In this document: positions 1 through 64,000 of the stretch, in pieces | Layout of the letters: every line of letters begins with the position of its first letter | Numbering within the stretch: the first letter of the stretch is position 1 | Assembly (NCBI RefSeq): GCF_003610295.1 | Contig: NZ_RAPV01000004.1 | Span: forward strand, 1-64,000 | Length of the DNA stretch: 64,000 nt | Reading direction: 5' to 3' | DNA from: Paraburkholderia sp. BL23I1N1 | GTDB taxonomy: Bacteria; Pseudomonadota; Gammaproteobacteria; Burkholderiales; Burkholderiaceae | Notes under the pieces: model-generated | Told to the model about the DNA's origin: nothing | The model's database searches: none | What the model saw: the letters and a program-made list of their open reading frames with translations, nothing else | Program-made: the position numbers and the translations under genes

Positions 1-101
1 ACCATCAGCTCGAACATCTCATCGAGCAGCACAAAAGGCTCTGCGAAATGCTGAAATGCATTGCGATGAAGCCGGCCCGCGTTTTCCTTCACGTCCAGCA
101 T
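1..101 (-). CDS. Partial hypothetical protein, cut by window edge
   Basis: An open frame of about 33 codons runs from an ATG at 101 to the left edge, where it is cut. The peptide begins MLDVKENAGRLHRNAFQ and is hydrophilic, with no motif I recognise. It starts 9 bases after the stop of the preceding minus-strand gene, so it could be the next gene of the operon. It could also be the frameshifted continuation of that gene. No function can be given. Confidence 0.3.
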   Translation of the reverse strand, partial: MLDVKENAGRLHRNAFQHFAEPFVLLDEMFELM

Positions 102-110
102 TCATCTGCG

Positions 111-641
111 TCATCCGCGTAGGCTTGTGTCCCTCGGGAATACGGAACTCCCTCGGCACGATGTCCCGCCTGCGCCGGGACTCCACGTTTTCAGTTCATC
201 GGAATAGAAGATGGGGTAAATGAATACGCCACCGTCTGGATAACCCGCACGAAACATGGGAATTTCCTTCAGACCCGTCACCGGTGTATGGTCCGCGGTC
301 ATCTCCCAGCACAGCGCGATCCGGCGCGTCGACAGGCTTTCCTGCACACCGGCCACGGTCGCGGCCGGAACGATTTCCTCCTTGCGCCACGGGGCCTCGA
401 ACACCGTCACCGGATACGGCAGCCGCAGCAACTCAAGGTGCGTTTCACGGACGTTCTCGGTATCGATCAGCTCGGCGCAGTTTGGCAGCAGAAACTTGGG
501 TGCTGTCGCAAGCATCTGGATCACGGTTTCCAGGCGCCCGGCCGTAACGGTGAGTCCGCGTGAGCGGGCCGCCTTCATCGTCTCTTTCAGGTCCTCGATG
601 GCGTGAGTGCAGTAATTAACCGGCGTGATAGCGTCCGACAT
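111..641 (-). CDS. Hypothetical plasmid protein downstream of the relaxase operon
   Basis: About 176 aa from an ATG at 641 (peptide MSDAITPVNYCTHAIEDLKE). I do not recognise the family. The first half is helical and charged; the second half contains an aromatic stretch (FRAGYPDGGVFIYPIFYSDE) that looks like a folded beta-rich core. The last residues, after ELKTWSPGAG, are glycine, serine and arginine rich and read like an out-of-frame tail, so a late frameshift is possible. The same frame opens further up to a TTG at 710 that overlaps the stop of the PH-domain gene, so coupled initiation there is an alternative; neither start has a strong ribosome binding site. It is the last complete member of a run of minus-strand genes that begins with mobC. 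Confidence 0.55.
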   Translation of the reverse strand: MSDAITPVNYCTHAIEDLKETMKAARSRGLTVTAGRLETVIQMLATAPKFLLPNCAELIDTENVRETHLELLRLPYPVTVFEAPWRKEEIVPAATVAGVQESLSTRRIALCWEMTADHTPVTGLKEIPMFRAGYPDGGVFIYPIFYSDELKTWSPGAGGTSCRGSSVFPRDTSLRG

Positions 642-706
642 GGCGAGAGGTAGTAGTGAAGAACGGATATATTGTGCCGCACCCTCGCCGGTGCAGAAGC
701 GAAGTG

Positions 707-1244
707 TCAAACTTTACCCATATTGAATTCACGAATGCCCTTCGTGTCCCGCAGCGCGATAGCGGCCCGGTTCAGGTCACTTCTCAGCTGCTCAGCGTCA
801 CGTATCCCAGGCAAACGCCATTGTGGGTTGTTCGAGTCGCTGCTCAACACAATCACTGTCCCGATGCCGAACAGTCGCTGCCACCACGGATGCAGTGACG
901 TCACGTCCTGAATGCGAAAAAGCTCGAGGCTCTGCACCCGGCGGCTGAGGATGCCTTCCCGCACTGTGATGCGTGCCGTGTCGATGATGATCTCGGTGAA
1001 AGCAGTGCGCAGATACGGGACGGCCACACCGGCTCCGGTCAGGAACAGCGCAAGCGCCGGGACAAACCACGGCACCGGCCAGCGCATCATCGTGTACACA
1101 TACGCCCCCAATAACGATGCCCGCAGCAACGAAGCCCTTGATGAAGGCAGGCAGGTTGATGACCTGCGAAGGCGTGCCACTGAAGATCACCCCCTGAACA
1201 AGCTCAGGAAGCACGTTACGGTCAATCGGAACAGGCTGATTCAT
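707..1244 (-). pseudogene. PH-domain (YdbS/YdbT-like) membrane protein, frameshifted
   Basis: Two overlapping frames together make one bPH2-type membrane protein of about 178 aa. The upstream frame starts at ATG 1244, 9 bases after a GAGAGG ribosome site, and reads MNQPVPIDRNVLPELVQGVI followed by the first hydrophobic helix. At about 1095-1110 the reading has to change frame to continue as a second helix (VPWFVPALALFLTGAG) and then the PH core, including LFRIQDVTSLHPWWQRLFG, a typical bacterial PH domain segment. The break is either a real inactivating indel or a sequence error. The gene starts 26 bases after the relaxase stop, so it sits in the mobilisation operon. The role of such proteins on plasmids is not established. 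Confidence 0.7.
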
Positions 1245-1270
1245 TTCTTCCATCCTCTCAGGTATGACAT

Positions 1271-4200
1271 TTAGCGATTGATGTCGGGTGCATCCGGGTC
1301 AGCGGGCGGTATTGCGTCCGGGTCCGGGTTGATCGTGTCGTCCGGGACGGGCGCCGGCGGATTGCGCACGGCATCGCGCAACTCGTCGCGCTCCCTCGCT
1401 TCGCGCTCACGCTGCGCTGCCCGACGTTCGATCGCCTCGGCATCAAGCTCCGCGAGCCGCACCCGCCGGATGCTCTCCAGTTCGGGTTGCTCGAACACGA
1501 TACGCATGCGTGTATCGGCCGCAACGCGCGCCGCGGCCGCCTGGAAATCCTCGGGTCCGGACAGCGACAGCGTGCCGCCGAATTTCTGCTGCGCGAAGCG
1601 CAACGCTACCTCAATCGCCTCGCGCCCGCTATCCCACAGCCGCAACGTGCGGCCCTCGTCGACGAGGAACGTCGCCCCGTTCTTCCGGTAGTCGACCTCG
1701 CCACTGGCCCTTACCTCGTATGTAATCGCCGGGCCCGCGTAAATGATCTCGTTGCGCTCGTTTGCAGTCGGTCGCGTCGCATGCGATGCCGCGCTGACCG
1801 TGACTGCGCGCTCGTCGCCGGCGCGCTTCTCCCATAGACGGATCTGTTGCATCCGTCGCAGCTCACGCAGCGCCCGTTCGTCGCCTTCCTGCGCGCGCTC
1901 CTGCAGGAAATCGCGATACTGGTCCGTCAGTGGCCGACTGGCGACGCCCTTCAGCGCCTCCCGTTCTTTCGCGATCTGCACACGCAGCACGGCCTCTGCC
2001 TCAAGGCGTGCAACGCGTGCCGCAGACAGCTGCTCGCGACGCTGACCGCTGGACAGGTCCATGCGATCGCCGAGCGCGCTACGCGCACTATAGAACGCCG
2101 ACCTGATCGTCTTTCGCCGCTCGTTTTCCTGAGCGGCCTGCGCATCCCACGCGTGGCGAAGCTGGGTCCGGTAGACAGATCGCCACTGCTGGAAGTCGCC
2201 CCATAGATCCCGCTCGGGCGTGCGCCGTGACGCGTGTTCCGGATCGTGTCCGGTCTGCGCCCGATACGTCTCGCGCAGCAGCTGCGCGGCCTCCTCCCAT
2301 GACAGGTTCATCTCCTTCGTCAGAAAATCCGACACGCTCAGATTGCGTGAGCCGGCCCGGATCCTGTCGCCGCCATCCGCGCCCTTGCCGATCGAATACT
2401 TTTCGACGATGAGGCCATGCGAGTGAGCGAGCGCGGCCAGCAGCCGACCCGCGTCGAGTGTTGCGCGGATCTCGGCGAACTCGTCCCGCTCCCGGGCCTG
2501 TCGCACGCTTCGCCCCTCGGACAGGTCGCGCGCGAGCTGGTCGCGAACGGTATCCGCTGCTCGTCCCGTCGACGCGCGGGCACGCGCATTGAAATCGCTC
2601 ATCGCAGTCTTCGGCATCGGCGCATCAGATGCGCGGACCTCGAACGGTAATGATTCGATCGCATCGAACGATTGCACATCGGCGAGGCTCCGAATTTGTT
2701 CCCGCAGCCCGAACCCGCCAGGCAGCCGGCCGCCGCTCAGAGCAAACGGCTCCCGCGAGCCGAACGGTCCGCCGGCCCACATGAATTTCCCGGCACCGGT
2801 GCGCGTGAGGCGCGATCGCTCAGCTGCGTCTGCCCGGTCCCATGCGACAAACATGCGATCCACTATCGCTTTCCATTCGGGCTCGTCGGCCGATCTCTCA
2901 ACGTCATTGGACTCGCCCGACCATCGCCAGCGATCACCGGTCCCGCCGTAACGGCGACCGCCATCAAACTCGCCATCGGCTCCTTGGCGCCACCGTGACC
3001 GCAGCACCGGATTGTCTAGCTGTTCTCTTCCCGCTCGCTCGCGATCGCCAGACCATCGCAATGCGTCAATTCGTTCGGCTTGCTGGTTTCCCAGCTCCAG
3101 TAATGCATCAGCCGGCAGAAGCACTTGACGTCGCGCGGCGTCGCCATCCACACCGCGGCCGGACACGCCATGCACACGGTAGGCGGATTGGGACGGCGCG
3201 CCGGATCGATCGAAGCGAGCGTCAAGGTCGTGATCCGCTCCGGCTCGCCATCGCCGTGTGATTTCGTGGTGCGCGCGCTCGAGCTCGCGCCACCATTGCT
3301 GCGCCTGCCCTGCCCCTTCCGGTTCTCGTCCGGCGCCGCGTGCTCGTGCCCGCTCCGGTGCCCGCTCTCCTGCTCCGGCGGTTCCCAGTCGCCTCCAATC
3401 TCGCCAGTCGCCGGATCGATCGTGGGGTCGTCGTGTGTGCTCATTGAGCCCTCCTGTTGCGTCGTAGAACCGCTGTTCGCGGTGGTCGAGAATGCGTCGC
3501 TGCTCGTCTGGCGACGCGGCCTGATACGTCTTGTAAAAGCTGCTACCGCTGTTCAGATACTTGATTTCGCGCGCGCGTGTGTCGTGCCAAGCGCCGAGCA
3601 CATCTAGATAGATCGGTGGCGTGTCGCGCGGCACGCCAGGCTCGACATACTGGGCATGCACATTCGATTCGAGCGCCTCACGCTTGGCCGTAGCATCGAG
3701 CTCGATGAACTCGCGCGAAAACACGAACTCCTTGAGGTTGACACCCTTCGCCGCGCCCGCCGGCTTGACGTTTTCGTACTCCGACTCCCGGCCGGCGTTG
3801 CGTGTACGTGTCTCGCCGTACTCCGTCAGCAATACCCGGAAGTCGTCGTACCGCGTCACATCACGGGTCATCACCGCCTCGAGGATCGAGGCCTTCAGCT
3901 CGCGGTTCGCCCCTTCGAACACGTCGCCCTTGTACCGGCTGATCATTTCGGACGCGTCGGTGAACTGCACCCGCCGGTTGTCCTTCGGGCTCGCGAGCCC
4001 GTATTTCGCGTTGATGTGCTCCTGGAACGCGTCAACGAAGCGCGTGTTCTGGTCCACCTTCCCGAACGGATCAAGCCGCCGGCCTGTCACAAGATTTATC
4101 TCGGGAATCACCACGTGCACGTGTACCTTGCGCTCGACTGGCTCGCCCGTCTTGCGGTCCGCATAACTCTTGATACGCGGCACGTGAGCTTCGGCGTAGA

Positions 4201-4489
4201 AGTTGTACTCATCGCGGCGATACGCGGCAAACGCGAACGCCTCGAACTCCCGAACAATCTCACCTAAGAGCTCACGCGATACCTGGTCTTCCTTGAACGA
4301 CATCGTGACATTCAGGTAGCGCTCGGCGTCCGTGTCGATCGACTGGATGATGTCGTTCGTCAGATCGAGATCGCCGGCGAGTATCACGCGCTCGTCCATC
4401 TCGTCGCGCTCCATCTCGCGACCCTGCTTCTGGCCTTTCTCCAGATACGCCTTGATGCCGTCGTGGTAGCCGCGTACGCGTATGAGCAC
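1271..4489 (-). CDS. Large relaxase / mobilisation nuclease with C-terminal LPD7-like domain
   Basis: Protein of 1072 aa expected to nick one strand at oriT, stay bound to the 5' end and pilot it into the recipient. The N-terminal 300 residues are the relaxase core: HVPRIKSY (His102) and KVHVHVVIPEINL (His123 and His125) can supply the metal-binding histidines, and Tyr8 or Tyr89 are possible nucleophiles. Residues of about 905-1000 (YEVRASGEVDYRKNGATF and onward) resemble the LPD7 domain found in TraI/MobA proteins. Residues 349-491 are low complexity, rich in Arg, Gly, Ala, Asp and Trp; another gene is encoded there in a different frame. The start is GTG at 4489, six bases after AGGGG and 3 bases after the preceding stop. 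MOB class is uncertain, probably MOBP-like. Confidence 0.9.
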   Translation of the reverse strand: MLIRVRGYHDGIKAYLEKGQKQGREMERDEMDERVILAGDLDLTNDIIQSIDTDAERYLNVTMSFKEDQVSRELLGEIVREFEAFAFAAYRRDEYNFYAEAHVPRIKSYADRKTGEPVERKVHVHVVIPEINLVTGRRLDPFGKVDQNTRFVDAFQEHINAKYGLASPKDNRRVQFTDASEMISRYKGDVFEGANRELKASILEAVMTRDVTRYDDFRVLLTEYGETRTRNAGRESEYENVKPAGAAKGVNLKEFVFSREFIELDATAKREALESNVHAQYVEPGVPRDTPPIYLDVLGAWHDTRAREIKYLNSGSSFYKTYQAASPDEQRRILDHREQRFYDATGGLNEHTRRPHDRSGDWRDWRRLGTAGAGERAPERARARGAGREPEGAGQAQQWWRELERAHHEITRRWRAGADHDLDARFDRSGAPSQSAYRVHGVSGRGVDGDAARRQVLLPADALLELGNQQAERIDALRWSGDRERAGREQLDNPVLRSRWRQGADGEFDGGRRYGGTGDRWRWSGESNDVERSADEPEWKAIVDRMFVAWDRADAAERSRLTRTGAGKFMWAGGPFGSREPFALSGGRLPGGFGLREQIRSLADVQSFDAIESLPFEVRASDAPMPKTAMSDFNARARASTGRAADTVRDQLARDLSEGRSVRQARERDEFAEIRATLDAGRLLAALAHSHGLIVEKYSIGKGADGGDRIRAGSRNLSVSDFLTKEMNLSWEEAAQLLRETYRAQTGHDPEHASRRTPERDLWGDFQQWRSVYRTQLRHAWDAQAAQENERRKTIRSAFYSARSALGDRMDLSSGQRREQLSAARVARLEAEAVLRVQIAKEREALKGVASRPLTDQYRDFLQERAQEGDERALRELRRMQQIRLWEKRAGDERAVTVSAASHATRPTANERNEIIYAGPAITYEVRASGEVDYRKNGATFLVDEGRTLRLWDSGREAIEVALRFAQQKFGGTLSLSGPEDFQAAAARVAADTRMRIVFEQPELESIRRVRLAELDAEAIERRAAQREREARERDELRDAVRNPPAPVPDDTINPDPDAIPPADPDAPDINR
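3016..3444 (-). CDS. Cysteine-rich protein encoded in another frame inside the relaxase gene
   Basis: An open frame of 142 aa lies wholly within the relaxase gene, on the same strand but in a different frame. Its ATG at 3444 is preceded by AGGAGG with 5-base spacing, one of the best ribosome sites in the operon. The N-terminal 75 residues are polar and acidic (MSTHDDPTIDPATGEIGGDW). The C-terminal half looks like a small zinc- or cluster-binding domain with Cys91, Cys94, Cys108, Cys110 and Cys129, and aromatic residues between (CFCRLMHYWSWE). Over the same bases the relaxase frame encodes only a biased linker, which suggests that the overlapping frame is the constrained one. Gene-within-relaxase arrangements are known (traH inside traI of RP4). 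The function is unknown; a transfer accessory role is inferred from position only. Confidence 0.72.
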   Translation of the reverse strand: MSTHDDPTIDPATGEIGGDWEPPEQESGHRSGHEHAAPDENRKGQGRRSNGGASSSARTTKSHGDGEPERITTLTLASIDPARRPNPPTVCMACPAAVWMATPRDVKCFCRLMHYWSWETSKPNELTHCDGLAIASEREENS

Positions 4490-4492
4490 GTC

Positions 4493-4732
4493 TTACCCCT
4501 TCGCCTGACGGTCGGCGAGCCAGCACTCTGCACCTTCGATGCGCAAAAGCAGCGTGCTACGCACGATCGACGGCAAAACATGACGTGCCGCCTCGACAGA
4601 CGCCCGCGCGTCATCACAGTCTGTCTGTGTCAGCCTTCGCGAACCCTCAAGGTTCCGATCGAAGTGCAGCTTCGTCTCCAGTTCGATGACGGCCATGATC
4701 GCCGCCTCTTTCAAGGCCATTCTTATCGGCAT
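4493..4732 (-). CDS. Small mobilisation-operon protein
   Basis: A 79-aa hydrophilic protein between mobC and the relaxase. Its ATG at 4732 overlaps the mobC stop (TGATG), and it ends 3 bases before the relaxase GTG, so translation is probably coupled throughout. A second start at codon 13 has a better ribosome site (GAGG 9 bases upstream) and would give 67 aa. The sequence is mostly predicted helix (VIELETKLHFDRNLEGSRRL) with no motif I know. Its place between the two relaxosome genes suggests an accessory role in mobilisation, but this is inferred only from context. Confidence 0.65.
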   Translation of the reverse strand: MPIRMALKEAAIMAVIELETKLHFDRNLEGSRRLTQTDCDDARASVEAARHVLPSIVRSTLLLRIEGAECWLADRQAKG

Positions 4733-5097
4733 CAGTCAACCTTCGTCAGGGTGGCCTTGAGGTATTGCCCGATCAGTTGCAGTTGCGTGAGCAGCTGCTC
4801 GTAGGTCGCCTCCGAAAGCGCCCCGCGGACATGCTCCGAATTCGCACGGTGGGCAATCTGGTTCAGGTTGTTGCTGGTCTTGTTGAAGATGTAGAGCAGC
4901 CGCCTGCGGTCCCCGCTGGCCACCGGCCGCGCGATCACCTGCGTACGGTTGGTGAGCACCGCCTGACGGAAAAATTCCGATTGGGTCATCCCGCTTTGTG
5001 CCACCTTGGCGAGGTACGCCGCGCGATCCGTCTCCGACAGCCGGAACGCGATCGGCTTGCCCAGCCCTGCCCCGTCACCGTTCTTTTTGCGAGGCAT
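4732..5097 (-). CDS. mobC: MobC-like relaxosome protein
   Basis: A 121-aa protein with the features of plasmid mobilisation protein MobC: a basic N-terminus, a ribbon-helix-helix-like segment (GKPIAFRLSETDRAAYLAKV, then SGMTQSEFFRQAVL) and the C-terminal helix motif YIFNKTSNNLNQIAHRAN that is characteristic of MobC. Such proteins bind near nic and help the relaxase open oriT. The ATG at 5097 overlaps the stop of the upstream gene; a GTG one codon earlier is also possible. It is the second gene of the minus-strand mobilisation operon, just downstream of the proposed oriT. Confidence 0.85.
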   Translation of the reverse strand: MPRKKNGDGAGLGKPIAFRLSETDRAAYLAKVAQSGMTQSEFFRQAVLTNRTQVIARPVASGDRRRLLYIFNKTSNNLNQIAHRANSEHVRGALSEATYEQLLTQLQLIGQYLKATLTKVD

Positions 5098-5351
5098 CAC
5101 CAGAGCCCTGTCGAGCGGCCACCATCGATTCCGGCGCCGACCATCGAAAACGAATCACCGTCGTCGATCGGATGCGCGCGAAACTCATATTCCGGCCAGC
5201 GCAACTCACACGCGCGCAGCGCGCGCATCGCCTGGTCACCCGTCATCGGCTGCGTATAACCCGCCCACGGCAGATAGCGCGGCTCGCTGCCGTGCTCATC
5301 GGCACGCGCGCCAACCACAAGCTGGATCACCCATTCGCTGTTCGGAATCAT
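5097..5351 (-). CDS. Hypothetical first gene of the mobilisation operon
   Basis: An 84-aa acidic protein starting at ATG 5351 after a clear GGAGGT ribosome site with 6-base spacing. Its stop overlaps the mobC start. I do not recognise the family. The sequence contains tryptophan-rich segments (MIPNSEWVIQLVVGARADEH and LRACELRWPEYEFRAHP) and a Gly/Asp-rich end. It is the gene nearest the oriT candidate and heads the operon, so an oriT-linked role is plausible, but nothing in the sequence shows it. Confidence 0.65.
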   Translation of the reverse strand: MIPNSEWVIQLVVGARADEHGSEPRYLPWAGYTQPMTGDQAMRALRACELRWPEYEFRAHPIDDGDSFSMVGAGIDGGRSTGLW

Positions 5352-5465
5352 CGCCGGACCTCCATGATGTTGATCGCGTATTCAATACGCATACCAGGCA
5401 GTGCTTAACGTCGGCGGCGGAGCTACCGACGCAGTAGACGCGGGCAATAGTTCGCGTCGGGGTTT

Positions 5466-5486
5466 CTAAGGGGCTCGGCCCCTTAG
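5466..5486. repeat. Perfect 9-bp hairpin in the oriT candidate
   Basis: CTAAGGGGC and GCCCCTTAG flank the loop TCG. No T-tract follows on either strand, so it does not look like an intrinsic terminator; a relaxosome binding dyad is more likely. Confidence 0.6.
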
Positions 5487-5497
5487 GCACACTATAT

Positions 5498-5524
5498 TTT
5501 ACGGAACGCGTAGCGTTGCGTAAA
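5498..5524. repeat. Imperfect 27-bp dyad in the oriT candidate
   Basis: Outer arms TTTACG and CGTAAA and inner arms AACGC and GCGTT are separated by single G residues, with GTA at the centre. It lies 12 bases from the first hairpin, between the two divergent transcription units. Confidence 0.55.
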
Positions 5525-5692
5525 CATATACGTCGTGCCTCGCCGCACTACCGGAACGTCTCCGCACGGCTCAAGTATCACACACTTGCTCCACCAATAC
5601 CCCTTCCCACCCCTCTTTTATCCCGCTTGCATGACGCAATACCCCTTTGATATGGCAACATTACCCCATACCAGAACCCAGCCGCTCTTCCC

Positions 5693-6193
5693 ATGCCCAA
5701 TATCGACACCGCGCGAGCCGTGGCCCTGCTCTCGCCCGAGCACGACACGCCCGCTAACCGACCCGAGGCTGCACGCCTCGCTGAACTGATCGACCATATC
5801 GAGGCGGCAATCGCTCGGGGCGTCTCTCGCGAAGAAGTGCTCGCACGCCTCCACGAAAGCGGCTTTACCATGAGCCTGCGCACTTTCGACAAGGCGCTTT
5901 ACCGTATTCGCAAGCGGCTCGGCAAACCCCAGCGCCGAACCACACCGCCCCGTCAGTCGGCCCCTGCGACACCAGGACCCCGCGTTCCGGATGACAGCGG
6001 CAAGGCCACGACCGAAACCCTCTCCAGTGGTCGCATCATCAAAACTACTGAGCAGTTGCGACGGGAAAATCCCACCATGCCCGGCACGCAGATCAGCAAG
6101 CTCTACGCGCAGCAGTATGCCGATCCCGTCGTGACGTCCGAAGAACTTGAGGAAATGAAACGCAAATACAATCCCCCGCTGCTCAAGCGCTGA
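5693..6193 (+). CDS. Plasmid protein with helix-turn-helix-like N-terminus
   Basis: A 166-aa basic protein transcribed away from the mobilisation operon. Residues of about 28-75 (IEAAIARGVSREEVLARLHE followed by GFTMSLRTFDKALYRIRKRL) read as a helix-turn-helix-like DNA-binding unit. A Pro/Ala-rich linker and a helical C-terminus (EELEEMKRKYNPPLLKR) follow. Its position directly beyond the oriT candidate is that of TraK- or MobI-like accessory proteins in other plasmids, so it may bind oriT or repress the divergent operon. That is inference; the family is not securely identified. The ATG at 5693 has a weak ribosome site (CTCTTCCC precedes it). A plus-strand terminator lies about 220 bases downstream. 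Confidence 0.7.
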   Translation: MPNIDTARAVALLSPEHDTPANRPEAARLAELIDHIEAAIARGVSREEVLARLHESGFTMSLRTFDKALYRIRKRLGKPQRRTTPPRQSAPATPGPRVPDDSGKATTETLSSGRIIKTTEQLRRENPTMPGTQISKLYAQQYADPVVTSEELEEMKRKYNPPLLKR

Positions 6194-6411
6194 ACCGCAT
6201 CGCCCCGCCGCGCTGCGCCGGGTCGGGCCACTCCCCATGCATCCTGCATGGGTCCCCGTGGCCCTCGATCCGGGCGCGCGGCGCGCGCGAACACGCGAGC
6301 GGTCCGTCAGGGCAGATCGGGCTTGCAGGAAGGGGGCTTCAGGCTTTTACGCGCCGGGCCGATAACCCGGTTAGCTGGCTGATCGTAGGTCTGTCGGCGT
6401 GTGTTGTTCAC
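6194..6411. other. Non-coding region with one arm of a long inverted repeat
   Basis: GC-rich, with no convincing frame. It includes a small hairpin (CCATGCA/TGCATGG near 6234-6250) and 6263-6289, which is repeated exactly in inverse orientation at 10140-10166. The similarity continues imperfectly on both sides for roughly 140 bases. Confidence 0.55.
6263..6289 (+). repeat. Left arm of 27-bp perfect inverted repeat
   Basis: These 27 bases are the exact reverse complement of 10140-10166. The flanks also match imperfectly, for example GGGTCCCC on one side and GGCTTGCAG followed by a GAAGGG-like run on the other. The two arms enclose the parB-like, klcA-like and small backbone genes. Confidence 0.7.
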
Positions 6412-6446
6412 GGAGCCGGGCCGTTCCGGTCAGGCTCCCTTTTTTC
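6412..6446 (+). terminator. Rho-independent terminator
   Basis: GGAGCC (6412-6417) pairs with GGCTCC (6433-6438), followed by CT6. It would stop plus-strand transcription from the gene at 5693. Confidence 0.6.
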
Positions 6447-6455
6447 GCGGACGTC

Positions 6456-6489
6456 AAAAAGCCGCCAGGACTTTCACCCTGACGGCTTC
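6456..6489 (-). terminator. Rho-independent terminator of the ParB-like gene
   Basis: Read on the minus strand, AGCCGTCAGG pairs with CCTGGCGGCT (one G-U pair) around an 8-base loop and is followed by T5. It lies just after the stop of the 682-aa gene. Confidence 0.75.
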
Positions 6490-6513
6490 GTGTTACGTCA
6501 TCTGCATGACTGC

Positions 6514-8562
6514 TCAGGCGTGCTCGGCTTCATCCTCGGTCGCTTCGCTGGTTACGTCGGCCTCCGTCTCGTCGTCGGTGCCGCCCTCCCCGTCATCCTC
6601 CGCATCGTCCTCCGCATGGTCGTAACCATAGACGCGGTGCTCGGGCACGTCCCGGTTGCGCAGCACTTCCGGCAGCCAGCCCGACTCCGACAGGCGAAGC
6701 TCGGCAGCAGCAGCCGCATCGCCCTTCTTCATGCCCCGCAGGTCCGCTGCGGCCTCCGGCGAGACCGCTTCGCTTACCACGTCCTCGATGCGCGCCTTCG
6801 ACACATGGTCGAAGTAGCTCGACCGTGTGGGCTGCCAGTAATACGCCAGATCGACATTCAGCACGTCCGCCGGTGCATTGATCGGGTGGGCGCGGTCGGC
6901 TCCGCTGATGCCGTCGAGCGTGGCCGCCACGCAGAACGCAAACAGGTTTGAGGTTACGTCCGCGTCCTGTTGCAGCAGCCAGGCGAGCAACTGGTCGGTA
7001 CGCTTCGGCAGCATCCGCGCCCACTTCGCGCGCTCGCCTTCGAGCGCCTTCCACGCGACGCTCTCCGCCATGTCGTCGGCATTCGACACCAGCGCATCGC
7101 GCGAGGTATGCACGTCGATCCGGATCGCGTGGTCCGCATACTGACGCCCGTAGATGTCATCGAACACGACCGGGATCAGGCGCACCATCAGCACGGCCAG
7201 CGCCGCGTTCGGCTGCCTGATGAGTTCCGCCTGAACGGCTGCGGTGCGATGTGCGGTGAGCCGTCGGCACAGTTTCTCGCCGTGCAGCGGCTTGTCCTTG
7301 GGCGGCTTCCCCCGGCCAGCGGTCGCGTTGACAGCACGCACGTCACCGCCTGGCGCGACCGGCGTATCGTCAGGCCGGACCAGGCCGCGCTCGATGTTCA
7401 CCTGGCCGTCCTCATCGAGGTAGACGAACGCACCCGCCTGTTTCATGTCGTCCGCGTCGAACGATTCGAACCGCTCGCCGTACTGGTCCACCGCGTAGGC
7501 CGCTGCCGTGACTGCCGCATCCAGCCGCTCGTACCGGGCTTCGTCCTCCTCGCCGTCCTCGTCGTAGTAGGCGTCGAGTTCGGCCTGTGCCGCATCCCGC
7601 ACAGCAACGAGCGCCGCAAGCTCGGTCTTTTCCAGTTTCGTCGGTTTGCGCGAGGTCGAAGGCAGACGGCCATAGCGCATCATTTCCATCACGTCGCCGC
7701 GCGTCCGGGTCTCTACAAAAAGCCACCCCTCCGCAGCAACCGCCTGGGATAGCTCGATGAGCCGGTCGGTGGCGAGCCGGTGCAGCAGGTCCGGGTCCGC
7801 GATGTAACCGGCGTTCTGGTCGTCGCTGAACAGATCCCGCCTCACGTAGCCCCCAGCCGCCTCATAGGCGTCCAGCCCGACGAACTTCGCGAGCGCATTG
7901 TCGCGCGCATCGAGTTCGGTCTGCGTGATCGCTGCGCGAAGTTCCGACGGGCGTCGTTGCCATGCGTTAGGGGCCTCGTTCCACACCCTCTCCTGCGTCG
8001 CGTGATCGTCGGCGAGCGCCAGCACTTTCGCCTGTTCATAGTCGAGGGCGTCCTCGCGCATCAGGTCAAGGAGTGCGGGCGCGAGGTTCGCGATTTTCAG
8101 CACCCGGCGTACGGCGACTTCCGGCATCCTGAAAAGAGAGGCAATGTGCGCCGGACTTTTTCCTTCCTCGGCAAGTAGCCGGAAAGCAAGCGCCTCGTCG
8201 GGCAGGCACATGTCCTCTCTTTCCCGGTTCTCGATCAGCGACGCGGCCACCGCCTCGCCTTCGCTAACGATCAGTACCGGCACCTGGTAGTCCTTCGTAA
8301 TCCGCCCCTGCGCAAACAGCAGGTCGAGCGCCGCAAGCCGTCGCTGACCGGCGCACACACCGAGCTTGGGCTGTTTGCTGCGGCCCTTCACCTCGTGCGT
8401 TACCAGGTTTTGCAAAATGCCTTTCTCCGCGAGCGTCTCGGCCAGTGCTTCGATACCGGTTGGCGCTTTCTTGCGCACGTTCAGCGGCGAAAGAATCAGC
8501 CGCGAATAGGCCACGTATTCAATCGTTGTGCGTTCAACCTTCTGTTTAGAGATCGTCTGCAT
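6514..8562 (-). CDS. Large ParB/KorB-like plasmid partition or regulator protein
   Basis: A 682-aa protein of the ParB superfamily. Residues of about 15-120 form the ParB N-terminal domain: SRLILSPLNVRKKAPTGIEA, the CAGQRRLAAL box (equivalent to the GERRxRA motif of ParB) and IENREREDMCLPDEALAF. Residues 125-190 hold the helix-turn-helix (SPAHIASLFRMPEVAVRRVL). The long C-terminal half is not found in chromosomal ParB and ends in a strongly acidic Asp/Glu tail. It is not paired with a ParA and is distinct from the parAB pair at 18-20 kb. It may act as a backbone regulator, like KorB, or in stable inheritance. It diverges from a klcA-like gene across a dyad-rich region that it may bind. Confidence 0.85.
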   Translation of the reverse strand: MQTISKQKVERTTIEYVAYSRLILSPLNVRKKAPTGIEALAETLAEKGILQNLVTHEVKGRSKQPKLGVCAGQRRLAALDLLFAQGRITKDYQVPVLIVSEGEAVAASLIENREREDMCLPDEALAFRLLAEEGKSPAHIASLFRMPEVAVRRVLKIANLAPALLDLMREDALDYEQAKVLALADDHATQERVWNEAPNAWQRRPSELRAAITQTELDARDNALAKFVGLDAYEAAGGYVRRDLFSDDQNAGYIADPDLLHRLATDRLIELSQAVAAEGWLFVETRTRGDVMEMMRYGRLPSTSRKPTKLEKTELAALVAVRDAAQAELDAYYDEDGEEDEARYERLDAAVTAAAYAVDQYGERFESFDADDMKQAGAFVYLDEDGQVNIERGLVRPDDTPVAPGGDVRAVNATAGRGKPPKDKPLHGEKLCRRLTAHRTAAVQAELIRQPNAALAVLMVRLIPVVFDDIYGRQYADHAIRIDVHTSRDALVSNADDMAESVAWKALEGERAKWARMLPKRTDQLLAWLLQQDADVTSNLFAFCVAATLDGISGADRAHPINAPADVLNVDLAYYWQPTRSSYFDHVSKARIEDVVSEAVSPEAAADLRGMKKGDAAAAAELRLSESGWLPEVLRNRDVPEHRVYGYDHAEDDAEDDGEGGTDDETEADVTSEATEDEAEHA

Positions 8563-8581
8563 CAGAGTTTCCTCCGGTTAT

Positions 8582-8735
8582 GTGTCCAGCCGGATTGCTT
8601 GGACAACACCCTCATTTTAGGACTATACGTCCCATCATGCAAGCTTGATCTAGGCATTAATTTGCAAACCAGTCTTGTTTTGTAGGTCCATATGTCCTAT
8701 TATTGAATCGTTGTCCAAGCAATCCGGCTGGACAC
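8582..8735. promoter_or_regulatory. Divergent operator region with perfect 26-bp inverted repeat
   Basis: 8582-8607 and 8710-8735 are exact reverse complements over 26 bases, one next to each divergent gene. Each arm is itself a partial dyad (GTCCA ... TGGAC). Between them lie two related motifs: GGACTATACGTCC at 8620-8632, a palindrome, and GGTCCATATGTCC at 8685-8697. The symmetry suggests one repressor controlling both the ParB-like gene and the antirestriction gene. Confidence 0.65.
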
Positions 8736-8752
8736 GTACCCGGAGATATCCG

Positions 8753-9169
8753 ATGACCACTGAAACCCAAAACCGTATTGCGTCTGCCGTCGTTCCCGAC
8801 GAACTGCGCCTGAATGTCCTGCCCCGCTTCCTTGGCCGCCACTACCTGACCGGCGAATCGCTGGTGTATGACTGGGCCGCGCGCCTGTGCCGCACCTACC
8901 AGGGCGGCCTGTGGCACTTCTTCACACTGTCCAATGGCGGCTTCTACATGGCTCCCGCCGATTCGGCGCGCGTGCATGTGCGCTGGCACCTGAACGGGTA
9001 CAGCGACATGATGGGCGCGGATGCCTTCGGCATCGTCACCACGCTCTTCGCGCTCTGCCACCTCGCGGAAAATACGCTCGACGACACCGTCATCGGGCGC
9101 TATCACCAGTCGCGTGAGTTCGCCACGCAGCACATGGAAGCCGCCAACATCCTTCGCGCCATCGACTGA
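8753..9169 (+). CDS. klcA: KlcA/ArdB-family antirestriction protein
   Basis: A 138-aa protein of the KlcA/ArdB family, which lets incoming plasmid DNA escape type I restriction. The family core is clear: LPRFLGRHYLTGESLVYDWA, YQGGLWHFFTLSNGGFYMAP and MGADAFGIVTTLFALCHLAE. Length is normal. The start is ATG 8753, preceded by CGGAGA with good spacing; upstream in-frame codons overlap the 26-bp operator repeat and are unlikely to be translated. It heads a plus-strand run of small genes. Such genes are usually switched on early after transfer, which fits the operator just upstream. Confidence 0.88.
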   Translation: MTTETQNRIASAVVPDELRLNVLPRFLGRHYLTGESLVYDWAARLCRTYQGGLWHFFTLSNGGFYMAPADSARVHVRWHLNGYSDMMGADAFGIVTTLFALCHLAENTLDDTVIGRYHQSREFATQHMEAANILRAID

Positions 9170-9225
9170 TAGCCCGGACCCGGCCCGCGTTGCGACCCGG
9201 GCCGGGTCAAGCCGGAGACATTCAC

Positions 9226-9534
9226 ATGGATACGCTGAACACCCGTCCGACCTGGCTGACCGCCCTGCTGCCCCTGCTCGCCGTCTGGCAGTATGGAGAC
9301 CGAAGCATCGTGCGCGGCGAACTGTACCGCATGGCCCTGTCGGCTGACGCCGCCGCACATTCCGCCGAGGCACTGAAGCGCATCGCGGACATGCTCGACC
9401 GCGATGGCCACGCAATCGACATGCATCGGGATGAGCTTCGCGCGATTGCCCGCTCGGCGCTGGCCACCTTCGAGCGGCTGCCGCCCTGTGCGCCCGTTGC
9501 GATGGCCAACGAACACCAGGGCCACCTGCAATGA
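9226..9534 (+). CDS. Hypothetical plasmid protein
   Basis: A 102-aa protein starting at ATG 9226 after GGAGA. The N-terminus has a short hydrophobic run (WLTALLPLLAVW), followed by amphipathic helices (AEALKRIADMLDRDGHAIDM). I do not recognise a family. Its stop overlaps the next start (ATGA), so the two are probably translated together with klcA upstream. Confidence 0.6.
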   Translation: MDTLNTRPTWLTALLPLLAVWQYGDRSIVRGELYRMALSADAAAHSAEALKRIADMLDRDGHAIDMHRDELRAIARSALATFERLPPCAPVAMANEHQGHLQ

Positions 9535-9725
9535 GGGCGGTCAGGAAACGTGGCTCCGAACTGGCCAGCGGCGATGTGCTGCGCACCTGGTACGGTGACC
9601 ACACCATTCTCGACGTCCTGCCTTACACCGGCCCGTTCGACTTCCCCTGTGGCATCGCGCACATGCCCTGCGCCGACATGACGATCGATCGCAACGGCCT
9701 GTATGAGGTGCTGCTACCCGACTGA
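9531..9725 (+). CDS. Small hypothetical protein
   Basis: A 64-aa protein beginning at an ATG that overlaps the upstream stop. It looks like a small beta-rich fold (SGDVLRTWYGDHTILDVLPY, then PFDFPCGIAHM) with two cysteines. No known motif. The overlap and strand place it in the klcA-led operon. Confidence 0.6.
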   Translation: MRAVRKRGSELASGDVLRTWYGDHTILDVLPYTGPFDFPCGIAHMPCADMTIDRNGLYEVLLPD

Positions 9726-9770
9726 CAATCCAGTGCCCGCGCGAGGTCTGCGCGGGCCAGCGAGGTTCCC

Positions 9771-9998
9771 ATGACTGACACCTTGACCATTGCCGAAATC
9801 GAACAGGCAATCAATTACTGGTGTGCCCGGCAGGCACCCGGCGAAAACGGCGCACTGTGCGGACAGGCGCGCCCGCTGGCTGACGTGTACGGCCTGATGA
9901 TCTACGAGCGTGCAACGGCGATCGCCGTGTCCCGGCTCACGCCCGAACAGCGGGATGCGATCCGCACCGCGCTGTATCAGCGCGAGTTGCCCCTGTGA
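9771..9998 (+). CDS. DUF3717-like small protein
   Basis: A 75-aa protein resembling DUF3717, a small family of Burkholderiales: TIAEIEQAINYWCARQAP, then a central CGQARPLADVYGLMIYERAT and a short helical C-terminus. A GAGGTT ribosome site lies 4 bases before the ATG. The function of the family is not known. It is the last of four small genes after klcA. Confidence 0.65.
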   Translation: MTDTLTIAEIEQAINYWCARQAPGENGALCGQARPLADVYGLMIYERATAIAVSRLTPEQRDAIRTALYQRELPL

Positions 9999-10376
9999 GG
10001 GCGCGGCCTGCCATCCGGGGCGGCCTTCGAGGGCCGCCTCTTGGCGCATGTGCGCCGCCCGCTCATGGGTCGAACCGCGCGACAGGTCCAGGCAAACCCT
10101 CCCTTCTGCAAGCCGGAACCGCGATAATCACGGACGTCACGCGCGCGCCGCGCGCCCGGATCGAGGCGCCTGGGGACCCGCGTCGCAGGCGTGGGGTGCG
10201 CGCCGGCGCGCCGCGAATCGCGGCGGGACGATCCGGCACAGGCCGCTGAGGACCACCGGTCGGGGTCCTCAAGCGCCCGCAGGGCGCGTGAAATCCCCGC
10301 GGCGCAGCCGTGGGGACTGGAATTGTTTTTTGGCCGTCTGCCGTCGCGGCGTGGCGGCTTAACTGAAGGATCAAAT
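9999..10376. other. GC-rich hairpin cluster upstream of the HTH gene
   Basis: No gene. The region holds several hairpins: GGCGGCC/GGCCGCC near 10018-10037, GCGCCC/GGGCGC near 10272-10286 and CCCCGCGGC/GCCGTGGGG near 10299-10319. It also holds the right arm of the long inverted repeat. The first hairpin may end transcription of the klcA operon. Confidence 0.5.
10140..10166 (-). repeat. Right arm of 27-bp perfect inverted repeat
   Basis: Exact reverse complement of 6263-6289, with imperfect similarity in both flanks. See the left arm for the comparison. Confidence 0.7.
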
Positions 10377-11072
10377 GTGAGCCGAGATCAACAAACACCT
10401 ATTCGGCCCGAGTGCCTGCGCCCCGCTGATGATTTCTGGGTTCAGCCAACGGGTGAGGAAGTCCGCGAAGTACTCAGACGCGCGAGCCTGACGGGCGCAC
10501 AGGCGGCACGGCTGCTGGGCATGAAGGGCGCGACGGGTCGCGGTATCCGCCGCTATACCGGTGGGGACGCACCCATTCCCTATCCCAGCTGGGCGATCCT
10601 GTGCGACGTCGCGGGTCTGGGGAAAATCTGGGGCGAGCCGGCGATGGTCGGCAGCGAAGAGGAAGAGGACGTCCGTGGTGGCGAAACCGTGGAATGGTCC
10701 GAAGCGAAGGCGGCCGAATTCGTCCAGACATTGCAGCGCGAAGAAGCGGCGAAGGCGTTCCTGACGCTCTGGCGGCAGCGATGCAATGTCGAAGATCACG
10801 TGCAGGTGGTCCGCGATGTGATCAGCGGCACAACCGCACTGAGCGATGCCGCGCTGACCGAATGTCGCAACGGCCTGATGCGGTTGCGGCAGGCGGCTCA
10901 CGCGCTCGCGCAGTTGGCCAGCAGCCGTACCTGGTCCAGGGAGACAGACCCGGTCATCGGTCTTGTTGTGCAGCGGTATGCAGACCTCGCGGACGAGGCA
11001 GAAGAAAGTGTCCGGACCATCCTGAAATGGGCAGAAATGCCTGCCCGAACCGGGCGTGAACCACTGGATTGA
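10377..11072 (+). CDS. Helix-turn-helix plasmid protein
   Basis: A 231-aa protein starting at GTG 10377, six bases after GAAGGA. Residues of about 20-85 (GEEVREVLRRASLTGAQAAR, then LLGMKGATGRGIRRYTGGDA and IPYPSWAILCDVAGLG) form a Cro/XRE-like DNA-binding unit of a type common on Burkholderia plasmids. The rest is predicted helical with no known domain. Targets are unknown; the hairpin-rich region immediately upstream is a candidate for autoregulation. It is followed directly by the next gene. Confidence 0.7.
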   Translation: MSRDQQTPIRPECLRPADDFWVQPTGEEVREVLRRASLTGAQAARLLGMKGATGRGIRRYTGGDAPIPYPSWAILCDVAGLGKIWGEPAMVGSEEEEDVRGGETVEWSEAKAAEFVQTLQREEAAKAFLTLWRQRCNVEDHVQVVRDVISGTTALSDAALTECRNGLMRLRQAAHALAQLASSRTWSRETDPVIGLVVQRYADLADEAEESVRTILKWAEMPARTGREPLD

Positions 11073-11078
11073 GTGAGC

Positions 11079-11660
11079 ATGACCAACGTAACGAACATTG
11101 ATAATTCCACCCTTGCACAGATCCTCGGCAAGGCTCGTGATGCTGCCGCCGCCGGCGAACCAGGCGGCATGTCAACTGGCGAAGCTCTTGCGGTCGCGCT
11201 CGTGCTGAACCGGCCGGATTGGCTCGCTGCAATGAACTTCACGATTGCGGAAGCCATCGAGCGCATCGGCCCGGAGTGGGCACAGCTCGTTCCAGCGGCT
11301 GCACGACAGTTCACGCGCGACAGCGAAGAAGCTGCCTATGCTGCGGTAGAGAAGGCAAGGAATGCAAAGCTTGAACAGTTCACGACGCAGCAGGCGACCG
11401 ATGAAGACATGGAATTCGCCGCACGCATCGTTACGTGCGGCGACGCCCCCGGCTATCGCGATGTGTATTTGACGCTCGATCTCGAGCCGATCGACGAATC
11501 GCCCAAACCGCCCACGCGCGCGCGCATCAGCTTCGGTCCCGAAGACGGCGAAAAGGTGGTTCGGTACATCAAGAACGTCCATCGCTTTGCATGGGATCGG
11601 AGCGCGGGCCGCCCGATCGACGCCGCGTCCGACGAGCAGCGGCCCGACTGGATCGACTGA
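11079..11660 (+). CDS. Hypothetical protein paired with the HTH gene
   Basis: A 193-aa acidic protein. ATG 11079 is chosen; a GTG two codons earlier (11073) directly follows the upstream stop and is also possible. The sequence is mostly predicted helix (MSTGEALAVALVLNRPDWLA, then AAYAAVEKARNAKLEQF) with a beta-rich end. No family recognised. It is co-oriented and contiguous with the HTH gene, so the two are probably co-transcribed. Confidence 0.65.
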   Translation: MTNVTNIDNSTLAQILGKARDAAAAGEPGGMSTGEALAVALVLNRPDWLAAMNFTIAEAIERIGPEWAQLVPAAARQFTRDSEEAAYAAVEKARNAKLEQFTTQQATDEDMEFAARIVTCGDAPGYRDVYLTLDLEPIDESPKPPTRARISFGPEDGEKVVRYIKNVHRFAWDRSAGRPIDAASDEQRPDWID

Positions 11661-11782
11661 CCGGACTGCGGACGACCGCGCGGATCCCGGATCCTGGAGG
11701 CCAACTACGCGAGCCCGCCGGCGTCACCAGCGCATGCGACCAGCAGGCCGGCCGCATCCAGCGCGCCGAAATCGCACCGCGG

Positions 11783-12196
11783 TCAGGGCGCGGGGGCGCG
11801 GGCTTTGCCGTCGACCCGCAATGTACGGCTGTCTGGTGTAACGTCGTATTCGACCGTTTGCACGGGAGTGACGGCACCATAAGAAATACCGTTCAGGTAG
11901 ACGGTACCTTCCTTCAGTTCGATTGTGTCGCCCCCGACCCGCGCGGTTCCCTGTTCGCCCTTCAAAACTGCACCAGCGCAACCTCGAGCTGAAAAACTGC
12001 GGACTGTTGTTGTCGGCTTCGGCGGGTTTCCCTGCTGGTCGGGGAGGAAAAACTGCGGGACAACCGGGCCATTTGTGTTCGCGGCAGCTGCCGCGCTACA
12101 TGGCTGCGCCTCCTGGCTGCCGGCGCCATGTGCGGTTCCGAAACAGGTAACGCATCCGGCCAGCACGGCAATCGTCTGTGGCAATAGCCTGTTCAT
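11783..12196 (-). CDS. Secreted hypothetical protein
   Basis: A 137-aa protein with an N-terminal signal peptide (RLLPQTIAVLAGCVTCFGTA, probable cleavage after AHGAG). The mature part is a small beta-rich domain (GDTIELKEGTVYLNGISYG) with a pair of cysteines. No family recognised. It is probably periplasmic and monocistronic. A terminator belonging to the gene at 12331 lies between the two. Confidence 0.65.
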   Translation of the reverse strand: MNRLLPQTIAVLAGCVTCFGTAHGAGSQEAQPCSAAAAANTNGPVVPQFFLPDQQGNPPKPTTTVRSFSARGCAGAVLKGEQGTARVGGDTIELKEGTVYLNGISYGAVTPVQTVEYDVTPDSRTLRVDGKARAPAP

Positions 12197-12237
12197 ACTG
12201 ATCTCCGTTTATGACGTGCGTCCCTTGAACTTCCATC

Positions 12238-12270
12238 GAAAAACAGGACGTCGGGAGGGATGTCCTGTTC
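12238..12270 (-). terminator. Rho-independent terminator of the diguanylate cyclase gene
   Basis: On the minus strand AACAGGAC pairs with GTCCTGTT around a 12-base loop and runs into T5. Confidence 0.65.
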
Positions 12271-12330
12271 ACGTTTACGTCCCATCGCCGTTGCTTGCGT
12301 GCCTTTCGGACCGGTTGTCGGCGCCGCGCA

Positions 12331-13138
12331 CTATGCGGCGACCACGCAGTTGCGGCCCTGGTGCTTGGCCCGGTACAGGCGCTCGTCCGCGGTGCGCAGC
12401 AGCGCATCAATGGTCTGGCCGTCGCGGCCGAACTCCGAGACACCGACACTCACGGTGACGGCGACCGACCCGCTGGTACCGGTGTCGAACGGTTCGCCCG
12501 CGACCGAAGCACGCAGCCGCTCGCCGATCGTCCGTGCGGTATCGAGCGCGGCCTGCGGCAGCAGCACCATGAATTCCTCGCCTCCCACCCGCGCGACGCC
12601 GTCATACGGCCGGATCGCCTCCATGCACTTGCGCACGAAGCGCTGCAGCACCTGGTCACCCGCCTGGTGACCGTAACTGTCGTTGATCGACTTGAAATGA
12701 TCGAGGTCCAGGGCGAGCAGCGAGAACGGCGCGCCGTGGCGTTTCGCCCGGGCAATTTCCGCTTCGACGCTCTGGATGAACTGGCGCCGGTTCGCGACGC
12801 CCGTCAACGGATCGGTGGCCGCCATGTGCTCGAGCTTTTCATTGGTTCGCTGCAACTCCTGCAGCGCCCGTTCGGTACGCTCCACGGCCTCCCGCAGGTG
12901 ATCGGCGAGCGCCGGTGAGACGCTGATCATCGCGAGCCGCACGAGTTCGTCGCGCATGTCGCGCAGATACCGTTCGAGGAACTCGGCTGTCGCGGCCTGT
13001 GGGGACGACTCCGGGTCGGAGTAGAGGCGCGCGATCGTCTGGAGTGGCACACCCTGCACGCGCGCGCAACGCCACAAAGTCGGTCCGCGTGAAGGTGCGG
13101 GGAGCGTGCCGGGTCAGCTGCTGCGGCTGGTTAGCCAC
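12331..13138 (-). pseudogene. Diguanylate cyclase (GGDEF), frameshifted near its start
   Basis: The protein would be about 269 aa: a helical N-terminal region, then a complete GGDEF domain that makes cyclic-di-GMP. The active-site motif is GGEEF, with an inhibitory I-site RPYD exactly five residues before it. Other conserved blocks are DPLTGVANRR and LDLDHFKSINDSYGHQ. The N-terminus (MANQPQQLTRHAPRTFTRTD) is in one frame and the rest in another. The switch falls at a CG-dinucleotide run around 13060-13068, where two more bases would restore one frame. Translation could also begin downstream of the break and still give a whole GGDEF domain. Phase variation, a fixed mutation and a sequencing error are all possible. 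Confidence 0.8.
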
Positions 13139-13146
13139 GGTCGGGC

Positions 13147-13479
13147 TCAGTGATAGTCATCTTCGCGCTGGTGTCGCACCGCCAGGATGCTGACGTACCG
13201 CACAGGCTGATCCTGCTCATCTGCGCCCTCCTGCGCGCCCTCGATCTCGAACAGCGCGACATAGCCCGAATCCCCGAATGAAATAACCAGCTCGCGCAGG
13301 AACGGGTTGGCCTCGTCCACCTTGCGGCACGTGAACGGAAAATCACGCAGCACATCAATTGCACTGCGGATGGCCTCGAGCGCGCGTTCGGCCGCGGCGA
13401 CATCGCGCCTGACCAGAAAGCCGTACAGCCGTTTCAGGTCGTCGCGGGCGGCGGCAGCGTAGCGGACCCGGAAGCTCAC
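13147..13479 (-). CDS. ParE/RelE-family toxin
   Basis: A 110-aa protein of the ParE/RelE superfamily: VRYAAAARDDLKRLYGFLVR, the middle FPFTCRKVDEANPFLRELVI and the C-terminal VRYVSILAVRHQREDDYH, which has the strand-strand-Arg/His ending typical of ParE. ParE proteins poison gyrase and RelE proteins cut ribosome-bound mRNA; the sequence alone fits ParE better. Its start overlaps the stop of the antitoxin gene (ATGA), the usual antitoxin-first order. Confidence 0.82.
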   Translation of the reverse strand: MSFRVRYAAAARDDLKRLYGFLVRRDVAAAERALEAIRSAIDVLRDFPFTCRKVDEANPFLRELVISFGDSGYVALFEIEGAQEGADEQDQPVRYVSILAVRHQREDDYH

Positions 13480-13742
13480 TGCGCATGCCTCGCGGCCTCG
13501 AGCATCCCCTGCAGTTCGGCGTGAACCTCGTCTGCGTCGATCCAGTCGTTGTCACGGCGCGCCCGCTCGCGGGCGTCGAGTCCTCGCGCGACGAATTCGC
13601 GCTGCAGACGCCGGCGCGCGACGCTTTCGCGCAACGCGGCTTCCATGAATGCTGACAGCGACTCATTTTCATGCAGCTCGGCCTCGGCGGCCTGCCGCAA
13701 CTCGGGGTCGACCCGCAGGGGCGGCATGGTGGCAGTTTTCAT
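13476..13742 (-). CDS. Antitoxin of the ParE-type pair
   Basis: An 88-aa protein with a short ribbon-helix-helix-like N-terminus (TATMPPLRVDPELRQAAEAE) and a charged helical C-terminus that would wrap the toxin. ATG 13742 follows GGAG with 8-base spacing; the longer upstream reading has no ribosome site. It overlaps the toxin start by 4 bases. It would neutralise the toxin and repress the pair. Confidence 0.78.
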   Translation of the reverse strand: MKTATMPPLRVDPELRQAAEAELHENESLSAFMEAALRESVARRRLQREFVARGLDARERARRDNDWIDADEVHAELQGMLEAARHAQ

Positions 13743-14093
13743 CAGGCGCTCCGTGTATCGCAGATGTAATGCACATGGTAGCACGCCCGCACAGGCGGCG
13801 CACACGGGCGCCATCCGCTGATCAAAATCAGGCGTTAACCCTTAACACAGGTGTCGCGCAGGCAGGTTTCCGGTATTTCCGTCCATTAACCCTTCCCTGC
13901 TAATGGCAGTTGTCAGACAAGGGCGCCGCCCGCCTCCGCTGCCTGCCCGCTGGCCGCCCCACATTAGGATCCTCGCGTCACGCCCTGTCACGCTCGGTTC
14001 TAACAACACAAGGGCGGCAACCAGCGAGGCATGGCCGGCCGGTTGGTTAATCACACGTCATCGTCCGCTTGCCAACGCCACACGAGATGCTTG
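13743..14093. other. Intergenic region between two toxin-antitoxin pairs
   Basis: No gene seen. Two similar runs, GTTAACCCTT (about 13834) and ATTAACCCTT (about 13886), lie 52 bases apart and may be repressor or promoter elements. The rest is featureless. Confidence 0.4.
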
Positions 14094-14573
14094 TCACGAT
14101 CCCTTTGCAGCCGCGCGCCGCAATAACCGAGGGTCGGTCAACCACTCATCGCGCGCTCCAACCACGACGAGCGCGAAGTCCGGATGATGGGGATTGAGCA
14201 AATAATTGGATTCCGCAGGAACGACCGCACTGGGCACAGCCAACACTGCGCTGGTTCGCTTCTGCTGCCACGCCGATCCAATCTGCTGCAGTTCGGCCCG
14301 CGCTGAAATGTCCCGCCAGTCGCGAGGCAAACTGGCGGGATCGATACGTTCGACGATTTTCTCGGGGAAGCGGGCCGGGATCATCACATAGCGGGCACGC
14401 AGCGGTGAATCCTGGACCAACATCTCGAGCAGCGCGAGCGATTGCGTCTGCGCCGCATATACCATCGCGACGCCCTTGGGATTCCACCGGCCACCGTACA
14501 ATCGCGCTCCTTCGCCAGAAAAAGCGGTATCCGCATATCGTTCAGTCACCACCCGCCATGCAGTGAACATCAC
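14094..14573 (-). CDS. RES-domain toxin
   Basis: A 159-aa RES-family toxin. The name-giving residues are visible: Arg in AWRVVTERYADTAFSGEGAR, Glu in QSLALLEMLVQ and Ser in VPAESNYLLNPHHPDF. RES toxins break down NAD+. The conserved RLYGGRWNPKG block is intact and the length is normal. Its start overlaps the stop of the Xre antitoxin gene upstream. Confidence 0.88.
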   Translation of the reverse strand: MMFTAWRVVTERYADTAFSGEGARLYGGRWNPKGVAMVYAAQTQSLALLEMLVQDSPLRARYVMIPARFPEKIVERIDPASLPRDWRDISARAELQQIGSAWQQKRTSAVLAVPSAVVPAESNYLLNPHHPDFALVVVGARDEWLTDPRLLRRAAAKGS

Positions 14574-15010
14574 GCAAACACGCCATGCTCGATGCGTCCC
14601 AGCGTATCCATCACGCTATCCGTGCCAATGTCGGTATCAACAAGACTCAGTGGCGTGGCGTCTTCCAGGGCAGCAACCGGCGTCTTAAGCCAGGCCAGTG
14701 CCAGGTCGAGATTGTCGAATACCTCAGCAGCGCGCGCGGCGACACGCGCGAGTCGCAGCAGCTTGGCTGACTCCTCACGGCTCAACACGCCTTCCCGCTT
14801 CCGACGCGCCAAGGTACGCTCCGGGATATCGAGCGCCTGCGCCAGTTCTGCTTGCGAAAGGCCGATAGACTTGAGCATCGCGTCCAGCGCCCGCGACGAA
14901 ATGCCGTGGCGGACCACGTCCACCCATTCAAGGCCGGATCGGGGAGAACGCGGAAATACCGACCGTCCTCCCAGCAATGAATCGGCGGATACCTTCTCGA
15001 TGACGTTCAC
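14570..15010 (-). CDS. Xre/MbcA/ParS-like antitoxin of the RES pair
   Basis: A 146-aa antitoxin: an Xre-like helix-turn-helix (LSQAELAQALDIPERTLARR, residues of about 58-78) followed by the C-terminal toxin-binding domain (AEVFDNLDLALAWLKTPVAA). The start is GTG 15010, because AGGAGG lies 7 bases before it; the in-frame ATG at 15028 lies ahead of that ribosome site. A 12-bp inverted repeat just upstream overlaps a TATAAAAT box, which suggests autorepression. Confidence 0.87.
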   Translation of the reverse strand: MNVIEKVSADSLLGGRSVFPRSPRSGLEWVDVVRHGISSRALDAMLKSIGLSQAELAQALDIPERTLARRKREGVLSREESAKLLRLARVAARAAEVFDNLDLALAWLKTPVAALEDATPLSLVDTDIGTDSVMDTLGRIEHGVFA

Positions 15011-15020
15011 GGTTTCACCT

Positions 15021-15058
15021 CCTGCCATTTGGCACCTATTTTATACCAAAATGGCAGG
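15021..15058 (-). promoter_or_regulatory. Operator/promoter of the RES-Xre operon
   Basis: CCTGCCATTTGG (15021-15032) and CCAAAATGGCAGG (15046-15058) form an inverted repeat around a minus-strand TATAAAAT sequence that could be the -10 box. The antitoxin helix-turn-helix is the likely ligand. Confidence 0.6.
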
Positions 15059-15163
15059 ACCGGTAGTTGCTGCGACGACATTGTCGGTCTAGACCGGACT
15101 GTCGGCTACTTTCAGCAGCGAAAGATCGCGCTTAATACCCTTTGGAGGAGATCGACGACACGC

Positions 15164-15334
15164 CTAGGCACCGCCCCGACGAAAAGGTGCGCTCGTTGTC
15201 AGGAATCCGGAGACCTCGGCGTATGGGAGCGGAGGAAGGCTGAGGCGGGCGATGCACAACGAGCGGTAGCGGCCGGTCTCGACCAGCGTAGCCACGTGGC
15301 CTTCTAGTTGCTGCCCCACGTCTGCACCGGTCAT
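15164..15334 (-). pseudogene. ParD-like antitoxin remnant
   Basis: Starting at ATG 15334 behind GAGGAGG, the first 25 residues (MTGADVGQQLEGHVATLVET, then GRYRS) match the N-terminal ribbon-helix-helix of ParD antitoxins. After GRYRS the usual EVxREGLRxLEE sequence is missing and the frame continues with unrelated residues to a stop at 15164. It is a truncated or frameshifted antitoxin with no recognisable toxin partner. Confidence 0.5.
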
Positions 15335-15530
15335 GGCGCCCTCCTCGCAAATTTCCATAACCGGGCTTGATGCAGTTATCAAGCCCTTAAAAACTGAAGC
15401 GCAAGGCGGTTTCGCCAGATTTACCCATGCCTTGCCGGCCATCACTGGTGCCACGCTGGACCGGGGGAGGAAGGATAGCGCGGAGGCTGTCGTTGCGGCA
15501 CAGCCACGCTCCCGTCGGTTTTTCTGCCGG

Positions 15531-16928
15531 TCAGGCGCGCGCTCGGGCTGCCTTGGGTTTGTTGCGCAGGTACACGAAATGGTAGAAGGCGAAGGAAAGG
15601 TCCGCGTGGTTAAGCACGTCTGCTTCGCCAATGGTCGCTACGTCGAACTTGAGACGCTTGATGGCCAGCTTGCCAGAAGGAGACGCAATGTACGCGCGCA
15701 TGAAGTCTTTCCTTGCCCGTGCGTCCGCCTGGTTGAAAGCTTCGCGACCAGCGCTGACCTCATCGGCCAATCGCAGCTTGGCTTCTTCCTCACGAGCTGC
15801 ACTGTTCGCTTCAACGGCTATTCTCGTCGTCGCTCTGGCAGTTACCTCGGCCTGCTCTTCCGTGGCTTTCTGGGCCAGTACCGTTTTCATCCGGCGCTCA
15901 GCCTCTGAAAGCTTGTAGCCCTCAGTGATGGCCTTCATCAGATAGCCCGCAGGACTCTTTGTCACCTTCGCGTCATCAATCTTTGCGCGAGTGTATTCGA
16001 TTGCATCAAGGATGCGTTCATCGGACCAGATGGCGCGGTTCTGCGAGATGACACTGAACTGCTTTTCGGTGAAGGCGAATTCGTTTTTTAACGTGGTGTA
16101 GGTTTCCTTCAACCCAATCAAGCTCGCACGGACGGTATCGGCCCCTTCTTTCCTGGAAAGCCTGAAACGTATCCGGTCAATCTTCTTGGACTTCGGGCTT
16201 TCGGTGCGCGTCTCGTAGCTGAGCTCGATGTCAGAGACTTCGTTGATTTGCTTTACCGCAGGCTCGAGACTGTCCCGCTTGAAATACTTGAAGACTGTTG
16301 CGCTGGAGCCTGCTTTGCCGGGCCAGTTTCGGATCACATCGAGTTCAAACCAATCCGTGATGCCGTCCGTCACATACGCAATGATGTGGTCATAGATTGC
16401 ACGTGCGTAAGTAAGAGTGAAGGCCGACGTGATGCGAAGGCTCAACCAGTGCGACTTTTCTGGATCCTTGATGTGGCGGATGAGCGGTTGCGGGACTTCA
16501 AACGTTATGCGTCCCTTGTCGATACCGACAATGCCGAGCAGTTGCACGGATACCCATTTTTCGTTTTCAGGTGCGGTGCTACCCTGCGGGGCCGCGGTCA
16601 CCTGGATGAGTGCCTTCTGTGCTTCGGATACGACTGATCTCAGATGCTTGTAATTGTAGCTGTCGTAACGCATGAGCCACCTGAAATAGCTCAGCTCGAC
16701 GTCGTAATATTTTGGTGTGGTCGGCTCCTGCGCCACGATGAAGTGCGCTGCATCAAGCAGGCGACGCGCCGTGACCCCGACGTCAGTGACATCAACGAAA
16801 ACGTTGTTCCGCTGATAGCCGATTTCCTTAGTTGACTTATGGATCGGCGTGTCGGTTGCCAACATCTCCTCAAACAGTTCGAGCGACATCTGGCGCGATG
16901 TTGCGCTTGTCGATACGGCGGTTGACAT
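15531..16928 (-). CDS. repB: RepB-family (Rep_3) replication initiator
   Basis: A 465-aa initiator of the Rep_3 superfamily, the type used by iteron plasmids and Burkholderia secondary chromosomes. Two winged-helix domains are expected across residues of about 30-270: YFRWLMRYDSYNYKHLRSVV, FEVPQPLIRHIKDPEKSHWL, and LTYARAIYDHIIAYVTDG followed by WFELDVIRNWPG. A helical C-terminal extension rich in Ala, Glu and Arg follows. ATG 16928 is preferred over the ATG four codons earlier because GAGGG precedes it by 5 bases. It is transcribed away from the iteron array and parAB, the usual layout of these replicons. It should bind the GGTGAG-type repeats. Confidence 0.87.
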   Translation of the reverse strand: MSTAVSTSATSRQMSLELFEEMLATDTPIHKSTKEIGYQRNNVFVDVTDVGVTARRLLDAAHFIVAQEPTTPKYYDVELSYFRWLMRYDSYNYKHLRSVVSEAQKALIQVTAAPQGSTAPENEKWVSVQLLGIVGIDKGRITFEVPQPLIRHIKDPEKSHWLSLRITSAFTLTYARAIYDHIIAYVTDGITDWFELDVIRNWPGKAGSSATVFKYFKRDSLEPAVKQINEVSDIELSYETRTESPKSKKIDRIRFRLSRKEGADTVRASLIGLKETYTTLKNEFAFTEKQFSVISQNRAIWSDERILDAIEYTRAKIDDAKVTKSPAGYLMKAITEGYKLSEAERRMKTVLAQKATEEQAEVTARATTRIAVEANSAAREEEAKLRLADEVSAGREAFNQADARARKDFMRAYIASPSGKLAIKRLKFDVATIGEADVLNHADLSFAFYHFVYLRNKPKAARARA

Positions 16929-16977
16929 CGTGGCCCTCATTCTTGGTTGTTAGCCACGGAAAACTCTAGCACGCGTA

Positions 16978-17778
16978 GGTGAGATGTCAAAACAAAAAGG
17001 CTCACCGTGAAACTACTGTTTCAACAATTCGGCTCACCCACCTTCGCAACCCGATCGGTCAAAGAATAGGACTATCAAGGCGTCGCCAAGATGCACTGTC
17101 CGACAACACGCCCGATGCGTTTGTTTGGTGTTTTAAAAATCTTAGAAAAACAAACCCACCAACTTACAAGGCCAATCAACCTCAAACAAAAACAATGAGT
17201 TAGCCCCGCAAAGGTGAGTCATTTTGTTCCGGAAGTGAGCTCTTTTGTAGAAAAAGGTGAACGAAATTCCTCTACGAGAGTGAAGTGTTTACCCGTTCAG
17301 GGTGAGACTTCATGTGGCCGTGGACACGATGGTGAGATGAATTGTTGACGCCTTTCGAACTGCCGCCAAAGCCGTATGCGGCAGGGGTTTCCTCCGGCGT
17401 CGGTGAGGGTTTTTGTTGGCGATGGTGAGCAAATTTGTATGGGCCAGCGCCACCCACGGTTGGAACAAAGCAGAAAAGCGTTATGGCCTCGGTAGTTAGG
17501 TAGTGCCCAAAGAACACGCACGAATTCGCCGGCACGATGGTGAGGAGAATTGTGACGGGCTGCCAGGTTGCACTCCCGTGGGGGATGGTGAGAGGTTTTG
17601 TTGGACCACTGTCGACGCTGCTCATCATGGCGAGCCGGGAGGGGCGGGCAACGCGAGCGATGACGATGAGGAATATTGGGAGGCGTGCTGTTCTACGCGG
17701 TGGTTACTGCAAGACGGATCGCGCCCGTTTCAAATTGAATCGCTCCTCTCTTCTCGATATTCAACAAAACTTCTCACC
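16978..17778. repeat. Iteron array, probable replication origin (oriV)
   Basis: At least twelve copies of a GGTGAG-centred repeat lie here, several in the longer form GATGGTGAG followed by about four bases and TTTGTTG or a variant. Plus-strand cores start at 16978, 17213, 17301, 17331, 17402, 17424, 17539 and 17587, with weaker ones at 17235 and 17256. Reverse copies (CTCACC) start at 17001, 17033 and 17773. An AT-rich segment at about 17110-17200 could be the melting site. No long coding frame in this interval looks real. Position between divergent repB and parA supports oriV. Confidence 0.8.
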
Positions 17779-17928
17779 CACCTTCGTGACGCTGAGCCTT
17801 CACTGGTCAACAATTTCCTTCACCATGATCTTTCAAAAATGCATCTACAAAAACATGTTTGACGCGTCGACGAGTCGATTCATTCCACATTATGAAATAA
17901 ACGCGAGTTTTTGGTTACGAAATGCCCA

Positions 17929-17960
17929 CTTAACGTCGATTTCTAAGTAATGAGGTTAAG
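17929..17960. promoter_or_regulatory. Dyad upstream of parA
   Basis: CTTAAC (17929-17934) and GTTAAG (17955-17960) form an inverted repeat about 70 bases before parA. TTGCAT and TATTCT further down could be the promoter. ParA-type Ia proteins with an N-terminal DNA-binding region often repress their own promoter, so this is a candidate operator. Confidence 0.35.
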
Positions 17961-18032
17961 TCACCGGGCACATTTTTGCATTTTTCTAGTATTCTACGCT
18001 TCGTATCGATTTCGGGCTAAACCTTAAAAACC

Positions 18033-19241
18033 ATGTCCAAAGCAGAATTCCCGGCAATTACGCGAAGAGTGACCTTGGGTGAACTTGCGGGTTTCGCGGA
18101 GACGCTTAATACGCTCACGGAAGACTTGCGTAACAGTATCCTGACGCCGAAACCGCGAAAATCGGCTCCCTCATTTACTACGGCGGAGGTCGCCGAACTT
18201 TGCGGAATGGACCGCACGAAGATTCATTACCAGGCCACAAGGGAAGGGAGCACCCTGCCAGCGGGTGAGGCATCGGGTACCGGTCGTAGTCGCCATTTCA
18301 CACTGGCGGAGGCACGGACGTACGTGCAGCAGTTATCTGAAATATATCAGTCGCCGCTGGTCACCGGGTCGCGCGGTGCGGACGGGAAGGTCATCCTCGT
18401 CGCCAACTTCAAAGGCGGTTCGACCAAAACGACGACATCAATGTGTCTTGCGCAGGGATTGTCGCTCCGCGGTCGGCGGGTGCTCGCCATCGACTTGGAC
18501 CCACAGGCATCACTTTCCGAGCTTTGCGGCCTGTATGCAGAGAAGGAGGTTGATGAGGATTCGACCGTTTTGCCCTTCATCTATGACCAGACGATCGAAG
18601 GCGGGCTGTCATCATTCATCAAGCAGACCTACTGGGACGGTCTGGACGTCATCGCAGCCCACCCTTCCTTGTTCAGTGCGGAGTTCTACATCCCGTCGAT
18701 GCTCAAGGCTAAGCCCAGCTTCCAATTCTGGGCAATCCTCCGGGAAGGTCTCGCGTCGCTACGCAGCAAGTACGACTACATCATCCTCGACACGGCGCCT
18801 TCATTGTCCTACCTGACGCTCAATGCGTTGATGGCTGCGGATTCGATGGTCATGCCGCTGGTTCCGGAAAGCCTCGACTTCATTAGTTCTGTGTCTTTCT
18901 GGGGGCTATTCTCCGACATCGCCGGTAACTTCATGGAGAGGGAGGCCAATAAGGCCTACGATTTTATTTCGATCATCCTTTCAAAGGTCGATAACAGCCC
19001 GACTTCGTCGGCTTCTGTGGTTCGTCCATGGACTCAACGGGCCTATGGCGACTGGCTTACGACAACCGAAATTCCGGCAAGCTCGGCAATGAGTAGCGGC
19101 GCGCTTGCATTGTCGACGGTGTTTGACCTGAGCAAGAAGGACGCAAGTTCGAAAACTGTCGAGCGGGTTCGTCAGCCGCTCAGGGAATACTGCAAGTGGA
19201 TTGACGATATGTACGTCGAACAGTGGAGACTCGGCAAATGA
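18033..19241 (+). CDS. parA: ParA partition ATPase (type Ia)
   Basis: A 402-aa partition ATPase that would move ParB-bound replicons over the nucleoid. Residues 48-100 are a MerR-like helix-turn-helix (TTAEVAELCGMDRTKIHYQA), which makes it type Ia. The deviant Walker A motif is KGGSTKTTT at 127-135, Walker A' is VLAIDLDPQASL and Walker B is YDYIILDTAPSLSYL. Length and layout fit ParA of large Burkholderia replicons. The stop overlaps the parB start (ATGA), so the two are co-translated. Confidence 0.93.
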   Translation: MSKAEFPAITRRVTLGELAGFAETLNTLTEDLRNSILTPKPRKSAPSFTTAEVAELCGMDRTKIHYQATREGSTLPAGEASGTGRSRHFTLAEARTYVQQLSEIYQSPLVTGSRGADGKVILVANFKGGSTKTTTSMCLAQGLSLRGRRVLAIDLDPQASLSELCGLYAEKEVDEDSTVLPFIYDQTIEGGLSSFIKQTYWDGLDVIAAHPSLFSAEFYIPSMLKAKPSFQFWAILREGLASLRSKYDYIILDTAPSLSYLTLNALMAADSMVMPLVPESLDFISSVSFWGLFSDIAGNFMEREANKAYDFISIILSKVDNSPTSSASVVRPWTQRAYGDWLTTTEIPASSAMSSGALALSTVFDLSKKDASSKTVERVRQPLREYCKWIDDMYVEQWRLGK

Positions 19242-20218
19242 ATATCCGTGCTCGAATGGCTGAGCAGACTGCCAATCTGCGCGCTGCTTCAGATATCCCG
19301 AAAGACGAAGTTACAGCCTCTAGGCAAACGAACGATAAGCCGAAGACCGGACCGGGGATGGCTGCTGCCCTGGCTGCGGCCAATATCAAGATTCAGGAAC
19401 TGGAAGCGCGCGGCGCGCAATCAGTGCTACCTGTGTCAGAGATAGTGCCGAACCCTTGGCAGCCTCGGAGGGTTTTCAACGAGGCGAAGCTAGCTGAACT
19501 CGCAGAGTCGATTCGCGAGGTCGGGCTGTTACAACCGATCGTTGTTCGCCGAGCGGAGTCTGCTTATCAGATTGTTGCGGGCGAGCGGCGTTGGCGCTCA
19601 CACAAGCTGGTGGGACTAGAGGAAATCAAAGTCCTCGTCGTTAATTGCACGGACCAGGATATGGCGGTGCTGGCTCTGGTGGAAAACATCGGTCGAGATG
19701 ACTTGGCCGACTATGAGATTTCCATCTCTATTCGCCGTACCGAAAAGGAATTTCCGAATCGCACTCGTTTGGCCGAAGCTGTCGGCATGAGCCGTCGAGG
19801 ACTGTACAGATACCTAGCATTCGACACCCTACCCGCGTTCATCACAAGCGACCTCGATATCAATCCGACGCTCATTGGTGGCAATGCCGCCGACGCGATC
19901 GCGAACGTCATCAAGAAGCATGGTGAGAAAGCGGTGGCCGCTGCCCGCGAACTTTGGCCGGAGGTCGTATCGGGAAACCTGGATCAAGGTAAATACGCGC
20001 CGGCGATCGCTGCCCTGGTCGGCCGTCGCGTATCTAGCAAGACGGCTCGCGAGCGCTCAATTGAGAAGTTTTTTGCGGGAAAGAATCACGCAGGCAGCAT
20101 TACCAAGGACGTGAACAGCTTCACCGTAAAAATCAAAACGGGCGTCCTGTCAGATGCACAGGAGACCCGCATCCGCCAAGTCATAAGCGAGTTGTTTAAC
20201 GGCGCGCCTCTTGAATGA
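19238..20218 (+). CDS. parB: ParB centromere-binding protein
   Basis: A 326-aa ParB. The N-terminal CTPase domain is complete: VSEIVPNPWQPRRVF, LAESIREVGLLQPIVVRRA, and the GERRWRSHKL box. A helix-turn-helix follows (RTRLAEAVGMSRRGLYRYL). The C-terminus is basic and would dimerise. ATG 19238 overlaps the parA stop. An intrinsic terminator and two 18-bp palindromes that may be its parS sites follow within 340 bases. Confidence 0.92.
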   Translation: MNIRARMAEQTANLRAASDIPKDEVTASRQTNDKPKTGPGMAAALAAANIKIQELEARGAQSVLPVSEIVPNPWQPRRVFNEAKLAELAESIREVGLLQPIVVRRAESAYQIVAGERRWRSHKLVGLEEIKVLVVNCTDQDMAVLALVENIGRDDLADYEISISIRRTEKEFPNRTRLAEAVGMSRRGLYRYLAFDTLPAFITSDLDINPTLIGGNAADAIANVIKKHGEKAVAAARELWPEVVSGNLDQGKYAPAIAALVGRRVSSKTARERSIEKFFAGKNHAGSITKDVNSFTVKIKTGVLSDAQETRIRQVISELFNGAPLE

Positions 20219-20238
20219 GGCATGGCCAATAGGTCCGG

Positions 20239-20263
20239 AGCCCGCCTCGATGCGGGCTTTTTT
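20239..20263 (+). terminator. Rho-independent terminator of parAB
   Basis: AGCCCGC pairs with GCGGGCT around a 6-base loop, followed by T5-6. Confidence 0.8.
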
Positions 20264-20388
20264 CGACTGCAAGTTTCCGTGTGTTATATAGCCGCCGGTG
20301 TACGCGATGCCGATGTGCGTTCGCCCGCGTGGTGTCTCGGATGGCCGGCGCAGATCCCGTCTATCCGAGGCGCAGGCTGGCGAACGGG

Positions 20389-20408
20389 AGTGTGCTACTA
20401 GGCACACT
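20389..20408. promoter_or_regulatory. Candidate parS site 1
   Basis: GTGTGCTACTAGGCACAC with one further paired base on each side. The same 18 bases recur at 20531-20548. A repeated palindrome just after parB is the usual centromere arrangement. Confidence 0.6.
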
Positions 20409-20524
20409 TTTCGGACGAGCCCCGCTTCCAAGGCGACTCGACCTGAGACAACTGAATAGCCGTAATCCCTTGGGTCACACGGTCAGCGTTAGCTGCTCCG
20501 TTCGCCCCATTAGCGGCGGGTGGC

Positions 20525-20554
20525 GGAAGAGTGTGCTACTAGGCACACTCTTCC
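20525..20554. promoter_or_regulatory. Candidate parS site 2, with 12-bp arms
   Basis: The 18-bp palindrome at 20531-20548 is extended by GGAAGA and TCTTCC, giving perfect 12-bp arms around TACTAG. It lies 141 bases from site 1 in the same orientation. Confidence 0.65.
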
Positions 20555-20953
20555 GGTCGAGGCCCTGCCTGCGAGGCGCCCGAGTCGGCTGCCTCGCCGG
20601 AACGCTCCGCGGCCGTTTGCCCCTGATCGGTGTTGGGATCCGAGCGCTTTTCGGGACGGACGATGGCGTCTACCGCGAATGCCGATTGGATTTGCAGTAA
20701 GTGACAGTGCAGGCCACTTGTGCCGCATATTGGGCCGAAATACCGGAATAACCCGCAGTGGCTGCTCCAGCGTCTTGACTCCCGCAGCGGACAGGATGAG
20801 CGAACGGCCTCTCGCCGAGACCAACAACGAACAGTTCCTGAACCGCCGGATCGATTTTGTCGCCGCAGAGCCCGGCGACGTCTTGAAGAGAGCGTGCAAA
20901 CTTAGGAGGCTCTAGGGAGAGCGGCTCGCGGTGCCGGGAGCCCCATCGGTTTC

Positions 20954-21580
20954 ATGTGGGGTACGCTGACTTGTATGGCAGCGGTGGGAGCAAACCATGC
21001 GGTTGATCATCGAAGCAAGGCTGGCCGATTGGTCGTGAACATCGTCGCCGGGCGAGAGACGTTCACGGACGGTTCCCGGACGTTGATGCCTATGTACACA
21101 AGGAAGTCACCTAGGCTGCAGCGCGCCGATCAGTTCGTGAGTCGAAACGGTATGGCGAGCGATGAACGCGTGGCCGTGATCAGCGAGGACGCTGGTGAAT
21201 TTGAGCAGGCCATCCAGGGCAGCAAGCTGGCTCGCGGCCGGATCCTCGACTAGTTCCACATAGAGATGAAGTTTCAGGCGGCACACCGGGCCGTGTTCGG
21301 CAGCAAGATGATCGCCGCACTGGAACGGGAGTCGGTGGGAGCTGAAATCAACCGCGCCAGTTGGTTCGTCTGGAATCGCAAGGGTCTGCCGATCAGCAGC
21401 AGCATCGCCGAATCCGCGGTGAACCAGGTCGTCAGCCACCGCATCGGCAGGAAGCGACAGATGCACTGGACTGACTAAGAGGCTCACAGTATGGCGCAGG
21501 TCAGGCTCGTGGTTTTGAACGGCGAATTCTCGCCCCGCCGCATCTTGGCGCTCGAGATAGCCGCCTCGCATCACGACAAA
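20954..21580 (+). pseudogene. ISKra4-family transposase remnant
   Basis: One reading frame carries recognisable ISKra4-type transposase blocks interrupted by stops: RLVVNIVAGRETFTDGSRT, then FVSRNGMASDERVAVISEDA, then a TAG where Trp is expected (ILD-stop-FHIEMKF), then RKGLPISSSIAESAVNQVVS and a further TAA. The part between Trp-Asn and RKGLP is deleted in frame and the N-terminus is missing. The element is dead. No clear terminal repeats were found. Confidence 0.75.
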
Positions 21581-21599
21581 TGCATCGAGGTAGCATCGC

Positions 21600-22023
21600 T
21601 AGGCCGGCACCTACCAAAGAACAGAACGGACCATACAACCCCTGCCGCCAGCCCGTGCGACCTGACTCTCCCCAACTTTTACACGCTCTCCAGTGCGCCG
21701 CGTTTCTACCTGCTCTCGCGGCGCTTCAGCCCGGCGCCGGAACTCCCGGGACAGGATGCGCGACATGACAAAGGAATGCACTGCCGCAACCACGTAGAAA
21801 AGGGGGTGTGGAGATTGGAAGCGGAACGCCTTGCCTGCGTCAGGGCGCAGAGTTGAAAATCGCCCGTTAGTTCGCATGATGGAGTTGTAGCGAGGCTCCG
21901 GTTTAAATCAGTGCGCGGATCACCAGGGACAAATCGGCGTCGACAATCGTAAGCGTACTTTGAGTACGTCAGGTCCGGGTCCTGCACCATTTTCCAATGG
22001 CCTTCTTCGGAAGGCCATTTCAT
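21600..22023. other. Non-coding spacer with a UUCG hairpin
   Basis: Nothing coding. At 21996-22019 a perfect 10-bp stem (AATGGCCTTC / GAAGGCCATT) closes on TTCG. There is no T-tract, so it is a stable hairpin rather than a clear terminator. Confidence 0.45.
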
Positions 22024-22661
22024 ATGGGCGCAACGACCTACTTCGATGAACGCGGCGCACCGCTACCAGCGCGGCAGCTCCAGCCACTTCTCCACGCTAG
22101 CCGCAGCCATCATCCCGGACGATGCCGAGCCGGTGCTGAACCGCGTGGTGCGGGGTTTGTACAAACGTCGCGGCCGCTTGACTCGGAATGAACTCAAGTC
22201 GGTCCATCTGTCGGTCGCAGAACGACTGGGATTTGCCGCCGAATTGGCGAAGCTCCGCGGCAGGCGGCCTGATATCGAATTCATCACGAACACGGTGCGG
22301 AAAGAAAACGCCGACGCCGCGTTCCTCCCGCATCGGAACGGCCTCCCACTACAACTACATGTTCAAGCTGCGGCTCCTCGATGAGATGGCTGCCCTCGAG
22401 TCAGTATGTTTCATTCCGGACGCCCGGGTCTCCCTGAAAGTCGAGCACAAGGATCCGCTGTACGACTATCTGTGCATGGAACTGGCCACCCACGGCCCTG
22501 AGACGGTCTTGCACACCATGCCGTTTCAGCGCGGGGATAGCCTCGGCTTCAATTCGTCGGATCTGGTGGTGGACATTGCCCTAGCGCACCACGAGCACCG
22601 CAATGGCGAGGCCTGCCGGGCACCGTCGCCGTTCGATCCGGCAAAAGCCCTCTGTTTCTGA
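22024..22661 (+). pseudogene. DUF3800-like protein, frameshifted
   Basis: A DUF3800-type protein broken by frameshifts. A start-like TYFDERGAP (compare the YxDESG motif of the family) lies in one frame. The body (SVHLSVAERLGFAAELAKLR, then RPDIEFITNTVRKENADAAF) is in a second from 22046, and after about 22325 the rest (YNYMFKLRLLDEMAALESVC, then DPLYDYLCMELATHGPETVL) is in a third. The DUF3800 fold is RNase H-like and is often found on mobile elements. No function is expected from this copy. Confidence 0.6.
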
Positions 22662-22765
22662 AGAGACGGCGTCGTGGCGGTACCGGGCGCGCGGCGTACA
22701 TTCCTAGGCCTTGTCGCAGGATGGCTTGCGCTTGAATACACCGCTAATGCCGTATATATGAACAG

Positions 22766-22785
22766 TACTGTTTATATATACAGTT
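22766..22785. promoter_or_regulatory. LexA-box-like sequence
   Basis: TACTGTTTATATATACAGTT has CTGT, eight A/T bases and ACAG, the form of a gammaproteobacterial SOS box. It ends 12 bases before the ATG of the next gene, where bound LexA would block the promoter. Confidence 0.55.
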
Positions 22786-22797
22786 ATTGAGGGCGGT

Positions 22798-23094
22798 ATG
22801 GAACACCGGGTACGCGTGCGGAACGAATCGGACCGGCGCACGCTCGCGTGGCTGCGCGAGCGGACGAGCGACGCGGCTTTGGCCACGACGGCGCAGGCCT
22901 GCATGACGCCGGGGCAGCTGGGCAAGGCGTACGTCTCGCAGCTGTGCCGGCGGCTCGGGCTGCGGCCGCCGTGGCAAGTGCGGGAGGCCGCCACCGGTGC
23001 CGCCGCGCATAGCGAGGTCGGCGACCGTCATTTGGCGGCGATCCGCCAGATCCTCGCGCGGCCGCAGGTGGAGACGCGCCGGCCCGCCGGATGA
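22798..23094 (+). CDS. Small basic protein under a LexA-box-like site
   Basis: A 98-aa Arg-rich protein (MEHRVRVRNESDRRTLAWLR, then QLGKAYVSQLCRRLGLRPPW), probably helical. The ATG follows GAGGGCGGT. I do not know the family. It converges on a decayed tyrosine recombinase, and the LexA-like site suggests that it belonged to an SOS-induced mobile element. Could be a DNA-binding accessory protein; nothing proves it. Confidence 0.55.
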   Translation: MEHRVRVRNESDRRTLAWLRERTSDAALATTAQACMTPGQLGKAYVSQLCRRLGLRPPWQVREAATGAAAHSEVGDRHLAAIRQILARPQVETRRPAG

Positions 23095-23393
23095 CAGGAG
23101 CGGGGCACGGGCGCTGGCATAGCGTCGGGGCCCGGTCGGGCGCCAGCGGAGCCGTTTTGCCGCCGCTGTGCTTGTCTGCAATTGGAACTGGCAGGCAGAT
23201 CCGGCAAAGCGGTGAAACCGCGACTATCATGTAAATGTAGTCCGTGCTCACGGTATGGGCCAAACCGGAGCAGCGGCGGGGCTGGCGGGCAACCTAGCCG
23301 CCCGTCGTGGCTCCGCCACACTCACGAAGCGGTCCGCGCGGGTATGTCCAGCGGGCCGTTTTTTGCGCCTGCGATTAATGCCGCTAACTCCGG
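23095..23393. other. Non-coding spacer before the integrase remnant
   Basis: No gene seen. It includes the perfect hairpin GCCGCTAAC-TCCG-GTTAGCGGC (from 23380), which overlaps the integrase stop and may be its terminator or part of an attachment region. Confidence 0.4.
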
Positions 23394-24127
23394 TTAGCGG
23401 CGTTGGCGTGCGAGGGTGGTCGCCAGAGCCAGTTTCAGCGGTTCGTCGTCGACGTACTGGTTGACGGCCCGCGCGTCGGCGTGCCCCTTGTTGTCCGTGC
23501 CGGGCGGGCGTCCAGGCCGCTTTTCATCCCCTCGGCGAGGCCCTTGGCGTAACTGTGCGGGAGCCAGTAGGTCGACGCCTGTTCCAGGCGGGCGGCGGCC
23601 GTTGCCCGGGCCGCCGCGTGGGCGTAGTCCGCTGTTTCGCGGGAGAGGCCAGGCCGGTCACCAGCTGCCAGATGGCCGTGCGGCTGCGCACGCCTTTCCA
23701 CTGACCCCAGCGCGTGCGCCGCGCTGACAGCACGAGCGGCAGGCCGAACGCGAGCCGGTACGCCAGCAGCGGCAGCGCGAGCGCGTCGCACGGCACCGAG
23801 TGGATCTCGCCACCCTTGCCGCGTCCGCGGATTGCCCGCGGCACCGGCGCCTGCCGGAACCCTATATATCCGGAGAACTCGCCTAGCGTCCACGCCGAGA
23901 TCGACAGATTGACCTGCCGGGCGTACCAGAACAGCCGCTCAGCCTCAATCTGGTACTGGGCGAGCGTGGCCGGCGCGAGCCGCCTGCGGCCGGTCACCTT
24001 GGCCTTCCCAGCGGCCGACGATTGGCTCGTCCGCGAGCCCGGGCAGCAGGATCGGGCTGACCAGCCGGTTCGACACCAGGGCGGACGGCCGCGGGCCAGC
24101 CACGTCGGGCAAGGAGTGGGCGTTCAT
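23394..24127 (-). pseudogene. Tyrosine recombinase (integrase) remnant
   Basis: Pieces of one integrase lie in successive frames. The N-terminus starts at ATG 24127 (MNAHSLPDVAGPRPSALVSN). The SAM-like core-binding domain follows (LAPATLAQYQIEAERLFWYA) with RGKGGEIHSVP. The C-terminus (STYWLPHSYAKGLAEG, then KGHADARAVNQYVDDEPLKL) retains the His of the HxxR/HxxH region. Several frameshifts and a shortened catalytic centre make it inactive. The stop lies inside a 9-bp hairpin at 23380-23401 (GCCGCTAAC/GTTAGCGGC). Confidence 0.75.
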
Positions 24128-24551
24128 CGGGCGACTGCCCGCGCGAGTTGAACCACGCACACGCTGACGGCCACCCGTCGATTCGAAGCGAAGTTCAGAA
24201 AGTACATTTTGGCTAGTTCGGATTCCGAAATAACTGCGTCGCGATAGCCGGACCTATGAAGCTTCACTCGTGAAACAGGCGGACAAACAGGCCGAACCTT
24301 GCAAGGCATTGTTTTACTGACCTTATTTATGTTCGCCGAAGAAATGTTTCACGAAAATCGGTCGACATCGGGATTGAGCCGGCTCCGTGGGCAGCAATTT
24401 GACGTGCGGGGAGTGATCCGCCTTGCTGCCTACGGGGGTTGTAGTGAACGATACGTTTTTTGTGATATTTTTCACGCTGGAAGTCGGAGGCGACAGCACG
24501 CACCCCCAACAGCGCAATGTTTGGCGGGGCGACTGCCGTCTTTGGGCCGTC

Positions 24552-24839
24552 TCAGCCAGCCACGACGGCACGCACGGTATCGACAGCCTGCGTTTTGTAC
24601 CAGAACTTTAGCATTGCGTTGGGGGTTCGGGGCGGTTGGTCAACGAGGAGGAGTGGGCAGCATTGCACCGCCCCTATTAGCGCGAGCGCAAGGTCGATAT
24701 CGAGCCCGTCGAACCAGCCGCGGTCACCTGACTTCAGCGGCGCTACGGGCGTTGGCGAGGGGCTATTTCTGCCGGTGACGTCAATGCGGTTCTTTTTTTG
24801 CCTTGGGTTGCCAGGGTTGCTCCTGCTGGTCGGGTCCAC
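24552..24839 (-). CDS. Possible small hypothetical protein
   Basis: The C-terminal two thirds of this frame look protein-like (GDRGWFDGLDIDLALALIGA, then CCPLLLVDQPPRTPNAML), with a hydrophobic and acidic pattern. The start is unclear; the frame overlaps the next upstream gene by about 60 bases. It may be the second gene of a pair. No family recognised. Confidence 0.3.
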   Translation of the reverse strand: MDPTSRSNPGNPRQKKNRIDVTGRNSPSPTPVAPLKSGDRGWFDGLDIDLALALIGAVQCCPLLLVDQPPRTPNAMLKFWYKTQAVDTVRAVVAG

Positions 24840-24975
24840 GTTGCGTCGGCGTCCTGGTACATGCGTCTGCTGTTACAGGAGGCAGGTCGTCGCAGCAGCA
24901 TGCATAGACTGGGAACCCATACGCATTGGTGCGGACGATGGTTGTTGGCCCGTGCAGTTGGCACACCGCATTCAT
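24781..24975 (-). CDS. Small Cys-containing hypothetical protein
   Basis: A 64-aa protein starting at ATG 24975 behind AGGAGA with 5-base spacing. The N-terminus MNAVCQLHGPTTIVRTNAYG followed by FPVYACCCDDLPP has four cysteines and may bind a metal. The C-terminus is polar and probably disordered. No known family. The good ribosome site is the main support. Confidence 0.5.
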   Translation of the reverse strand: MNAVCQLHGPTTIVRTNAYGFPVYACCCDDLPPVTADACTRTPTQRGPDQQEQPWQPKAKKEPH

Positions 24976-25925
24976 GGCGTCTCCTGGATTCTCACGCGCG
25001 GCGCCATGTCGGTTCGGGCACCGTCGCGTCCTCGCTGTGTGCAACAAGTCAGCTTGCGTCCGTGCCTGCAAACGGAACTATTGCACCGGCGAGAATGTGC
25101 GCAGAGGCATGTTCGAGCCGGCGTGAACAATATTGTCGATGCAGTCAGCACCGCGGGCGCGGTTTGACGTGCCGCCGCTGGACACAGTTCATAGTACGCC
25201 TTTGCCGGTACGAGGGAACATTATCGCGGTCCTCGCCCCAGCAACTGGTAGCAGCCGCCCGCCTGCAATCCCAGGAACGGAAGGGCGCGCAAAGTCGTCT
25301 GCGGCCAGTTCCATGTCCGCAGCAGGATAAAAAGAGCAACCTGCGTTGTTCGGCGAGCGCCTGGGTGCGCAGCTAAGGTCCCGGAAGGTCTTCGGGATCC
25401 GGCGTCACTGGCCCGCGGCTCGGGCCAGAAATCCGGCTGCAGCGCCGGGATCGTAGTCTCGCTCGCATCGGACCGATGGCAACAGCCAAAGCTGACCGAT
25501 ATTGAGGCGAGCCTGGATTGTCGCTGCAATAGTTGAAGAAGATGAACCGGCTGATGATAGGAGCCGGGTCGGAAATGCGGCGGGCGAAGCGCAGCAGAAA
25601 ATTGGCGATCGGGAGCGGGGCGCCGTGCGTATTACGCAACTACCGGTCGATCGCGACCCGTCCGCCAAAGGCGGTGACCCTGAACCGCTCGCGGATCCGA
25701 CAAACGGGGTCTTTAGGGCGGCCAACGGACAGATGCTGAACAACAAGCTGCCAGATACAGGGGAATCAAGACTATGGTCCGCGTAAGCGTTCGCGCGTTC
25801 GTCCTTGCATCGTTTGTATCAGGCTGGCCTCGAGCGGGACCCCTTTCGTCGACGACCATGTTCATGGTCACGAGGAGGGCGCGGAATGACAAAGGCGAAT
25901 CATGCAGACGAGCACCGACTTCGAT
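24976..25925. other. Degenerate region with no supported gene
   Basis: Overlapping open frames on both strands, but none has a ribosome site, a known motif or convincing composition. Probably decayed mobile DNA like its neighbours. Confidence 0.4.
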
Positions 25926-26144
25926 TCAATCGACATTGTCCAGCCACGCACGTGCCCATCGAATACCGGCCAGCTCCGCCTCTGCCCCGGTGTCAAATTG
26001 GCCGAATACGCCGGACGCTTCAACGACCCCGTTGTCTTTCTTGATGGTGCCGCTTGCGGCGTAGCGTTCGGGGTGCAGGATTTCCTTTTGCTGCAGAATG
26101 GCATGGCCCCACAGCATGTAGCCCTTATATTGCTCGCTTTGCAT
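25926..26144 (-). CDS. Small conserved protein (CV_2116-like)
   Basis: A 72-aa protein with the pattern of a small beta-rich family common in Burkholderiales: YKGYMLWGHAILQQKEILHP, then YAASGTIKKDNGVVEASGVF and the end AELAGIRWARAWLDNVD. The identity with the CV_2116 family is from memory of its pattern and is moderate. Function unknown. It is intact although the surroundings are decayed. Confidence 0.6.
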   Translation of the reverse strand: MQSEQYKGYMLWGHAILQQKEILHPERYAASGTIKKDNGVVEASGVFGQFDTGAEAELAGIRWARAWLDNVD

Positions 26145-26184
26145 CAGCGCTCGACCTCGACCTCGACCTCTGCATGACGTCCAC

Positions 26185-26496
26185 CTACGCGAAGGACATT
26201 GCCCTCAGGCGTGATCTGACGGGGAATGGCGTCTTAGCGTGGCTCTCCCGTGCGGTGCCCGACCGCGGCGGCTGATGCCTTTGGGCCGGGCGCAGCCGCA
26301 ACGATGCGGTACTGCAACTGGCTACGCCCGGTGCGCATACTCGCGCGTCGATGCTTCGGTGCGTTGCGCACCGGTTGTACCCGCTGCGTGTCGCCTCGTG
26401 CCTCAGGCGGATTCCACACTCCACGTACCGGGCGCCGGCAAACGCCGGAAAAGCGATTGCCAGAAGGAACACGCCGTACCTGATTACCGTGGACAT
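26185..26496 (-). CDS. Possible small secreted protein
   Basis: ATG 26496 follows GGAG with 5-base spacing and opens with a signal-like stretch (VIRYGVFLLAIAFPAFAGAR). The first 45 residues look real. The remainder (to 103 aa) is Arg/Ser-rich and may be out of frame. No family recognised. Confidence 0.35.
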   Translation of the reverse strand: MSTVIRYGVFLLAIAFPAFAGARYVECGIRLRHEATRSGYNRCATHRSIDARVCAPGVASCSTASLRLRPAQRHQPPRSGTARESHAKTPFPVRSRLRAMSFA

Positions 26497-26671
26497 CCTT
26501 TCTCCGATTCCAAGACGCTGCCATCGGCCACGTAGTGCGTGCTCGCCCACGCAGGCCCACGGGGAACCGTTCCGATGTCCACCAATTTTCTCACGGCTGG
26601 ATTACACGGCCGCGCTCCTGCGTCGCAATTCCCGTTCAGTCGCTACGGTCATTACTTAGAAGTTCGTTACA

Positions 26672-26923
26672 TCAGCCGTTCGTGCGGTCCGGGATAACGA
26701 AATGCTGCCTGAATAGGCGCTCGGACTCACATAACCCTTCCTCGGTAAAGACCACCGACTTCGTCTTGTTGACCGGGTCGCAGATGAGGCCCTTTTCGTA
26801 AAGGCGATTCAGGACCTCCCAGTCGAAGCCCTTCCAGGCGCGGTACTGATCGTGCAGCGTCAGGTAGAGAAGTGCCAGGGCGACTTCGTCGATTGCGTCG
26901 GTATCGATATTCATGACATTCAT
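26672..26923 (-). CDS. DUF6429-like small protein
   Basis: An 83-aa protein resembling DUF6429: DTDAIDEVALALLYLTLHDQ, then WEVLNRLYEKGLICDPVNKT and KSVVFTEEGLCESERLFRQH. This is a small winged-helix-like family often found near IS elements. The start may be 26923 or three codons later. It directly adjoins, and overlaps by a few bases, the IS630 transposase fragment, a combination often seen in this family. Confidence 0.7.
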   Translation of the reverse strand: MNVMNIDTDAIDEVALALLYLTLHDQYRAWKGFDWEVLNRLYEKGLICDPVNKTKSVVFTEEGLCESERLFRQHFVIPDRTNG

Positions 26924-27439
26924 TCCGCGGCCTTCTGAACCCGCACACAAAACCGCTCGAGACTAGCCAGGATCTCGTCGGCCGACTTGCTCCAGATGAA
27001 CGGTTGGGGGTGGGCGTTGTAGACGCCAAGGTATTGCCGGATTGCATCTTCGAGCTCGCGCGTCGAACGATGCGTGCAGCGACGAAGGTACCTTTCGGTA
27101 AGCGTAGCGAACCAGCGTTCGACCTGGTTGAGCCACCGCAATAACGGCGTCGACATGCGTGTTTTCATTGTCCTGGGTGCACCGGGGCGTGGCGCGCGAA
27201 CCAGTCCGTCCACACGGTCAGCGACAAATCGCGCGCGCCGTTAAGAGACAGTTTGCTGGGTAAGTTGCAGTTTAGCCGCGACCGTCTTGTTGTCCATTCT
27301 TTCAGGACAGGCCAGCAGGATGCGCGCTCGCAACGCCAGCGCCTGTGCTGTCTTGCGTCGCATCGTCAGCGCCTTCAACTTGCTCGAATTCCGATTTGCT
27401 CAGCACGAGTTCCCGTTTGGGTCGTCCGATTGCGCTCAT
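26920..27439 (-). pseudogene. IS630-family transposase remnant
   Basis: Both ends of an IS630 transposase survive and the middle is lost. The N-terminal part starts at ATG 27439 behind GAGGAGG (MSAIGRPKRELVLSKSEFEQ), shifts frame, and continues RRKTAQALALRARILLAC to a stop. The C-terminal part (RWLNQVERWFATLTERYLRR, then YNAHPQPFIWSKSADEILAS) ends at 26920. The DDE core is missing, so it cannot transpose. Confidence 0.8.
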
Positions 27440-27676
27440 CACCGCCTCCTCGTATCCGTGCCACACATGGCACTTTATTGCGCGGCGAAATTAATTCAAT
27501 GAATTTGTAACTCACCACATTACGCCAGCGTCGTCCCCCGGACAAGGTCTGCTCCGGTAGCACGGACTATCGCGGAGAGAAGACGGAAGGCGAGGGGCTC
27601 GCGACACCAGAATCGCCGATCGCGGAGAAGACCTCGTTAGAATAGTCGCACTGTCACACATACATTTTCAGACGAC

Positions 27677-28150
27677 ATGAGTTCAAGACGAGGCGGGACA
27701 GGTGTTTCGCGGCCACGAAAACACCTCACAAAAGCGATGTTATTGCCGATGGACCAGGCGTCGGTTCGGGAGCAATCGTTGACCTCCCATCTTGCGCTTG
27801 TTGCCTGCCGCGACGGTCATGGCAACGGGCACCTGTTTAATGAGCTGATGCGAACCGTGTACCTCGCATGGTTTCTCCAGGAGGACGGTTACGGAAACGA
27901 ACCGGTGCGGCGCTTCAAGACTGCGGAACGTGCCGTGGAGGCCGCACTGGAACTGGCCCATGCGGCAAACGAGTGGGTGCTTGCTGAAGACGCTGTTCCC
28001 GTTTTTGAGAGCCTGCTGGCTTTGCACGATGCGCAACTCGCCGTCGTACCCCTGCACAAAATAATCAGCGCAGAACGCCGCCTCCGGCAATTCCTCGCCG
28101 GCACTGCCAGCTCGCCTGTTCCAGACGCAGATCCGGAGCAACTTTCATAG
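27677..28150 (+). CDS. Hypothetical plasmid protein
   Basis: A 157-aa protein with a basic N-terminus (SRPRKHLTKAMLLPMDQASV) and a helical body (LVACRDGHGNGHLFNELMRT, AERAVEAALELAHAANEW). Similar proteins on Burkholderia replicons are sometimes labelled as Fis-family regulators, but I see no clear Fis helix-turn-helix, so I give no function. It is intact, in a region of pseudogenes, and has no obvious partner. Confidence 0.6.
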   Translation: MSSRRGGTGVSRPRKHLTKAMLLPMDQASVREQSLTSHLALVACRDGHGNGHLFNELMRTVYLAWFLQEDGYGNEPVRRFKTAERAVEAALELAHAANEWVLAEDAVPVFESLLALHDAQLAVVPLHKIISAERRLRQFLAGTASSPVPDADPEQLS

Positions 28151-28242
28151 CAACCTTTGTCGGGACAGCGCGAAAAGACTGTAGGTATAAAGTCAGGATA
28201 CCTGATCGTTGATGGTCGTCTTCATCTCGGAGTGCGGCGAGC

Positions 28243-28475
28243 ATGTTTTCTACGTTTGTCGCGATCGATGAGGCGCTCGATGCACTTTTGCCGCGTAAGC
28301 GCAGGTGCTCCGGACGCGTTCCGCGCTCAAAACAGCGTCCGACCATACGTTCGAGGAGCAGGGCACAAAGCTCGACCTGGCACACGGACGGATCCGGCAG
28401 ATCGAAAGCAGGGCGATGCGAAAACGGATGCTCCCGGGTCGGGTCGACAAGCTAAGGCAATTTCTCGACCTTTGA
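28243..28475 (+). pseudogene. Sigma-70 family factor, region 4 remnant
   Basis: The last 45 codons before the stop at 28475 read SDHTFEEQGTKLDLAHGRIR, then QIESRAMRKRMLPG and DKLRQFLDL. This is the region 4.2 helix-turn-helix of RpoD-like sigma factors (compare RIRQIE-x-xAxRKL). The preceding part (AIDEALDALLPRKRRC) is in another frame, so a frameshift separates them, and regions 2 and 3 are absent. It is a fragment, not a working sigma factor. Confidence 0.65.
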
Positions 28476-28588
28476 GCTACGCTCCACCGTCGTTCAGGAG
28501 CAGGGCGATTCCTCGCGCACCGGGGCCACGCTATCCCGATGCGCTTCACGCGTCATTGCAGAATCTGTCGTAGCACGCTACCGCCGAC

Positions 28589-29971
28589 TCACAAGAGGAC
28601 TGCCTGCTGCAAAAGCTGCAGCGCCTTCAGTTCGTCCAGTCGACCCGTGCGCGCCTTACCTGCCAGCGTCTTGATCAACGCTTCCGCGATCGGCGGGATA
28701 CCTTGAAGATTCTCAAGGCTGGTCACGGAAGCAGGGAGCGGGATGGGGGATTGCTGCGGGGTTTCAGCGGCTGGAAGCGACTCAAGGCTTGCCAGTGTGG
28801 CTGCCGGCGCGTCGCCATTACCTTCTTCTGCTGAGTGCCCCACAAGCACCCCCGGAGCGTCGCTGTCATCATCCTGCTGGCTGACGGCTACCGGTTGTTT
28901 CTCTGTTGCGATCCCGGGCGAAACAGGTGATGCTCTTTCCGGCTCGATCCGGACGCCCGCTCGTGCGCGCCCCGTGCGCGCCTTCGCATCGGCGGGCTTC
29001 GCTGGCACGCCATCCTTCGTCGCGGCCGCGTGCGGCTCGTTCTGTTCAGCGGAGGCACGGCCGCGCGAAGCGGGCGTGAGCAAACGCGACACCGACTCCG
29101 GAATCTCTGCTTCGGAGCGTGGCGTGTCCAGCCAGCCAGTTGGCAAACCAAGCCGTTCCGTGAAACGGTTTGCTTCGGCACCGTCCATGCGTTTCTTGCC
29201 ATATAGCCGATGGGCCATGTTGGATCCGCTCATCGCCATGACTACACCCAGTCTTGCTTTCGATCCGTTGCGACCCGTGAGAACGTGGAGGTTGGCACGC
29301 CGGATTTTCTCGACCCCGGCGCTGTCGTCCAAGGCCAGCGCTTGTTGTTGGGTTATTCCAGGAGACGTCCTGTTTTTCGAGGGTGAGCCTTTTTGCGGCG
29401 CACGAGGGGAGGGCTCTCCGGCCATCCGGCTTCGACTGTTCCTGACGGCTCCCGGCGACCCGGCAGTTGCTTTCTTCGGCATTTGCGCTTCCTCGGACAA
29501 ACTGGTTTCAGGATAGGATTGCTGGTCGCCGCTCAGGGCGAAATCCGGTTCAGGTTTTTTCAACACTGCTTCCGGTTCGTCGTCGGTTTGAATGAAGTCG
29601 AGCGGTGATTTCAGGCGGGCGATAGTTTCGGCCGCAAGCGCAGGATTGGGCTGGTCGAAAAACCCGTGAGGCAGCCCAAGCGTGGTTTCCATGTGAAAGG
29701 CGGTCTCGGGCGTGAACCTTTCGCCCTTCGTCAGTTCGGCAACTCGCGCCATGTTCGATCCCAGTCCCAGGGCGATATTCTCTGCACCCACCGTATCGAC
29801 CAGAAACTGGAACGATCGCGTTTTGAAAATGGAGGCAGTCTGGGCGGAGTCCCGGGCAGGTGCATTGACGTATGGTTGTCTCGGCCGGGTGGACGGAGAT
29901 TTTTTTGGGTGACGAGGCTGGCGCTGGCCGCTGTCCCGAGATCCCGCATATCGTCCGCGGGGTTGACTCAT
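28589..29971 (-). CDS. Protein with two repeated HTH-like modules
   Basis: A 460-aa protein starting at ATG 29971, nine bases after AGGAG. Two similar modules occur at residues of about 54-110 and 227-285. Shared features are GSNMARVAELTKGERF / GSNMAHRLYGKKRM and LGLPHGFFDQP / LGLPTGWLDTP, a pattern of Cro/XRE-like DNA-binding units. Between and after them are long disordered stretches rich in Pro, Ser, Ala, Glu and Lys. The C-terminus is helical (IAEALIKTLAGKARTGRLDE). It may bind two DNA sites or bridge DNA, by inference only. No family name is known to me, and it is apparently monocistronic. Confidence 0.7.
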   Translation of the reverse strand: MSQPRGRYAGSRDSGQRQPRHPKKSPSTRPRQPYVNAPARDSAQTASIFKTRSFQFLVDTVGAENIALGLGSNMARVAELTKGERFTPETAFHMETTLGLPHGFFDQPNPALAAETIARLKSPLDFIQTDDEPEAVLKKPEPDFALSGDQQSYPETSLSEEAQMPKKATAGSPGAVRNSRSRMAGEPSPRAPQKGSPSKNRTSPGITQQQALALDDSAGVEKIRRANLHVLTGRNGSKARLGVVMAMSGSNMAHRLYGKKRMDGAEANRFTERLGLPTGWLDTPRSEAEIPESVSRLLTPASRGRASAEQNEPHAAATKDGVPAKPADAKARTGRARAGVRIEPERASPVSPGIATEKQPVAVSQQDDDSDAPGVLVGHSAEEGNGDAPAATLASLESLPAAETPQQSPIPLPASVTSLENLQGIPPIAEALIKTLAGKARTGRLDELKALQLLQQAVLL

Positions 29972-30856
29972 AAAGTAGGGCTCCTGCGATGATTGGCGTG
30001 CTGACTTTTGAATTATAAATGAGGCGATGCTGGCATTTGGCGCGTCACCGACGGTCTGCCGCGAAATACACGCGGGAGCCGGGCCACAACGCAATACTGC
30101 GCCCACGTCCGCATCTTCCAGTCTCAGTCTGATTGCGCTCGACCTGTGAGGCATCGCATGGTCTCCCTTGTGCCGATCGCGGGACAACTCCAAATATCCG
30201 GCAGGCGATGGAAGATTGATTCGCCGGCTCTCTCACATTCAGCGTAAAAGCGCCCGCCGGCGGTTGATCCGTCCGCGGTCAGGGGATGGGTCACTTGCAC
30301 GGTAAGCCGCGCAAAAGCGCAGTTGGATTTTTCCAAGCCGGAATCGTTCAAACTGCCAGGCATTATTTGCGCTCATACCGTCGGTGACGTATTTGCCTGC
30401 CGACATCCGGAGCGCCAGGGAAGCTCACACGCGCCTCGCTGAATCGTATCGCTGGTATCGATCCGGAAAGCCTGCTCGCCGATTGACGCCGAGATCCCGT
30501 CACCTTTCATTTCGCGCAGACCTGCGTTCAAACCATGCGCGCCCTCGCATCAGGAGGAGTCTCTTCTCCGTAACGTCGGCGTATCCATTGACGGGAGAGT
30601 CTGTCGAGTGCCGGATGTCGGCAATCCCTGACGCAAGTCCCAAGGGGAGAGGCCGTCGATAGTGACACTGCCTGTGTCATCACGAAGGCGCCCGGTGGAG
30701 CGTGAGGTTCCGACTACGTATGGATCTGAACGCTTCAGTCCGGGCGCCGACAGACGCGGCACCAGTTTGCCTGCCGGCGCATAGGTGCGGCCAACTCAAC
30801 GCGTTGTCACCTCTTAACCTCGTCCTCCGGCTCGTCTCGCAGGCGGTGGGGCTGCT
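29972..30856. other. Intergenic region, no supported gene
   Basis: The long minus-strand frame of the preceding gene runs on to 30193 without a ribosome site. A separate minus-strand frame at 30124-30363 has no motif. Nothing else is seen. Confidence 0.4.
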
Positions 30857-31477
30857 TCACCGCAGCGCTGCCAGACGGCGTTGGCAACGCATGTCATCTC
30901 CACCGCGTCGATAACTTTGTATAGCCTTCGTGCGGTCCGGCATACCGCTCCTGCCTTCTGCACCCCACGCGCCCTCCCAGAACAGCCCGAGATTGTGAGC
31001 TGAGGCCTTGTGCCCCAGTTTAATGGCCTGCTCGTAAAGCGAGAGCGCGTGGCTCACGTCGGCCTGCATGCCCCGCCCGAGTCGGGCGCTATCGGCCAGC
31101 GCGGCGGCGGCCATGCCACGAAGATGACCGTCCGCGGTCTCATCCTTCATCACATCTTCGAAAATCACATTACCCTTCTCAAGGTCCGCCTCGCCTCCCG
31201 TTGGTGTGACGAGAGAAATGGCCATTGCCATTCGCCAGGCCGGATGCCGGTTCGTGCCGATGCGCTCCAGCAGCCAGCGGCCCAGGTCCGGCGCGCGACT
31301 GAGCGTGCTGGTGAGAAGCGCATTTGCGATGGCGGCGATCGACTCGGCTGACAGGAAGCCAGTCTTGTTTGCTGCAATGACGTGACGGGAAAACTTTTCG
31401 ACGTCGAGGGTGGGGTCGGCGCGGCGCAACTGATGCCATTCGCGCTCGATCGTTCCTACCCAGCTTTGCATTTGCAT
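30857..31477 (-). CDS. Sel1/TPR-like repeat protein
   Basis: A 206-aa helical protein. ATG 31477 is chosen because AAGGA precedes it by 9 bases; the frame is open for 185 more codons, but that part looks non-coding. The C-terminal half has Sel1/TPR-like repeats (GRGMQADVSHALSLYEQAIK, LGHKASAHNLGLFWEGA, then RTKAIQSYRRGGDD). The N-terminal half is helical (WVGTIEREWHQLRRADPTLD). Such proteins are scaffolds for protein contacts; the partner is unknown. Confidence 0.65.
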   Translation of the reverse strand: MQMQSWVGTIEREWHQLRRADPTLDVEKFSRHVIAANKTGFLSAESIAAIANALLTSTLSRAPDLGRWLLERIGTNRHPAWRMAMAISLVTPTGGEADLEKGNVIFEDVMKDETADGHLRGMAAAALADSARLGRGMQADVSHALSLYEQAIKLGHKASAHNLGLFWEGAWGAEGRSGMPDRTKAIQSYRRGGDDMRCQRRLAALR

Positions 31478-31499
31478 GGTGAGCGATCCTTTGGTGAAG

Positions 31500-31533
31500 A
31501 ATGCACCTGATTCTAGCTCACCTTTTGTGCATT
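31500..31533. promoter_or_regulatory. Inverted repeat upstream of the Sel1-like gene
   Basis: AATGCAC (31500-31506) and GTGCATT (31527-31533) lie about 23-56 bases before the ATG and could be an operator. One GGTGAG-like and one CTCACC-like motif similar to the iterons occur nearby, probably by chance. Confidence 0.3.
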
Positions 31534-31884
31534 GTTCAGAGTTCGTGCGTCCCGTCGCATGCGTTCGCCAGATGGAGGGCTGGCACCGTCGCCACGTCCC
31601 GGTGAGATGATGATTTTGAGTAAAGCTTCGATCTTGTTGCTGTGATCCGTCGCGGTTGTTAGTCGTGCACAGAGTCACGAAGCGTTTGCAGGCATTGGCG
31701 CCTCCTGCAACATCAAGGCCGTGGCGCAGACCGTAGTGGATGATCAGGCATAGATAGCGGCGGTATTCATATCGCGACTTGTGGCAAGATCCGAACCGGA
31801 TGGCAGATACGGGTTCGCGAGCCCACAGGCAGAAATGTTCGCCGGCCTGCTTCGCACGACGTTGGAGAAGGAGAGTGTCCCACG
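31534..31884. other. Intergenic region, nothing recognised
   Basis: Separates two divergent genes. No motif beyond the dyad noted at its left edge. Confidence 0.4.
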
Positions 31885-32238
31885 ATGGCTGATGCATTTG
31901 AACTCGTTGCCCTGGCGTCGCCCGGTGATGTCGCCCCCGAGTCACTGCCCGCCACCGTCCGCCAGTTCGTCGCGGATTGCTGGCCCGGTATGAGCCGCAG
32001 CCAGTTAATCGCCCGCGCCCGACGCCTTTCACTGCGGCCGTCGCTGCGCGCCTGTCGCCCGGGTGCGCCGGGAGACATCGGACACTTTGTACTTACGCTT
32101 ACGGCGGGCATGCAGACCGTGCCCCTGATCGCGCATTTACGCCGTGTCGCACAGCGGCGCGCGTCCGCGCGCAGCCGCAAGGCGGCCACCGCATCGCGAC
32201 CGCCCGCGCGCGATCCGCGTCAGGCGTCGCTGTTCTGA
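31885..32238 (+). CDS. Small basic hypothetical protein
   Basis: A 117-aa protein starting at ATG 31885, with GAAGGAGAG about 12 bases upstream. The first 70 residues look folded (SPGDVAPESLPATVRQFVAD, then RSQLIARARRLSLRP). The C-terminal 35 residues are Arg/Ala-rich and probably bind nucleic acid or are disordered. No family recognised. Confidence 0.5.
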   Translation: MADAFELVALASPGDVAPESLPATVRQFVADCWPGMSRSQLIARARRLSLRPSLRACRPGAPGDIGHFVLTLTAGMQTVPLIAHLRRVAQRRASARSRKAATASRPPARDPRQASLF

Positions 32239-33194
32239 CTGGAGCGTCAAACCGGAGGATCGGCATCGAATTGAGTGTCACGCAGCTGCGTGACACCATG
32301 AGCGCGGTTGGGGCTATGGAGCAATGACCTATCACCGAATTCTGCACCATGCCGCGGTACGTTCGGGCGTCTGCCGACGACGAGGCACCTCGACGATCCA
32401 GACTGAGGACGCCGTCCGCAACCTGTCAAAAGGCAATTGATTGGCGGGGTTCGCCGTTCGTTGAGAGGATCGCCTTGGCTCCATACTGCCCCATGAGGAT
32501 GCCCCCCATTGCAAGCTTCGTCCTGTCTTCACGAATAGAGGCTGTTTTGCCCCTCAGATTGCGTAACGGCGGGTTTCAGAATAGGCGTATTCTTTCACGC
32601 GTCACGAAAGAACAGGCGTGATCGGGGTAGTGAGGAGAAGAGTGCGGCCCCGCGGCTTCGATATGGCCGCGGGGAAAGCACCGACTGTTCGCTCAGCCAC
32701 GAAACTCGACAACCGGCGTTGCGTGCTGGCGCGCTTCATTGCGAACTGGAAATCGGTATTGCCGTCTTTCTCGCTACCCATTGAGGGATTGCTGGACAGG
32801 ACCAAACGGTTGGCCGGCGGCGTCGAACGGAAGTTCTCCATTTCCTGGCGAAGCTGTGACACATTTCCTACGGGCTACCCTAAAGCGGCCGCAATGCTCC
32901 GGAACCTGACGGACGCGCTACGCGCGCAACTCGGCCATACCCGTCATTCAGGGGTTGTCGTTTCTGAGGCAGCTTTACGTTGCTCTTCCGTCATTCGAAT
33001 TCTTGCGAGCGCGAATGTCCGCTCCACTGTCGGCTGATGTGAACTATCGCCAGTCTGATAATGTTGCGATGGGCGCAGGCCCAATCGGAGTTCGCGCATC
33101 CTTGATGGATGTGCAAGTTGGCAATACAAATTCAGGGCCGTGAGTACGTTCGTGGACTGCAACATCACCAATTAAAATTCACACTGGGTTTGGC
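32239..33194. other. Long region without a supported gene
   Basis: Frames at 32618-33037 (plus) and 32602-32862 (minus) are open, but they have no motif and overlap one another. Likely decayed sequence. Confidence 0.4.
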
Positions 33195-33480
33195 ATGGAG
33201 CCAATACAGAAACAACCGTTCCAAGGTTTGAACTTCGAGCAATCTATCCCTATCCCCGACAGAGTAGTCGCGATCGTGGGCCGAAACGGCGCGGGGAAAT
33301 CGAGGTTGCTTCGAGCCATAAAGCAAAAGCATATATTGGTGATGCAGGATGGCAGCGATGTCCCGCAAAATCGCATTCTCGATCTCAGTAACATCGCTCC
33401 AGGACTGTCAATTTTAGGGGAAGATGGATTTTCGACGCACGCCTACGCGGCTCTCGAATTTTATAAAGCGAACAAGGATA
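33195..33480 (+). pseudogene. AAA/ABC-type ATPase, truncated by an IS6 remnant
   Basis: The first 95 codons encode the start of an AAA_21/OLD-like ATPase. A short beta strand (IPIPDRVVAIVGRNGAGKSR) contains the Walker A motif GRNGAGKS, followed by LLRAIKQKHILV. The reading stays open to 33737, but from about 33480 the bases belong to an IS6-type transposase read on the opposite strand. Walker B, the signature motif and any effector domain are therefore missing. Stand-alone ATPases of this type often belong to phage-defence systems; here only the N-terminus remains. Confidence 0.65.
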
Positions 33481-33766
33481 AGTTTCTCGCTGACGATCTT
33501 GCGCGGAACCGGGTTCGAACGCAGCACACGCCTGAAGAAGCGTTTGGCAACGGCTCTGTCGCGCTGCTTTTGCAGCAGGATGTCGAGTTTGGCGCCATGC
33601 TTGTTGACCGCACGCCACAGCAGGTACGGTTCGCCACGCCGCGCTCGAAAAGCAGTTCCTCGATGTCGCGCAGGCTCAACTGGACGCGGAAATGCCATCG
33701 AACAGCGCAGCCGATGACACTCGCCGGGAAACGGTGACCATGATAGAGCGATTTCAATTTCTTCAC
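33480..33766 (-). mobile_element. IS6-family transposase remnant
   Basis: From ATG 33766 the frame reads KSLYHGHRFPASVIGCAVRW, then LSLRDIEELLFERGV, the N-terminus of IS6-family transposases. It then jumps, with a change of frame and a loss of about 45 codons, to YLLWRAVNKHGAKLDILLQK, then AAKR-like RAVAKRFFRRVL and PRKIVSEKL, where it stops at the ATPase junction. The first catalytic Asp region and the C-terminus are missing. Confidence 0.75.
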
Positions 33767-34498
33767 CGCTCCATCTTATCCAACGGGTCACGCAACCTGA
33801 CAACGCCCCCGACACGGCTCCGACTTATGAGCGCGACGCCGCCGGGGAGCGGTTCACCTTAGGACCATGGGTAACTGCGCGAGGCGGCGGGTGCCGGCCG
33901 ATCAGTTGACCAGCGTAGAAAATCCCGCCCGCCTTCCGTTTTTCTATCGGCGCGCTGATGACAATATTGTCCACATGCCGTCTCAATGTTGAGACAGATT
34001 TTGCGGCACTTCGATTCTTGTTCGTGCCGTTTCGCTGCGCTAAATATTCGATAGGAACTTTCGCTCTAGCCTTATGGGCGCTGGGCGCGTGGGGTGGCAT
34101 TGACGTGACCGCTTACATGCGGAAATGATCATTTCCAACCAGGTCAAGCCTCTTGCACGTAACGGTTGTGAAACATTAGGCGCCTGTCTGGCACTCGTCG
34201 ACCGCATTGGAACAACGCCGCTTGTCGCGTAGCAAGCGTTTGCGCCCTCATGGCACGGCCATTGCTGTATCGGCCTCACAAGCAAGTCTTTTGCGGCCGA
34301 TATCAAGCCTGAAACAATCCACGGAAGCGATACCAAAACCTCGCACGCGTGATTATGCAAAGGCCAATGCGCTTTCGACGCAAGCGGTGGGGCCATCGAA
34401 AAACAAATCATAAGAGTCGAACAGTTATTTCGCATTACATATTAAATATCACTGGTGAAAGCGGCCGGTCAGGGTGTTTTCATCTGGAGGGGGCGCTG
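33767..34498. other. Intergenic region with a 16-bp palindrome
   Basis: No gene is supported. GTCTCAATGTTGAGAC at 33980-33995 is a perfect 7-bp-arm palindrome of the form bound by some activators of sigma-54 promoters. It is about 500 bases from the next gene, and no convincing -24/-12 pair was found. Confidence 0.4.
33980..33995. promoter_or_regulatory. Palindrome GTCTCAA-TG-TTGAGAC
   Basis: A perfect inverted repeat in a non-coding region. It could be a regulator binding site or the remnant of an IS end. No target gene is obvious. Confidence 0.3.
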
Positions 34499-34957
34499 AT
34501 GAGAGCGATATATCGTACCGGCATTGCTCGTGCAACGCTCGTGGTGACTTGTGCGCTGTCTTTACCCGCACAGGCCGCCCTTGGTGAAAGAGTCAGCAGC
34601 GTAGGCAGCGGCCAGGTTCGCATGCATGCCACGGCACGCGGCGCCACATCGAAAATCGCGTACACGGTGCATCTGATTACGCTGCCGTCGGGCACCGTGG
34701 TGCGCGAGTATGTAGCGGCGAACGGAATCGTGTTCGGCGTCGCGTGGGAAGGCCCGACCTTGCCGAACCTGAGGGCTGCACTGGGCGAGGCTTTCGATCA
34801 ATACGCCGCGGCCAACGCGACGCGCCGGGCAAGCCCGCTTGCCGTTTCGAACGATACGCTGGTGGTGTGCTCGGGCGGCCATTTACGTGCGTTCGCGGGT
34901 TACGCGTATCTGCCGCAAGCGCTCCCCGCTGGCGTCGACGCCAGCGTCATTCAATAG
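34499..34957 (+). CDS. DUF2844 family secreted protein
   Basis: A 152-aa protein with a signal peptide (ARATLVVTCALSLPAQAALG) and the DUF2844 body: SKIAYTVHLITLPSGTVVRE, YVAANGIVFGVAWEGPTLPN, LRAALGEAFDQYAAANA. GGAGG precedes ATG 34499. DUF2844 and DUF3443 genes are regular neighbours in Burkholderia; the biochemical role is not known. The downstream DUF3443 gene starts 10 bases after this stop, so the two form an operon. Confidence 0.82.
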   Translation: MRAIYRTGIARATLVVTCALSLPAQAALGERVSSVGSGQVRMHATARGATSKIAYTVHLITLPSGTVVREYVAANGIVFGVAWEGPTLPNLRAALGEAFDQYAAANATRRASPLAVSNDTLVVCSGGHLRAFAGYAYLPQALPAGVDASVIQ

Positions 34958-34967
34958 TGGAGCTATC

Positions 34968-36239
34968 ATGCGCGCTCCGGGTTTGCTCCTTAATTCAGAT
35001 TGGCTTTTAAAGCTGCTCACCGCTACGTTGCTTGCGGCGTTGGTGGTCGGATGCGGCGGCGGTGGTGGGAGCAGCAGTTCATCCGGCACGTCGGCACCCG
35101 CGCAATCGCTCACGAATATATCCCCCGCGCCCCAAGCGCTAGCCTCTAACGCAGCAGCAGTGACTGTCGATTTCGGCGTAATCGGTGTGCCGAATATACC
35201 CTTCGTCAGCGTCACGCTGTGCGTGCCGGGCACCACGCAGTGTCAAACCATTGATCACGTGCAAGTCGACACGGGCTCCTCGGGGCTGCGCGTGTTCGCC
35301 ACTCAATTGCCGGTGTCTTTGGCACTGCCGCAGGAGCAGGATGGCGCTGGCAATCCGCTTGCCGAATGCATGCAGTTCTTCGACGGTTATACATGGGGCT
35401 CGGTGCGGCTTGCCGATGTACAGATCTCCGGTGAAAAAGCCGCGTCGCTGCCGATTCAGGTGATCGATCAGGACTATAGCGCAACGCCGTCGGACTGCAG
35501 CAGTGTCGGCGCGTCGCGGAACACCCCTACGAGTCTGGCGTCCAACGGAGTGCTCGGCATTGGCGTGTTCAAGCACGATTGCGGTCCGGCCTGCATGCAG
35601 AATGCAGTGCCTGCGACCTACTACAGTTGCGTCGGGACCAGTTGCACGTCGATCGCCGTCGCCGAAAACGTGCAGGTTGCCAATCCGATTCCCTACTTCG
35701 CGACCGATAACAACGGTTCGAGTTTGCTGTTGCCAGCCGCGTCGTCAAGCGTCGAAGCCTCGCTCAGCGGGCAATTGGTGTTTGGCATTGGCACACAGAG
35801 CAATAACGGTTTGGGCAGTGCGCAGGTGATCGAGGTCAGTCCGTCCACCGGCACGTTCAGCACAGTGCAAAATGGCACGACCTACTCGAGGAGCGTCATG
35901 GACAGCGGCTCGACCGGGCTCTTCTTTCGAACCAGCGCGCTACCAATCTGCGCGACTCCAAACAACGCGTTTTACTGCCCTGCATCGACCCAGCAGATGA
36001 GCGCAATGATTGAAGGTGTGAATGGAGCGATCAGTGCTGTCTCATTTGATGTAGGTAATGCTGCGGAGCTCAGGCTGAATCATGCCGGCGATTCGGTGAT
36101 GCCGCTGCTTGCCGGTCCGGAATTCGGCACCCCGACGATGTTCGTCTGGGGCATGCCATTTTTCTACGGGCGTAACATCTATACTGCCGTCGAGCAACAA
36201 TCGACGCCTGGAGGAAAGGGGCCATATATTGCGTACTGA
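34968..36239 (+). CDS. DUF3443 lipoprotein with two aspartic-protease-like motifs
   Basis: A 423-aa protein beginning at ATG 34968 with GGAG upstream. It has a lipoprotein signal (LLAALVVGCGGGG, lipobox LVVGC) and a Gly/Ser linker, so it is probably anchored in the outer membrane. The body matches DUF3443. Two motifs, VDTGSSGLRVF (Asp about 101) and MDSGSTGLFF (Asp about 311), have the D(T/S)GS form and spacing of the two catalytic lobes of pepsin-type aspartic peptidases. Peptidase activity is inferred from this and not shown. There are many Cys residues (CVPGTTQCQT, YYSCVGTSCTS), which may form disulfides. Confidence 0.82.
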   Translation: MRAPGLLLNSDWLLKLLTATLLAALVVGCGGGGGSSSSSGTSAPAQSLTNISPAPQALASNAAAVTVDFGVIGVPNIPFVSVTLCVPGTTQCQTIDHVQVDTGSSGLRVFATQLPVSLALPQEQDGAGNPLAECMQFFDGYTWGSVRLADVQISGEKAASLPIQVIDQDYSATPSDCSSVGASRNTPTSLASNGVLGIGVFKHDCGPACMQNAVPATYYSCVGTSCTSIAVAENVQVANPIPYFATDNNGSSLLLPAASSSVEASLSGQLVFGIGTQSNNGLGSAQVIEVSPSTGTFSTVQNGTTYSRSVMDSGSTGLFFRTSALPICATPNNAFYCPASTQQMSAMIEGVNGAISAVSFDVGNAAELRLNHAGDSVMPLLAGPEFGTPTMFVWGMPFFYGRNIYTAVEQQSTPGGKGPYIAY

Positions 36240-36831
36240 GATCCGCAGCGTTCATCGGCCATCAGTCAGGCCGCCACCGCTATATGACTGGAACTGGTAA
36301 GTATGGTTCGGCGTTCGGCGTTCGACGCACGCCCGCGTCCGGCCCAGAGAATCGCATTCTGACCGCAGCGCGTGCCGAGCGTCTTTGTCGCCTCGAATGA
36401 CAATCCCAGTACAAGGAAACTCGCCCCTCCGGGCCACTGGTTCAACGGGCTCCAATCACGCTGTCGCCGACGGCGCCGAACTCATAGTCGTGAATACGCG
36501 TGGCGCGCCATCAAGTGAATTTCGGCGGAATCCGTCAATCTTTCGGCTGACGTCTGCGCGCGCTTCCTATGGCCCTCTGCAAAGCGCTTCTCCAAGTACT
36601 GGTTTATTTGATCGTCGGCAGCGCGGCGAGCAACTGCGCGATAGCTGTCTACTGGCGCCTCAGCCGCCGATCTCCAGCCGTAGCCGAGATCTATCTTGTC
36701 TGCCTAGCTCGTCTCCTCGGCGGATAACGCCACAACATTGGCGATCAACATTCTGCGTCGAAGCATAAACTCTACAAATCCAGATTAAATTCCGTTCGTA
36801 GTGCCGGGCGGTACACAGGACGCAGATTCGC
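36240..36831. other. Intergenic region, possible IS remnant
   Basis: No gene supported. TCGGCGGAATCC with TCAA at about 36522-36538 also occurs at 44746-44762; both are probably traces of the same kind of mobile element. Nothing else is seen. Confidence 0.35.
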
Positions 36832-37089
36832 ATGGTAATCGCTCTTTCGGTTCTCTCGAGACTTTGTTTCGTCTGGATCATTGTTTATCTGATTTTCAGT
36901 TTCCATTCCTCCATATCGGTCGGTACACGACATAGCCAGCGACTCGTCTTTCTTGAGTTTCAGCCGTATCGTGCGCGTGGCACAAGGGAGATCGCCAAGG
37001 CTAGCTTGTTGCAGCGAATGGCGCTATGCGCGGCCTTGGCATTGCCTTTGGGTGTCGCGACATTCGTCGTCGGTGTGGTGATCTCATAG
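36832..37089 (+). CDS. Small two-helix membrane protein (paralogue A)
   Basis: An 85-aa protein with two membrane helices (SVLSRLCFVWIIVYLIFS near the N-terminus and ALCAALALPLGVATFVVGVV at the end) and a basic loop with the signature VFLEFQPYRARG. It is paralogous to the product of 47881-48204, which shares VIFLEFQPHRARG and the same layout. No ribosome site is obvious. Function unknown. Both copies lie in the regulatory region preceding the polysaccharide operon. Confidence 0.65.
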   Translation: MVIALSVLSRLCFVWIIVYLIFSFHSSISVGTRHSQRLVFLEFQPYRARGTREIAKASLLQRMALCAALALPLGVATFVVGVVIS

Positions 37090-37691
37090 AGATCCATGAC
37101 GGTGGAATCAGTCAGGCCAGCTAGGGAACAGTCAGGCGACGATTTATTTTCCGCCTATTAAAGGCGCGCGAAGTGTCTTCGCCAAGGGATCGCGCGATCG
37201 GACTTCCCGGGCGGCTATGAGGGGCGGACGCAGAACGCTTGAAGCATGGCGGATCGGCTTTGGCCATTACAGGTGCAGCGCGTGGCGTGGCATGACCGGG
37301 CCACGGAATTCGTACAATTGGTGGTGGCGAAATGACTTCAACAGCATCGTGACCAATGATCGATCGTGCCCTAATTATAGAAAATCCACGTCCGGGCCTC
37401 AAACGAAGGTTCTAGGATGCGATGGAGTGATGCGTGCGGTGCGCTGTCGATACTACGGCTCGGTAAAAAGTCGAGGGTGTCGAAGAATGACGATTTACTG
37501 TCGCGCAAACCAGCGCGACGCATCACAGCCCCCTTTCTTGCTCCCGACATTTCTTGACAATTTTGTCGCGCGCTTTCGCGTAGACTCGGCCGTCGAAGTG
37601 CATTCACCCATACCGGCATTGCCTATCAATTCGCCGACCCACTCACCACCGACCACTCTCGTCGCTGCACTCCGCAAGCGCACCTGTTCAC
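37090..37691. other. Intergenic region, nothing recognised
   Basis: Open frames here have no motif or ribosome site. No repeat or terminator was noticed. Confidence 0.4.
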
Positions 37692-38051
37692 ATGAGAATC
37701 GCCATCCTAGAATCCGATGCCACGGCACTTGACTGTGCGCTCGAAATCCTGTCATCCGCTGGGCATCTCTGTTTTGGCGCGCTATGCGACAAAACATTGC
37801 ACAGGCTGCTCAACCAGGTGCCGGTCGATCTGGTGATGCTCGATTGGGTGGCGCCGGATGCGCTCCGATACGATACATTGCGCTGTCTGTGCAGATATGG
37901 ATCCGTGATCCCCGTTGTCCTGTGCGTGACGTCGCGCACGTCGCACCAAGTGATCGCCGCGGGGCTGAAGAGTGGCGCAAACATCTGCCTCGAGAAGCCG
38001 CTCGGCAGCGCGCAGTCGCTTGCGCACATTCACGCTTTTGGGGCGTCGTAG
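37692..38051 (+). CDS. Stand-alone response-regulator receiver domain
   Basis: A 119-aa CheY-like protein. The fold is clear: MRIAILESDATALDCALEIL, then the phospho-acceptor strand VDLVMLDWVAPDAL (Asp about 51), CVTSRTSHQVIAAGLKSGAN and the conserved Lys in LEKPLG. The first acidic pair is Ser-Asp instead of Asp-Asp, so metal binding may be weaker. No output domain and no histidine kinase lie nearby. It converges on the AraC gene that follows. Confidence 0.72.
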   Translation: MRIAILESDATALDCALEILSSAGHLCFGALCDKTLHRLLNQVPVDLVMLDWVAPDALRYDTLRCLCRYGSVIPVVLCVTSRTSHQVIAAGLKSGANICLEKPLGSAQSLAHIHAFGAS

Positions 38052-38088
38052 CGATCCTTCTTCCAAAGTCTTTTCAACCAGGCCCATG

Positions 38089-39222
38089 TTAGGTGAAGCG
38101 CTCCCGGCTCGCATTTTCGCGCTGGAGCAACGGCGCGTACTCGTGCAAATCCCGCGGCGCGATGTCGAAGGCGCGACGGAATGCACGCGTAAAGCTCGAC
38201 GCTTCATTGAAACCCAAGCCCGCGGCAATGTCCTGTACCTCCATATGCGGAAAGCGCACCAGTTCATCGGCCGCCGTTCGCAGCCTGCGGCTCCGGATAT
38301 AAGCGGCCAGGCCACCTTCATGCTCAAAGATACGATACACGCTGGCGCGCGAGAGATACAGCGATGCCAACACGCTGTCAGGCGACAAATCCGGATCGTG
38401 CAGATGAGTCTCGACATATCGCCGCACTTGTCCATAGACTGCGGCACGTACCGCAGCGCGGCTGTTGCCGGAGAGACCCGCTTGACGGCTGAAAGCGGCG
38501 ACGAGTAGTTCTACCGCAGTGAGAAAGGAGTGATGCGCTTCCTCCTTGCTCAGTCCAACGATTTGCCGCTTGAGCGCCACCAGATGCTCAATGAGTAGGC
38601 GCGTCAAAGGCGTGGTGGCGTGGATCCAACGGCCATGCAGCGAGGCTGCATCGGGGAACGATTGTTCCACCAGCGCGCGCGGCACAAAGAGGAGCAGTAG
38701 CCGACCGTGAAAACTCCGGATTGTGCACGGGCGATCCATGTCCAGCGCGAGGATACTTGGCACTTGCGGTATATGCGGCGCATCGAGTTGTGGCTTGCCG
38801 CCGACGAACTGCGACGGTGGCCCTTCAAGGAACACGCTAAAGGTGATGTCGCGAACGCTCTCGGTCGAAACTCGACCCAACGATCGCACGGCCAGGTTCG
38901 GTGCGGTGCGGAAGTCGAAGAGGCTCAGGTTATCGATCGTGTAACGGGACAGCGATGAATCGAACGTGTCCTCAGCCTGCTTTGACGAAGGCTGGATGTC
39001 GTAGACGGAACTCATACGCTCCTGCCAGGCCAGGAAGCTTTGACGGGCGTCGCCTTGAACGCTGAAATTGCTGTGCACGATGCCCTGAGCAAGCGTTGGC
39101 GGCTCCGGCGGCGACAACAAGCGGCTTAGCGGTATTGCTGTGTGTTGCGGGTCGTCGTTCAATGCAGGGCTCGGTGTTGATTTTCGTCCAGTATTGATCC
39201 GCCCCGTGCGGCTGAACTTCAT
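38089..39222 (-). CDS. AraC-family transcriptional regulator
   Basis: A 377-aa regulator. The N-terminal part (VHSNFSVQGDARQSFLAWQE, then YTIDNLSLFDFRTAPN) resembles the AraC_binding_2 sensor domain. The C-terminal 100 residues are the two-HTH AraC domain (SVLASLYLSRASVYRIFEHE and IAAGLGFNEASSFTRAFRRA, ending in PRDLHEY). The effector is unknown. ATG 39222 is the longest start and has no clear ribosome site. A start at MSSVYD, with AGGAG close by, would cut into the sensor domain. Confidence 0.85.
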   Translation of the reverse strand: MKFSRTGRINTGRKSTPSPALNDDPQHTAIPLSRLLSPPEPPTLAQGIVHSNFSVQGDARQSFLAWQERMSSVYDIQPSSKQAEDTFDSSLSRYTIDNLSLFDFRTAPNLAVRSLGRVSTESVRDITFSVFLEGPPSQFVGGKPQLDAPHIPQVPSILALDMDRPCTIRSFHGRLLLLFVPRALVEQSFPDAASLHGRWIHATTPLTRLLIEHLVALKRQIVGLSKEEAHHSFLTAVELLVAAFSRQAGLSGNSRAAVRAAVYGQVRRYVETHLHDPDLSPDSVLASLYLSRASVYRIFEHEGGLAAYIRSRRLRTAADELVRFPHMEVQDIAAGLGFNEASSFTRAFRRAFDIAPRDLHEYAPLLQRENASRERFT

Positions 39223-39764
39223 TTTTGAGCCACTAGCCCGCTCGAAACGCGCTAGTGTTTGTTGCCAAGAATACCAGTACTTACTTTGCCGTACAGCACA
39301 GCGAACGACTCACTGGCACATCGATCATTTCAGTACTCGGAAACCACACACGCTCTTGAGCAGACCGACTACAGGTGGCCGCATCACATTTCCTCTCCGG
39401 CTTGTTGGAATGATCGCTTGCGGGGAAGGCCCGCCTCCGTGCGCGACTCGCGAGCAGCACTTTTATGCACTTCGATGATAACGACCATACGTGCGCTGGG
39501 AATTTACAGATATTTAATATGAATATGCTAATCGACTATTTTTATGCGATGTCTTTTGAAATACTTTTTCATTAAAACCGGTAATTTCCTATCGTGAAAT
39601 GTTGAGCCTCGTGTGGCGGCTAATGAATTGATCGTGGCCGCCAATATGTTGTTCGATTCGGCCAGAAAAATACGTCGCAAACCATCCTTCTGTACGATCA
39701 GACTCAGCAATTAATCCGGCTCAAAGCAAGCTGGAACAGGCAACTAATTTCCGGGGAAAATCAG
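39223..39764. other. AT-richer divergent regulatory region
   Basis: Lies between two divergent AraC-type regulators. It is richer in A and T than its neighbours, especially 39500-39600, as expected for promoters. No clear operator was identified. Confidence 0.4.
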
Positions 39765-40754
39765 ATGGAGTGTCCTTCAGTCCTTTGCCGCACCAGCGCA
39801 ATGCCGCCCCACGTTTCGCCTGAGCCTGCCATCGTGAGGCGTATTGGCCTAGTTCTGTTTGGCGGCTTTGCCCTTCCGGAGGCGGCAGCGGTCGTGGAGG
39901 TATTCCAGTCGGTGAATGCGCTCACTGAGGGCGAACGGCGCGACGGAATGCGTTACGACGTTAGTCTGTTGTCGATGGCGGGAGGCAGGATCGTCAGTTC
40001 TTCATCGGTATTCGTCTGGACCGAAGGCATCGAGGCGCGGCGCGACGCAGAGCGCTTTCACGCTTTGTTCATTGCTGGCGGTGTAGGGGTGAACGATGCG
40101 CTACACGATGAACGCCTGATTGCCTGGCTGCGTCGGACGCATCCGCGCAGCGACTTGGTATTCCCGATCGGCGAAGGACAATTGCTGCTAGACGTCGCCG
40201 GATTCGGGCAGGCCACTGGTGTTAGGCGCTACGGCAAACACGCTTGCGAAATGATGCAGATCGGCGCCGTCAACGGACCTTCGAGTGTCGCCGCCGGCCC
40301 GTTGCAAACAGCCATCGCAGTGGTTGAGGAGGATTTCGGTAGCGAAATTGCGCGTCAGATCGCTGACTGGGTCGCACCATCTCCGGATACCCGGTTTACT
40401 GCAATTGTGCGCAAGAATGCTTCGGTAGGCGTGAGCGAGAATATCAAGGCGTCGGCAAAATGGCTGGAGGCGAACGGTCACCGTCCGATCTCGATTGACG
40501 CTGCCGCGCAGATCGCCGGCATGAGCGAGCGCAATTTCCTCAGGCGTTTCAAGATCGAAATGGGTGTGACTCCGTCTGATTATTTGCTGTACGTGCGGCT
40601 TGATATGAGCTGTCGCCTGCTTGTTGAAACCGCCCTGCCAGTCGACAAGGTGGCGCGTCATTGTGGCATTGGATGTGGCGGTCGGCTCGCGAAACTCTTC
40701 CGCAAGCATCTTGCGACGACACCTACCGAGTATCGCGCGAACAAGCGGGCTTGA
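39765..40754 (+). CDS. DJ-1/PfpI-like AraC regulator (copy 1)
   Basis: A 329-aa protein of the GlxA type: an N-terminal DJ-1/PfpI (GATase1-like) domain (RRIGLVLFGGFALPEAAAVV, then FHALFIAGGVGVNDALHDER) and a C-terminal AraC domain (ISIDAAAQIAGMSERNFLRR, then FKIEMGVTPSDYLLYVRLDM). The nucleophile elbow of true amidases is absent, so the first domain is a sensor. It is clearly paralogous to the gene at 42828 and lies on the other side of galU. It probably regulates polysaccharide or surface genes, from context only. Confidence 0.86.
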   Translation: MECPSVLCRTSAMPPHVSPEPAIVRRIGLVLFGGFALPEAAAVVEVFQSVNALTEGERRDGMRYDVSLLSMAGGRIVSSSSVFVWTEGIEARRDAERFHALFIAGGVGVNDALHDERLIAWLRRTHPRSDLVFPIGEGQLLLDVAGFGQATGVRRYGKHACEMMQIGAVNGPSSVAAGPLQTAIAVVEEDFGSEIARQIADWVAPSPDTRFTAIVRKNASVGVSENIKASAKWLEANGHRPISIDAAAQIAGMSERNFLRRFKIEMGVTPSDYLLYVRLDMSCRLLVETALPVDKVARHCGIGCGGRLAKLFRKHLATTPTEYRANKRA

Positions 40755-41326
40755 GTGGCCTATAGCGGTGGGTGTATTTCGGAAATTGTTCGCCACGCTA
40801 ATTACCATCGGGTTGGAAGCTGGTCGAATGGTTAATCGTCAAAGCGCAGCTATTATTTCTCGCTATTTAATTGCTATTTTTTTCCGGTAGTTTTAGGTAC
40901 GCGAATTGCTTACATCACGCATTGTCACCGTGCTGCATGGAGATTAATCAATCGCAATCTGATTCCTCTTCGATCGATGGTTTTTTGAACAATGGCCAAC
41001 TGATGACTGTGATGGCCGGGGCGCCAGAAATGCATGAATTAGGCCTGGTTCGGCCAAAATCCGAATTGCTTCCGCCACGCGCGACTACGTGGCCAACTGG
41101 GGCCTTATGCTTCCGCCGAGTCGTTTCGGTACCTGGGTGGGCGACAACGAGCCGTTTGAATCGCAGCGGTCGTCACCGAGCTACTGATGGCAGCCTAAAG
41201 CGCCGCCCTTCGCGCACTTTGCGTCTGCGCGTCGCTGCCGAGGGTGCAGGTTTTCCGCTGCTATCGATGTGGGGCGGAGGTGGCCCGACCATGGATCGGC
41301 CATAGCAATCATATTCGGAGTCTTTT
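40755..41326. other. Region upstream of galU
   Basis: A plus-strand frame at 40871-41305 is open (145 codons) but has no motif and shifts composition midway; it may be a decayed gene. In another frame around 41090-41190 the bases read WGLMLPPSRFGTWVGD, which looks protein-like but is only a fragment. The galU ribosome site GGAG ends this region. Confidence 0.35.
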
Positions 41327-42208
41327 ATGCTAAAAGTTACAAAAGCAGTGTTTCCGGTAGCTGGTCTTGGCACCCGATTTCTCCCTGCTACGAAGGCTAG
41401 CCCAAAGGAAATGCTGCCGATCGTCGATAAACCGCTGATTCAATATGCGGTGGAGGAGGCCATGGTCGCAGGCATCACCGAAATGATCTTCGTCACGGGC
41501 CGCAGCAAGCGTGCCATCGAAGACCATTTCGATAAGTCGTATGAAGTCGAGGCGGAACTGGAAGCGCGCGGTAAGAACAAGCTGCTGGAGTTGGTGCGCA
41601 GCATCAAACCGAGTCATGTTGACTGTTTTTATGTGCGTCAGTCGGAGGCGCTCGGCCTCGGGCACGCTGTGCTGTGCGCTGAGAAACTGGTGGGTGATAA
41701 CCCGTTCGCCGTAATTCTCGCGGACGACTTGCTATACGGCACCCCCCCTGTCATGACGCAGATGATCGAGGTGTTCGATCATTATCATAGCTCGGTGATC
41801 GGTGTTGAGGAAATCGCGGCGCAAGATACCAAGTCGTACGGAATCATCGACGGCAAGGAATGGGGGGATTCAATTATCAAAATGGCGGGCATCGTTGAAA
41901 AGCCTGAGCCGAGTATGGCACCTTCGAACCTGGGTGTGGTGGGTCGATACGTGCTGAAGCCGCGAATTTTCAAACATCTTCGCGCAATCACGCCGGGCGC
42001 GGGCGGCGAACTCCAGTTGACGGATGCGATCCAGTCGCTGCTAGCCGATGAACAGGTACTTGCATACAAGTACGACGGCACGCGCTTTGACTGCGGCAGC
42101 AAGCTCGGCTATCTGAAAGCGGGGGTGGAATTTGCACTGCGGCATCCCGAGGTACGCGTCGAGTTTCGTGCTTACCTTGAGCAGCATCTGTCTCTCCTGC
42201 CGCTGTGA
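41327..42208 (+). CDS. galU: UTP-glucose-1-phosphate uridylyltransferase
   Basis: A 293-aa GalU that makes UDP-glucose from UTP and glucose-1-phosphate. The nucleotide-binding signature is AVFPVAGLGTRFLPATKASP with KEMLPIVDKPLIQYAVEEA. The substrate region (AVILADDLLYG, then GVVGRYVLKPRIFKHL and LTDAIQSLLADEQVLAYKYD) is complete. GGAG lies 9 bases before the ATG. It is monocistronic between two paralogous AraC-type regulators. It provides a precursor for the polysaccharide operon downstream and for other envelope sugars. Confidence 0.93.
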   Translation: MLKVTKAVFPVAGLGTRFLPATKASPKEMLPIVDKPLIQYAVEEAMVAGITEMIFVTGRSKRAIEDHFDKSYEVEAELEARGKNKLLELVRSIKPSHVDCFYVRQSEALGLGHAVLCAEKLVGDNPFAVILADDLLYGTPPVMTQMIEVFDHYHSSVIGVEEIAAQDTKSYGIIDGKEWGDSIIKMAGIVEKPEPSMAPSNLGVVGRYVLKPRIFKHLRAITPGAGGELQLTDAIQSLLADEQVLAYKYDGTRFDCGSKLGYLKAGVEFALRHPEVRVEFRAYLEQHLSLLPL

Positions 42209-42827
42209 GGTCGCCGCGCCTCGTGTAAAGCATATTCATATATTGCTGTGTTGCACAGCATGTGAATACTGAGCCGGATTGTCAGCGTTTGCCGTTAAAG
42301 CAGTATGGTTCCGCGCGGACTTGACGTGTTGCCCGCCACAGCAAGGCGATGCGCATTTCGCGCGATTTACAGCCAGACGTGCTATCGCCGCTCAGCAGGC
42401 TCTTCGCGAGCGCCCTGCCATCTAGCTGAATCAGAAAAACCACCAATTGCGTTGGCGAAAACGATCTCTCCGACGCATCGAAACGCTCGCCGATGCGAGG
42501 TCGGCAGAATTCGTCAAAATATTGAATCCAAAGAACGCGATATTCGGCCATCTGCGATGCGTGATATTTTCAAGTAGATCAACATCATTATTTAATTTAT
42601 AGAGGATGCCGAATAATGTGATGGAGGATCATCGAATAATCGTGGACCGGACATCCGCCGCTGAAGCTTCTGCCTGAATGTTGCAATCGGTCCGTGACCG
42701 CCAACGTATTATCCTATTCGGCCATCCAGCGATCTTATGTGTGCCGCTTGTGTACGATTGTCCAGACTGTCAAAACGGCTCGAATGTAGCCGTAGGAGGC
42801 GACTTATCTTCCGAGGGGGATGGCTGG
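42209..42827. other. Intergenic region after galU
   Basis: No gene supported. The frame of the next regulator opens at 42678, but the first 50 codons lack similarity to the paralogue and precede the ribosome site. An AT-rich stretch at 42560-42620 may carry its promoter. Confidence 0.4.
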
Positions 42828-43823
42828 ATGGCAGTTTTTTTTGCCCGCAGTAGTCGGGATGCGACTCAGTCTCAGGTATTCCATGACGTTCGCTCCGTAA
42901 GACGTATAGGCATTGCACTGTTCGACGGTTTCTCGCTACCAGAGGTAGCCACGGTAGTGGAGATTTTCCAGTCAGCCAATGCGCTCTGCATGTCCTTGCG
43001 CAGAGGTGGGCCTCGCTACGACGTTCATCTCGTGTCGGTCAGCGGTGGCAGGATAGCGAGTTCGTCATCGGTGTTTGTTTGGACCGACAGTATCAAATCA
43101 CGTGGTCATGCTGAAGATTTTCATGCGCTCTTTATCGCCGGAGATGCAGGCGTCCACAGCATGCTGAGTGAAGAACACCTGATTGCCTGGTTGAGCCAAC
43201 TCGACTTGCGCAGCGAACGGATTTTTCCAATTTCCGAAAGACGCTTGCTACTGAACGTCGCTGAATCATCGAATACTTTCCGCAAATTTCGCCGTGGCGA
43301 AGGTGCTCATGAAGTCGCGTGGAACGGACTGAAAGTGTCTGCTTCCCAGCGATCAAGCACTCCGCCGCGAGCGGCACTAGCGCTGATTGAAGAGGACCTC
43401 GGCGCGGAAATCGCGCGAGAAATATCCGGCTCTCTAAGGTTGCGCTATGACGAACAGTTTACCCCCGTTCCAAAGAAGAACGCGTTCGGAGCTGTAAGCG
43501 AAAAGATACAGTCGTCGGCACAATGGTTGGACATGAACTGCGGAAGAACGATCACGATTGAAGAAGCGGCGCAATTCGTCGCGATGAGTGAGCGGAATTT
43601 CTTGCGCCGCTTCAAGACGGAAATGGGTGTGACACCGTCCGACTACCTCTTATACGGTCGAATTGACAAGTGCTGCCACCTTCTTTCCGAAACGGATCTT
43701 CCGGTCGACAAGATCGCGCGGCGATGCGGAATCGGAAGTGGCGGACAGCTTTCGAAAGTATTTCGTAAATACCTTGGAGTAACGCCGACAGAGTACCGTG
43801 CAAGCAAACGGTCGTTTCGTTAG
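42828..43823 (+). CDS. DJ-1/PfpI-like AraC regulator (copy 2)
   Basis: A 331-aa paralogue of the gene at 39765: VRRIGIALFDGFSLPEVATV and FHALFIAGDAGVHSMLSEEH in the first domain, ITIEEAAQFVAMSERNFLRR and FKTEMGVTPSDYLLYGRIDK in the AraC domain, ending TEYRASKRSFR. ATG 42828 is chosen because GAGGGGG lies 8 bases upstream and the resulting length equals that of copy 1. The sensor domains differ more than the DNA-binding domains, so the two may read different signals and bind similar sites. Confidence 0.86.
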   Translation: MAVFFARSSRDATQSQVFHDVRSVRRIGIALFDGFSLPEVATVVEIFQSANALCMSLRRGGPRYDVHLVSVSGGRIASSSSVFVWTDSIKSRGHAEDFHALFIAGDAGVHSMLSEEHLIAWLSQLDLRSERIFPISERRLLLNVAESSNTFRKFRRGEGAHEVAWNGLKVSASQRSSTPPRAALALIEEDLGAEIAREISGSLRLRYDEQFTPVPKKNAFGAVSEKIQSSAQWLDMNCGRTITIEEAAQFVAMSERNFLRRFKTEMGVTPSDYLLYGRIDKCCHLLSETDLPVDKIARRCGIGSGGQLSKVFRKYLGVTPTEYRASKRSFR

Positions 43824-43925
43824 GTACGTCGACAGATGCGATAAAAGACTATTCGTGGGGTGCATCGGTCGAATGACATGCAGCCGAATCAACGGATGCA
43901 TGTCGACCATGAGTGGGGATTGCGA

Positions 43926-44474
43926 TCAATAAACCTCGGCAACGCTAAAACTCGTACCTACCGCATCACGCGCGGATGTGATTGGCGCCTTGTCCAGATC
44001 CCAGGCAATCGCGATATCGGGATCGTCCCACTGCAACGTGCGTTCATGCTCGACAAAGGCGCGCTCGGTTGTCTTGCAAAGTACCTCTGCGACATCCGAC
44101 AACACGAGGAAACCATGCGCAAACCCCGGTGGAATCCACAGCTGACGGCAGTTGGATGCCGATAGCCGTGCACTGGTCCAGCGCCCGAACGTGGGCGATA
44201 AGCGTCGCAAGTCAACCGCCACGTCGACCACCTCACCGTTCACTACACGCACTAGTTTCCCCTGCGGGCGCCGAATCTGATAATGCAGACCACACAGCAC
44301 ATTGTGGGCAGACACCAAGTGACGCTCCTGCACGAATCGATAGCCGCGCGCCACACGTTCCTCGAATTCCTCTTGGTCGAAACTGTCAAACGAAATACCC
44401 CGCTTATCTGATTGGATGCATGGTTCGATCAGCTTGACGTCGCGAATTGCCGTGTGCTTAATCTGAATTGTCAT
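43926..44474 (-). CDS. RmlC-like epimerase homologue lacking key active-site residues
   Basis: A 182-aa cupin of the dTDP-4-dehydrorhamnose 3,5-epimerase family. Fold and family blocks are clear: LHYQIRRPQGKLVRVVNGEV, VAVDLRRLSPTFGRW, RQLWIPPGFAHGFLVLSD. The catalytic His64 is kept. Two usual residues are changed: Arg of the RGLHYQ motif is Cys61 (CGLHYQ), and the active-site Tyr in the TTxYY segment is replaced (KTTERAFVEHER). It may be inactive, or it may have moved to a ketoisomerase-like or single-epimerase reaction. No rmlA, rmlB or rmlD lies in the window, which supports a divergent role. Confidence 0.82.
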   Translation of the reverse strand: MTIQIKHTAIRDVKLIEPCIQSDKRGISFDSFDQEEFEERVARGYRFVQERHLVSAHNVLCGLHYQIRRPQGKLVRVVNGEVVDVAVDLRRLSPTFGRWTSARLSASNCRQLWIPPGFAHGFLVLSDVAEVLCKTTERAFVEHERTLQWDDPDIAIAWDLDKAPITSARDAVGTSFSVAEVY

Positions 44475-44942
44475 CTGTAACGCATAAGATTGGGAATTGA
44501 AATTGACTTCGACGCGATGCGAAACGATTTCAAGCCGGTTTTAGCAGCGTTCGGCAAGATATCGCTCAAGAATATCCGTCTCCAGGACCATGGATGATAC
44601 AAGTGGGGGCTTAGTCTATGGCGCCAAAAGATTGGCTCGAGACGCCATCTATCACTCCAATCTCTAACTTCTTGTTATCCAATTGCGTGGCGAGTTGCCG
44701 AGAAAATCCGCTTGTGAAAGATCGCGGAAGAATGGCAGCCTAAATTCGGCGGAATCCTTCAACGTTTTGGCGGATCGGATCAGACACAACGTAGGACTAT
44801 GCGTCGTGGGAGGCCTGACCTTTACACGCGTTAGGGGTGCAACTGTCTGTGGGGTATACAGGGTTTATTTTGACGTTCACTCGAGGGGACGCCACACTCA
44901 TTTCCGATTACGCATTGCGATATAACCTAATTTCCGCACACG
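44475..44942. other. Intergenic region, nothing firm
   Basis: No gene supported. At 44743-44776 lies a stretch (TTCGGCGGAATCC and onward) shared with 36522, probably an IS trace. Confidence 0.35.
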
Positions 44943-45320
44943 ATGACGCACCGACTTGTTGATTTTGATCTGTATGCGCAAACAGAATTGCTTGCCTATC
45001 TGGTCGCCTCACAACTAGTAATGCGTCAGAGGACAAGCCAGTGGCTAAATTTCGAGCAACTTGTCGAATATTCACATCGTTGGCTGCGGTTAAACGGTCG
45101 CAGCGCTGACTGGCTTCGGCGCGTCGGGCTTGCGTGCCGTGCGCAACGTTTAGCGGAACAGATAGAGCAAACTTCGCGAGAAAGGTACGACGCCTCACGT
45201 ATGTTTTTTGATGGTCCGCACCTGGACTTGCGATCCCCTGTCGTGACGGAGATCTTCGTCGTGTGCGCGACTAATCTCCCGGGTCAGGTAGTCTTCCATG
45301 GTGAGCATGGCGTGACGTGA
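44943..45320 (+). CDS. Unknown protein, tandem paralogue 1
   Basis: A 125-aa protein that is clearly homologous to the next gene. Shared pattern: LLAYLVASQL, WL followed by four to six residues and LVEYSHRWLRLNGR, AQRLAEQ, YDASRMF, HLDLRSPVVTEI. It is mostly helical, with no signal peptide and no known domain. The ATG at 44943 has no clear ribosome site. The tandem copy argues that the frame is a real gene. Function unknown. Confidence 0.6.
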   Translation: MTHRLVDFDLYAQTELLAYLVASQLVMRQRTSQWLNFEQLVEYSHRWLRLNGRSADWLRRVGLACRAQRLAEQIEQTSRERYDASRMFFDGPHLDLRSPVVTEIFVVCATNLPGQVVFHGEHGVT

Positions 45321-45512
45321 AACCGGTAGGCGGCGGTGGGGGAATAGGCGAATTGGAGTGAAGTTCGTCTGGCCGTGACTTCGTGAGCGCTTCAGGATGT
45401 GATCGGAAATTGCCTTGCGTGACGGAGGTGCCATCTTACGCGCCTTCGCTTAACAAAGAGAACAAGCCGTTGTGCGTAATATATCCAACCCTGTTGGCTA
45501 TCCAGATTAACA

Positions 45513-45902
45513 ATGTCCTGGTCAAATTCTTCCGACACACACACGTGTGCAGATCTACTGACCTATCTCGTCGTGTCGCAGTTAATCAGACGCCGACTGA
45601 CTGGGAAGTGGCTGACTGCGCAACACGTGGTTCAATGCACGCATCTGTGGATGTGCGTTAACGGCAGGATCGACTTGCTCCAGCGTGTGGCGCTGGGCAG
45701 TTGCGCACAGGCCCTGGCGATGCATGTAATGCAAGTGTCGAAGGTTCGATTTGACGCCAAGACGTTAAGAGATGCATTTGTCGATCACGTTCATCTCGAC
45801 TATCAGTCTCGAGCCGTCGTGGAGGTGTATCACGCCTGCACGGTCCATATCACGTCGGGATCGCGCTTCTCGGACCGCCGAGCGAAGCGCGACAGGCTGT
45901 AG
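45513..45902 (+). CDS. Unknown protein, tandem paralogue 2
   Basis: A 129-aa protein paralogous to the upstream gene: LLTYLVVSQLIRRRLTGKWL, VVQCTHLWMCVNGR, CAQALAMHV, RFDAKTL and HLDYQSRAVVEV line up with the first copy. Richer in cysteine than copy 1. About 190 bases separate the two. No known family. The C-terminal Arg/Ser-rich tail is unique to this copy. Confidence 0.6.
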   Translation: MSWSNSSDTHTCADLLTYLVVSQLIRRRLTGKWLTAQHVVQCTHLWMCVNGRIDLLQRVALGSCAQALAMHVMQVSKVRFDAKTLRDAFVDHVHLDYQSRAVVEVYHACTVHITSGSRFSDRRAKRDRL

Positions 45903-46492
45903 CCTGCGTTGTGTTGTTGTGGCTAATGCAGGCCACTACAGACTATACCTGTGGCGGCGCGTTGGATCTTCTGATCGGGTGCATCTTGCGAGACTGATGG
46001 TTGTTCTGTTGGATCTTGCGGTTTTGAAGTAGCTGGCATTTTGCCGATTTGATATCGAACGCCTGAGATTGATGGCCAGTAGTTACCAGTTCAATTTGGC
46101 GGTTGAGTACAAAATTATGTCGGAACAGCGTCGCAGTCGTCGACGAAAATACACTTCTCTCAAGCCTCCGGCAGTAATCCTCGGAATAGCCGGAAGCTTT
46201 TTTAAACCGACACCATGTGTCGGTTTTTTTTCGGAAAAATTAGGAGTGGCCGAAAATCAATGTTGACCGAGTGTATCCGCGAGCTTATGAAATCTCTCCG
46301 CTCCGACCTTTAGTAGTTGGGTGAGCTCGGTCCGCGTTTGTTCTGGGCGTGTCGATGCACAGATGGCTTCCATCGCCAAATATCGTTCGTCGAGGACGGC
46401 GCTTAACACTCTTGTCTAGTTTCGTTCGCGAGATGAGCCATGCGACTCACTCTGGCAAGCAGATAGGTGATCAGACGATCGTTGTGCCGAAA
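45903..46492. other. Intergenic region with strong terminator
   Basis: A frame at 46069-46266 overlaps the terminator at 46204 and is probably not a gene. Nothing else is recognised before the IS5 element. Confidence 0.4.
46204..46231 (+). terminator. Rho-independent terminator
   Basis: AAACCGACAC pairs with GTGTCGGTTT around CAT and is followed by T-rich sequence. The A-rich left side means it may act on both strands. It would end transcription from the tandem paralogues. Confidence 0.75.
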
Positions 46493-47628
46493 GGGTGTTG
46501 TTGCGTTAATCAGTCGTAGAGACAACATGACTCCTGTGCTTTCGATCTCAGGCGATACGGACGGACTGCGGCCGAGCGAGTGCCGTCACGCGGTTAAGCA
46601 CGCCCGCACGAATCGATACTTCGGTCGCCTGCGATCCAGTTTCACGAGCCCACAGGCACGGGCCCGTGAGTACCTTGAGCCGGTACATCAAGGTCTCGGC
46701 AAGCGAGCGCCGGTGGTAGCCAGTCGCCAGTTTCCATTCGCGCCTGCTGCTTCTCCCGATAGCGTCGATAGCTGCATTGCGCCAGGCGGCACCGGGCGTG
46801 CTATCTGGCTAGGGCTTCGCTCCCTCGCGCGGCGGAATCGATGGGATCGCGCTACGCGCGGCGATCTGCGCGTGGCACGGCCTGGTGTCGTAGGCACCAT
46901 CGCCGCCGATGGTATCGATCACCACATCAGCCGGAATCTGGTCGAGCAGATCAGGCAACACTTCGCCATCACCTTCGTCCCGATAGGTCATCAGTGCAGC
47001 GCCGATCTGACCGGTGTTCGCGTCCATCGCAAGATGTACCTTTCGCCATGTCCGGCGTTTCGAACAGCCGTGCTTGCGCACTTTCCACTCGCCCTCGCCG
47101 TACACCTTCAGTCCAGTACTATCGATCACCAGGTGCAAGGGTGCATCGGGACGCTGCGTTGGCAGTACGACTTTCAGGGTCTGTGCGCGACGGCTCAAGG
47201 TCGAGTAGTTCGGCACCGGCAAGCCCGGGTAGGCGAGTTTGTGCAGACTGAGCGCGAAGCCTTGCAGAGCGCGCAGCGGCAGATGAAAGACCTGCTTGAG
47301 CCCGAGCAACATCTGAATCACCGCATCGCTGTAGACACGCGGCCGACCGCGCCTGGCCGGGCCAGCCTCAGATACCGGCACCAGTACGCTTTCGTCAATC
47401 CACGTGGTCACGTCACCTCTCGAGATCAGACCGGCGTTGTATTCCCGCCAGTTTCTGACGCGGTACACCCCTTTGGGCTCGCTTGCCTTGCGTTCGTCCT
47501 TGCGCATCTTCTCGGGGAAAAAATCGAGAATCTACGCAGTTCGATGCGAAGTTAACATCCTGGACAACCCGAGCGTTGCGCGTAAACGTCAAGCCCTCGC
47601 GAAGCGCCCTGATTTTTGCAACAACGCC
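46493..47628 (-). mobile_element. IS5-family insertion sequence
   Basis: An element of about 1.14 kb. The ends carry GGGTGTTGTTGC (46493-46504) and, inverted, GCAACAACGCC (47618-47628), matching over 10 of 11 bases. The transposase gene fills the interior. The exact ends and the target duplication cannot be fixed by eye; CCGAAAG occurs just outside both ends. Confidence 0.7.
46548..47507 (-). pseudogene. IS5-family transposase with a nonsense codon
   Basis: The frame from ATG 47507 encodes an IS5 transposase: WREYNAGLISRGDVTTWIDE, RGRPRVYSDAVIQMLLGLKQ, the DDE Asp in LHLVIDSTGLKVYGEGEWK and GDGAYDTRPCHAQIAAR. After REGAKP a TAG replaces the expected Trp. The same frame then continues with PDSTPGAAWRNAAIDAI, REWKLATGYHRRSLAETLMY and YRLK, carrying the catalytic Glu, to the true stop at 46548. 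One base (TGG to TAG) probably inactivates it. Confidence 0.82.
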
Positions 47629-47880
47629 AGCCGAAAGTATTAGCAAAAGTCTTTCGCTATCAGTCATGGCTACCCCCGTTGTATGGTTGGTAGATTTGCG
47701 TAAAAAAATCCGACTGTACTGCTGTGCAGCAAGCGCCCGTCTATAGTCGATCACGCCAAACGTGCTGCTCCGGCCAGTGCCTGGATCGCCGACTCGCACC
47801 GTTCCGGAGCGGGGCATGCCAGCAAGTCACATACGTCAGCCGGTGGGGCGAAAGACGACGGATAAAGCCAAACGTTTGTC

Positions 47881-48204
47881 ATGAAAAATGCTGCGTTGCA
47901 GGATAGGCTCAAGACGTCTCAATTGTTAAATCAAGTGGCGAAATATATGACGATCGCTCTTTCGATTCTTTCGAAATTTTGTTTCGGCTGGACGCTTCTT
48001 TATCTGATCTTCAGCTTGCTTTCCGCTTTGAAGGTCGGGAGACGGCACTTTCAGCCGGTCATCTTTCTTGAGTTTCAGCCGCATCGCGCGCGCGGCCCCT
48101 GGGAAGCTGCAAGGGCTAAGTTGATGATGCGGATGGGGCTATGCACGATCTTCATCGTGCCCGTCGGAATTGCGTCTTTTATCGTGTCAATGTTTATTTC
48201 GTAG
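47881..48204 (+). CDS. Small two-helix membrane protein (paralogue B)
   Basis: A 107-aa protein (85 aa if it starts at the internal ATG 47947, which matches paralogue A in length). Two membrane helices (LSKFCFGWTLLYLIFSLLSA and the C-terminal GLCTIFIVPVGIASFIVSMF) flank a basic loop with VIFLEFQPHRARG. Over half of the residues match the product of 36832. Function unknown. It is the last gene before the long leader of the polysaccharide operon. Confidence 0.65.
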   Translation: MKNAALQDRLKTSQLLNQVAKYMTIALSILSKFCFGWTLLYLIFSLLSALKVGRRHFQPVIFLEFQPHRARGPWEAARAKLMMRMGLCTIFIVPVGIASFIVSMFIS

Positions 48205-49431
48205 ATCTGCAACGTCAGCTTCAATCGAGGACTGCTAACAACGTCAATGAAGGCTTCCCTGGCGCGGTGTTAGCCGGACGTCCTGTCCCAGGCAATAAAA
48301 ACAACCACTTGAAGTTGCAGACAGTCAGTCGCAATTCTCAGTGACGATTTCGGAATAGTAATTGTTCCGGTCGTGGGGGATCGCCTCGAATGCAGCCTTC
48401 GGTATCGGATGAAATCATGCCGGTTGTGGCGGCAATAGACCGGAAAATTGGGTGGAATCAGCCAAATCCATGGCGCATTTTGCCACGGTGGCTTGCTCAT
48501 ATTTTTCTGACCCGGTGCACCTCATTGACCTGAAGAGCTGACGCGAATTGGTTTGATAGCATCAGATTAGCGGAGCACGAGGATTGGAATCCACAGGTCG
48601 CTTCAACGTGTGCAAAGAATGTATGGGCTGGCGCTCGCACCTGCAAATGTCCATTCAATTCGTGCAGATTGTGGACCATCGAAACTGAATGGATTCGGAT
48701 GCGTTGTATGGGCTCGGATGCCCCTTTGGAAGAGTGTAGCGGTAAAATTGACGCAGCCACGGAGTAGAGTCAAGCAGGCGTCAAACAGTGAGATTTTCTG
48801 GATAAAGAATGCCCAGTCGAGGTCGTGGCAGTTCACCCTAAATTGCTACGTGAATGGGTTGCTGTATGTGAGCCAAGCACAATGCGAGAGACACGTGGAT
48901 AGCCTGTTCAGACGCGTCAGGAGCGAATGGGCTAAAACGCCAACATGTTGGCGTTTTCCGTCAGTCACATTACGTCTGAAGGCAGCCTATGTATGATGCA
49001 CTGCAACTGAAGCCGAGGCAGTCCTTTTAAAAGTGAGGGGTGGCGGTAGTGTTTGATATTTAAGCTATTGCAGATCATTCATTACGGCGCCCGGAAAAGG
49101 CGAGCAGCGGTTTTGCGGAGAAATGACGTACATCGTCGGGTTTTTTAAAAAAATGCGCGATCTTTATGATCGGTGCGAGAAGTACGAATCTCATGTCAGG
49201 TTAATACTCCACGTCACTGCTGCGAGTGGCTGCAGCTGCCGCCAGTCGTAAACCGCACAGCTCAATTCAACTCGCATCTGTTTTGAGGCAGACGATGTAG
49301 CGTCGGTGGACATGATCTTGGCGAACTTTGTACGGCCCATGATCGAGGGAGATACGTCAGGCCGCCTACAGTGTGGGGAAATCAAAAGTGCAGCATTTCT
49401 GATCCTGTTGGAATATCGAATAGGAATACGT
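48205..49431. other. Long leader of the polysaccharide operon
   Basis: 1.2 kb without a convincing gene. A perfect 24-bp palindrome lies at 48935-48958, with A-rich and T-rich ends, and could act as a bidirectional terminator. A frame at 48610-48996 runs across it and is probably spurious. The promoter of the operon must lie in the right part (about 49000-49400). Confidence 0.45.
48935..48958. terminator. Perfect 24-bp palindrome, terminator-like
   Basis: Begins AAAACGCCAAC and ends with its exact complement, GTTGGCGTTTT. It separates the upstream genes from the polysaccharide leader and could act on both strands. Confidence 0.5.
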
Positions 49432-50958
49432 ATGGGTCACACATCGATGAGTGAGTCGGAAGTTAGTGATAGTGATATCAAAATAGTTCCGACGGAAGAG
49501 CGCGCCTCTGCAGCGGCTGTGCGACTCGTACCTGTTGTACTTGCGGGAGGAGTGGGTTCGCGACTGTGGCCCGTGTCACGGGAACAATATCCAAAGCAAT
49601 TGATTGATTTGCTGGGGCGGGATTCGTTACTACAAGCAACTGTGCAACGGATGAAGGGGTTCCATTCCGATGGAGGTACGGTCAGCACGCCGATCATCGT
49701 ATGCGGCGACGATCACCGCTTCGTTACGTCGGAACAACTCCGGGCAAGAGGAATCGACGCACGCATCGTGGTTGAACCGACGCGACGCGACACGGCACCT
49801 GCGCTGACACTTGCCGCTGCGGCGGCATGTTCGGATGGTGACGACGCGATCATTGTTGCAATGCCGGCAGATCATTCGATCGAGAACCTCAATGCCTTCC
49901 AGTCGACGATTGCGTTGGCGGCTCGGCATGCGCAGCGCGGCGCGATTGTGACACTGGGCGTGCCGCCGACGCGTCCTGATACGGGCTTTGGTTACATCAA
50001 GCTTGGTACTGACCTTAGCGGTGGCGCGCATCGTATTGAGCGATTCGTCGAAAAACCGGCGGCCGAATTGGCCGCGCGGTACGTCGCATCGGGGCAGTAC
50101 TGGTGGAACAGCGGAATATTCGTTGTGCGGGCGAGCGTATGGCTCGCTACGCTCAAGGTCATACAGCCGGCGATGCACGACGCGTGCTTGTTAGCCCACG
50201 CGCAAGGCACTTGCGATGGGTTGTATTTCCGTCCTGGTGTAGAGGCTTTCAAGTCTTCCCCGTCGGACTCGATTGACTACGCGGTGATGGAACGTCTCGG
50301 ATCGGACGAACGACTCGCGGAAGGCGTGGTGGTATCGCTTGACGCAGGGTGGTCGGATCTTGGGTCCTGGGACGCCGTGTGGGAAGCACTCGACAAGGAC
50401 GCGGACGGCAACGCTGCGCGCGGACGAGTCGTGTTCGAAGGGACGACGTCCAGCGTCGCCCACTCGCAGGGGCGTCTCATCGCCTGCGTCGGCGTGACCA
50501 ACGTGGTCGTTGTGGAGACCGACGATGCCGTGCTGGTCGCCGACCGCTCGCGCTTGCAGGAAGTAAAGAGTGTGGTTAGCCGGATGAAAGCGCTGCAAGC
50601 TCCCGAGGCCGATGCGCATCGAAAGGTACGGCGCCCATGGGGTTACTACGACTCAATCGATCGCGGTGAGCGCTTTCAGGTAAAGCGGATCGTCGTCAAT
50701 CCAGGCGGCCGCCTGTCATTGCAATTGCATCACCATCGCGCCGAGCACTGGACTGTGGTAAGTGGCACGGCGCTCGTCACTCGCGGCAGTGAGGAATTTA
50801 TGCTCAGTGAGAATCAATCGACATTTATTCCGCTGGGTGTGACGCATCGTCTGGAGAATCCGGGCAAGTTGCCACTCGAACTTATCGAAGTGCAGTCCGG
50901 ATCGTATCTCGGCGAAGACGACATCGTCCGTTTCGATGACACATACGGGCGCGCGTGA
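49432..50958 (+). CDS. manC: Mannose-1-phosphate guanylyltransferase / mannose-6-phosphate isomerase
   Basis: A 508-aa bifunctional enzyme that supplies GDP-mannose. The nucleotidyltransferase signature is VVLAGGVGSRLWPVSREQYP with KQL. The C-terminal cupin carries the isomerase domain: RPWGYYDSIDRGERFQVKRI, LSLQLHHHRAEHWTVVSGTA, IPLGVTHRLENPG. ATG 49432 is selected because AGGA lies 6 bases before it; the frame opens earlier, at 49306, without a ribosome site. It is the first gene of the polysaccharide operon and corresponds to bceA in cepacian clusters. Its product feeds Gmd further down. Confidence 0.93.
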   Translation: MGHTSMSESEVSDSDIKIVPTEERASAAAVRLVPVVLAGGVGSRLWPVSREQYPKQLIDLLGRDSLLQATVQRMKGFHSDGGTVSTPIIVCGDDHRFVTSEQLRARGIDARIVVEPTRRDTAPALTLAAAAACSDGDDAIIVAMPADHSIENLNAFQSTIALAARHAQRGAIVTLGVPPTRPDTGFGYIKLGTDLSGGAHRIERFVEKPAAELAARYVASGQYWWNSGIFVVRASVWLATLKVIQPAMHDACLLAHAQGTCDGLYFRPGVEAFKSSPSDSIDYAVMERLGSDERLAEGVVVSLDAGWSDLGSWDAVWEALDKDADGNAARGRVVFEGTTSSVAHSQGRLIACVGVTNVVVVETDDAVLVADRSRLQEVKSVVSRMKALQAPEADAHRKVRRPWGYYDSIDRGERFQVKRIVVNPGGRLSLQLHHHRAEHWTVVSGTALVTRGSEEFMLSENQSTFIPLGVTHRLENPGKLPLELIEVQSGSYLGEDDIVRFDDTYGRA

Positions 50959-51004
50959 CGCGTCGGTATGTTACGCAGTCCAACTTCAGGCGGGGAATCG
51001 CGAG

Positions 51005-52384
51005 ATGCTCGGGATACAGGCGTTATTGGCGCGGCTTGTCGATTTGGTCCTCATCGTGACGGGGGCCATGGTGGCGTCGCATATTCGCTTTGAGGATCTA
51101 GGGCAGAGTCGAGGAGACGGGGCGTTCATTACGTTTTCCGTCGCATTCGCGTTGGTGTCGTTTCCGGTTTTCGGCTTGTACGAGTCGTGGCGTGGCCGTT
51201 CGATGTTGCGGTTGACCGGGCAGGGTTCGATAGCGTGGCTGGTAGTGCAGGCGTGCGGTCTGGTGCTGATGTTCTCGCTGCACCGCACGGATTTCATCTC
51301 ACGCCTGTGGTTCGCCTATTGGACCGCGATCACGGGCGGTGCATTGATCGTATCGCGACTGATGTTACATGCCGTTCTGCGCAGCGTGCGTTATGCCGGT
51401 CTGAATTTGCGCAACGTGGCAGTGCTCGGGGTCGGGGCTCATTGCCAGGAAGTGGTGGGCAAACTCGAGGCGTCCCCTTCCAGCGGTTTTCGTGCATCCG
51501 CGGTGTTCGATGTGGGGCCGGAAGGAAGTGTCGTGCTGAACGGCGTGCCGGTGTTTGACGATTTTCACAGGTTTGCCGAACACGTTCGGAGCGCAGGCGT
51601 ACGGGAAATCTGGCTGGCTTTGCCCTTGGCGGAAGCGTCGACCATGCTGCGCTTCGTCAATGAATTCCGTGACGACCTCGTGAATATCCGCTTCATTCCT
51701 GACGTGCGCAGCATGGCGTTATTCGAAGGCGGCGTGATCGACCTGATCGGGGCGCCGGCGATTAGCCTTGTCGCATCGCCTTTGCCAGCACGCGCAATCG
51801 TGCAGAAGGAAATTTTCGATCGCGTATTTGCGGCGCTTGCGTTACTCGCGTTGATACCGTTGTTGACGATCATTGCGGTTGCCGTGAAGTGTTCATCGCG
51901 TGGGCCGGTGTTTTTCACGCAACATCGCAAAGGGGCTGATGGCCGCGTGTTCAAAATCTACAAGTTCCGGACGATGCGTCCACATGCCGAAAAGACAGGT
52001 GTGGTCACGCAGGCTACGAAGGGTGACCCGCGCATCACTCGCGTGGGTGCTCTGCTGCGACGGACGAGCCTTGACGAGCTACCGCAGTTTTTCAACGTGC
52101 TTCGCGGCGAAATGTCGGTGGTCGGGCCTCGTCCGCACGCGATCGAACACGATGAGCTTTATCAGAAAGTCATCAACGGCTACATCCATCGCTACCGCAT
52201 CAAGCCGGGCATTACAGGTTGGGCGCAGGTTAATGGATTCCGCGGTGAAACGGACCGGGTCGAGAAGATGCAGAAGCGAGTGGAGCATGACCTTTACTAC
52301 CTGCGCAACTGGTCGTTCGCGTTGGACATGCGGATTGTCGTGACAACGGTAGCGAAGGGACTAGTTAGCAGCAACGCGTATTAG
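51005..52384 (+). CDS. Undecaprenyl-phosphate sugar phosphotransferase (WcaJ/BceB-like)
   Basis: A 459-aa priming glycosyltransferase. Four or five membrane helices in the N-terminal half ([34 protein letters not shown]) are followed by a CoA-binding-like domain, then a final helix and the bacterial sugar transferase domain from about residue 270. Its motifs include [35 protein letters not shown] and GPRPHA. The C-terminus has the conserved [20 protein letters not shown]. It loads the first sugar phosphate, typically glucose-1-phosphate, onto the lipid carrier. A start at 50936 inside manC is possible but has no ribosome site. Confidence 0.9.
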
Positions 52385-52650
52385 CGCTCCAGATGAAACA
52401 TTCATGCGGTTATTAGATTTCCGAATTGACGCTGCGAACCACGCCTTCAGGCTTGACGGTCCGGGTGACGATGCGTAGCCGATTCCTCACGAGTGTACGC
52501 ATACAGATCGCGTGTTCCGCGTGGAGACAGTGCTTGACTCGAGATCTGAGCGCGCATTGGCCGAATCCGGGAAATGATTTTCGCCGTTCCTGGTCGGCAA
52601 TGGCAATCTCGATGTGAAAGAAGAGTTGGACGAAATTCGAGGAATGACTG
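52385..52650. other. Gap between the priming transferase and wza
   Basis: A 266-base gap in an otherwise tight operon. In cepacian-type clusters a UDP-glucose dehydrogenase gene is found at this place; no trace of it is visible here. Confidence 0.4.
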
Positions 52651-53823
52651 ATGGGATTTTTTGGAAAGTGTAGTGGAGATGGAGTGGAACGTCCTGTTCG
52701 CCGCTGTACTCGTCTACTGATGAGTGTCGCCGCAAGCGCTGTGTTGTCGGCATGTGCAGTGGCTCCTGGTATGCGGATGACTACTCCGGCAACGCTGCCG
52801 GTCGCAAGCGGGAACTCAGAGGTGCCACCGACCGAAATGCAGATTCCGATTACCGATATCAACGTCGCCTTGACGGAAAGGATGCGCGAGGCGGATGTGC
52901 AGGCAAACGCAGTACAACTGGGCGAGCTGATGAGTAAGCCGGAGCCGTACACATTGGGGGTGGGCGATGTCCTGCAGATCACCGTATGGGATCACCCTGA
53001 ACTGATGGCGGCTCTGGGCGCCCAGACGCAAACGAACAACCGGCCCTTCGATCCGGCGCAAGGATTCGTGATTGACACCAACGGTAATGTGCAGATGCCA
53101 TACGCGGGTAACGTTCATGTTGCCGGCCTACGTGTCGATCAGAGCCAGCAGGCGGTGTACGCCGCATTGAGCAAAGTGTTCGTCCGGCCGCAGGTGACGG
53201 TGCGTGTGGCTTCGTTTCGTGCCAAGCAGGTGTATGTGGACGGTGAGGTGCGCGCGCCGGGCGCTGTTCCGATTAACGATGTTCCGCTGACCCTGTTCGA
53301 AGCCGTCAACCGGGCCGGGGACTTCAGTACGACAGCCGATCAAAGCCGGATGGTCCTCGTGCGGGATGGCGTGTCATATCGGTTGAATCTCACAAGCATG
53401 CTATCGAGCGATCAGAACCCTTCAAAAATACTGCTAAAGAACGGTGACTTGTTGCGTGTCGTTTCGCGTGATGACAACGGCGTATTTGTCATGGGCGAGG
53501 TCAATAAGCCTGTAACCGCCATTCCCATGAAGAGCGGCAAGCTGACATTGAGCGATGCCCTATCGCAGGCCGGCAGCGTGAATACTGCCAGTGCGGACGC
53601 AGCGCAGCTCTATGTGATTCGCGGCGCGTCCAACACGGCGCCGCAGGTATTCCATCTCGATGCACGCTCGCCAGTCGCCATGGTGCTCGCGAATCAATTC
53701 GAGTTGCAGCCTAAGGACGTCGTGTATGTGGATGGTAACGGTCTGGTTCGCTTCAGCCGCGTGCTGAATCTGCTGCTGCCCGCGATTAATGCAGGCCTGA
53801 CCGGGGCGATTGTAACGAAATGA
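52651..53823 (+). CDS. wza: Wza-like outer-membrane polysaccharide export protein
   Basis: A 390-aa OPX protein that forms the outer-membrane channel. Lipoprotein signal with [14 protein letters not shown] (Cys about 35). The poly-export domain follows ([20 protein letters not shown]), then SLBB domains ([40 protein letters not shown]) and a C-terminal helix for the membrane. GAGGA lies 8 bases before ATG 52651. Its stop overlaps the start of the phosphatase gene. Equivalent to bceE. Confidence 0.92.
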
Positions 53824-54260
53824 TAGACAGCATCCTTGTTGTGTGTGAAGGAAACATCTGCCGAAGTCCGATGGCTCAGGCGCTGCTCACGAAACAGTTG
53901 CCTGGCGTTAGTGTGATGTCCGCCGGCTGGGCCGCGGTTGTCGGACGCGGTGCCGATCCCATCGCTGTCGAATTGATGGCGGAGCGTGAGATTGACATCA
54001 GAGGTCACGTTGCCGTGGACCTGAACCTGCTCCACATGCGCTCGGCAGACCTTGTTCTGTCGATGACGCAGGAACAGCGCAAGAGGATCGAAACGAACTA
54101 TCCCTTCGCGAAGGGCAAGGTCTATCGCCTCGGCGACCATGAGGGCACTGACGTACTGGACCCGTACCGAAAAGGACGCGCGGCCTTCGAAACGGCCTTG
54201 GCGCAGATCGAGCGTGGCGTGGCGCGCTGGCTCGACGCAATGGTTCGATTGACTCACTAA
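53820..54260 (+). CDS. wzb: Low-molecular-weight protein tyrosine phosphatase (Wzb/BceD-like)
   Basis: A 146-aa phosphatase with the P-loop [14 protein letters not shown] (CX5R) near the N-terminus and the acid loop DVLDPYRKG near the C-terminus. It would remove phosphate from the Wzc tyrosine tail and so control polymer length. It overlaps wza by 4 bases and ends 3 bases before wzc. Confidence 0.92.
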
Positions 54261-54263
54261 TCT

Positions 54264-56468
54264 ATGGCATCCGTAAACCAAAATCGATTTATCGATTCGT
54301 CGAATGGCGACGAAATACATCTCTCCGACTACCTTTCGGTTATCGCGGAGAGCTGGAAGCTGATCGTTGCCATCGCGACGACCGTGTTGATAGTCGGGAC
54401 TCTCTATGCGTTTATCGCAAGGCCGGTGTATCGCGCGGACGCGATGATCCAGGTTGAAGACAGTGCAAATTCAACTAAGGACGCACTGGGCGAACTGGCG
54501 TCGATCTTCGACACCAAGCAAACCGCCGACGCTGAGATCGAGCTGATCCGATCGCGACTCGTGGTCGGCCAGACAGTGCACTCGCTGCACCTCGATATCA
54601 GTGCGCAGCCGCGTTATTTCCCGTTCATCGGCGCTGTCCTGGCGCGGCGTGCGGGGACCAATGAACTGGCGCTGCCTCTGTTTGGACTCGGGCGTTTCGC
54701 GTGGGGCGGCGAGAAGATCGAAGTATCAGTATTCAATGTGCCGCCTGAGCGATACGACGCGAGGTATACGTTGGTGGCGCACGGCGGCGACAAATTCGAT
54801 CTGGTCGATCCCGATGGCGAGGTTGTTCTTCATGGACACGTGGGCAGTGTGGTCCGGGGCGGCGAAGCAGCTGGTCCAGTTGAATTGCAGGTCTCGCGTC
54901 TTGAAGCGCGACCGGGCACACAATTCTTTCTGACTCGAGCTTCCACGCTCCTCACGACCGATCAACTGCAGGATGCGCTTGTCATTGCCGAGAAAACCAA
55001 GCAGTCCGGGGTGATCGGCGTCTCGCTCGATGGCGCGGACAGCAAGCGGACTGCCGAGATCATCAATACGATCGCCGCGACCTATGTCCAGCAGAACATC
55101 GACCGGAAGTCGGCAGAAGCGGAGCACACACTCAGCTTTCTCGATCAGCAATTGCCGCAGCTTCGCAAGCAACTCGATCAGGCAGAGGATCGCTATAACG
55201 CATTTCGGAATCGGAAGGGAACGGTCGATCTGACCGAGGAAAGCCGTCTACTGTTGCAACAGATTGTCGACAGCAAAACCAAACTCGTCGATATGCAGCA
55301 ACAGCAGATCGAGATGACGCAGCGTTTTACGCCGTCACACCCGGGTGTTGTGGCGCTGAACGCGCAGATCGCCTCACTCGAAGCGCAACAGACCCAGTTG
55401 AACCAGCGTGTCTCGACTTTGCCGGATACGGAACAGTCCGCCCTGCGCCTGCTGCGTGATGTGCGTGTCAACACGGAGTTGTACACGAACCTGCTGGACA
55501 GCGCGCAGCAGTTGAAGATCGTCAAGGCGGGTCAGGTTGGCAATGTACGCGTGGTCGACTACGCCGTTGCGGGCGAGGTGCCGGTCAAGCCGAAGCGGGC
55601 ACTCGTGATCGTGCTGGCGGCAGTGTTGGGGCTCATTGCGGGAACAGTGGCGGCATTTGTCAGGAGCGCGCTGTTCGGCGGCGTGGAAAACAGCGAGGAA
55701 ATCGAGCAGGTGCTGGGCTTGCCGGTTTATGCAGCCGTGCCGCACAGCGAGACGCAGGTGCGTTTGCGTCAAGGCATGCGGCGAGGCCGCACCGGCCATC
55801 ACGTGCTTGCTTCGATCGCGTCGCACGACGTGGCCATTGAAGGGATTCGGAGTCTGCGCACCGCGCTGCAGTTCGGCCTGCTCGACGCTGCCAATAACGT
55901 GATCGTCATTACCGGTCCGCGTCCTGAGGTCGGAAAATCCTTTATGTCGGTGAATCTGGCGGCGGTGCTCGCGAGCGGACGCAAGCGCATCTTGTTGATC
56001 GATGCGGACATGCGGCGTGGCGATTTGCACAGCTATTTCGGCGTGTCGAGGCACCCGGGACTTTCGGATGTCATCGCGGGTCTGGACATCAACAGTGCGG
56101 TGCTGCGTGAAGTGCTGCCGAACCTGGACGTCCTGCCGAAGGGCTCATTGCCGCCGAATCCGGCCGAACTGCTGATGAGCGAGCGCTTCAAGACGATGCT
56201 CGATCACGTTTCGAGTCTCTACGACATCGTCATTGTCGACACACCGCCGTTGCTGGCCGTGACCGATGCGGCGCTGATCGGTAAGCATGCAGGCACGACC
56301 TTGTTGGTGGTGCGTCATGGCCGCCACCCCATGCCGGAAATTCTGGAGTCTGCCAACCGTCTGCGCAATGTCGGTGTCGCCCTCAAGGGCGTGCTGTTTA
56401 CCGATGTGCCGCAGAGGCGTCTTGGCTATGGCACGTATTACTACGGCTACGAAAGCAGTGCGGATTGA
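54264..56468 (+). CDS. wzc: Wzc/BceF-like tyrosine autokinase and co-polymerase
   Basis: A 734-aa inner-membrane protein. Wzz domain near the N-terminus (IHLSDYLSVIAESWKLIVAI), first membrane helix, a long coiled periplasmic part (QQLPQLRKQLDQAEDRYNAF) with a GNVR-type segment, and a second helix at about 455 (ALVIVLAAVLGLIAGTVAAF). The cytoplasmic BY-kinase has Walker A at about 550 (TGPRPEVGKSFMSVNLA), Walker A' (ILLIDADMRRGD) and Walker B (YDIVIVDTPPLLAV). The tail YGTYYYGYES is the autophosphorylation cluster. It couples chain length to export with Wza and Wzb. Confidence 0.94.
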   Translation: MASVNQNRFIDSSNGDEIHLSDYLSVIAESWKLIVAIATTVLIVGTLYAFIARPVYRADAMIQVEDSANSTKDALGELASIFDTKQTADAEIELIRSRLVVGQTVHSLHLDISAQPRYFPFIGAVLARRAGTNELALPLFGLGRFAWGGEKIEVSVFNVPPERYDARYTLVAHGGDKFDLVDPDGEVVLHGHVGSVVRGGEAAGPVELQVSRLEARPGTQFFLTRASTLLTTDQLQDALVIAEKTKQSGVIGVSLDGADSKRTAEIINTIAATYVQQNIDRKSAEAEHTLSFLDQQLPQLRKQLDQAEDRYNAFRNRKGTVDLTEESRLLLQQIVDSKTKLVDMQQQQIEMTQRFTPSHPGVVALNAQIASLEAQQTQLNQRVSTLPDTEQSALRLLRDVRVNTELYTNLLDSAQQLKIVKAGQVGNVRVVDYAVAGEVPVKPKRALVIVLAAVLGLIAGTVAAFVRSALFGGVENSEEIEQVLGLPVYAAVPHSETQVRLRQGMRRGRTGHHVLASIASHDVAIEGIRSLRTALQFGLLDAANNVIVITGPRPEVGKSFMSVNLAAVLASGRKRILLIDADMRRGDLHSYFGVSRHPGLSDVIAGLDINSAVLREVLPNLDVLPKGSLPPNPAELLMSERFKTMLDHVSSLYDIVIVDTPPLLAVTDAALIGKHAGTTLLVVRHGRHPMPEILESANRLRNVGVALKGVLFTDVPQRRLGYGTYYYGYESSAD

Positions 56469-56534
56469 GCGGCACAACACCCGAGCAAGGCGCGAGGACG
56501 GTCCCGGCGCATCGATTACGAGGAGCATCACACC

Positions 56535-57653
56535 ATGAGTCACAAAGTTGCCTTGATTACCGGCGTCACAGGTCAGGACGGTTCGTACCTCGCCGAATTA
56601 CTGTTGAACAAGGGCTATGAAGTTCACGGCATCAAGCGCCGGTCGTCGCTGTTCAACACGGAACGAATTGATCACCTGTACGAGGACCCGCATGCATCCG
56701 ATCGCCGCTTCATCCTGCACCACGGCGATCTGACCGACTCGACCAGCCTCGTGCGGATCATTCAACGCGCGCAGCCTGACGAGATTTATAACCTAGGGGC
56801 ACAAAGCCACGTCGCCGTCTCGTTCGAGGAGCCGGAATATACGGCGAACGCGGACGGCATCGGCGCGCTGCGCATTCTTGAGGCAATCAGGATTCTCGGT
56901 CTTGAAAGGAAGACGCGCTTTTATCAGGCCTCGACGTCTGAACTGTACGGATTGGTACAGGAAATCCCGCAAAAGGAAACCACGCCTTTCTACCCGCGAA
57001 GCCCCTATGCGGTGGCCAAGCTGTACGCCTACTGGATTACTGTCAACTACCGCGAAGCGTATGGCATCTACGCGTGCAACGGCATCCTGTTCAATCACGA
57101 GTCGCCGGTGCGCGGCGAGACCTTTGTGACGCGCAAAATCACGCGAGCAATCTCCCGCATTGCAACAGGCCTGCAGGATTGCCTGTACCTCGGCAACATG
57201 TCAGCGCTGCGGGACTGGGGGCACGCGCGCGATTACGTCGAGATGCAATGGTTGATGTTGCAACAGGAACAACCCGAAGACTTTGTGATTGCGACGGGTG
57301 TGCAGTACAGCGTGCGTCAGTTCGTTCAGCAAGCCGCCGCCGAATTGGGTGTTCACTTGCGCTTTGAGGGGGCTGGCGTCGACGAAGTGGGCATTGTCGA
57401 GCGCGTCGTAGGTGGTGAAGCGAAAGTCGCGCCGGGCGACGTGATTGTGCGTGTCGATCCGCGCTACTTCCGTCCAGCCGAAGTGGAAACGCTGCTGGGC
57501 GATCCGACCAAGGCGCACGAAAAGTTGGGCTGGAAGCCGGTTACGTCGTTCGAATCGCTGGTCAAGGAAATGGTGCTAGCCGACTATCAGGTCGCGAAGC
57601 GGGATGCGTTGGTAACGCTCGCGGGTTTCAAGACGTTTGAGTTCAACGAGTAA
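56535..57653 (+). CDS. gmd: GDP-mannose 4,6-dehydratase
   Basis: A 372-aa short-chain dehydrogenase-type enzyme that turns GDP-mannose into GDP-4-keto-6-deoxymannose. Rossmann motif [15 protein letters not shown]; catalytic set [23 protein letters not shown] with the Tyr and Lys; and the [10 protein letters not shown] block that is typical of Gmd. GAGGAG lies 9 bases before ATG 56535. It acts after ManC and before Fcl. Confidence 0.94.
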
Positions 57654-57658
57654 ACACC

Positions 57659-58609
57659 ATGGACAAGAACGCTCGAATCTTCGTCGCCGGACACCGTGGG
57701 ATGGCCGGCTCGGCATTGCTACGCAATCTCGCTTCACGCGGCCACGACAATGTGGTGACGCGGAGCCGCGCCGAACTTGACCTGGCCGACCAGGCTGCCG
57801 TCGAGCGATTCTTCCGCGACGAGGCGATCGATGTGGTCATACTGGCTGCCGCAAAGGTCGGCGGCATCCTGGCTAACGATACATATCCCGCGGACTTCCT
57901 GTATCTGAACCTGATCATCGAAGCCAACGTGATTCATTCGGCGTATCGCGCGGGCATTCAGCGGCTGGTGTTTCTCGGGTCGTCGTGCATTTATCCGCGC
58001 GAGGCGCCGCAGCCGATCAAGGAGGATTACCTGCTGACCGGTCCTCTGGAGAGCACGAACGAGTGCTACGCGATCGCAAAAATCGCGGGCATCAAGCTTT
58101 GTGAGGCTTTCAACCGGCAGTTCGGCACGCAATATGTTTCGCTGATGCCGACCAACCTCTATGGACCGAACGACAACTACGACCTGAAGACGAGTCATGT
58201 GTTGCCGGCGTTGTTGCGCAAAGCCCATGAAGCGAAAGTGAGCGGTGCGGACAGTATCTCGGTGTGGGGAACAGGACGCGCGCGCCGCGAGTTTCTGCAC
58301 GTCGACGACATGGCGGATGCGGCTGTATTCATGCTCGAGCGTGGGCTTGGGGGCGGCTGGTACAACGTCGGCTGCGGCGTGGACGTCACGATTGAGGAGC
58401 TGGCCCGTGCTGCGATGCATGCCGTTGGCTTAGATGGCCGTATCGAGTTCGACGTAAGCAAACCTGACGGCACACCGCAAAAGCTACTCGACGTCAGCAA
58501 GCTGGCGGAGTTCGGCTGGCGGGCGAAGATCGGCCTGCAGGAAGGATTGGCCGGGACCTACGAGGATTTCTTGCAGAGCTACGAAACGCAAGTCCTGGAA
58601 CGGGCCTAA
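57659..58609 (+). CDS. fcl: GDP-L-fucose synthase
   Basis: A 316-aa enzyme that epimerises and reduces the Gmd product to GDP-L-fucose with NADPH. It shows GHRGMAGSALLR, the SSCIYPREAPQPI block and the YxxxK motif in NECYAIAKIAG, with LMPTNLYGPNDNYD further on. It starts 5 bases after the gmd stop. The pair makes it very likely that fucose is in the polymer. Confidence 0.94.
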   Translation: MDKNARIFVAGHRGMAGSALLRNLASRGHDNVVTRSRAELDLADQAAVERFFRDEAIDVVILAAAKVGGILANDTYPADFLYLNLIIEANVIHSAYRAGIQRLVFLGSSCIYPREAPQPIKEDYLLTGPLESTNECYAIAKIAGIKLCEAFNRQFGTQYVSLMPTNLYGPNDNYDLKTSHVLPALLRKAHEAKVSGADSISVWGTGRARREFLHVDDMADAAVFMLERGLGGGWYNVGCGVDVTIEELARAAMHAVGLDGRIEFDVSKPDGTPQKLLDVSKLAEFGWRAKIGLQEGLAGTYEDFLQSYETQVLERA

Positions 58610-58625
58610 GCGCATCTGCCAACCA

Positions 58626-61190
58626 ATGAAAATGATGCGATTCGGCGAAAGCAGCGTGACGTGGGTCTTTGCACAACAGGCTGTGTCGCGCCTGCTGGTG
58701 GCGTTCAAGTTCTTCCTGCTTGCGCGCCTGTTGGGGCCGCAATCGATCGGTCTGATTGCGGCTTGCCTGATGGCCTTGTCGATCGCGGAGTCGTTGACCG
58801 AGATGGGGATGAGCCATGCGCTGATCCAGCGGCGGGAGTTGCTGGATCAGCGTGGCCTTGACGCACTGTGGACCGCAACCGCGCTGCGGGGCTTGTTGCT
58901 GACGGTCGTTTTGTTCGCAGCGTCTGGCTTGATTGCGCGGTTAATGAATATCCCGGAAGGCACCGCCGTATTGCAGATGGTCGCGCTGGTACCGCTCGCG
59001 AGGTGCATCGCCAGCGTGCGCGTCGTGGTCGCGCAGCGAGAGCGGCGTTTTCGTACGGTCGCATTGTTGACGAGCAGCTTTGTCGTGGTCGATTTCGTGA
59101 TGTCAGCGGTCGCTGCGCTGACCTATCGTGATGTGTTCTGGGTGCTCGCAGCGTTGCCGTTGTCGGAGTTTCTCAAGGCCATCGCCTCATACATTGTGTT
59201 CAAGACGAAGCCGCGGTTGAACTTCGACACCAAACCATTGGGCGAGGTCATGGGGTTTGGTCGCTGGGTGTGGGCCAGCAGCTTGCTCACCGTGGTTGTC
59301 AATCAGTTGGACCGGATCATCACCGTCAAGACATTTGGCGTGCAGACTTTGGGTCTGTATCAGACCGCAAGCCGCCTCGCGCAATTCGGCGTGGCCGATT
59401 TCGGCATTGCGATGAGTCAGTATCTCTTTCCGAATTTTTCCGAACTGGCGCGCCGGGACAAAAGCCGCGCCGCGCATTATGCACTGGCGTTGTTCAGTCA
59501 ATTGGGGACGATCGCGCTCGTGGTCGCGACGTTTCTCTGTGTCGCCACGCGCGACATCATCCAGTTGGCGCTAGGTGGGCAATGGAGCGGGGCCGTGCCG
59601 TTTTTCCGCATCTTTGTTTATCTGATGGCGGCCGGTGTACTGGTCGGTCTGCTGACCTCCTACCTGCGTGGCACAGGCAGGCCGAGCCGGGTGACGCGCG
59701 CGACGGTGGTGCAGTTGGCGTGCCTGCTGGCTTCATCGGCGGTTCTAGTGCCGTGGCTCGGCCCCATTGGCGTCGCGTTCGCCGCAACGATTTCGGTGTT
59801 TGTCTGTGCAGCGTTGATGCTCTGGGACGTCGTGTCGGACGACCGTGAGCAGATCCGGCAGTTGCTTCCACTCGCCACAGTGGGCGTGCCGGTTACGGCG
59901 TTGATCGTGATCCTGGCGCAGGTGTTCTCGTCGTTTCCGTATCACGCAGTGGGACTCGGGTTCGTCTGTGCTGTCGCTCTGGTGTTGCCTCTACAACGGC
60001 TGCGAGCTGGAATTTCACTGACCGTCCGGAGAGAGAACGTTATGCGCGTCATGCACGTGGTCCTGACGCCACGGCATTCCGGAGCCGAAATGCTCGCCGC
60101 CACGTTGGCGGAGGTGCACACGAGCAAAAAAAACGGCGTGGCTGGAGTCATGGGAATCAACCCTTGCGAGGTAGCCTTCCGGCCGGTTTGGTCGAAACTG
60201 GAGGAGAAGGGCGTCTGGTGCGCGTCGCCTGCACGATTGCTGGGGCGTCTGGGACGCTTGCGCTTTATTCGCGCGACACTGCGCGAGTTTCGCCCTGACG
60301 TCATCGTTGCGCATTCGGTCATTCCGGCGGCTTACGCACGCCTCGCCATGAAACTGACGACATCGGCTATTCCAGTCGTCACCGTCATGCATGCGGCCAC
60401 CAACGACGACTACGCAGGTGGTCTTCTCAGGCTAAGTGAGCGCATTCTCAAAGGGGACGCGGCGGCTGTGGTCACCGTCACCGAGACAGCTGCCAACAAT
60501 TACCGTTCGCGGTGCGGCGCGCCTCGCCGGCTTCTCATCATTCCAAACGGTACTGATCTTGATCGCTTCGCATTCGATGAAAACGCCAGATGCCGGCTGC
60601 GGGGCGAATTTAAGGTTGACGACAGTGTGTCAGTCGTACTTCAAGTCGGGCGCCTGTCGCCGGTGAAGAATCAGGCGGCTAGCGTGCTGGCTCTGAACGA
60701 CATGTTGCTCGCAGGCCAGTCAGTCGAATTGTGGCTGGCAGGACTGACGGAAGACCCGTCCTACGGCGACGCGTTGAAGCGATTGGTCGAGCAGCACGGT
60801 TTATCCAGCAAGGTACGATTTCTAGGGAGCCGGCCGGACGTTGCGGCGTTGCTGTGCGCAGCGGACGTGTACGTCATGCCTTCCGGACGCGAAGCACACA
60901 GTGTCGCGATGATCGAGGCACTCGCGAGTGGCGTGCCCATTGTCGCTTCGGCTATTCCCGTTTTCGAGTTCGCCACGCGTTTCTCGGGTGTCGTGACGGT
61001 TGATCCGGCAAGTCATCGAGATTACGCGGCGTCAATCACAAAGGTACTCGCGCAAGCGAAGATTCGTCAACAGCGCGACTTGAGCGCCTATTCGATCGAG
61101 CGCGTCGCTGAACGCTATGCCGCGCTATTCGGCGACGTCACGTCGCGCCCGAGATTCGGTACTGGCACGGCCCAGGAAGGTGCGACATGA
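58626..61190 (+). CDS. Fusion of Wzx-type flippase and family-4 glycosyltransferase
   Basis: One unbroken frame of 854 aa joins two proteins that are normally separate. Residues 1 to about 465 are a Polysacc_synt-type flippase with about 12 membrane helices (LLARLLGPQSIGLIAACLMA, GVQTLGLYQTASRLAQFGVA, SYLRGTGRPSRVTRATVV). Residues of about 473-854 are a GT4 glycosyltransferase (HVVLTPRHSGAEMLAATLAE, VVLQVGRLSPVKNQAASVLA) with EX7E in SGREAHSVAMIEALASGVP. An internal ATG at 60042 (residue 473) is preceded by GGAGAGAG with 6-base spacing, so a free glycosyltransferase may also be made. It overlaps the next gene by 4 bases. Confidence 0.88.
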   Translation: MKMMRFGESSVTWVFAQQAVSRLLVAFKFFLLARLLGPQSIGLIAACLMALSIAESLTEMGMSHALIQRRELLDQRGLDALWTATALRGLLLTVVLFAASGLIARLMNIPEGTAVLQMVALVPLARCIASVRVVVAQRERRFRTVALLTSSFVVVDFVMSAVAALTYRDVFWVLAALPLSEFLKAIASYIVFKTKPRLNFDTKPLGEVMGFGRWVWASSLLTVVVNQLDRIITVKTFGVQTLGLYQTASRLAQFGVADFGIAMSQYLFPNFSELARRDKSRAAHYALALFSQLGTIALVVATFLCVATRDIIQLALGGQWSGAVPFFRIFVYLMAAGVLVGLLTSYLRGTGRPSRVTRATVVQLACLLASSAVLVPWLGPIGVAFAATISVFVCAALMLWDVVSDDREQIRQLLPLATVGVPVTALIVILAQVFSSFPYHAVGLGFVCAVALVLPLQRLRAGISLTVRRENVMRVMHVVLTPRHSGAEMLAATLAEVHTSKKNGVAGVMGINPCEVAFRPVWSKLEEKGVWCASPARLLGRLGRLRFIRATLREFRPDVIVAHSVIPAAYARLAMKLTTSAIPVVTVMHAATNDDYAGGLLRLSERILKGDAAAVVTVTETAANNYRSRCGAPRRLLIIPNGTDLDRFAFDENARCRLRGEFKVDDSVSVVLQVGRLSPVKNQAASVLALNDMLLAGQSVELWLAGLTEDPSYGDALKRLVEQHGLSSKVRFLGSRPDVAALLCAADVYVMPSGREAHSVAMIEALASGVPIVASAIPVFEFATRFSGVVTVDPASHRDYAASITKVLAQAKIRQQRDLSAYSIERVAERYAALFGDVTSRPRFGTGTAQEGAT

Positions 61191-62431
61191 CGAGGCTGCT
61201 TTTGGTGGAACCCGAGGCGACGGGGCACCGCATGGTGCTGTATGTCCGTCTGATAGCAGAAGAGGCACTGCGGCGTGGATGGAAAGTCACGTTAATGACG
61301 ACAGCGTCGGCGCTCGCTCATGCCGCGACGCAAAGTGTGATATCGGCCTTGGGACCCGATCTGGACGTTGCAAAAATGCCGGAGATTGCAAGGGAAGCCC
61401 GCTATGGAAAGCTCCAGTTGTTGTTCGGGCAGCGCGCCTACCTGCGTGCGTTCAAGCAGGCCTATCGTGAATACCGTAAGACGGGTGCCGCTGATTTCGT
61501 CTATGTCCCTTACCTCAACTACATCGACAAGATCGTCGGATTGTATGGCTCGCCCTTTGGCACGACACCCTTCGGCGGCATGATCCTTGCCGCGAAGTTT
61601 CATCATCAGGCGTGCGGTATCGCGGGGCCGGGAGGGAAGATGGATGTCGTCAATAGAGTGCTGTTTCAAAGAATGCTGCGCTTGCGGGCACTAGTGCTCG
61701 CTACCACGATAGATGAACCGTTGCCGAAGTACGTCACGCAGAACATGCCCGCATTGGCGCCCAAAATCAGATATGTCCCAGACGTTTCGTTCGTCAGCAA
61801 ACCTGCGCAAAGGCAGAGGGCTCGACATGCGCTAGGGTTGGAGAAAGACCACTTTGTTATCGCGTCCTACGGCTCTCTCAGTCCGAGAAAAGGCCTCGCC
61901 CGGCTATTGAGCATGTTTTCAGCGGCTGACCTTCCCAGGCACTTCAGGCTCGTGCTTGCCGGCGTACAAGATGGCGAGGCCGTCCAATTGATCCAGTCTT
62001 TTATGTCGGAGGCTGGGGCGTGCCGGTCGCAAGTGGTCTTGATGAACAGGTTTTGCTCCGCGCTTGAAGAAGGTTTGGTATTCGCGGCCGCCGATACGAT
62101 GTGGCTGTGCTACGAGAATTTCAGTGGAATGAGCGGCGTGCTGATCCAGTCGGCTCAAGTGGGTGTGCCTGTGATCACCTCGAACTACGGCCTTATCGAC
62201 CACAATCGGGCAAAAAATTCTCTCGGCCTGCGATGGGACGATTTTCTTCTCGCGGCGTCGCCCGTACCGCACTTTGACTGGGGAAAATTGGAGTCGATCG
62301 TGCATTTCCTTAAGGACTCGCCTCAGCTCGCCGACTTTGCGCTCCAGCACAGCCCCAAAAATTTCGGACGCAACGTCTTGGATACGATCGACCGCGTTCA
62401 TCCGATGGAGGGCGCGCGTGACTATCGTTAA
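61187..62431 (+). CDS. Glycosyltransferase
   Basis: A 414-aa protein of the GT-B fold. The C-terminal donor domain is recognisable: FVIASYGSLSPRKGLARLLS, FRLVLAGVQDGEAVQLI, ADTMWLCYENFSGMSGVLIQ and SAQVGVPVITSNYGLIDHN. The N-terminus (LLLVEPEATGHRMVLYVRLI) binds the acceptor. The normal EX7E motif is not evident; the region YENFSGMSGVLIQSA takes its place. Donor and linkage cannot be told. ATG 61187 overlaps the upstream stop. Confidence 0.84.
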   Translation: MTRLLLVEPEATGHRMVLYVRLIAEEALRRGWKVTLMTTASALAHAATQSVISALGPDLDVAKMPEIAREARYGKLQLLFGQRAYLRAFKQAYREYRKTGAADFVYVPYLNYIDKIVGLYGSPFGTTPFGGMILAAKFHHQACGIAGPGGKMDVVNRVLFQRMLRLRALVLATTIDEPLPKYVTQNMPALAPKIRYVPDVSFVSKPAQRQRARHALGLEKDHFVIASYGSLSPRKGLARLLSMFSAADLPRHFRLVLAGVQDGEAVQLIQSFMSEAGACRSQVVLMNRFCSALEEGLVFAAADTMWLCYENFSGMSGVLIQSAQVGVPVITSNYGLIDHNRAKNSLGLRWDDFLLAASPVPHFDWGKLESIVHFLKDSPQLADFALQHSPKNFGRNVLDTIDRVHPMEGARDYR

Positions 62432-63674
62432 CCTGATGCGCAGATTGCGGGGCCAGCGTGCCGGTTCACCGCACACCATGCACCGATCGAACAAGGACGG
62501 CATCGCGAATGAACGTCTGCGCGTCGCTATCGTGTACCACTTTTTCCCGCATTACCGAAAAGGCGTTCTCGATGCGATCAGCCAGGACGATTTTGACGTG
62601 ACGTTCTTTGGCGACCCGGTAGAACGCTACCAGGGCATCCCTGCGTTGCGTTTCGAAATCGACGCGGATTTCAGGCCGGCCGCCGTCAAGGTGGTAAAGG
62701 ACATCTCGTTTCAATGGGCCGCGGTACACGCAGCCTTATCGAGCGAGTTCGACGTATTGGTATTGCTCGCCAATCCGAATTTCTTTACGACCTGGCTGGC
62801 GGCGGCAATCGGGCGCTTGACTGGCAAACGCGTGCTTTTCTGGGGGCACGGATTCCTGTCGGACGATCGGTCTTTGAAAAATTACATCAGGCGTATCTTC
62901 TTCTCGCTCGGACACGCACAGTATCTGTACGGCTACCGCGCCAAATGCATTGCGGAAAGTTTTGGTTTTCGCTCGAGGGACCTCTACGTAGGGTTCAACA
63001 GCCTGGACTACCAGTCTCAGTTGCGGACACGACGTGCGTTGTTGGAGCGTCCTGAAGAGCCTCGGCAATCCTCTGAAATTCGCGTCCTCGGTGTGTCCAG
63101 ATTGACGGACAAGTGCGCATACGACATATTGATGCATGCGGTGTCATTGGCGCAAGAAACGTCGGAGCGGCGATTCAAGTTGACGTTGATAGGCGGAGGC
63201 CCCGCGAAGAGCAAGCTTGAGGCGCTTGCCGCGCAATTGAAGCTGGACATCGACTTCGTTGGTGAGCTGTACGACGAGGAAGCGGTGGCCGGCTACATAT
63301 TTGATTCCGATGTTGTCGTGTCGCCCGGAAAAATCGGTTTGACCGCAATGCATTCGCTCATGTTCGGTACACCGGTCATTAGCCACTCCAACATGAACCA
63401 GCAGATGCCCGAAGTGGAGGCGGTTGCGCCGGGTATCTCGGGAATCTTATTCCGTTACGGCGACAGGGTTGACCTGTCGAGGTGTCTGATTTCGGTTCCG
63501 GACGTATTTCGTGACCGACGCCAGACGCGAGAGAACTGCTTCAGGATTATTGACGAAATATACAACCCTTTTAGGCAATGCGAAGTGCTCTCGGATGCGA
63601 TCCATGGCAAGGCGGCTGGGCAGGGCAACGACATGCAAGTACTCTATGGAGATGCGTATGAAGGCCGAGCTTAG
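62418..63674 (+). CDS. Glycosyltransferase
   Basis: A 418-aa GT-B protein. It starts at GTG 62418, six bases after GGAGG and inside the end of the previous gene; ATG 62436 is an alternative. Motifs: VAIVYHFFPHYRKGVLDAIS in the acceptor domain, and VLGVSRLTDKCAYDILMHAV, LTLIGGGPAKSKLEALAAQL, VVSPGKIGLTAMHSLMFGTP in the donor domain. GKIGLTAMHSLMFG stands where EX7E is usual, so it is a variant of the family. It is part of the same translationally coupled chain. Confidence 0.84.
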   Translation: MTIVNLMRRLRGQRAGSPHTMHRSNKDGIANERLRVAIVYHFFPHYRKGVLDAISQDDFDVTFFGDPVERYQGIPALRFEIDADFRPAAVKVVKDISFQWAAVHAALSSEFDVLVLLANPNFFTTWLAAAIGRLTGKRVLFWGHGFLSDDRSLKNYIRRIFFSLGHAQYLYGYRAKCIAESFGFRSRDLYVGFNSLDYQSQLRTRRALLERPEEPRQSSEIRVLGVSRLTDKCAYDILMHAVSLAQETSERRFKLTLIGGGPAKSKLEALAAQLKLDIDFVGELYDEEAVAGYIFDSDVVVSPGKIGLTAMHSLMFGTPVISHSNMNQQMPEVEAVAPGISGILFRYGDRVDLSRCLISVPDVFRDRRQTRENCFRIIDEIYNPFRQCEVLSDAIHGKAAGQGNDMQVLYGDAYEGRA

Positions 63675-64000
63675 AGTCGCGCTGCGCAGCGCCAGGAGGT
63701 TGTTCTGGCGGACGCTGCTCAGGTTGAACGACGTGCATCCAACGGTGCTATTCGGCGGCTATGGCGATATCAGCCGGGACTTTCATGCGGACGAATATGT
63801 CTACGTGGGTCCCGGCTGCCGGATCAATCCTGGCGTTCGTGTCGGCAGTTATTCGATGCTGGGTCCAGACGTGCAAATTGTGGGCAACGACCACGTCTTC
63901 GATATTCCGGGTGTCCCGATCATTTTTTGCGGCAGACCTGCGTTTCGTCCGACCCGTATCGGCAAGGACGTTTGGATCGGGGCCGGCGCGACCATTCTCT
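63658..64000 (+). CDS. Hexapeptide-repeat acyltransferase, cut by window edge
   Basis: The first 114 codons of a left-handed beta-helix acyltransferase (WbbJ/CysE-like): GPGCRINPGVRVGSYSMLGP, GPDVQIVGNDHVFDIPGVP with the catalytic His, and IGKDVWIGAGATIL at the edge. ATG 63658 follows GGAG with 6-base spacing and overlaps the previous gene by 17 bases. It probably acetylates the polymer, as acetyl groups are common in these polysaccharides. Confidence 0.85.
   Translation, partial: MKAELRVALRSARRLFWRTLLRLNDVHPTVLFGGYGDISRDFHADEYVYVGPGCRINPGVRVGSYSMLGPDVQIVGNDHVFDIPGVPIIFCGRPAFRPTRIGKDVWIGAGATIL

Follow-up and report, generated by a model that had tools for sequence, protein, structure and literature searches.

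A putative TraH-like gene nested within a non-IncP relaxase gene of Paraburkholderia sp. BL23I1N1

Small proteins of the relaxosome can be encoded inside the gene of the relaxase itself; MobB of RSF1010 is such a protein, encoded in another frame inside mobA. The nested traH gene of the IncP plasmids is likewise already known. In the passages of the two sources available, TraH of RP4 is reported to stabilise the complex of the relaxase TraI and the oriT-binding protein TraJ (PMC7314908), and the TraI-TraJ interaction is described as stabilised by TraH (PMC10521675). TraH of F and TraH of pIP501 have the name alone in common with IncP TraH and are set apart by their descriptions: in the excerpts available, the former acts in pilus extension and the latter is VirB8-like. 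A description of TraH relatives nested in other kinds of relaxase was not found in the literature searched, which consisted of open-licence papers only. Here, we describe a TraH-like frame within a relaxase gene of a different type and compare it with its relatives in plasmids and genomes.

The DNA analysed is a stretch of 64,000 nucleotides from Paraburkholderia sp. BL23I1N1 (hereafter the window), which sits on a contig of 265,864 bases in a 9.1-Mb genome; the contig also has a coupling protein gene and a VirB4-type gene. On the minus strand, positions 1271..4489 encode a MOBP-type relaxase of 1072 amino acids with a GTG start and a C-terminal LPD7 domain, as identified from the open reading frame and Pfam. 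The N-terminal, catalytic part (host residues 1-340; 3470..4489, minus strand) gave a weak match to PF03432, under the cut-off, and its approximately 340 residues are homologous to other relaxases, while the LPD7 domain (host residues 922-1009; 1463..1726, minus strand) matched PF18821 with an E-value of 6.3e-17. A gene for a NikA/MobC-like relaxosome protein is found upstream of the relaxase gene on the same strand (4732..5100, minus; PF21983, E 1.5e-11; PF05713, E 7.1e-7). No clear oriT was seen in 5340-5720, where a single 9-nt inverted repeat has its arms at 5466-5474 and 5478-5486. Downstream of the relaxase, at 707-1180, a bacterial PH-domain protein (PF03703) is encoded, and a PH-domain gene likewise follows in two other loci (L007, L009).

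A preliminary description of this DNA, made from the sequence, had claimed that a frame of 142 amino acids lies inside the relaxase gene in another frame, preceded at a distance of five bases by AGGAGG, with five cysteines in the order C-x2-C ... C-x-C ... C, and that the relaxase frame over the same bases is a linker biased towards Arg, Gly and Ala. Each of these features was indeed found. The frame (3016..3444, minus strand) starts with an ATG at 3444, has its stop at 3016 and lies with its whole length within the relaxase ORF; the Shine-Dalgarno-like AGGAGG occupies 3450..3455 (minus strand), five bases before the ATG; the cysteines are residues 91, 94, 108, 110 and 129, that is, C-x2-C-x13-C-x-C-x18-C; and Arg, Ala and Gly make up 19%, 15% and 12% of the relaxase frame across the overlap, which has neither Lys nor Met nor Cys. 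ORF length alone proves nothing, as ORFs of 160 and 203 amino acids also occur on the opposite strand of the same GC-rich gene. What lifts the embedded frame beyond chance is its conservation, as seen in the homologs, in a codon-position signature and in the AGGAGG ahead of the ATG.

A protein search with the embedded protein gave 24 relatives, 22 of which were called on contigs of less than 3 kb, and a profile search of proteins gave 106; a scan of public genomes with a close alignment (A1) yielded 21 loci. The search of the embedded frame against plasmids, which had been proposed as a check, was run with tblastn against 72,556 plasmid records and returned 909 records at E <= 0.01. Nine of these cover at least 80% of the query; the remaining ones, among the matches listed, mostly match the C-terminal half of the query alone. 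Three plasmid relatives are 81-84% identical to the embedded frame over nearly its full length. Several matches, among those listed, lie under features annotated both as traI and as traH, and in the IncP plasmid pAKD17 the match falls within the annotated traH. The window protein and TraH of pAKD17 share 46% identity over 65 residues (E 2e-23, calculated for this single comparison). RP4 traH had been cited as a precedent for the nested frame, but the relationship goes further than that, the window protein being homologous to IncP TraH; R751 and pAKD17 stand for IncP in our sequence comparisons.

The homology is concentrated in a conserved core with the pattern C-x2-C...W...C-x-C...C-D (3022..3234, minus strand), which matched the family profile with an E-value of 4.9e-34, the window core itself being among the 19 rows from which that profile was built. 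In the alignment of 19 diverse copies, C91, C94, W99, C108, C110, C129 and D130 are invariant; in an alignment of 39 rows all but C108 still are, and C108 is nearly so. An IncI2 copy, outside the alignments of 19 and 39 rows, has four cysteines only. The cysteine signature recurs in other relaxase classes, including DNA of 27% and 37% GC. The embedded proteins tested matched no family of Pfam or NCBIfam above the cut-off, a PHROGs search with three proteins gave nothing useful, and 12 of the 15 inner branches remained unresolved in a tree of the core across hosts.

Which of the two frames is under selection can be read from the codon positions, since positions 1, 2 and 3 of an embedded codon fall on positions 2, 3 and 1 of the relaxase frame, respectively. 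Twenty relaxases were used, that of the window and those of the loci L064-L082; L083 (no profile match) and L084 (truncated) were left out. In the relaxase domain (340 codons), variable columns at host positions 1, 2 and 3 number 112, 96 and 297, and in LPD7 (88 codons) 41, 26 and 83. Over the core (host residues 416-478, 63 codons) the numbers are 39, 9 and 11; for position 3, core versus relaxase domain, Fisher's test gave p = 2.6e-28 with columns taken as independent, which is not fully true. Pairwise changes over host residues 421-480 were 33/6/0 in one set of four sequences and 77/3/4 in another, separate set of four, and in each 60-codon segment clear of the core the pairwise counts are highest at host position 3. 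No clear signature of this kind is seen across the N-terminal half of the embedded frame, where 28, 27 and 30 of 41 codons vary at the three positions in the 20 relaxases. Since changes in the core fall at relaxase position 1, the wobble position of the embedded frame, and hardly at position 3, it is the embedded protein and not the relaxase that is protected there: over the core, selection guards the embedded frame while the relaxase frame drifts. The preliminary description had held that a conserved relaxase linker opposite a non-conserved embedded frame would speak against the gene. The opposite was seen when codon-position conservation was followed along the related relaxase genes, as the signature switches at the embedded core.

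Sets from other hosts gave the same picture with varying strength. Embedded position 3 is the most variable in seven of seven sets, two of which are IncP and one of which has just three changes; its share is 46-54% of the changes in the three most diverged host sets, which is weak, and 90% in one, which is strong. The relaxase frame has its own constraint. Stops in the host frame are absent from 15 of 16 representatives, and the Campylobacter representative has only the host's own stop, although random synonymous recoding of the 16 embedded genes produces a mean of 2.2 to 13.7 host-frame stops. For the embedded protein of the window, a mean of 5.0 stops in the relaxase frame is expected and none is observed. 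The relaxase frame is kept open, and the earlier claim that the relaxase tolerates any sequence at this point has to be corrected accordingly.

Of the 19 loci L064-L082, 17 have AGGAGG ahead of the ATG at the same five-base distance (counted by eye); the exceptions are L073, with GGAGG before the ATG, and L081, with neither. Shine-Dalgarno-like sequences also precede possible embedded starts elsewhere, namely AAGGAG in R751, AAAGGAG in Moraxella and Campylobacter and GGAGGG in a MobQ plasmid; no clear one was found before the embedded start in L021, L061 and L062. Because AGGAGG also encodes relaxase residues, its conservation is supporting evidence only for the start.

All 60 profile-matched loci have the embedded frame nested within a same-strand ORF of 300 codons or more and always in the +1 phase, that is, the first base of the embedded codon is the second base of the relaxase codon. 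These loci represent 58 distinct places, L001, L028 and the window being a single place, and several IncP copies are nearly identical. All 60 hosts match an already identified relaxase host (some rows match themselves), with 17 hosts and that of the window identified by Pfam. The hosts comprise IncP TraI, LPD7-type, helicase-fused and DUF3363-type relaxases, MobA/MobL (MOBQ), TrwC (MOBF) and a Campylobacter relaxase. In IncP TraI, the order is Relaxase, TraI_middle, LPD7, TraH and TraI-like_C; in the LPD7-type host, as in the window, it is catalytic part, TraH and LPD7; and in the DUF3363-type host TraH comes before the relaxase match. Small plasmids carry the MobA/MobL host (L026, found in 13 records at >=90% identity), and a second, MobQ-like host (L042) is 49% identical to it. 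The TrwC and helicase host of Moraxella (L020) is a single lineage of 15 records at >=99% identity, and in the Campylobacter relaxase (L027) TraH overruns the host stop by 7 bases. A relaxase-helicase host is found in L062 (1337-5650), a Polaromonas protein of 1437 amino acids that is annotated as 'AAA family ATPase' and looks like a fused relaxase-helicase that ends in a weak KfrB match. Here TraH is nested ahead of the weak KfrB match, after a segment homologous to residues 614-866 of the window host; in the related relaxase-helicase L127 it directly follows the catalytic part. TraH lies before LPD7 in the window family and after LPD7 in IncP, and a relocation of TraH relative to homologous flanks is thus visible. 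A very divergent nested TraH-like ORF (E 1e-14) is present in the IncI2 plasmid pIPCEC48_2 (L061, 3974-4279), in an LPD7 relaxase of 1437 amino acids.

Thirteen further places were inspected. In L119-L122, L124 and L127, TraH lies within a known host, again in the +1 phase, L128 has a nested partial match in a host of no recognised class, and the TraH copies of L123, L125 and L126 are frame-broken or partial; the weak matches L129 and L130, which lack a relaxase host that can be recognised or the C-x2-C motif, were left out of the counts, and L131 gave no match. Re-examination of earlier loci showed L060 to be nested, L084 to be nested and truncated, and L083 to have no match. An intact free-standing TraH was not seen among the places whose DNA was examined.

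For all 19 proteins examined, silent codon choice can clear the phase that is used of every stop; the unused phase keeps at least one unavoidable stop in 11 of the 19 proteins at full length and in 5 of the 19 cores. In 13 of 16 cases, the mean number of stops under random synonymous coding is lower in the unused phase, and in L013, L017, L020 and L062 some random draws are open in the used phase but never in the unused one. Stop-codon geometry explains the constant phase in part, and in-frame exchange that passes on a two-frame cassette is a possible source of it. It is conceivable, if somewhat doubtful, that TraH is a portable gene residing within others, and that it has settled in at least three relaxase classes (MOBP, MOBQ and MOBF), at several places relative to homologous flanks and with the +1 phase shared by all intact places examined. 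Nesting itself would then be selected, the phase would be inherited by in-frame exchange of a linker cassette that codes two ways, and the relaxase-frame peptide would perhaps have a second job.

Among 398 Burkholderiaceae genomes, 36 have a match to the core and 27 a window-type relaxase domain (E <= 0.001). At E <= 1e-30 the window-type relaxase was found in 27 places, 26 of them with an adjoining match to the TraH core (compared by eye; L123 is frame-broken); the lone exception is a contig of 4,543 bases (G185:C213) with a stop inside the relaxase match. In a second sample of 398 genomes across the whole phylum, five have a match, including the genome of the window, and the same five were obtained with a second profile. 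TraH was not found in NikB of R64 (MPF_I), nor in the split relaxase of pXap41 (MPF_T) from X. arboricola, an LPD7 relaxase (L024, 3001-5384) that the annotation divides into two proteins, each in a frame of its own. A mating-pair type is given by PLSDB for 16 of the 27 TraH-bearing plasmid records fetched, and it is MPF_T in every case. Annotation in these 27 records lists the relaxase alone in 23, nothing in one and the small gene in three (L018, L022 and L025), as counted from the PLSDB gene table, which is itself incomplete. In the Pseudomonas loci L022 (3959-4318) and L025 (4004-4423) the embedded ORF is annotated as hypothetical, and the catalytic part of the relaxase is unannotated though its frame is fully open.

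A chance ORF in GC-rich DNA, whose conservation merely follows the relaxase frame, would fit the base composition of the gene and the ORFs of 160-203 amino acids on the other strand. It is refuted by the codon-position counts, both pairwise and in the 20 relaxases, with changes in the core at the embedded wobble position and hardly at relaxase position 3; together with the same cysteine signature in other classes of relaxase, some of them in DNA of 27% and 37% GC, this leaves it practically no credence. That the family is real and the window copy a decaying remnant is very improbable: broken or truncated copies do occur elsewhere (L084, L123, L125 and L126), but the frame of the window is intact and close to its three plasmid relatives over nearly full length, and the coupling protein and VirB4-type genes are on the same contig. 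A frameshift could also fuse the N-terminal domain of the relaxase to TraH, and the embedded frame is indeed open far upstream, for 219-270 codons, in L009, L015 and L016. In Moraxella and Campylobacter, however, the frame opens just before the start (86 amino acids, 82 from the ATG, and 90 and 89, respectively), in both cases with AAAGGAG upstream, and we consider such a fusion quite unlikely.

Another reading accepts the TraH homology and gives the protein a different main task: it might, for instance, link the relaxase to the coupling protein as an adaptor, sense metal or redox state, or travel to the recipient along with the relaxase. TraH accompanies very different relaxases (MOBP, MOBQ and MOBF), and the partner common to all these cases may therefore be something other than the relaxase; moreover, all 16 typed records are MPF_T and R64, an MPF_I plasmid, has no TraH in NikB. 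A single MPF_I plasmid is, however, no statistical test, pXap41 is MPF_T and without TraH, and the role reported for RP4 TraH in the passages available is that of a relaxosome stabiliser (PMC7314908, PMC10521675). We consider a different main task rather unlikely.

We consider it likely that the embedded frame is a gene with a function and belongs to the IncP TraH family as a divergent member, that its protein is made from the relaxase mRNA and has a five-cysteine metal-binding core, and that this protein holds the relaxosome together. The homology, the selection on the embedded frame, the nesting and the upkeep of both frames are seen in the sequences; the translation start, the metal binding and the role in the relaxosome are inferred. 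The suggestion that a real transfer-type protein is encoded here is likewise supported by the homologs, the homology to traH and the codon-position signature, all of them properties of sequences. Translation would proceed from the relaxase mRNA in the +1 frame, via a ribosome-binding site and ATG of its own. The C-terminal 70 residues with the five cysteines probably bind a metal (zinc) and would be the working domain, the N-terminal half being variable. Two structure predictions had low pLDDT values (57 and 59), and nine PDB profile matches were weak and all to ribosomal protein bL33 (best E 0.006); since the models are poor, metal binding is suggested by the cysteines and the weak bL33 matches. 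By analogy with RP4 TraH, the protein most likely stabilises the assembly of the relaxase with its NikA/MobC-like partner at the origin of transfer. It is the role reported for RP4 TraH, along with the NikA/MobC-like gene upstream of the relaxase, that leads us to regard the embedded protein as this plasmid's stabiliser of the relaxosome, most likely a metal-binding relaxosome accessory protein.

Beyond the known case of IncP, relaxase genes of several quite different kinds conceal small cysteine-rich kin of TraH in the same manner. Gene callers seldom allow a gene within a gene, and a conserved family of conjugation proteins is therefore largely invisible. If the nesting is kept across relaxase classes, it offers a natural test case for the persistence and movement of overlapping genes. 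It may then also be a common weak point of plasmid transfer, considering that the tblastn records include many E. coli, Klebsiella, Neisseria and Campylobacter.

Among the systems that already carry a name, the Pseudomonas proteins P0082, P0087, P0093, P0094 and P0096, called 'Relaxosome component, NikC family' in their source records and there only, were matched by the family profile; the other Pseudomonas loci, L022 and L025, have the frame nested in an LPD7 relaxase. A paper describing a 'NikC family' relaxosome component was not found in the open-licence literature searched, and the one paper with nikC uses the name, in the part available, for a nickel transporter. The host in the window is of the LPD7 type and differs from IncP TraI: three IncP-like TraI proteins have Relaxase, TraI_middle, LPD7 and TraI-like_C, whereas in a Pfam search of the window relaxase TraI_middle and TraI-like_C were not found, LPD7 was above the cut-off and Relaxase below it. 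The position differs as well, as the embedded gene covers host residues 348-491 in the window, right after the catalytic part, and residues 515-646 in pAKD17 and R751, between LPD7 and the C-terminal domain. With a pI of 5.4, the window protein is less acidic than TraH of R751 (4.3). Despite these differences, TraH of the IncP plasmids compared, R751 and pAKD17, has a homologous core with all five cysteines and is nested in the relaxase gene in the same +1 phase, and the frame described here is a TraH homolog in a non-IncP relaxase.
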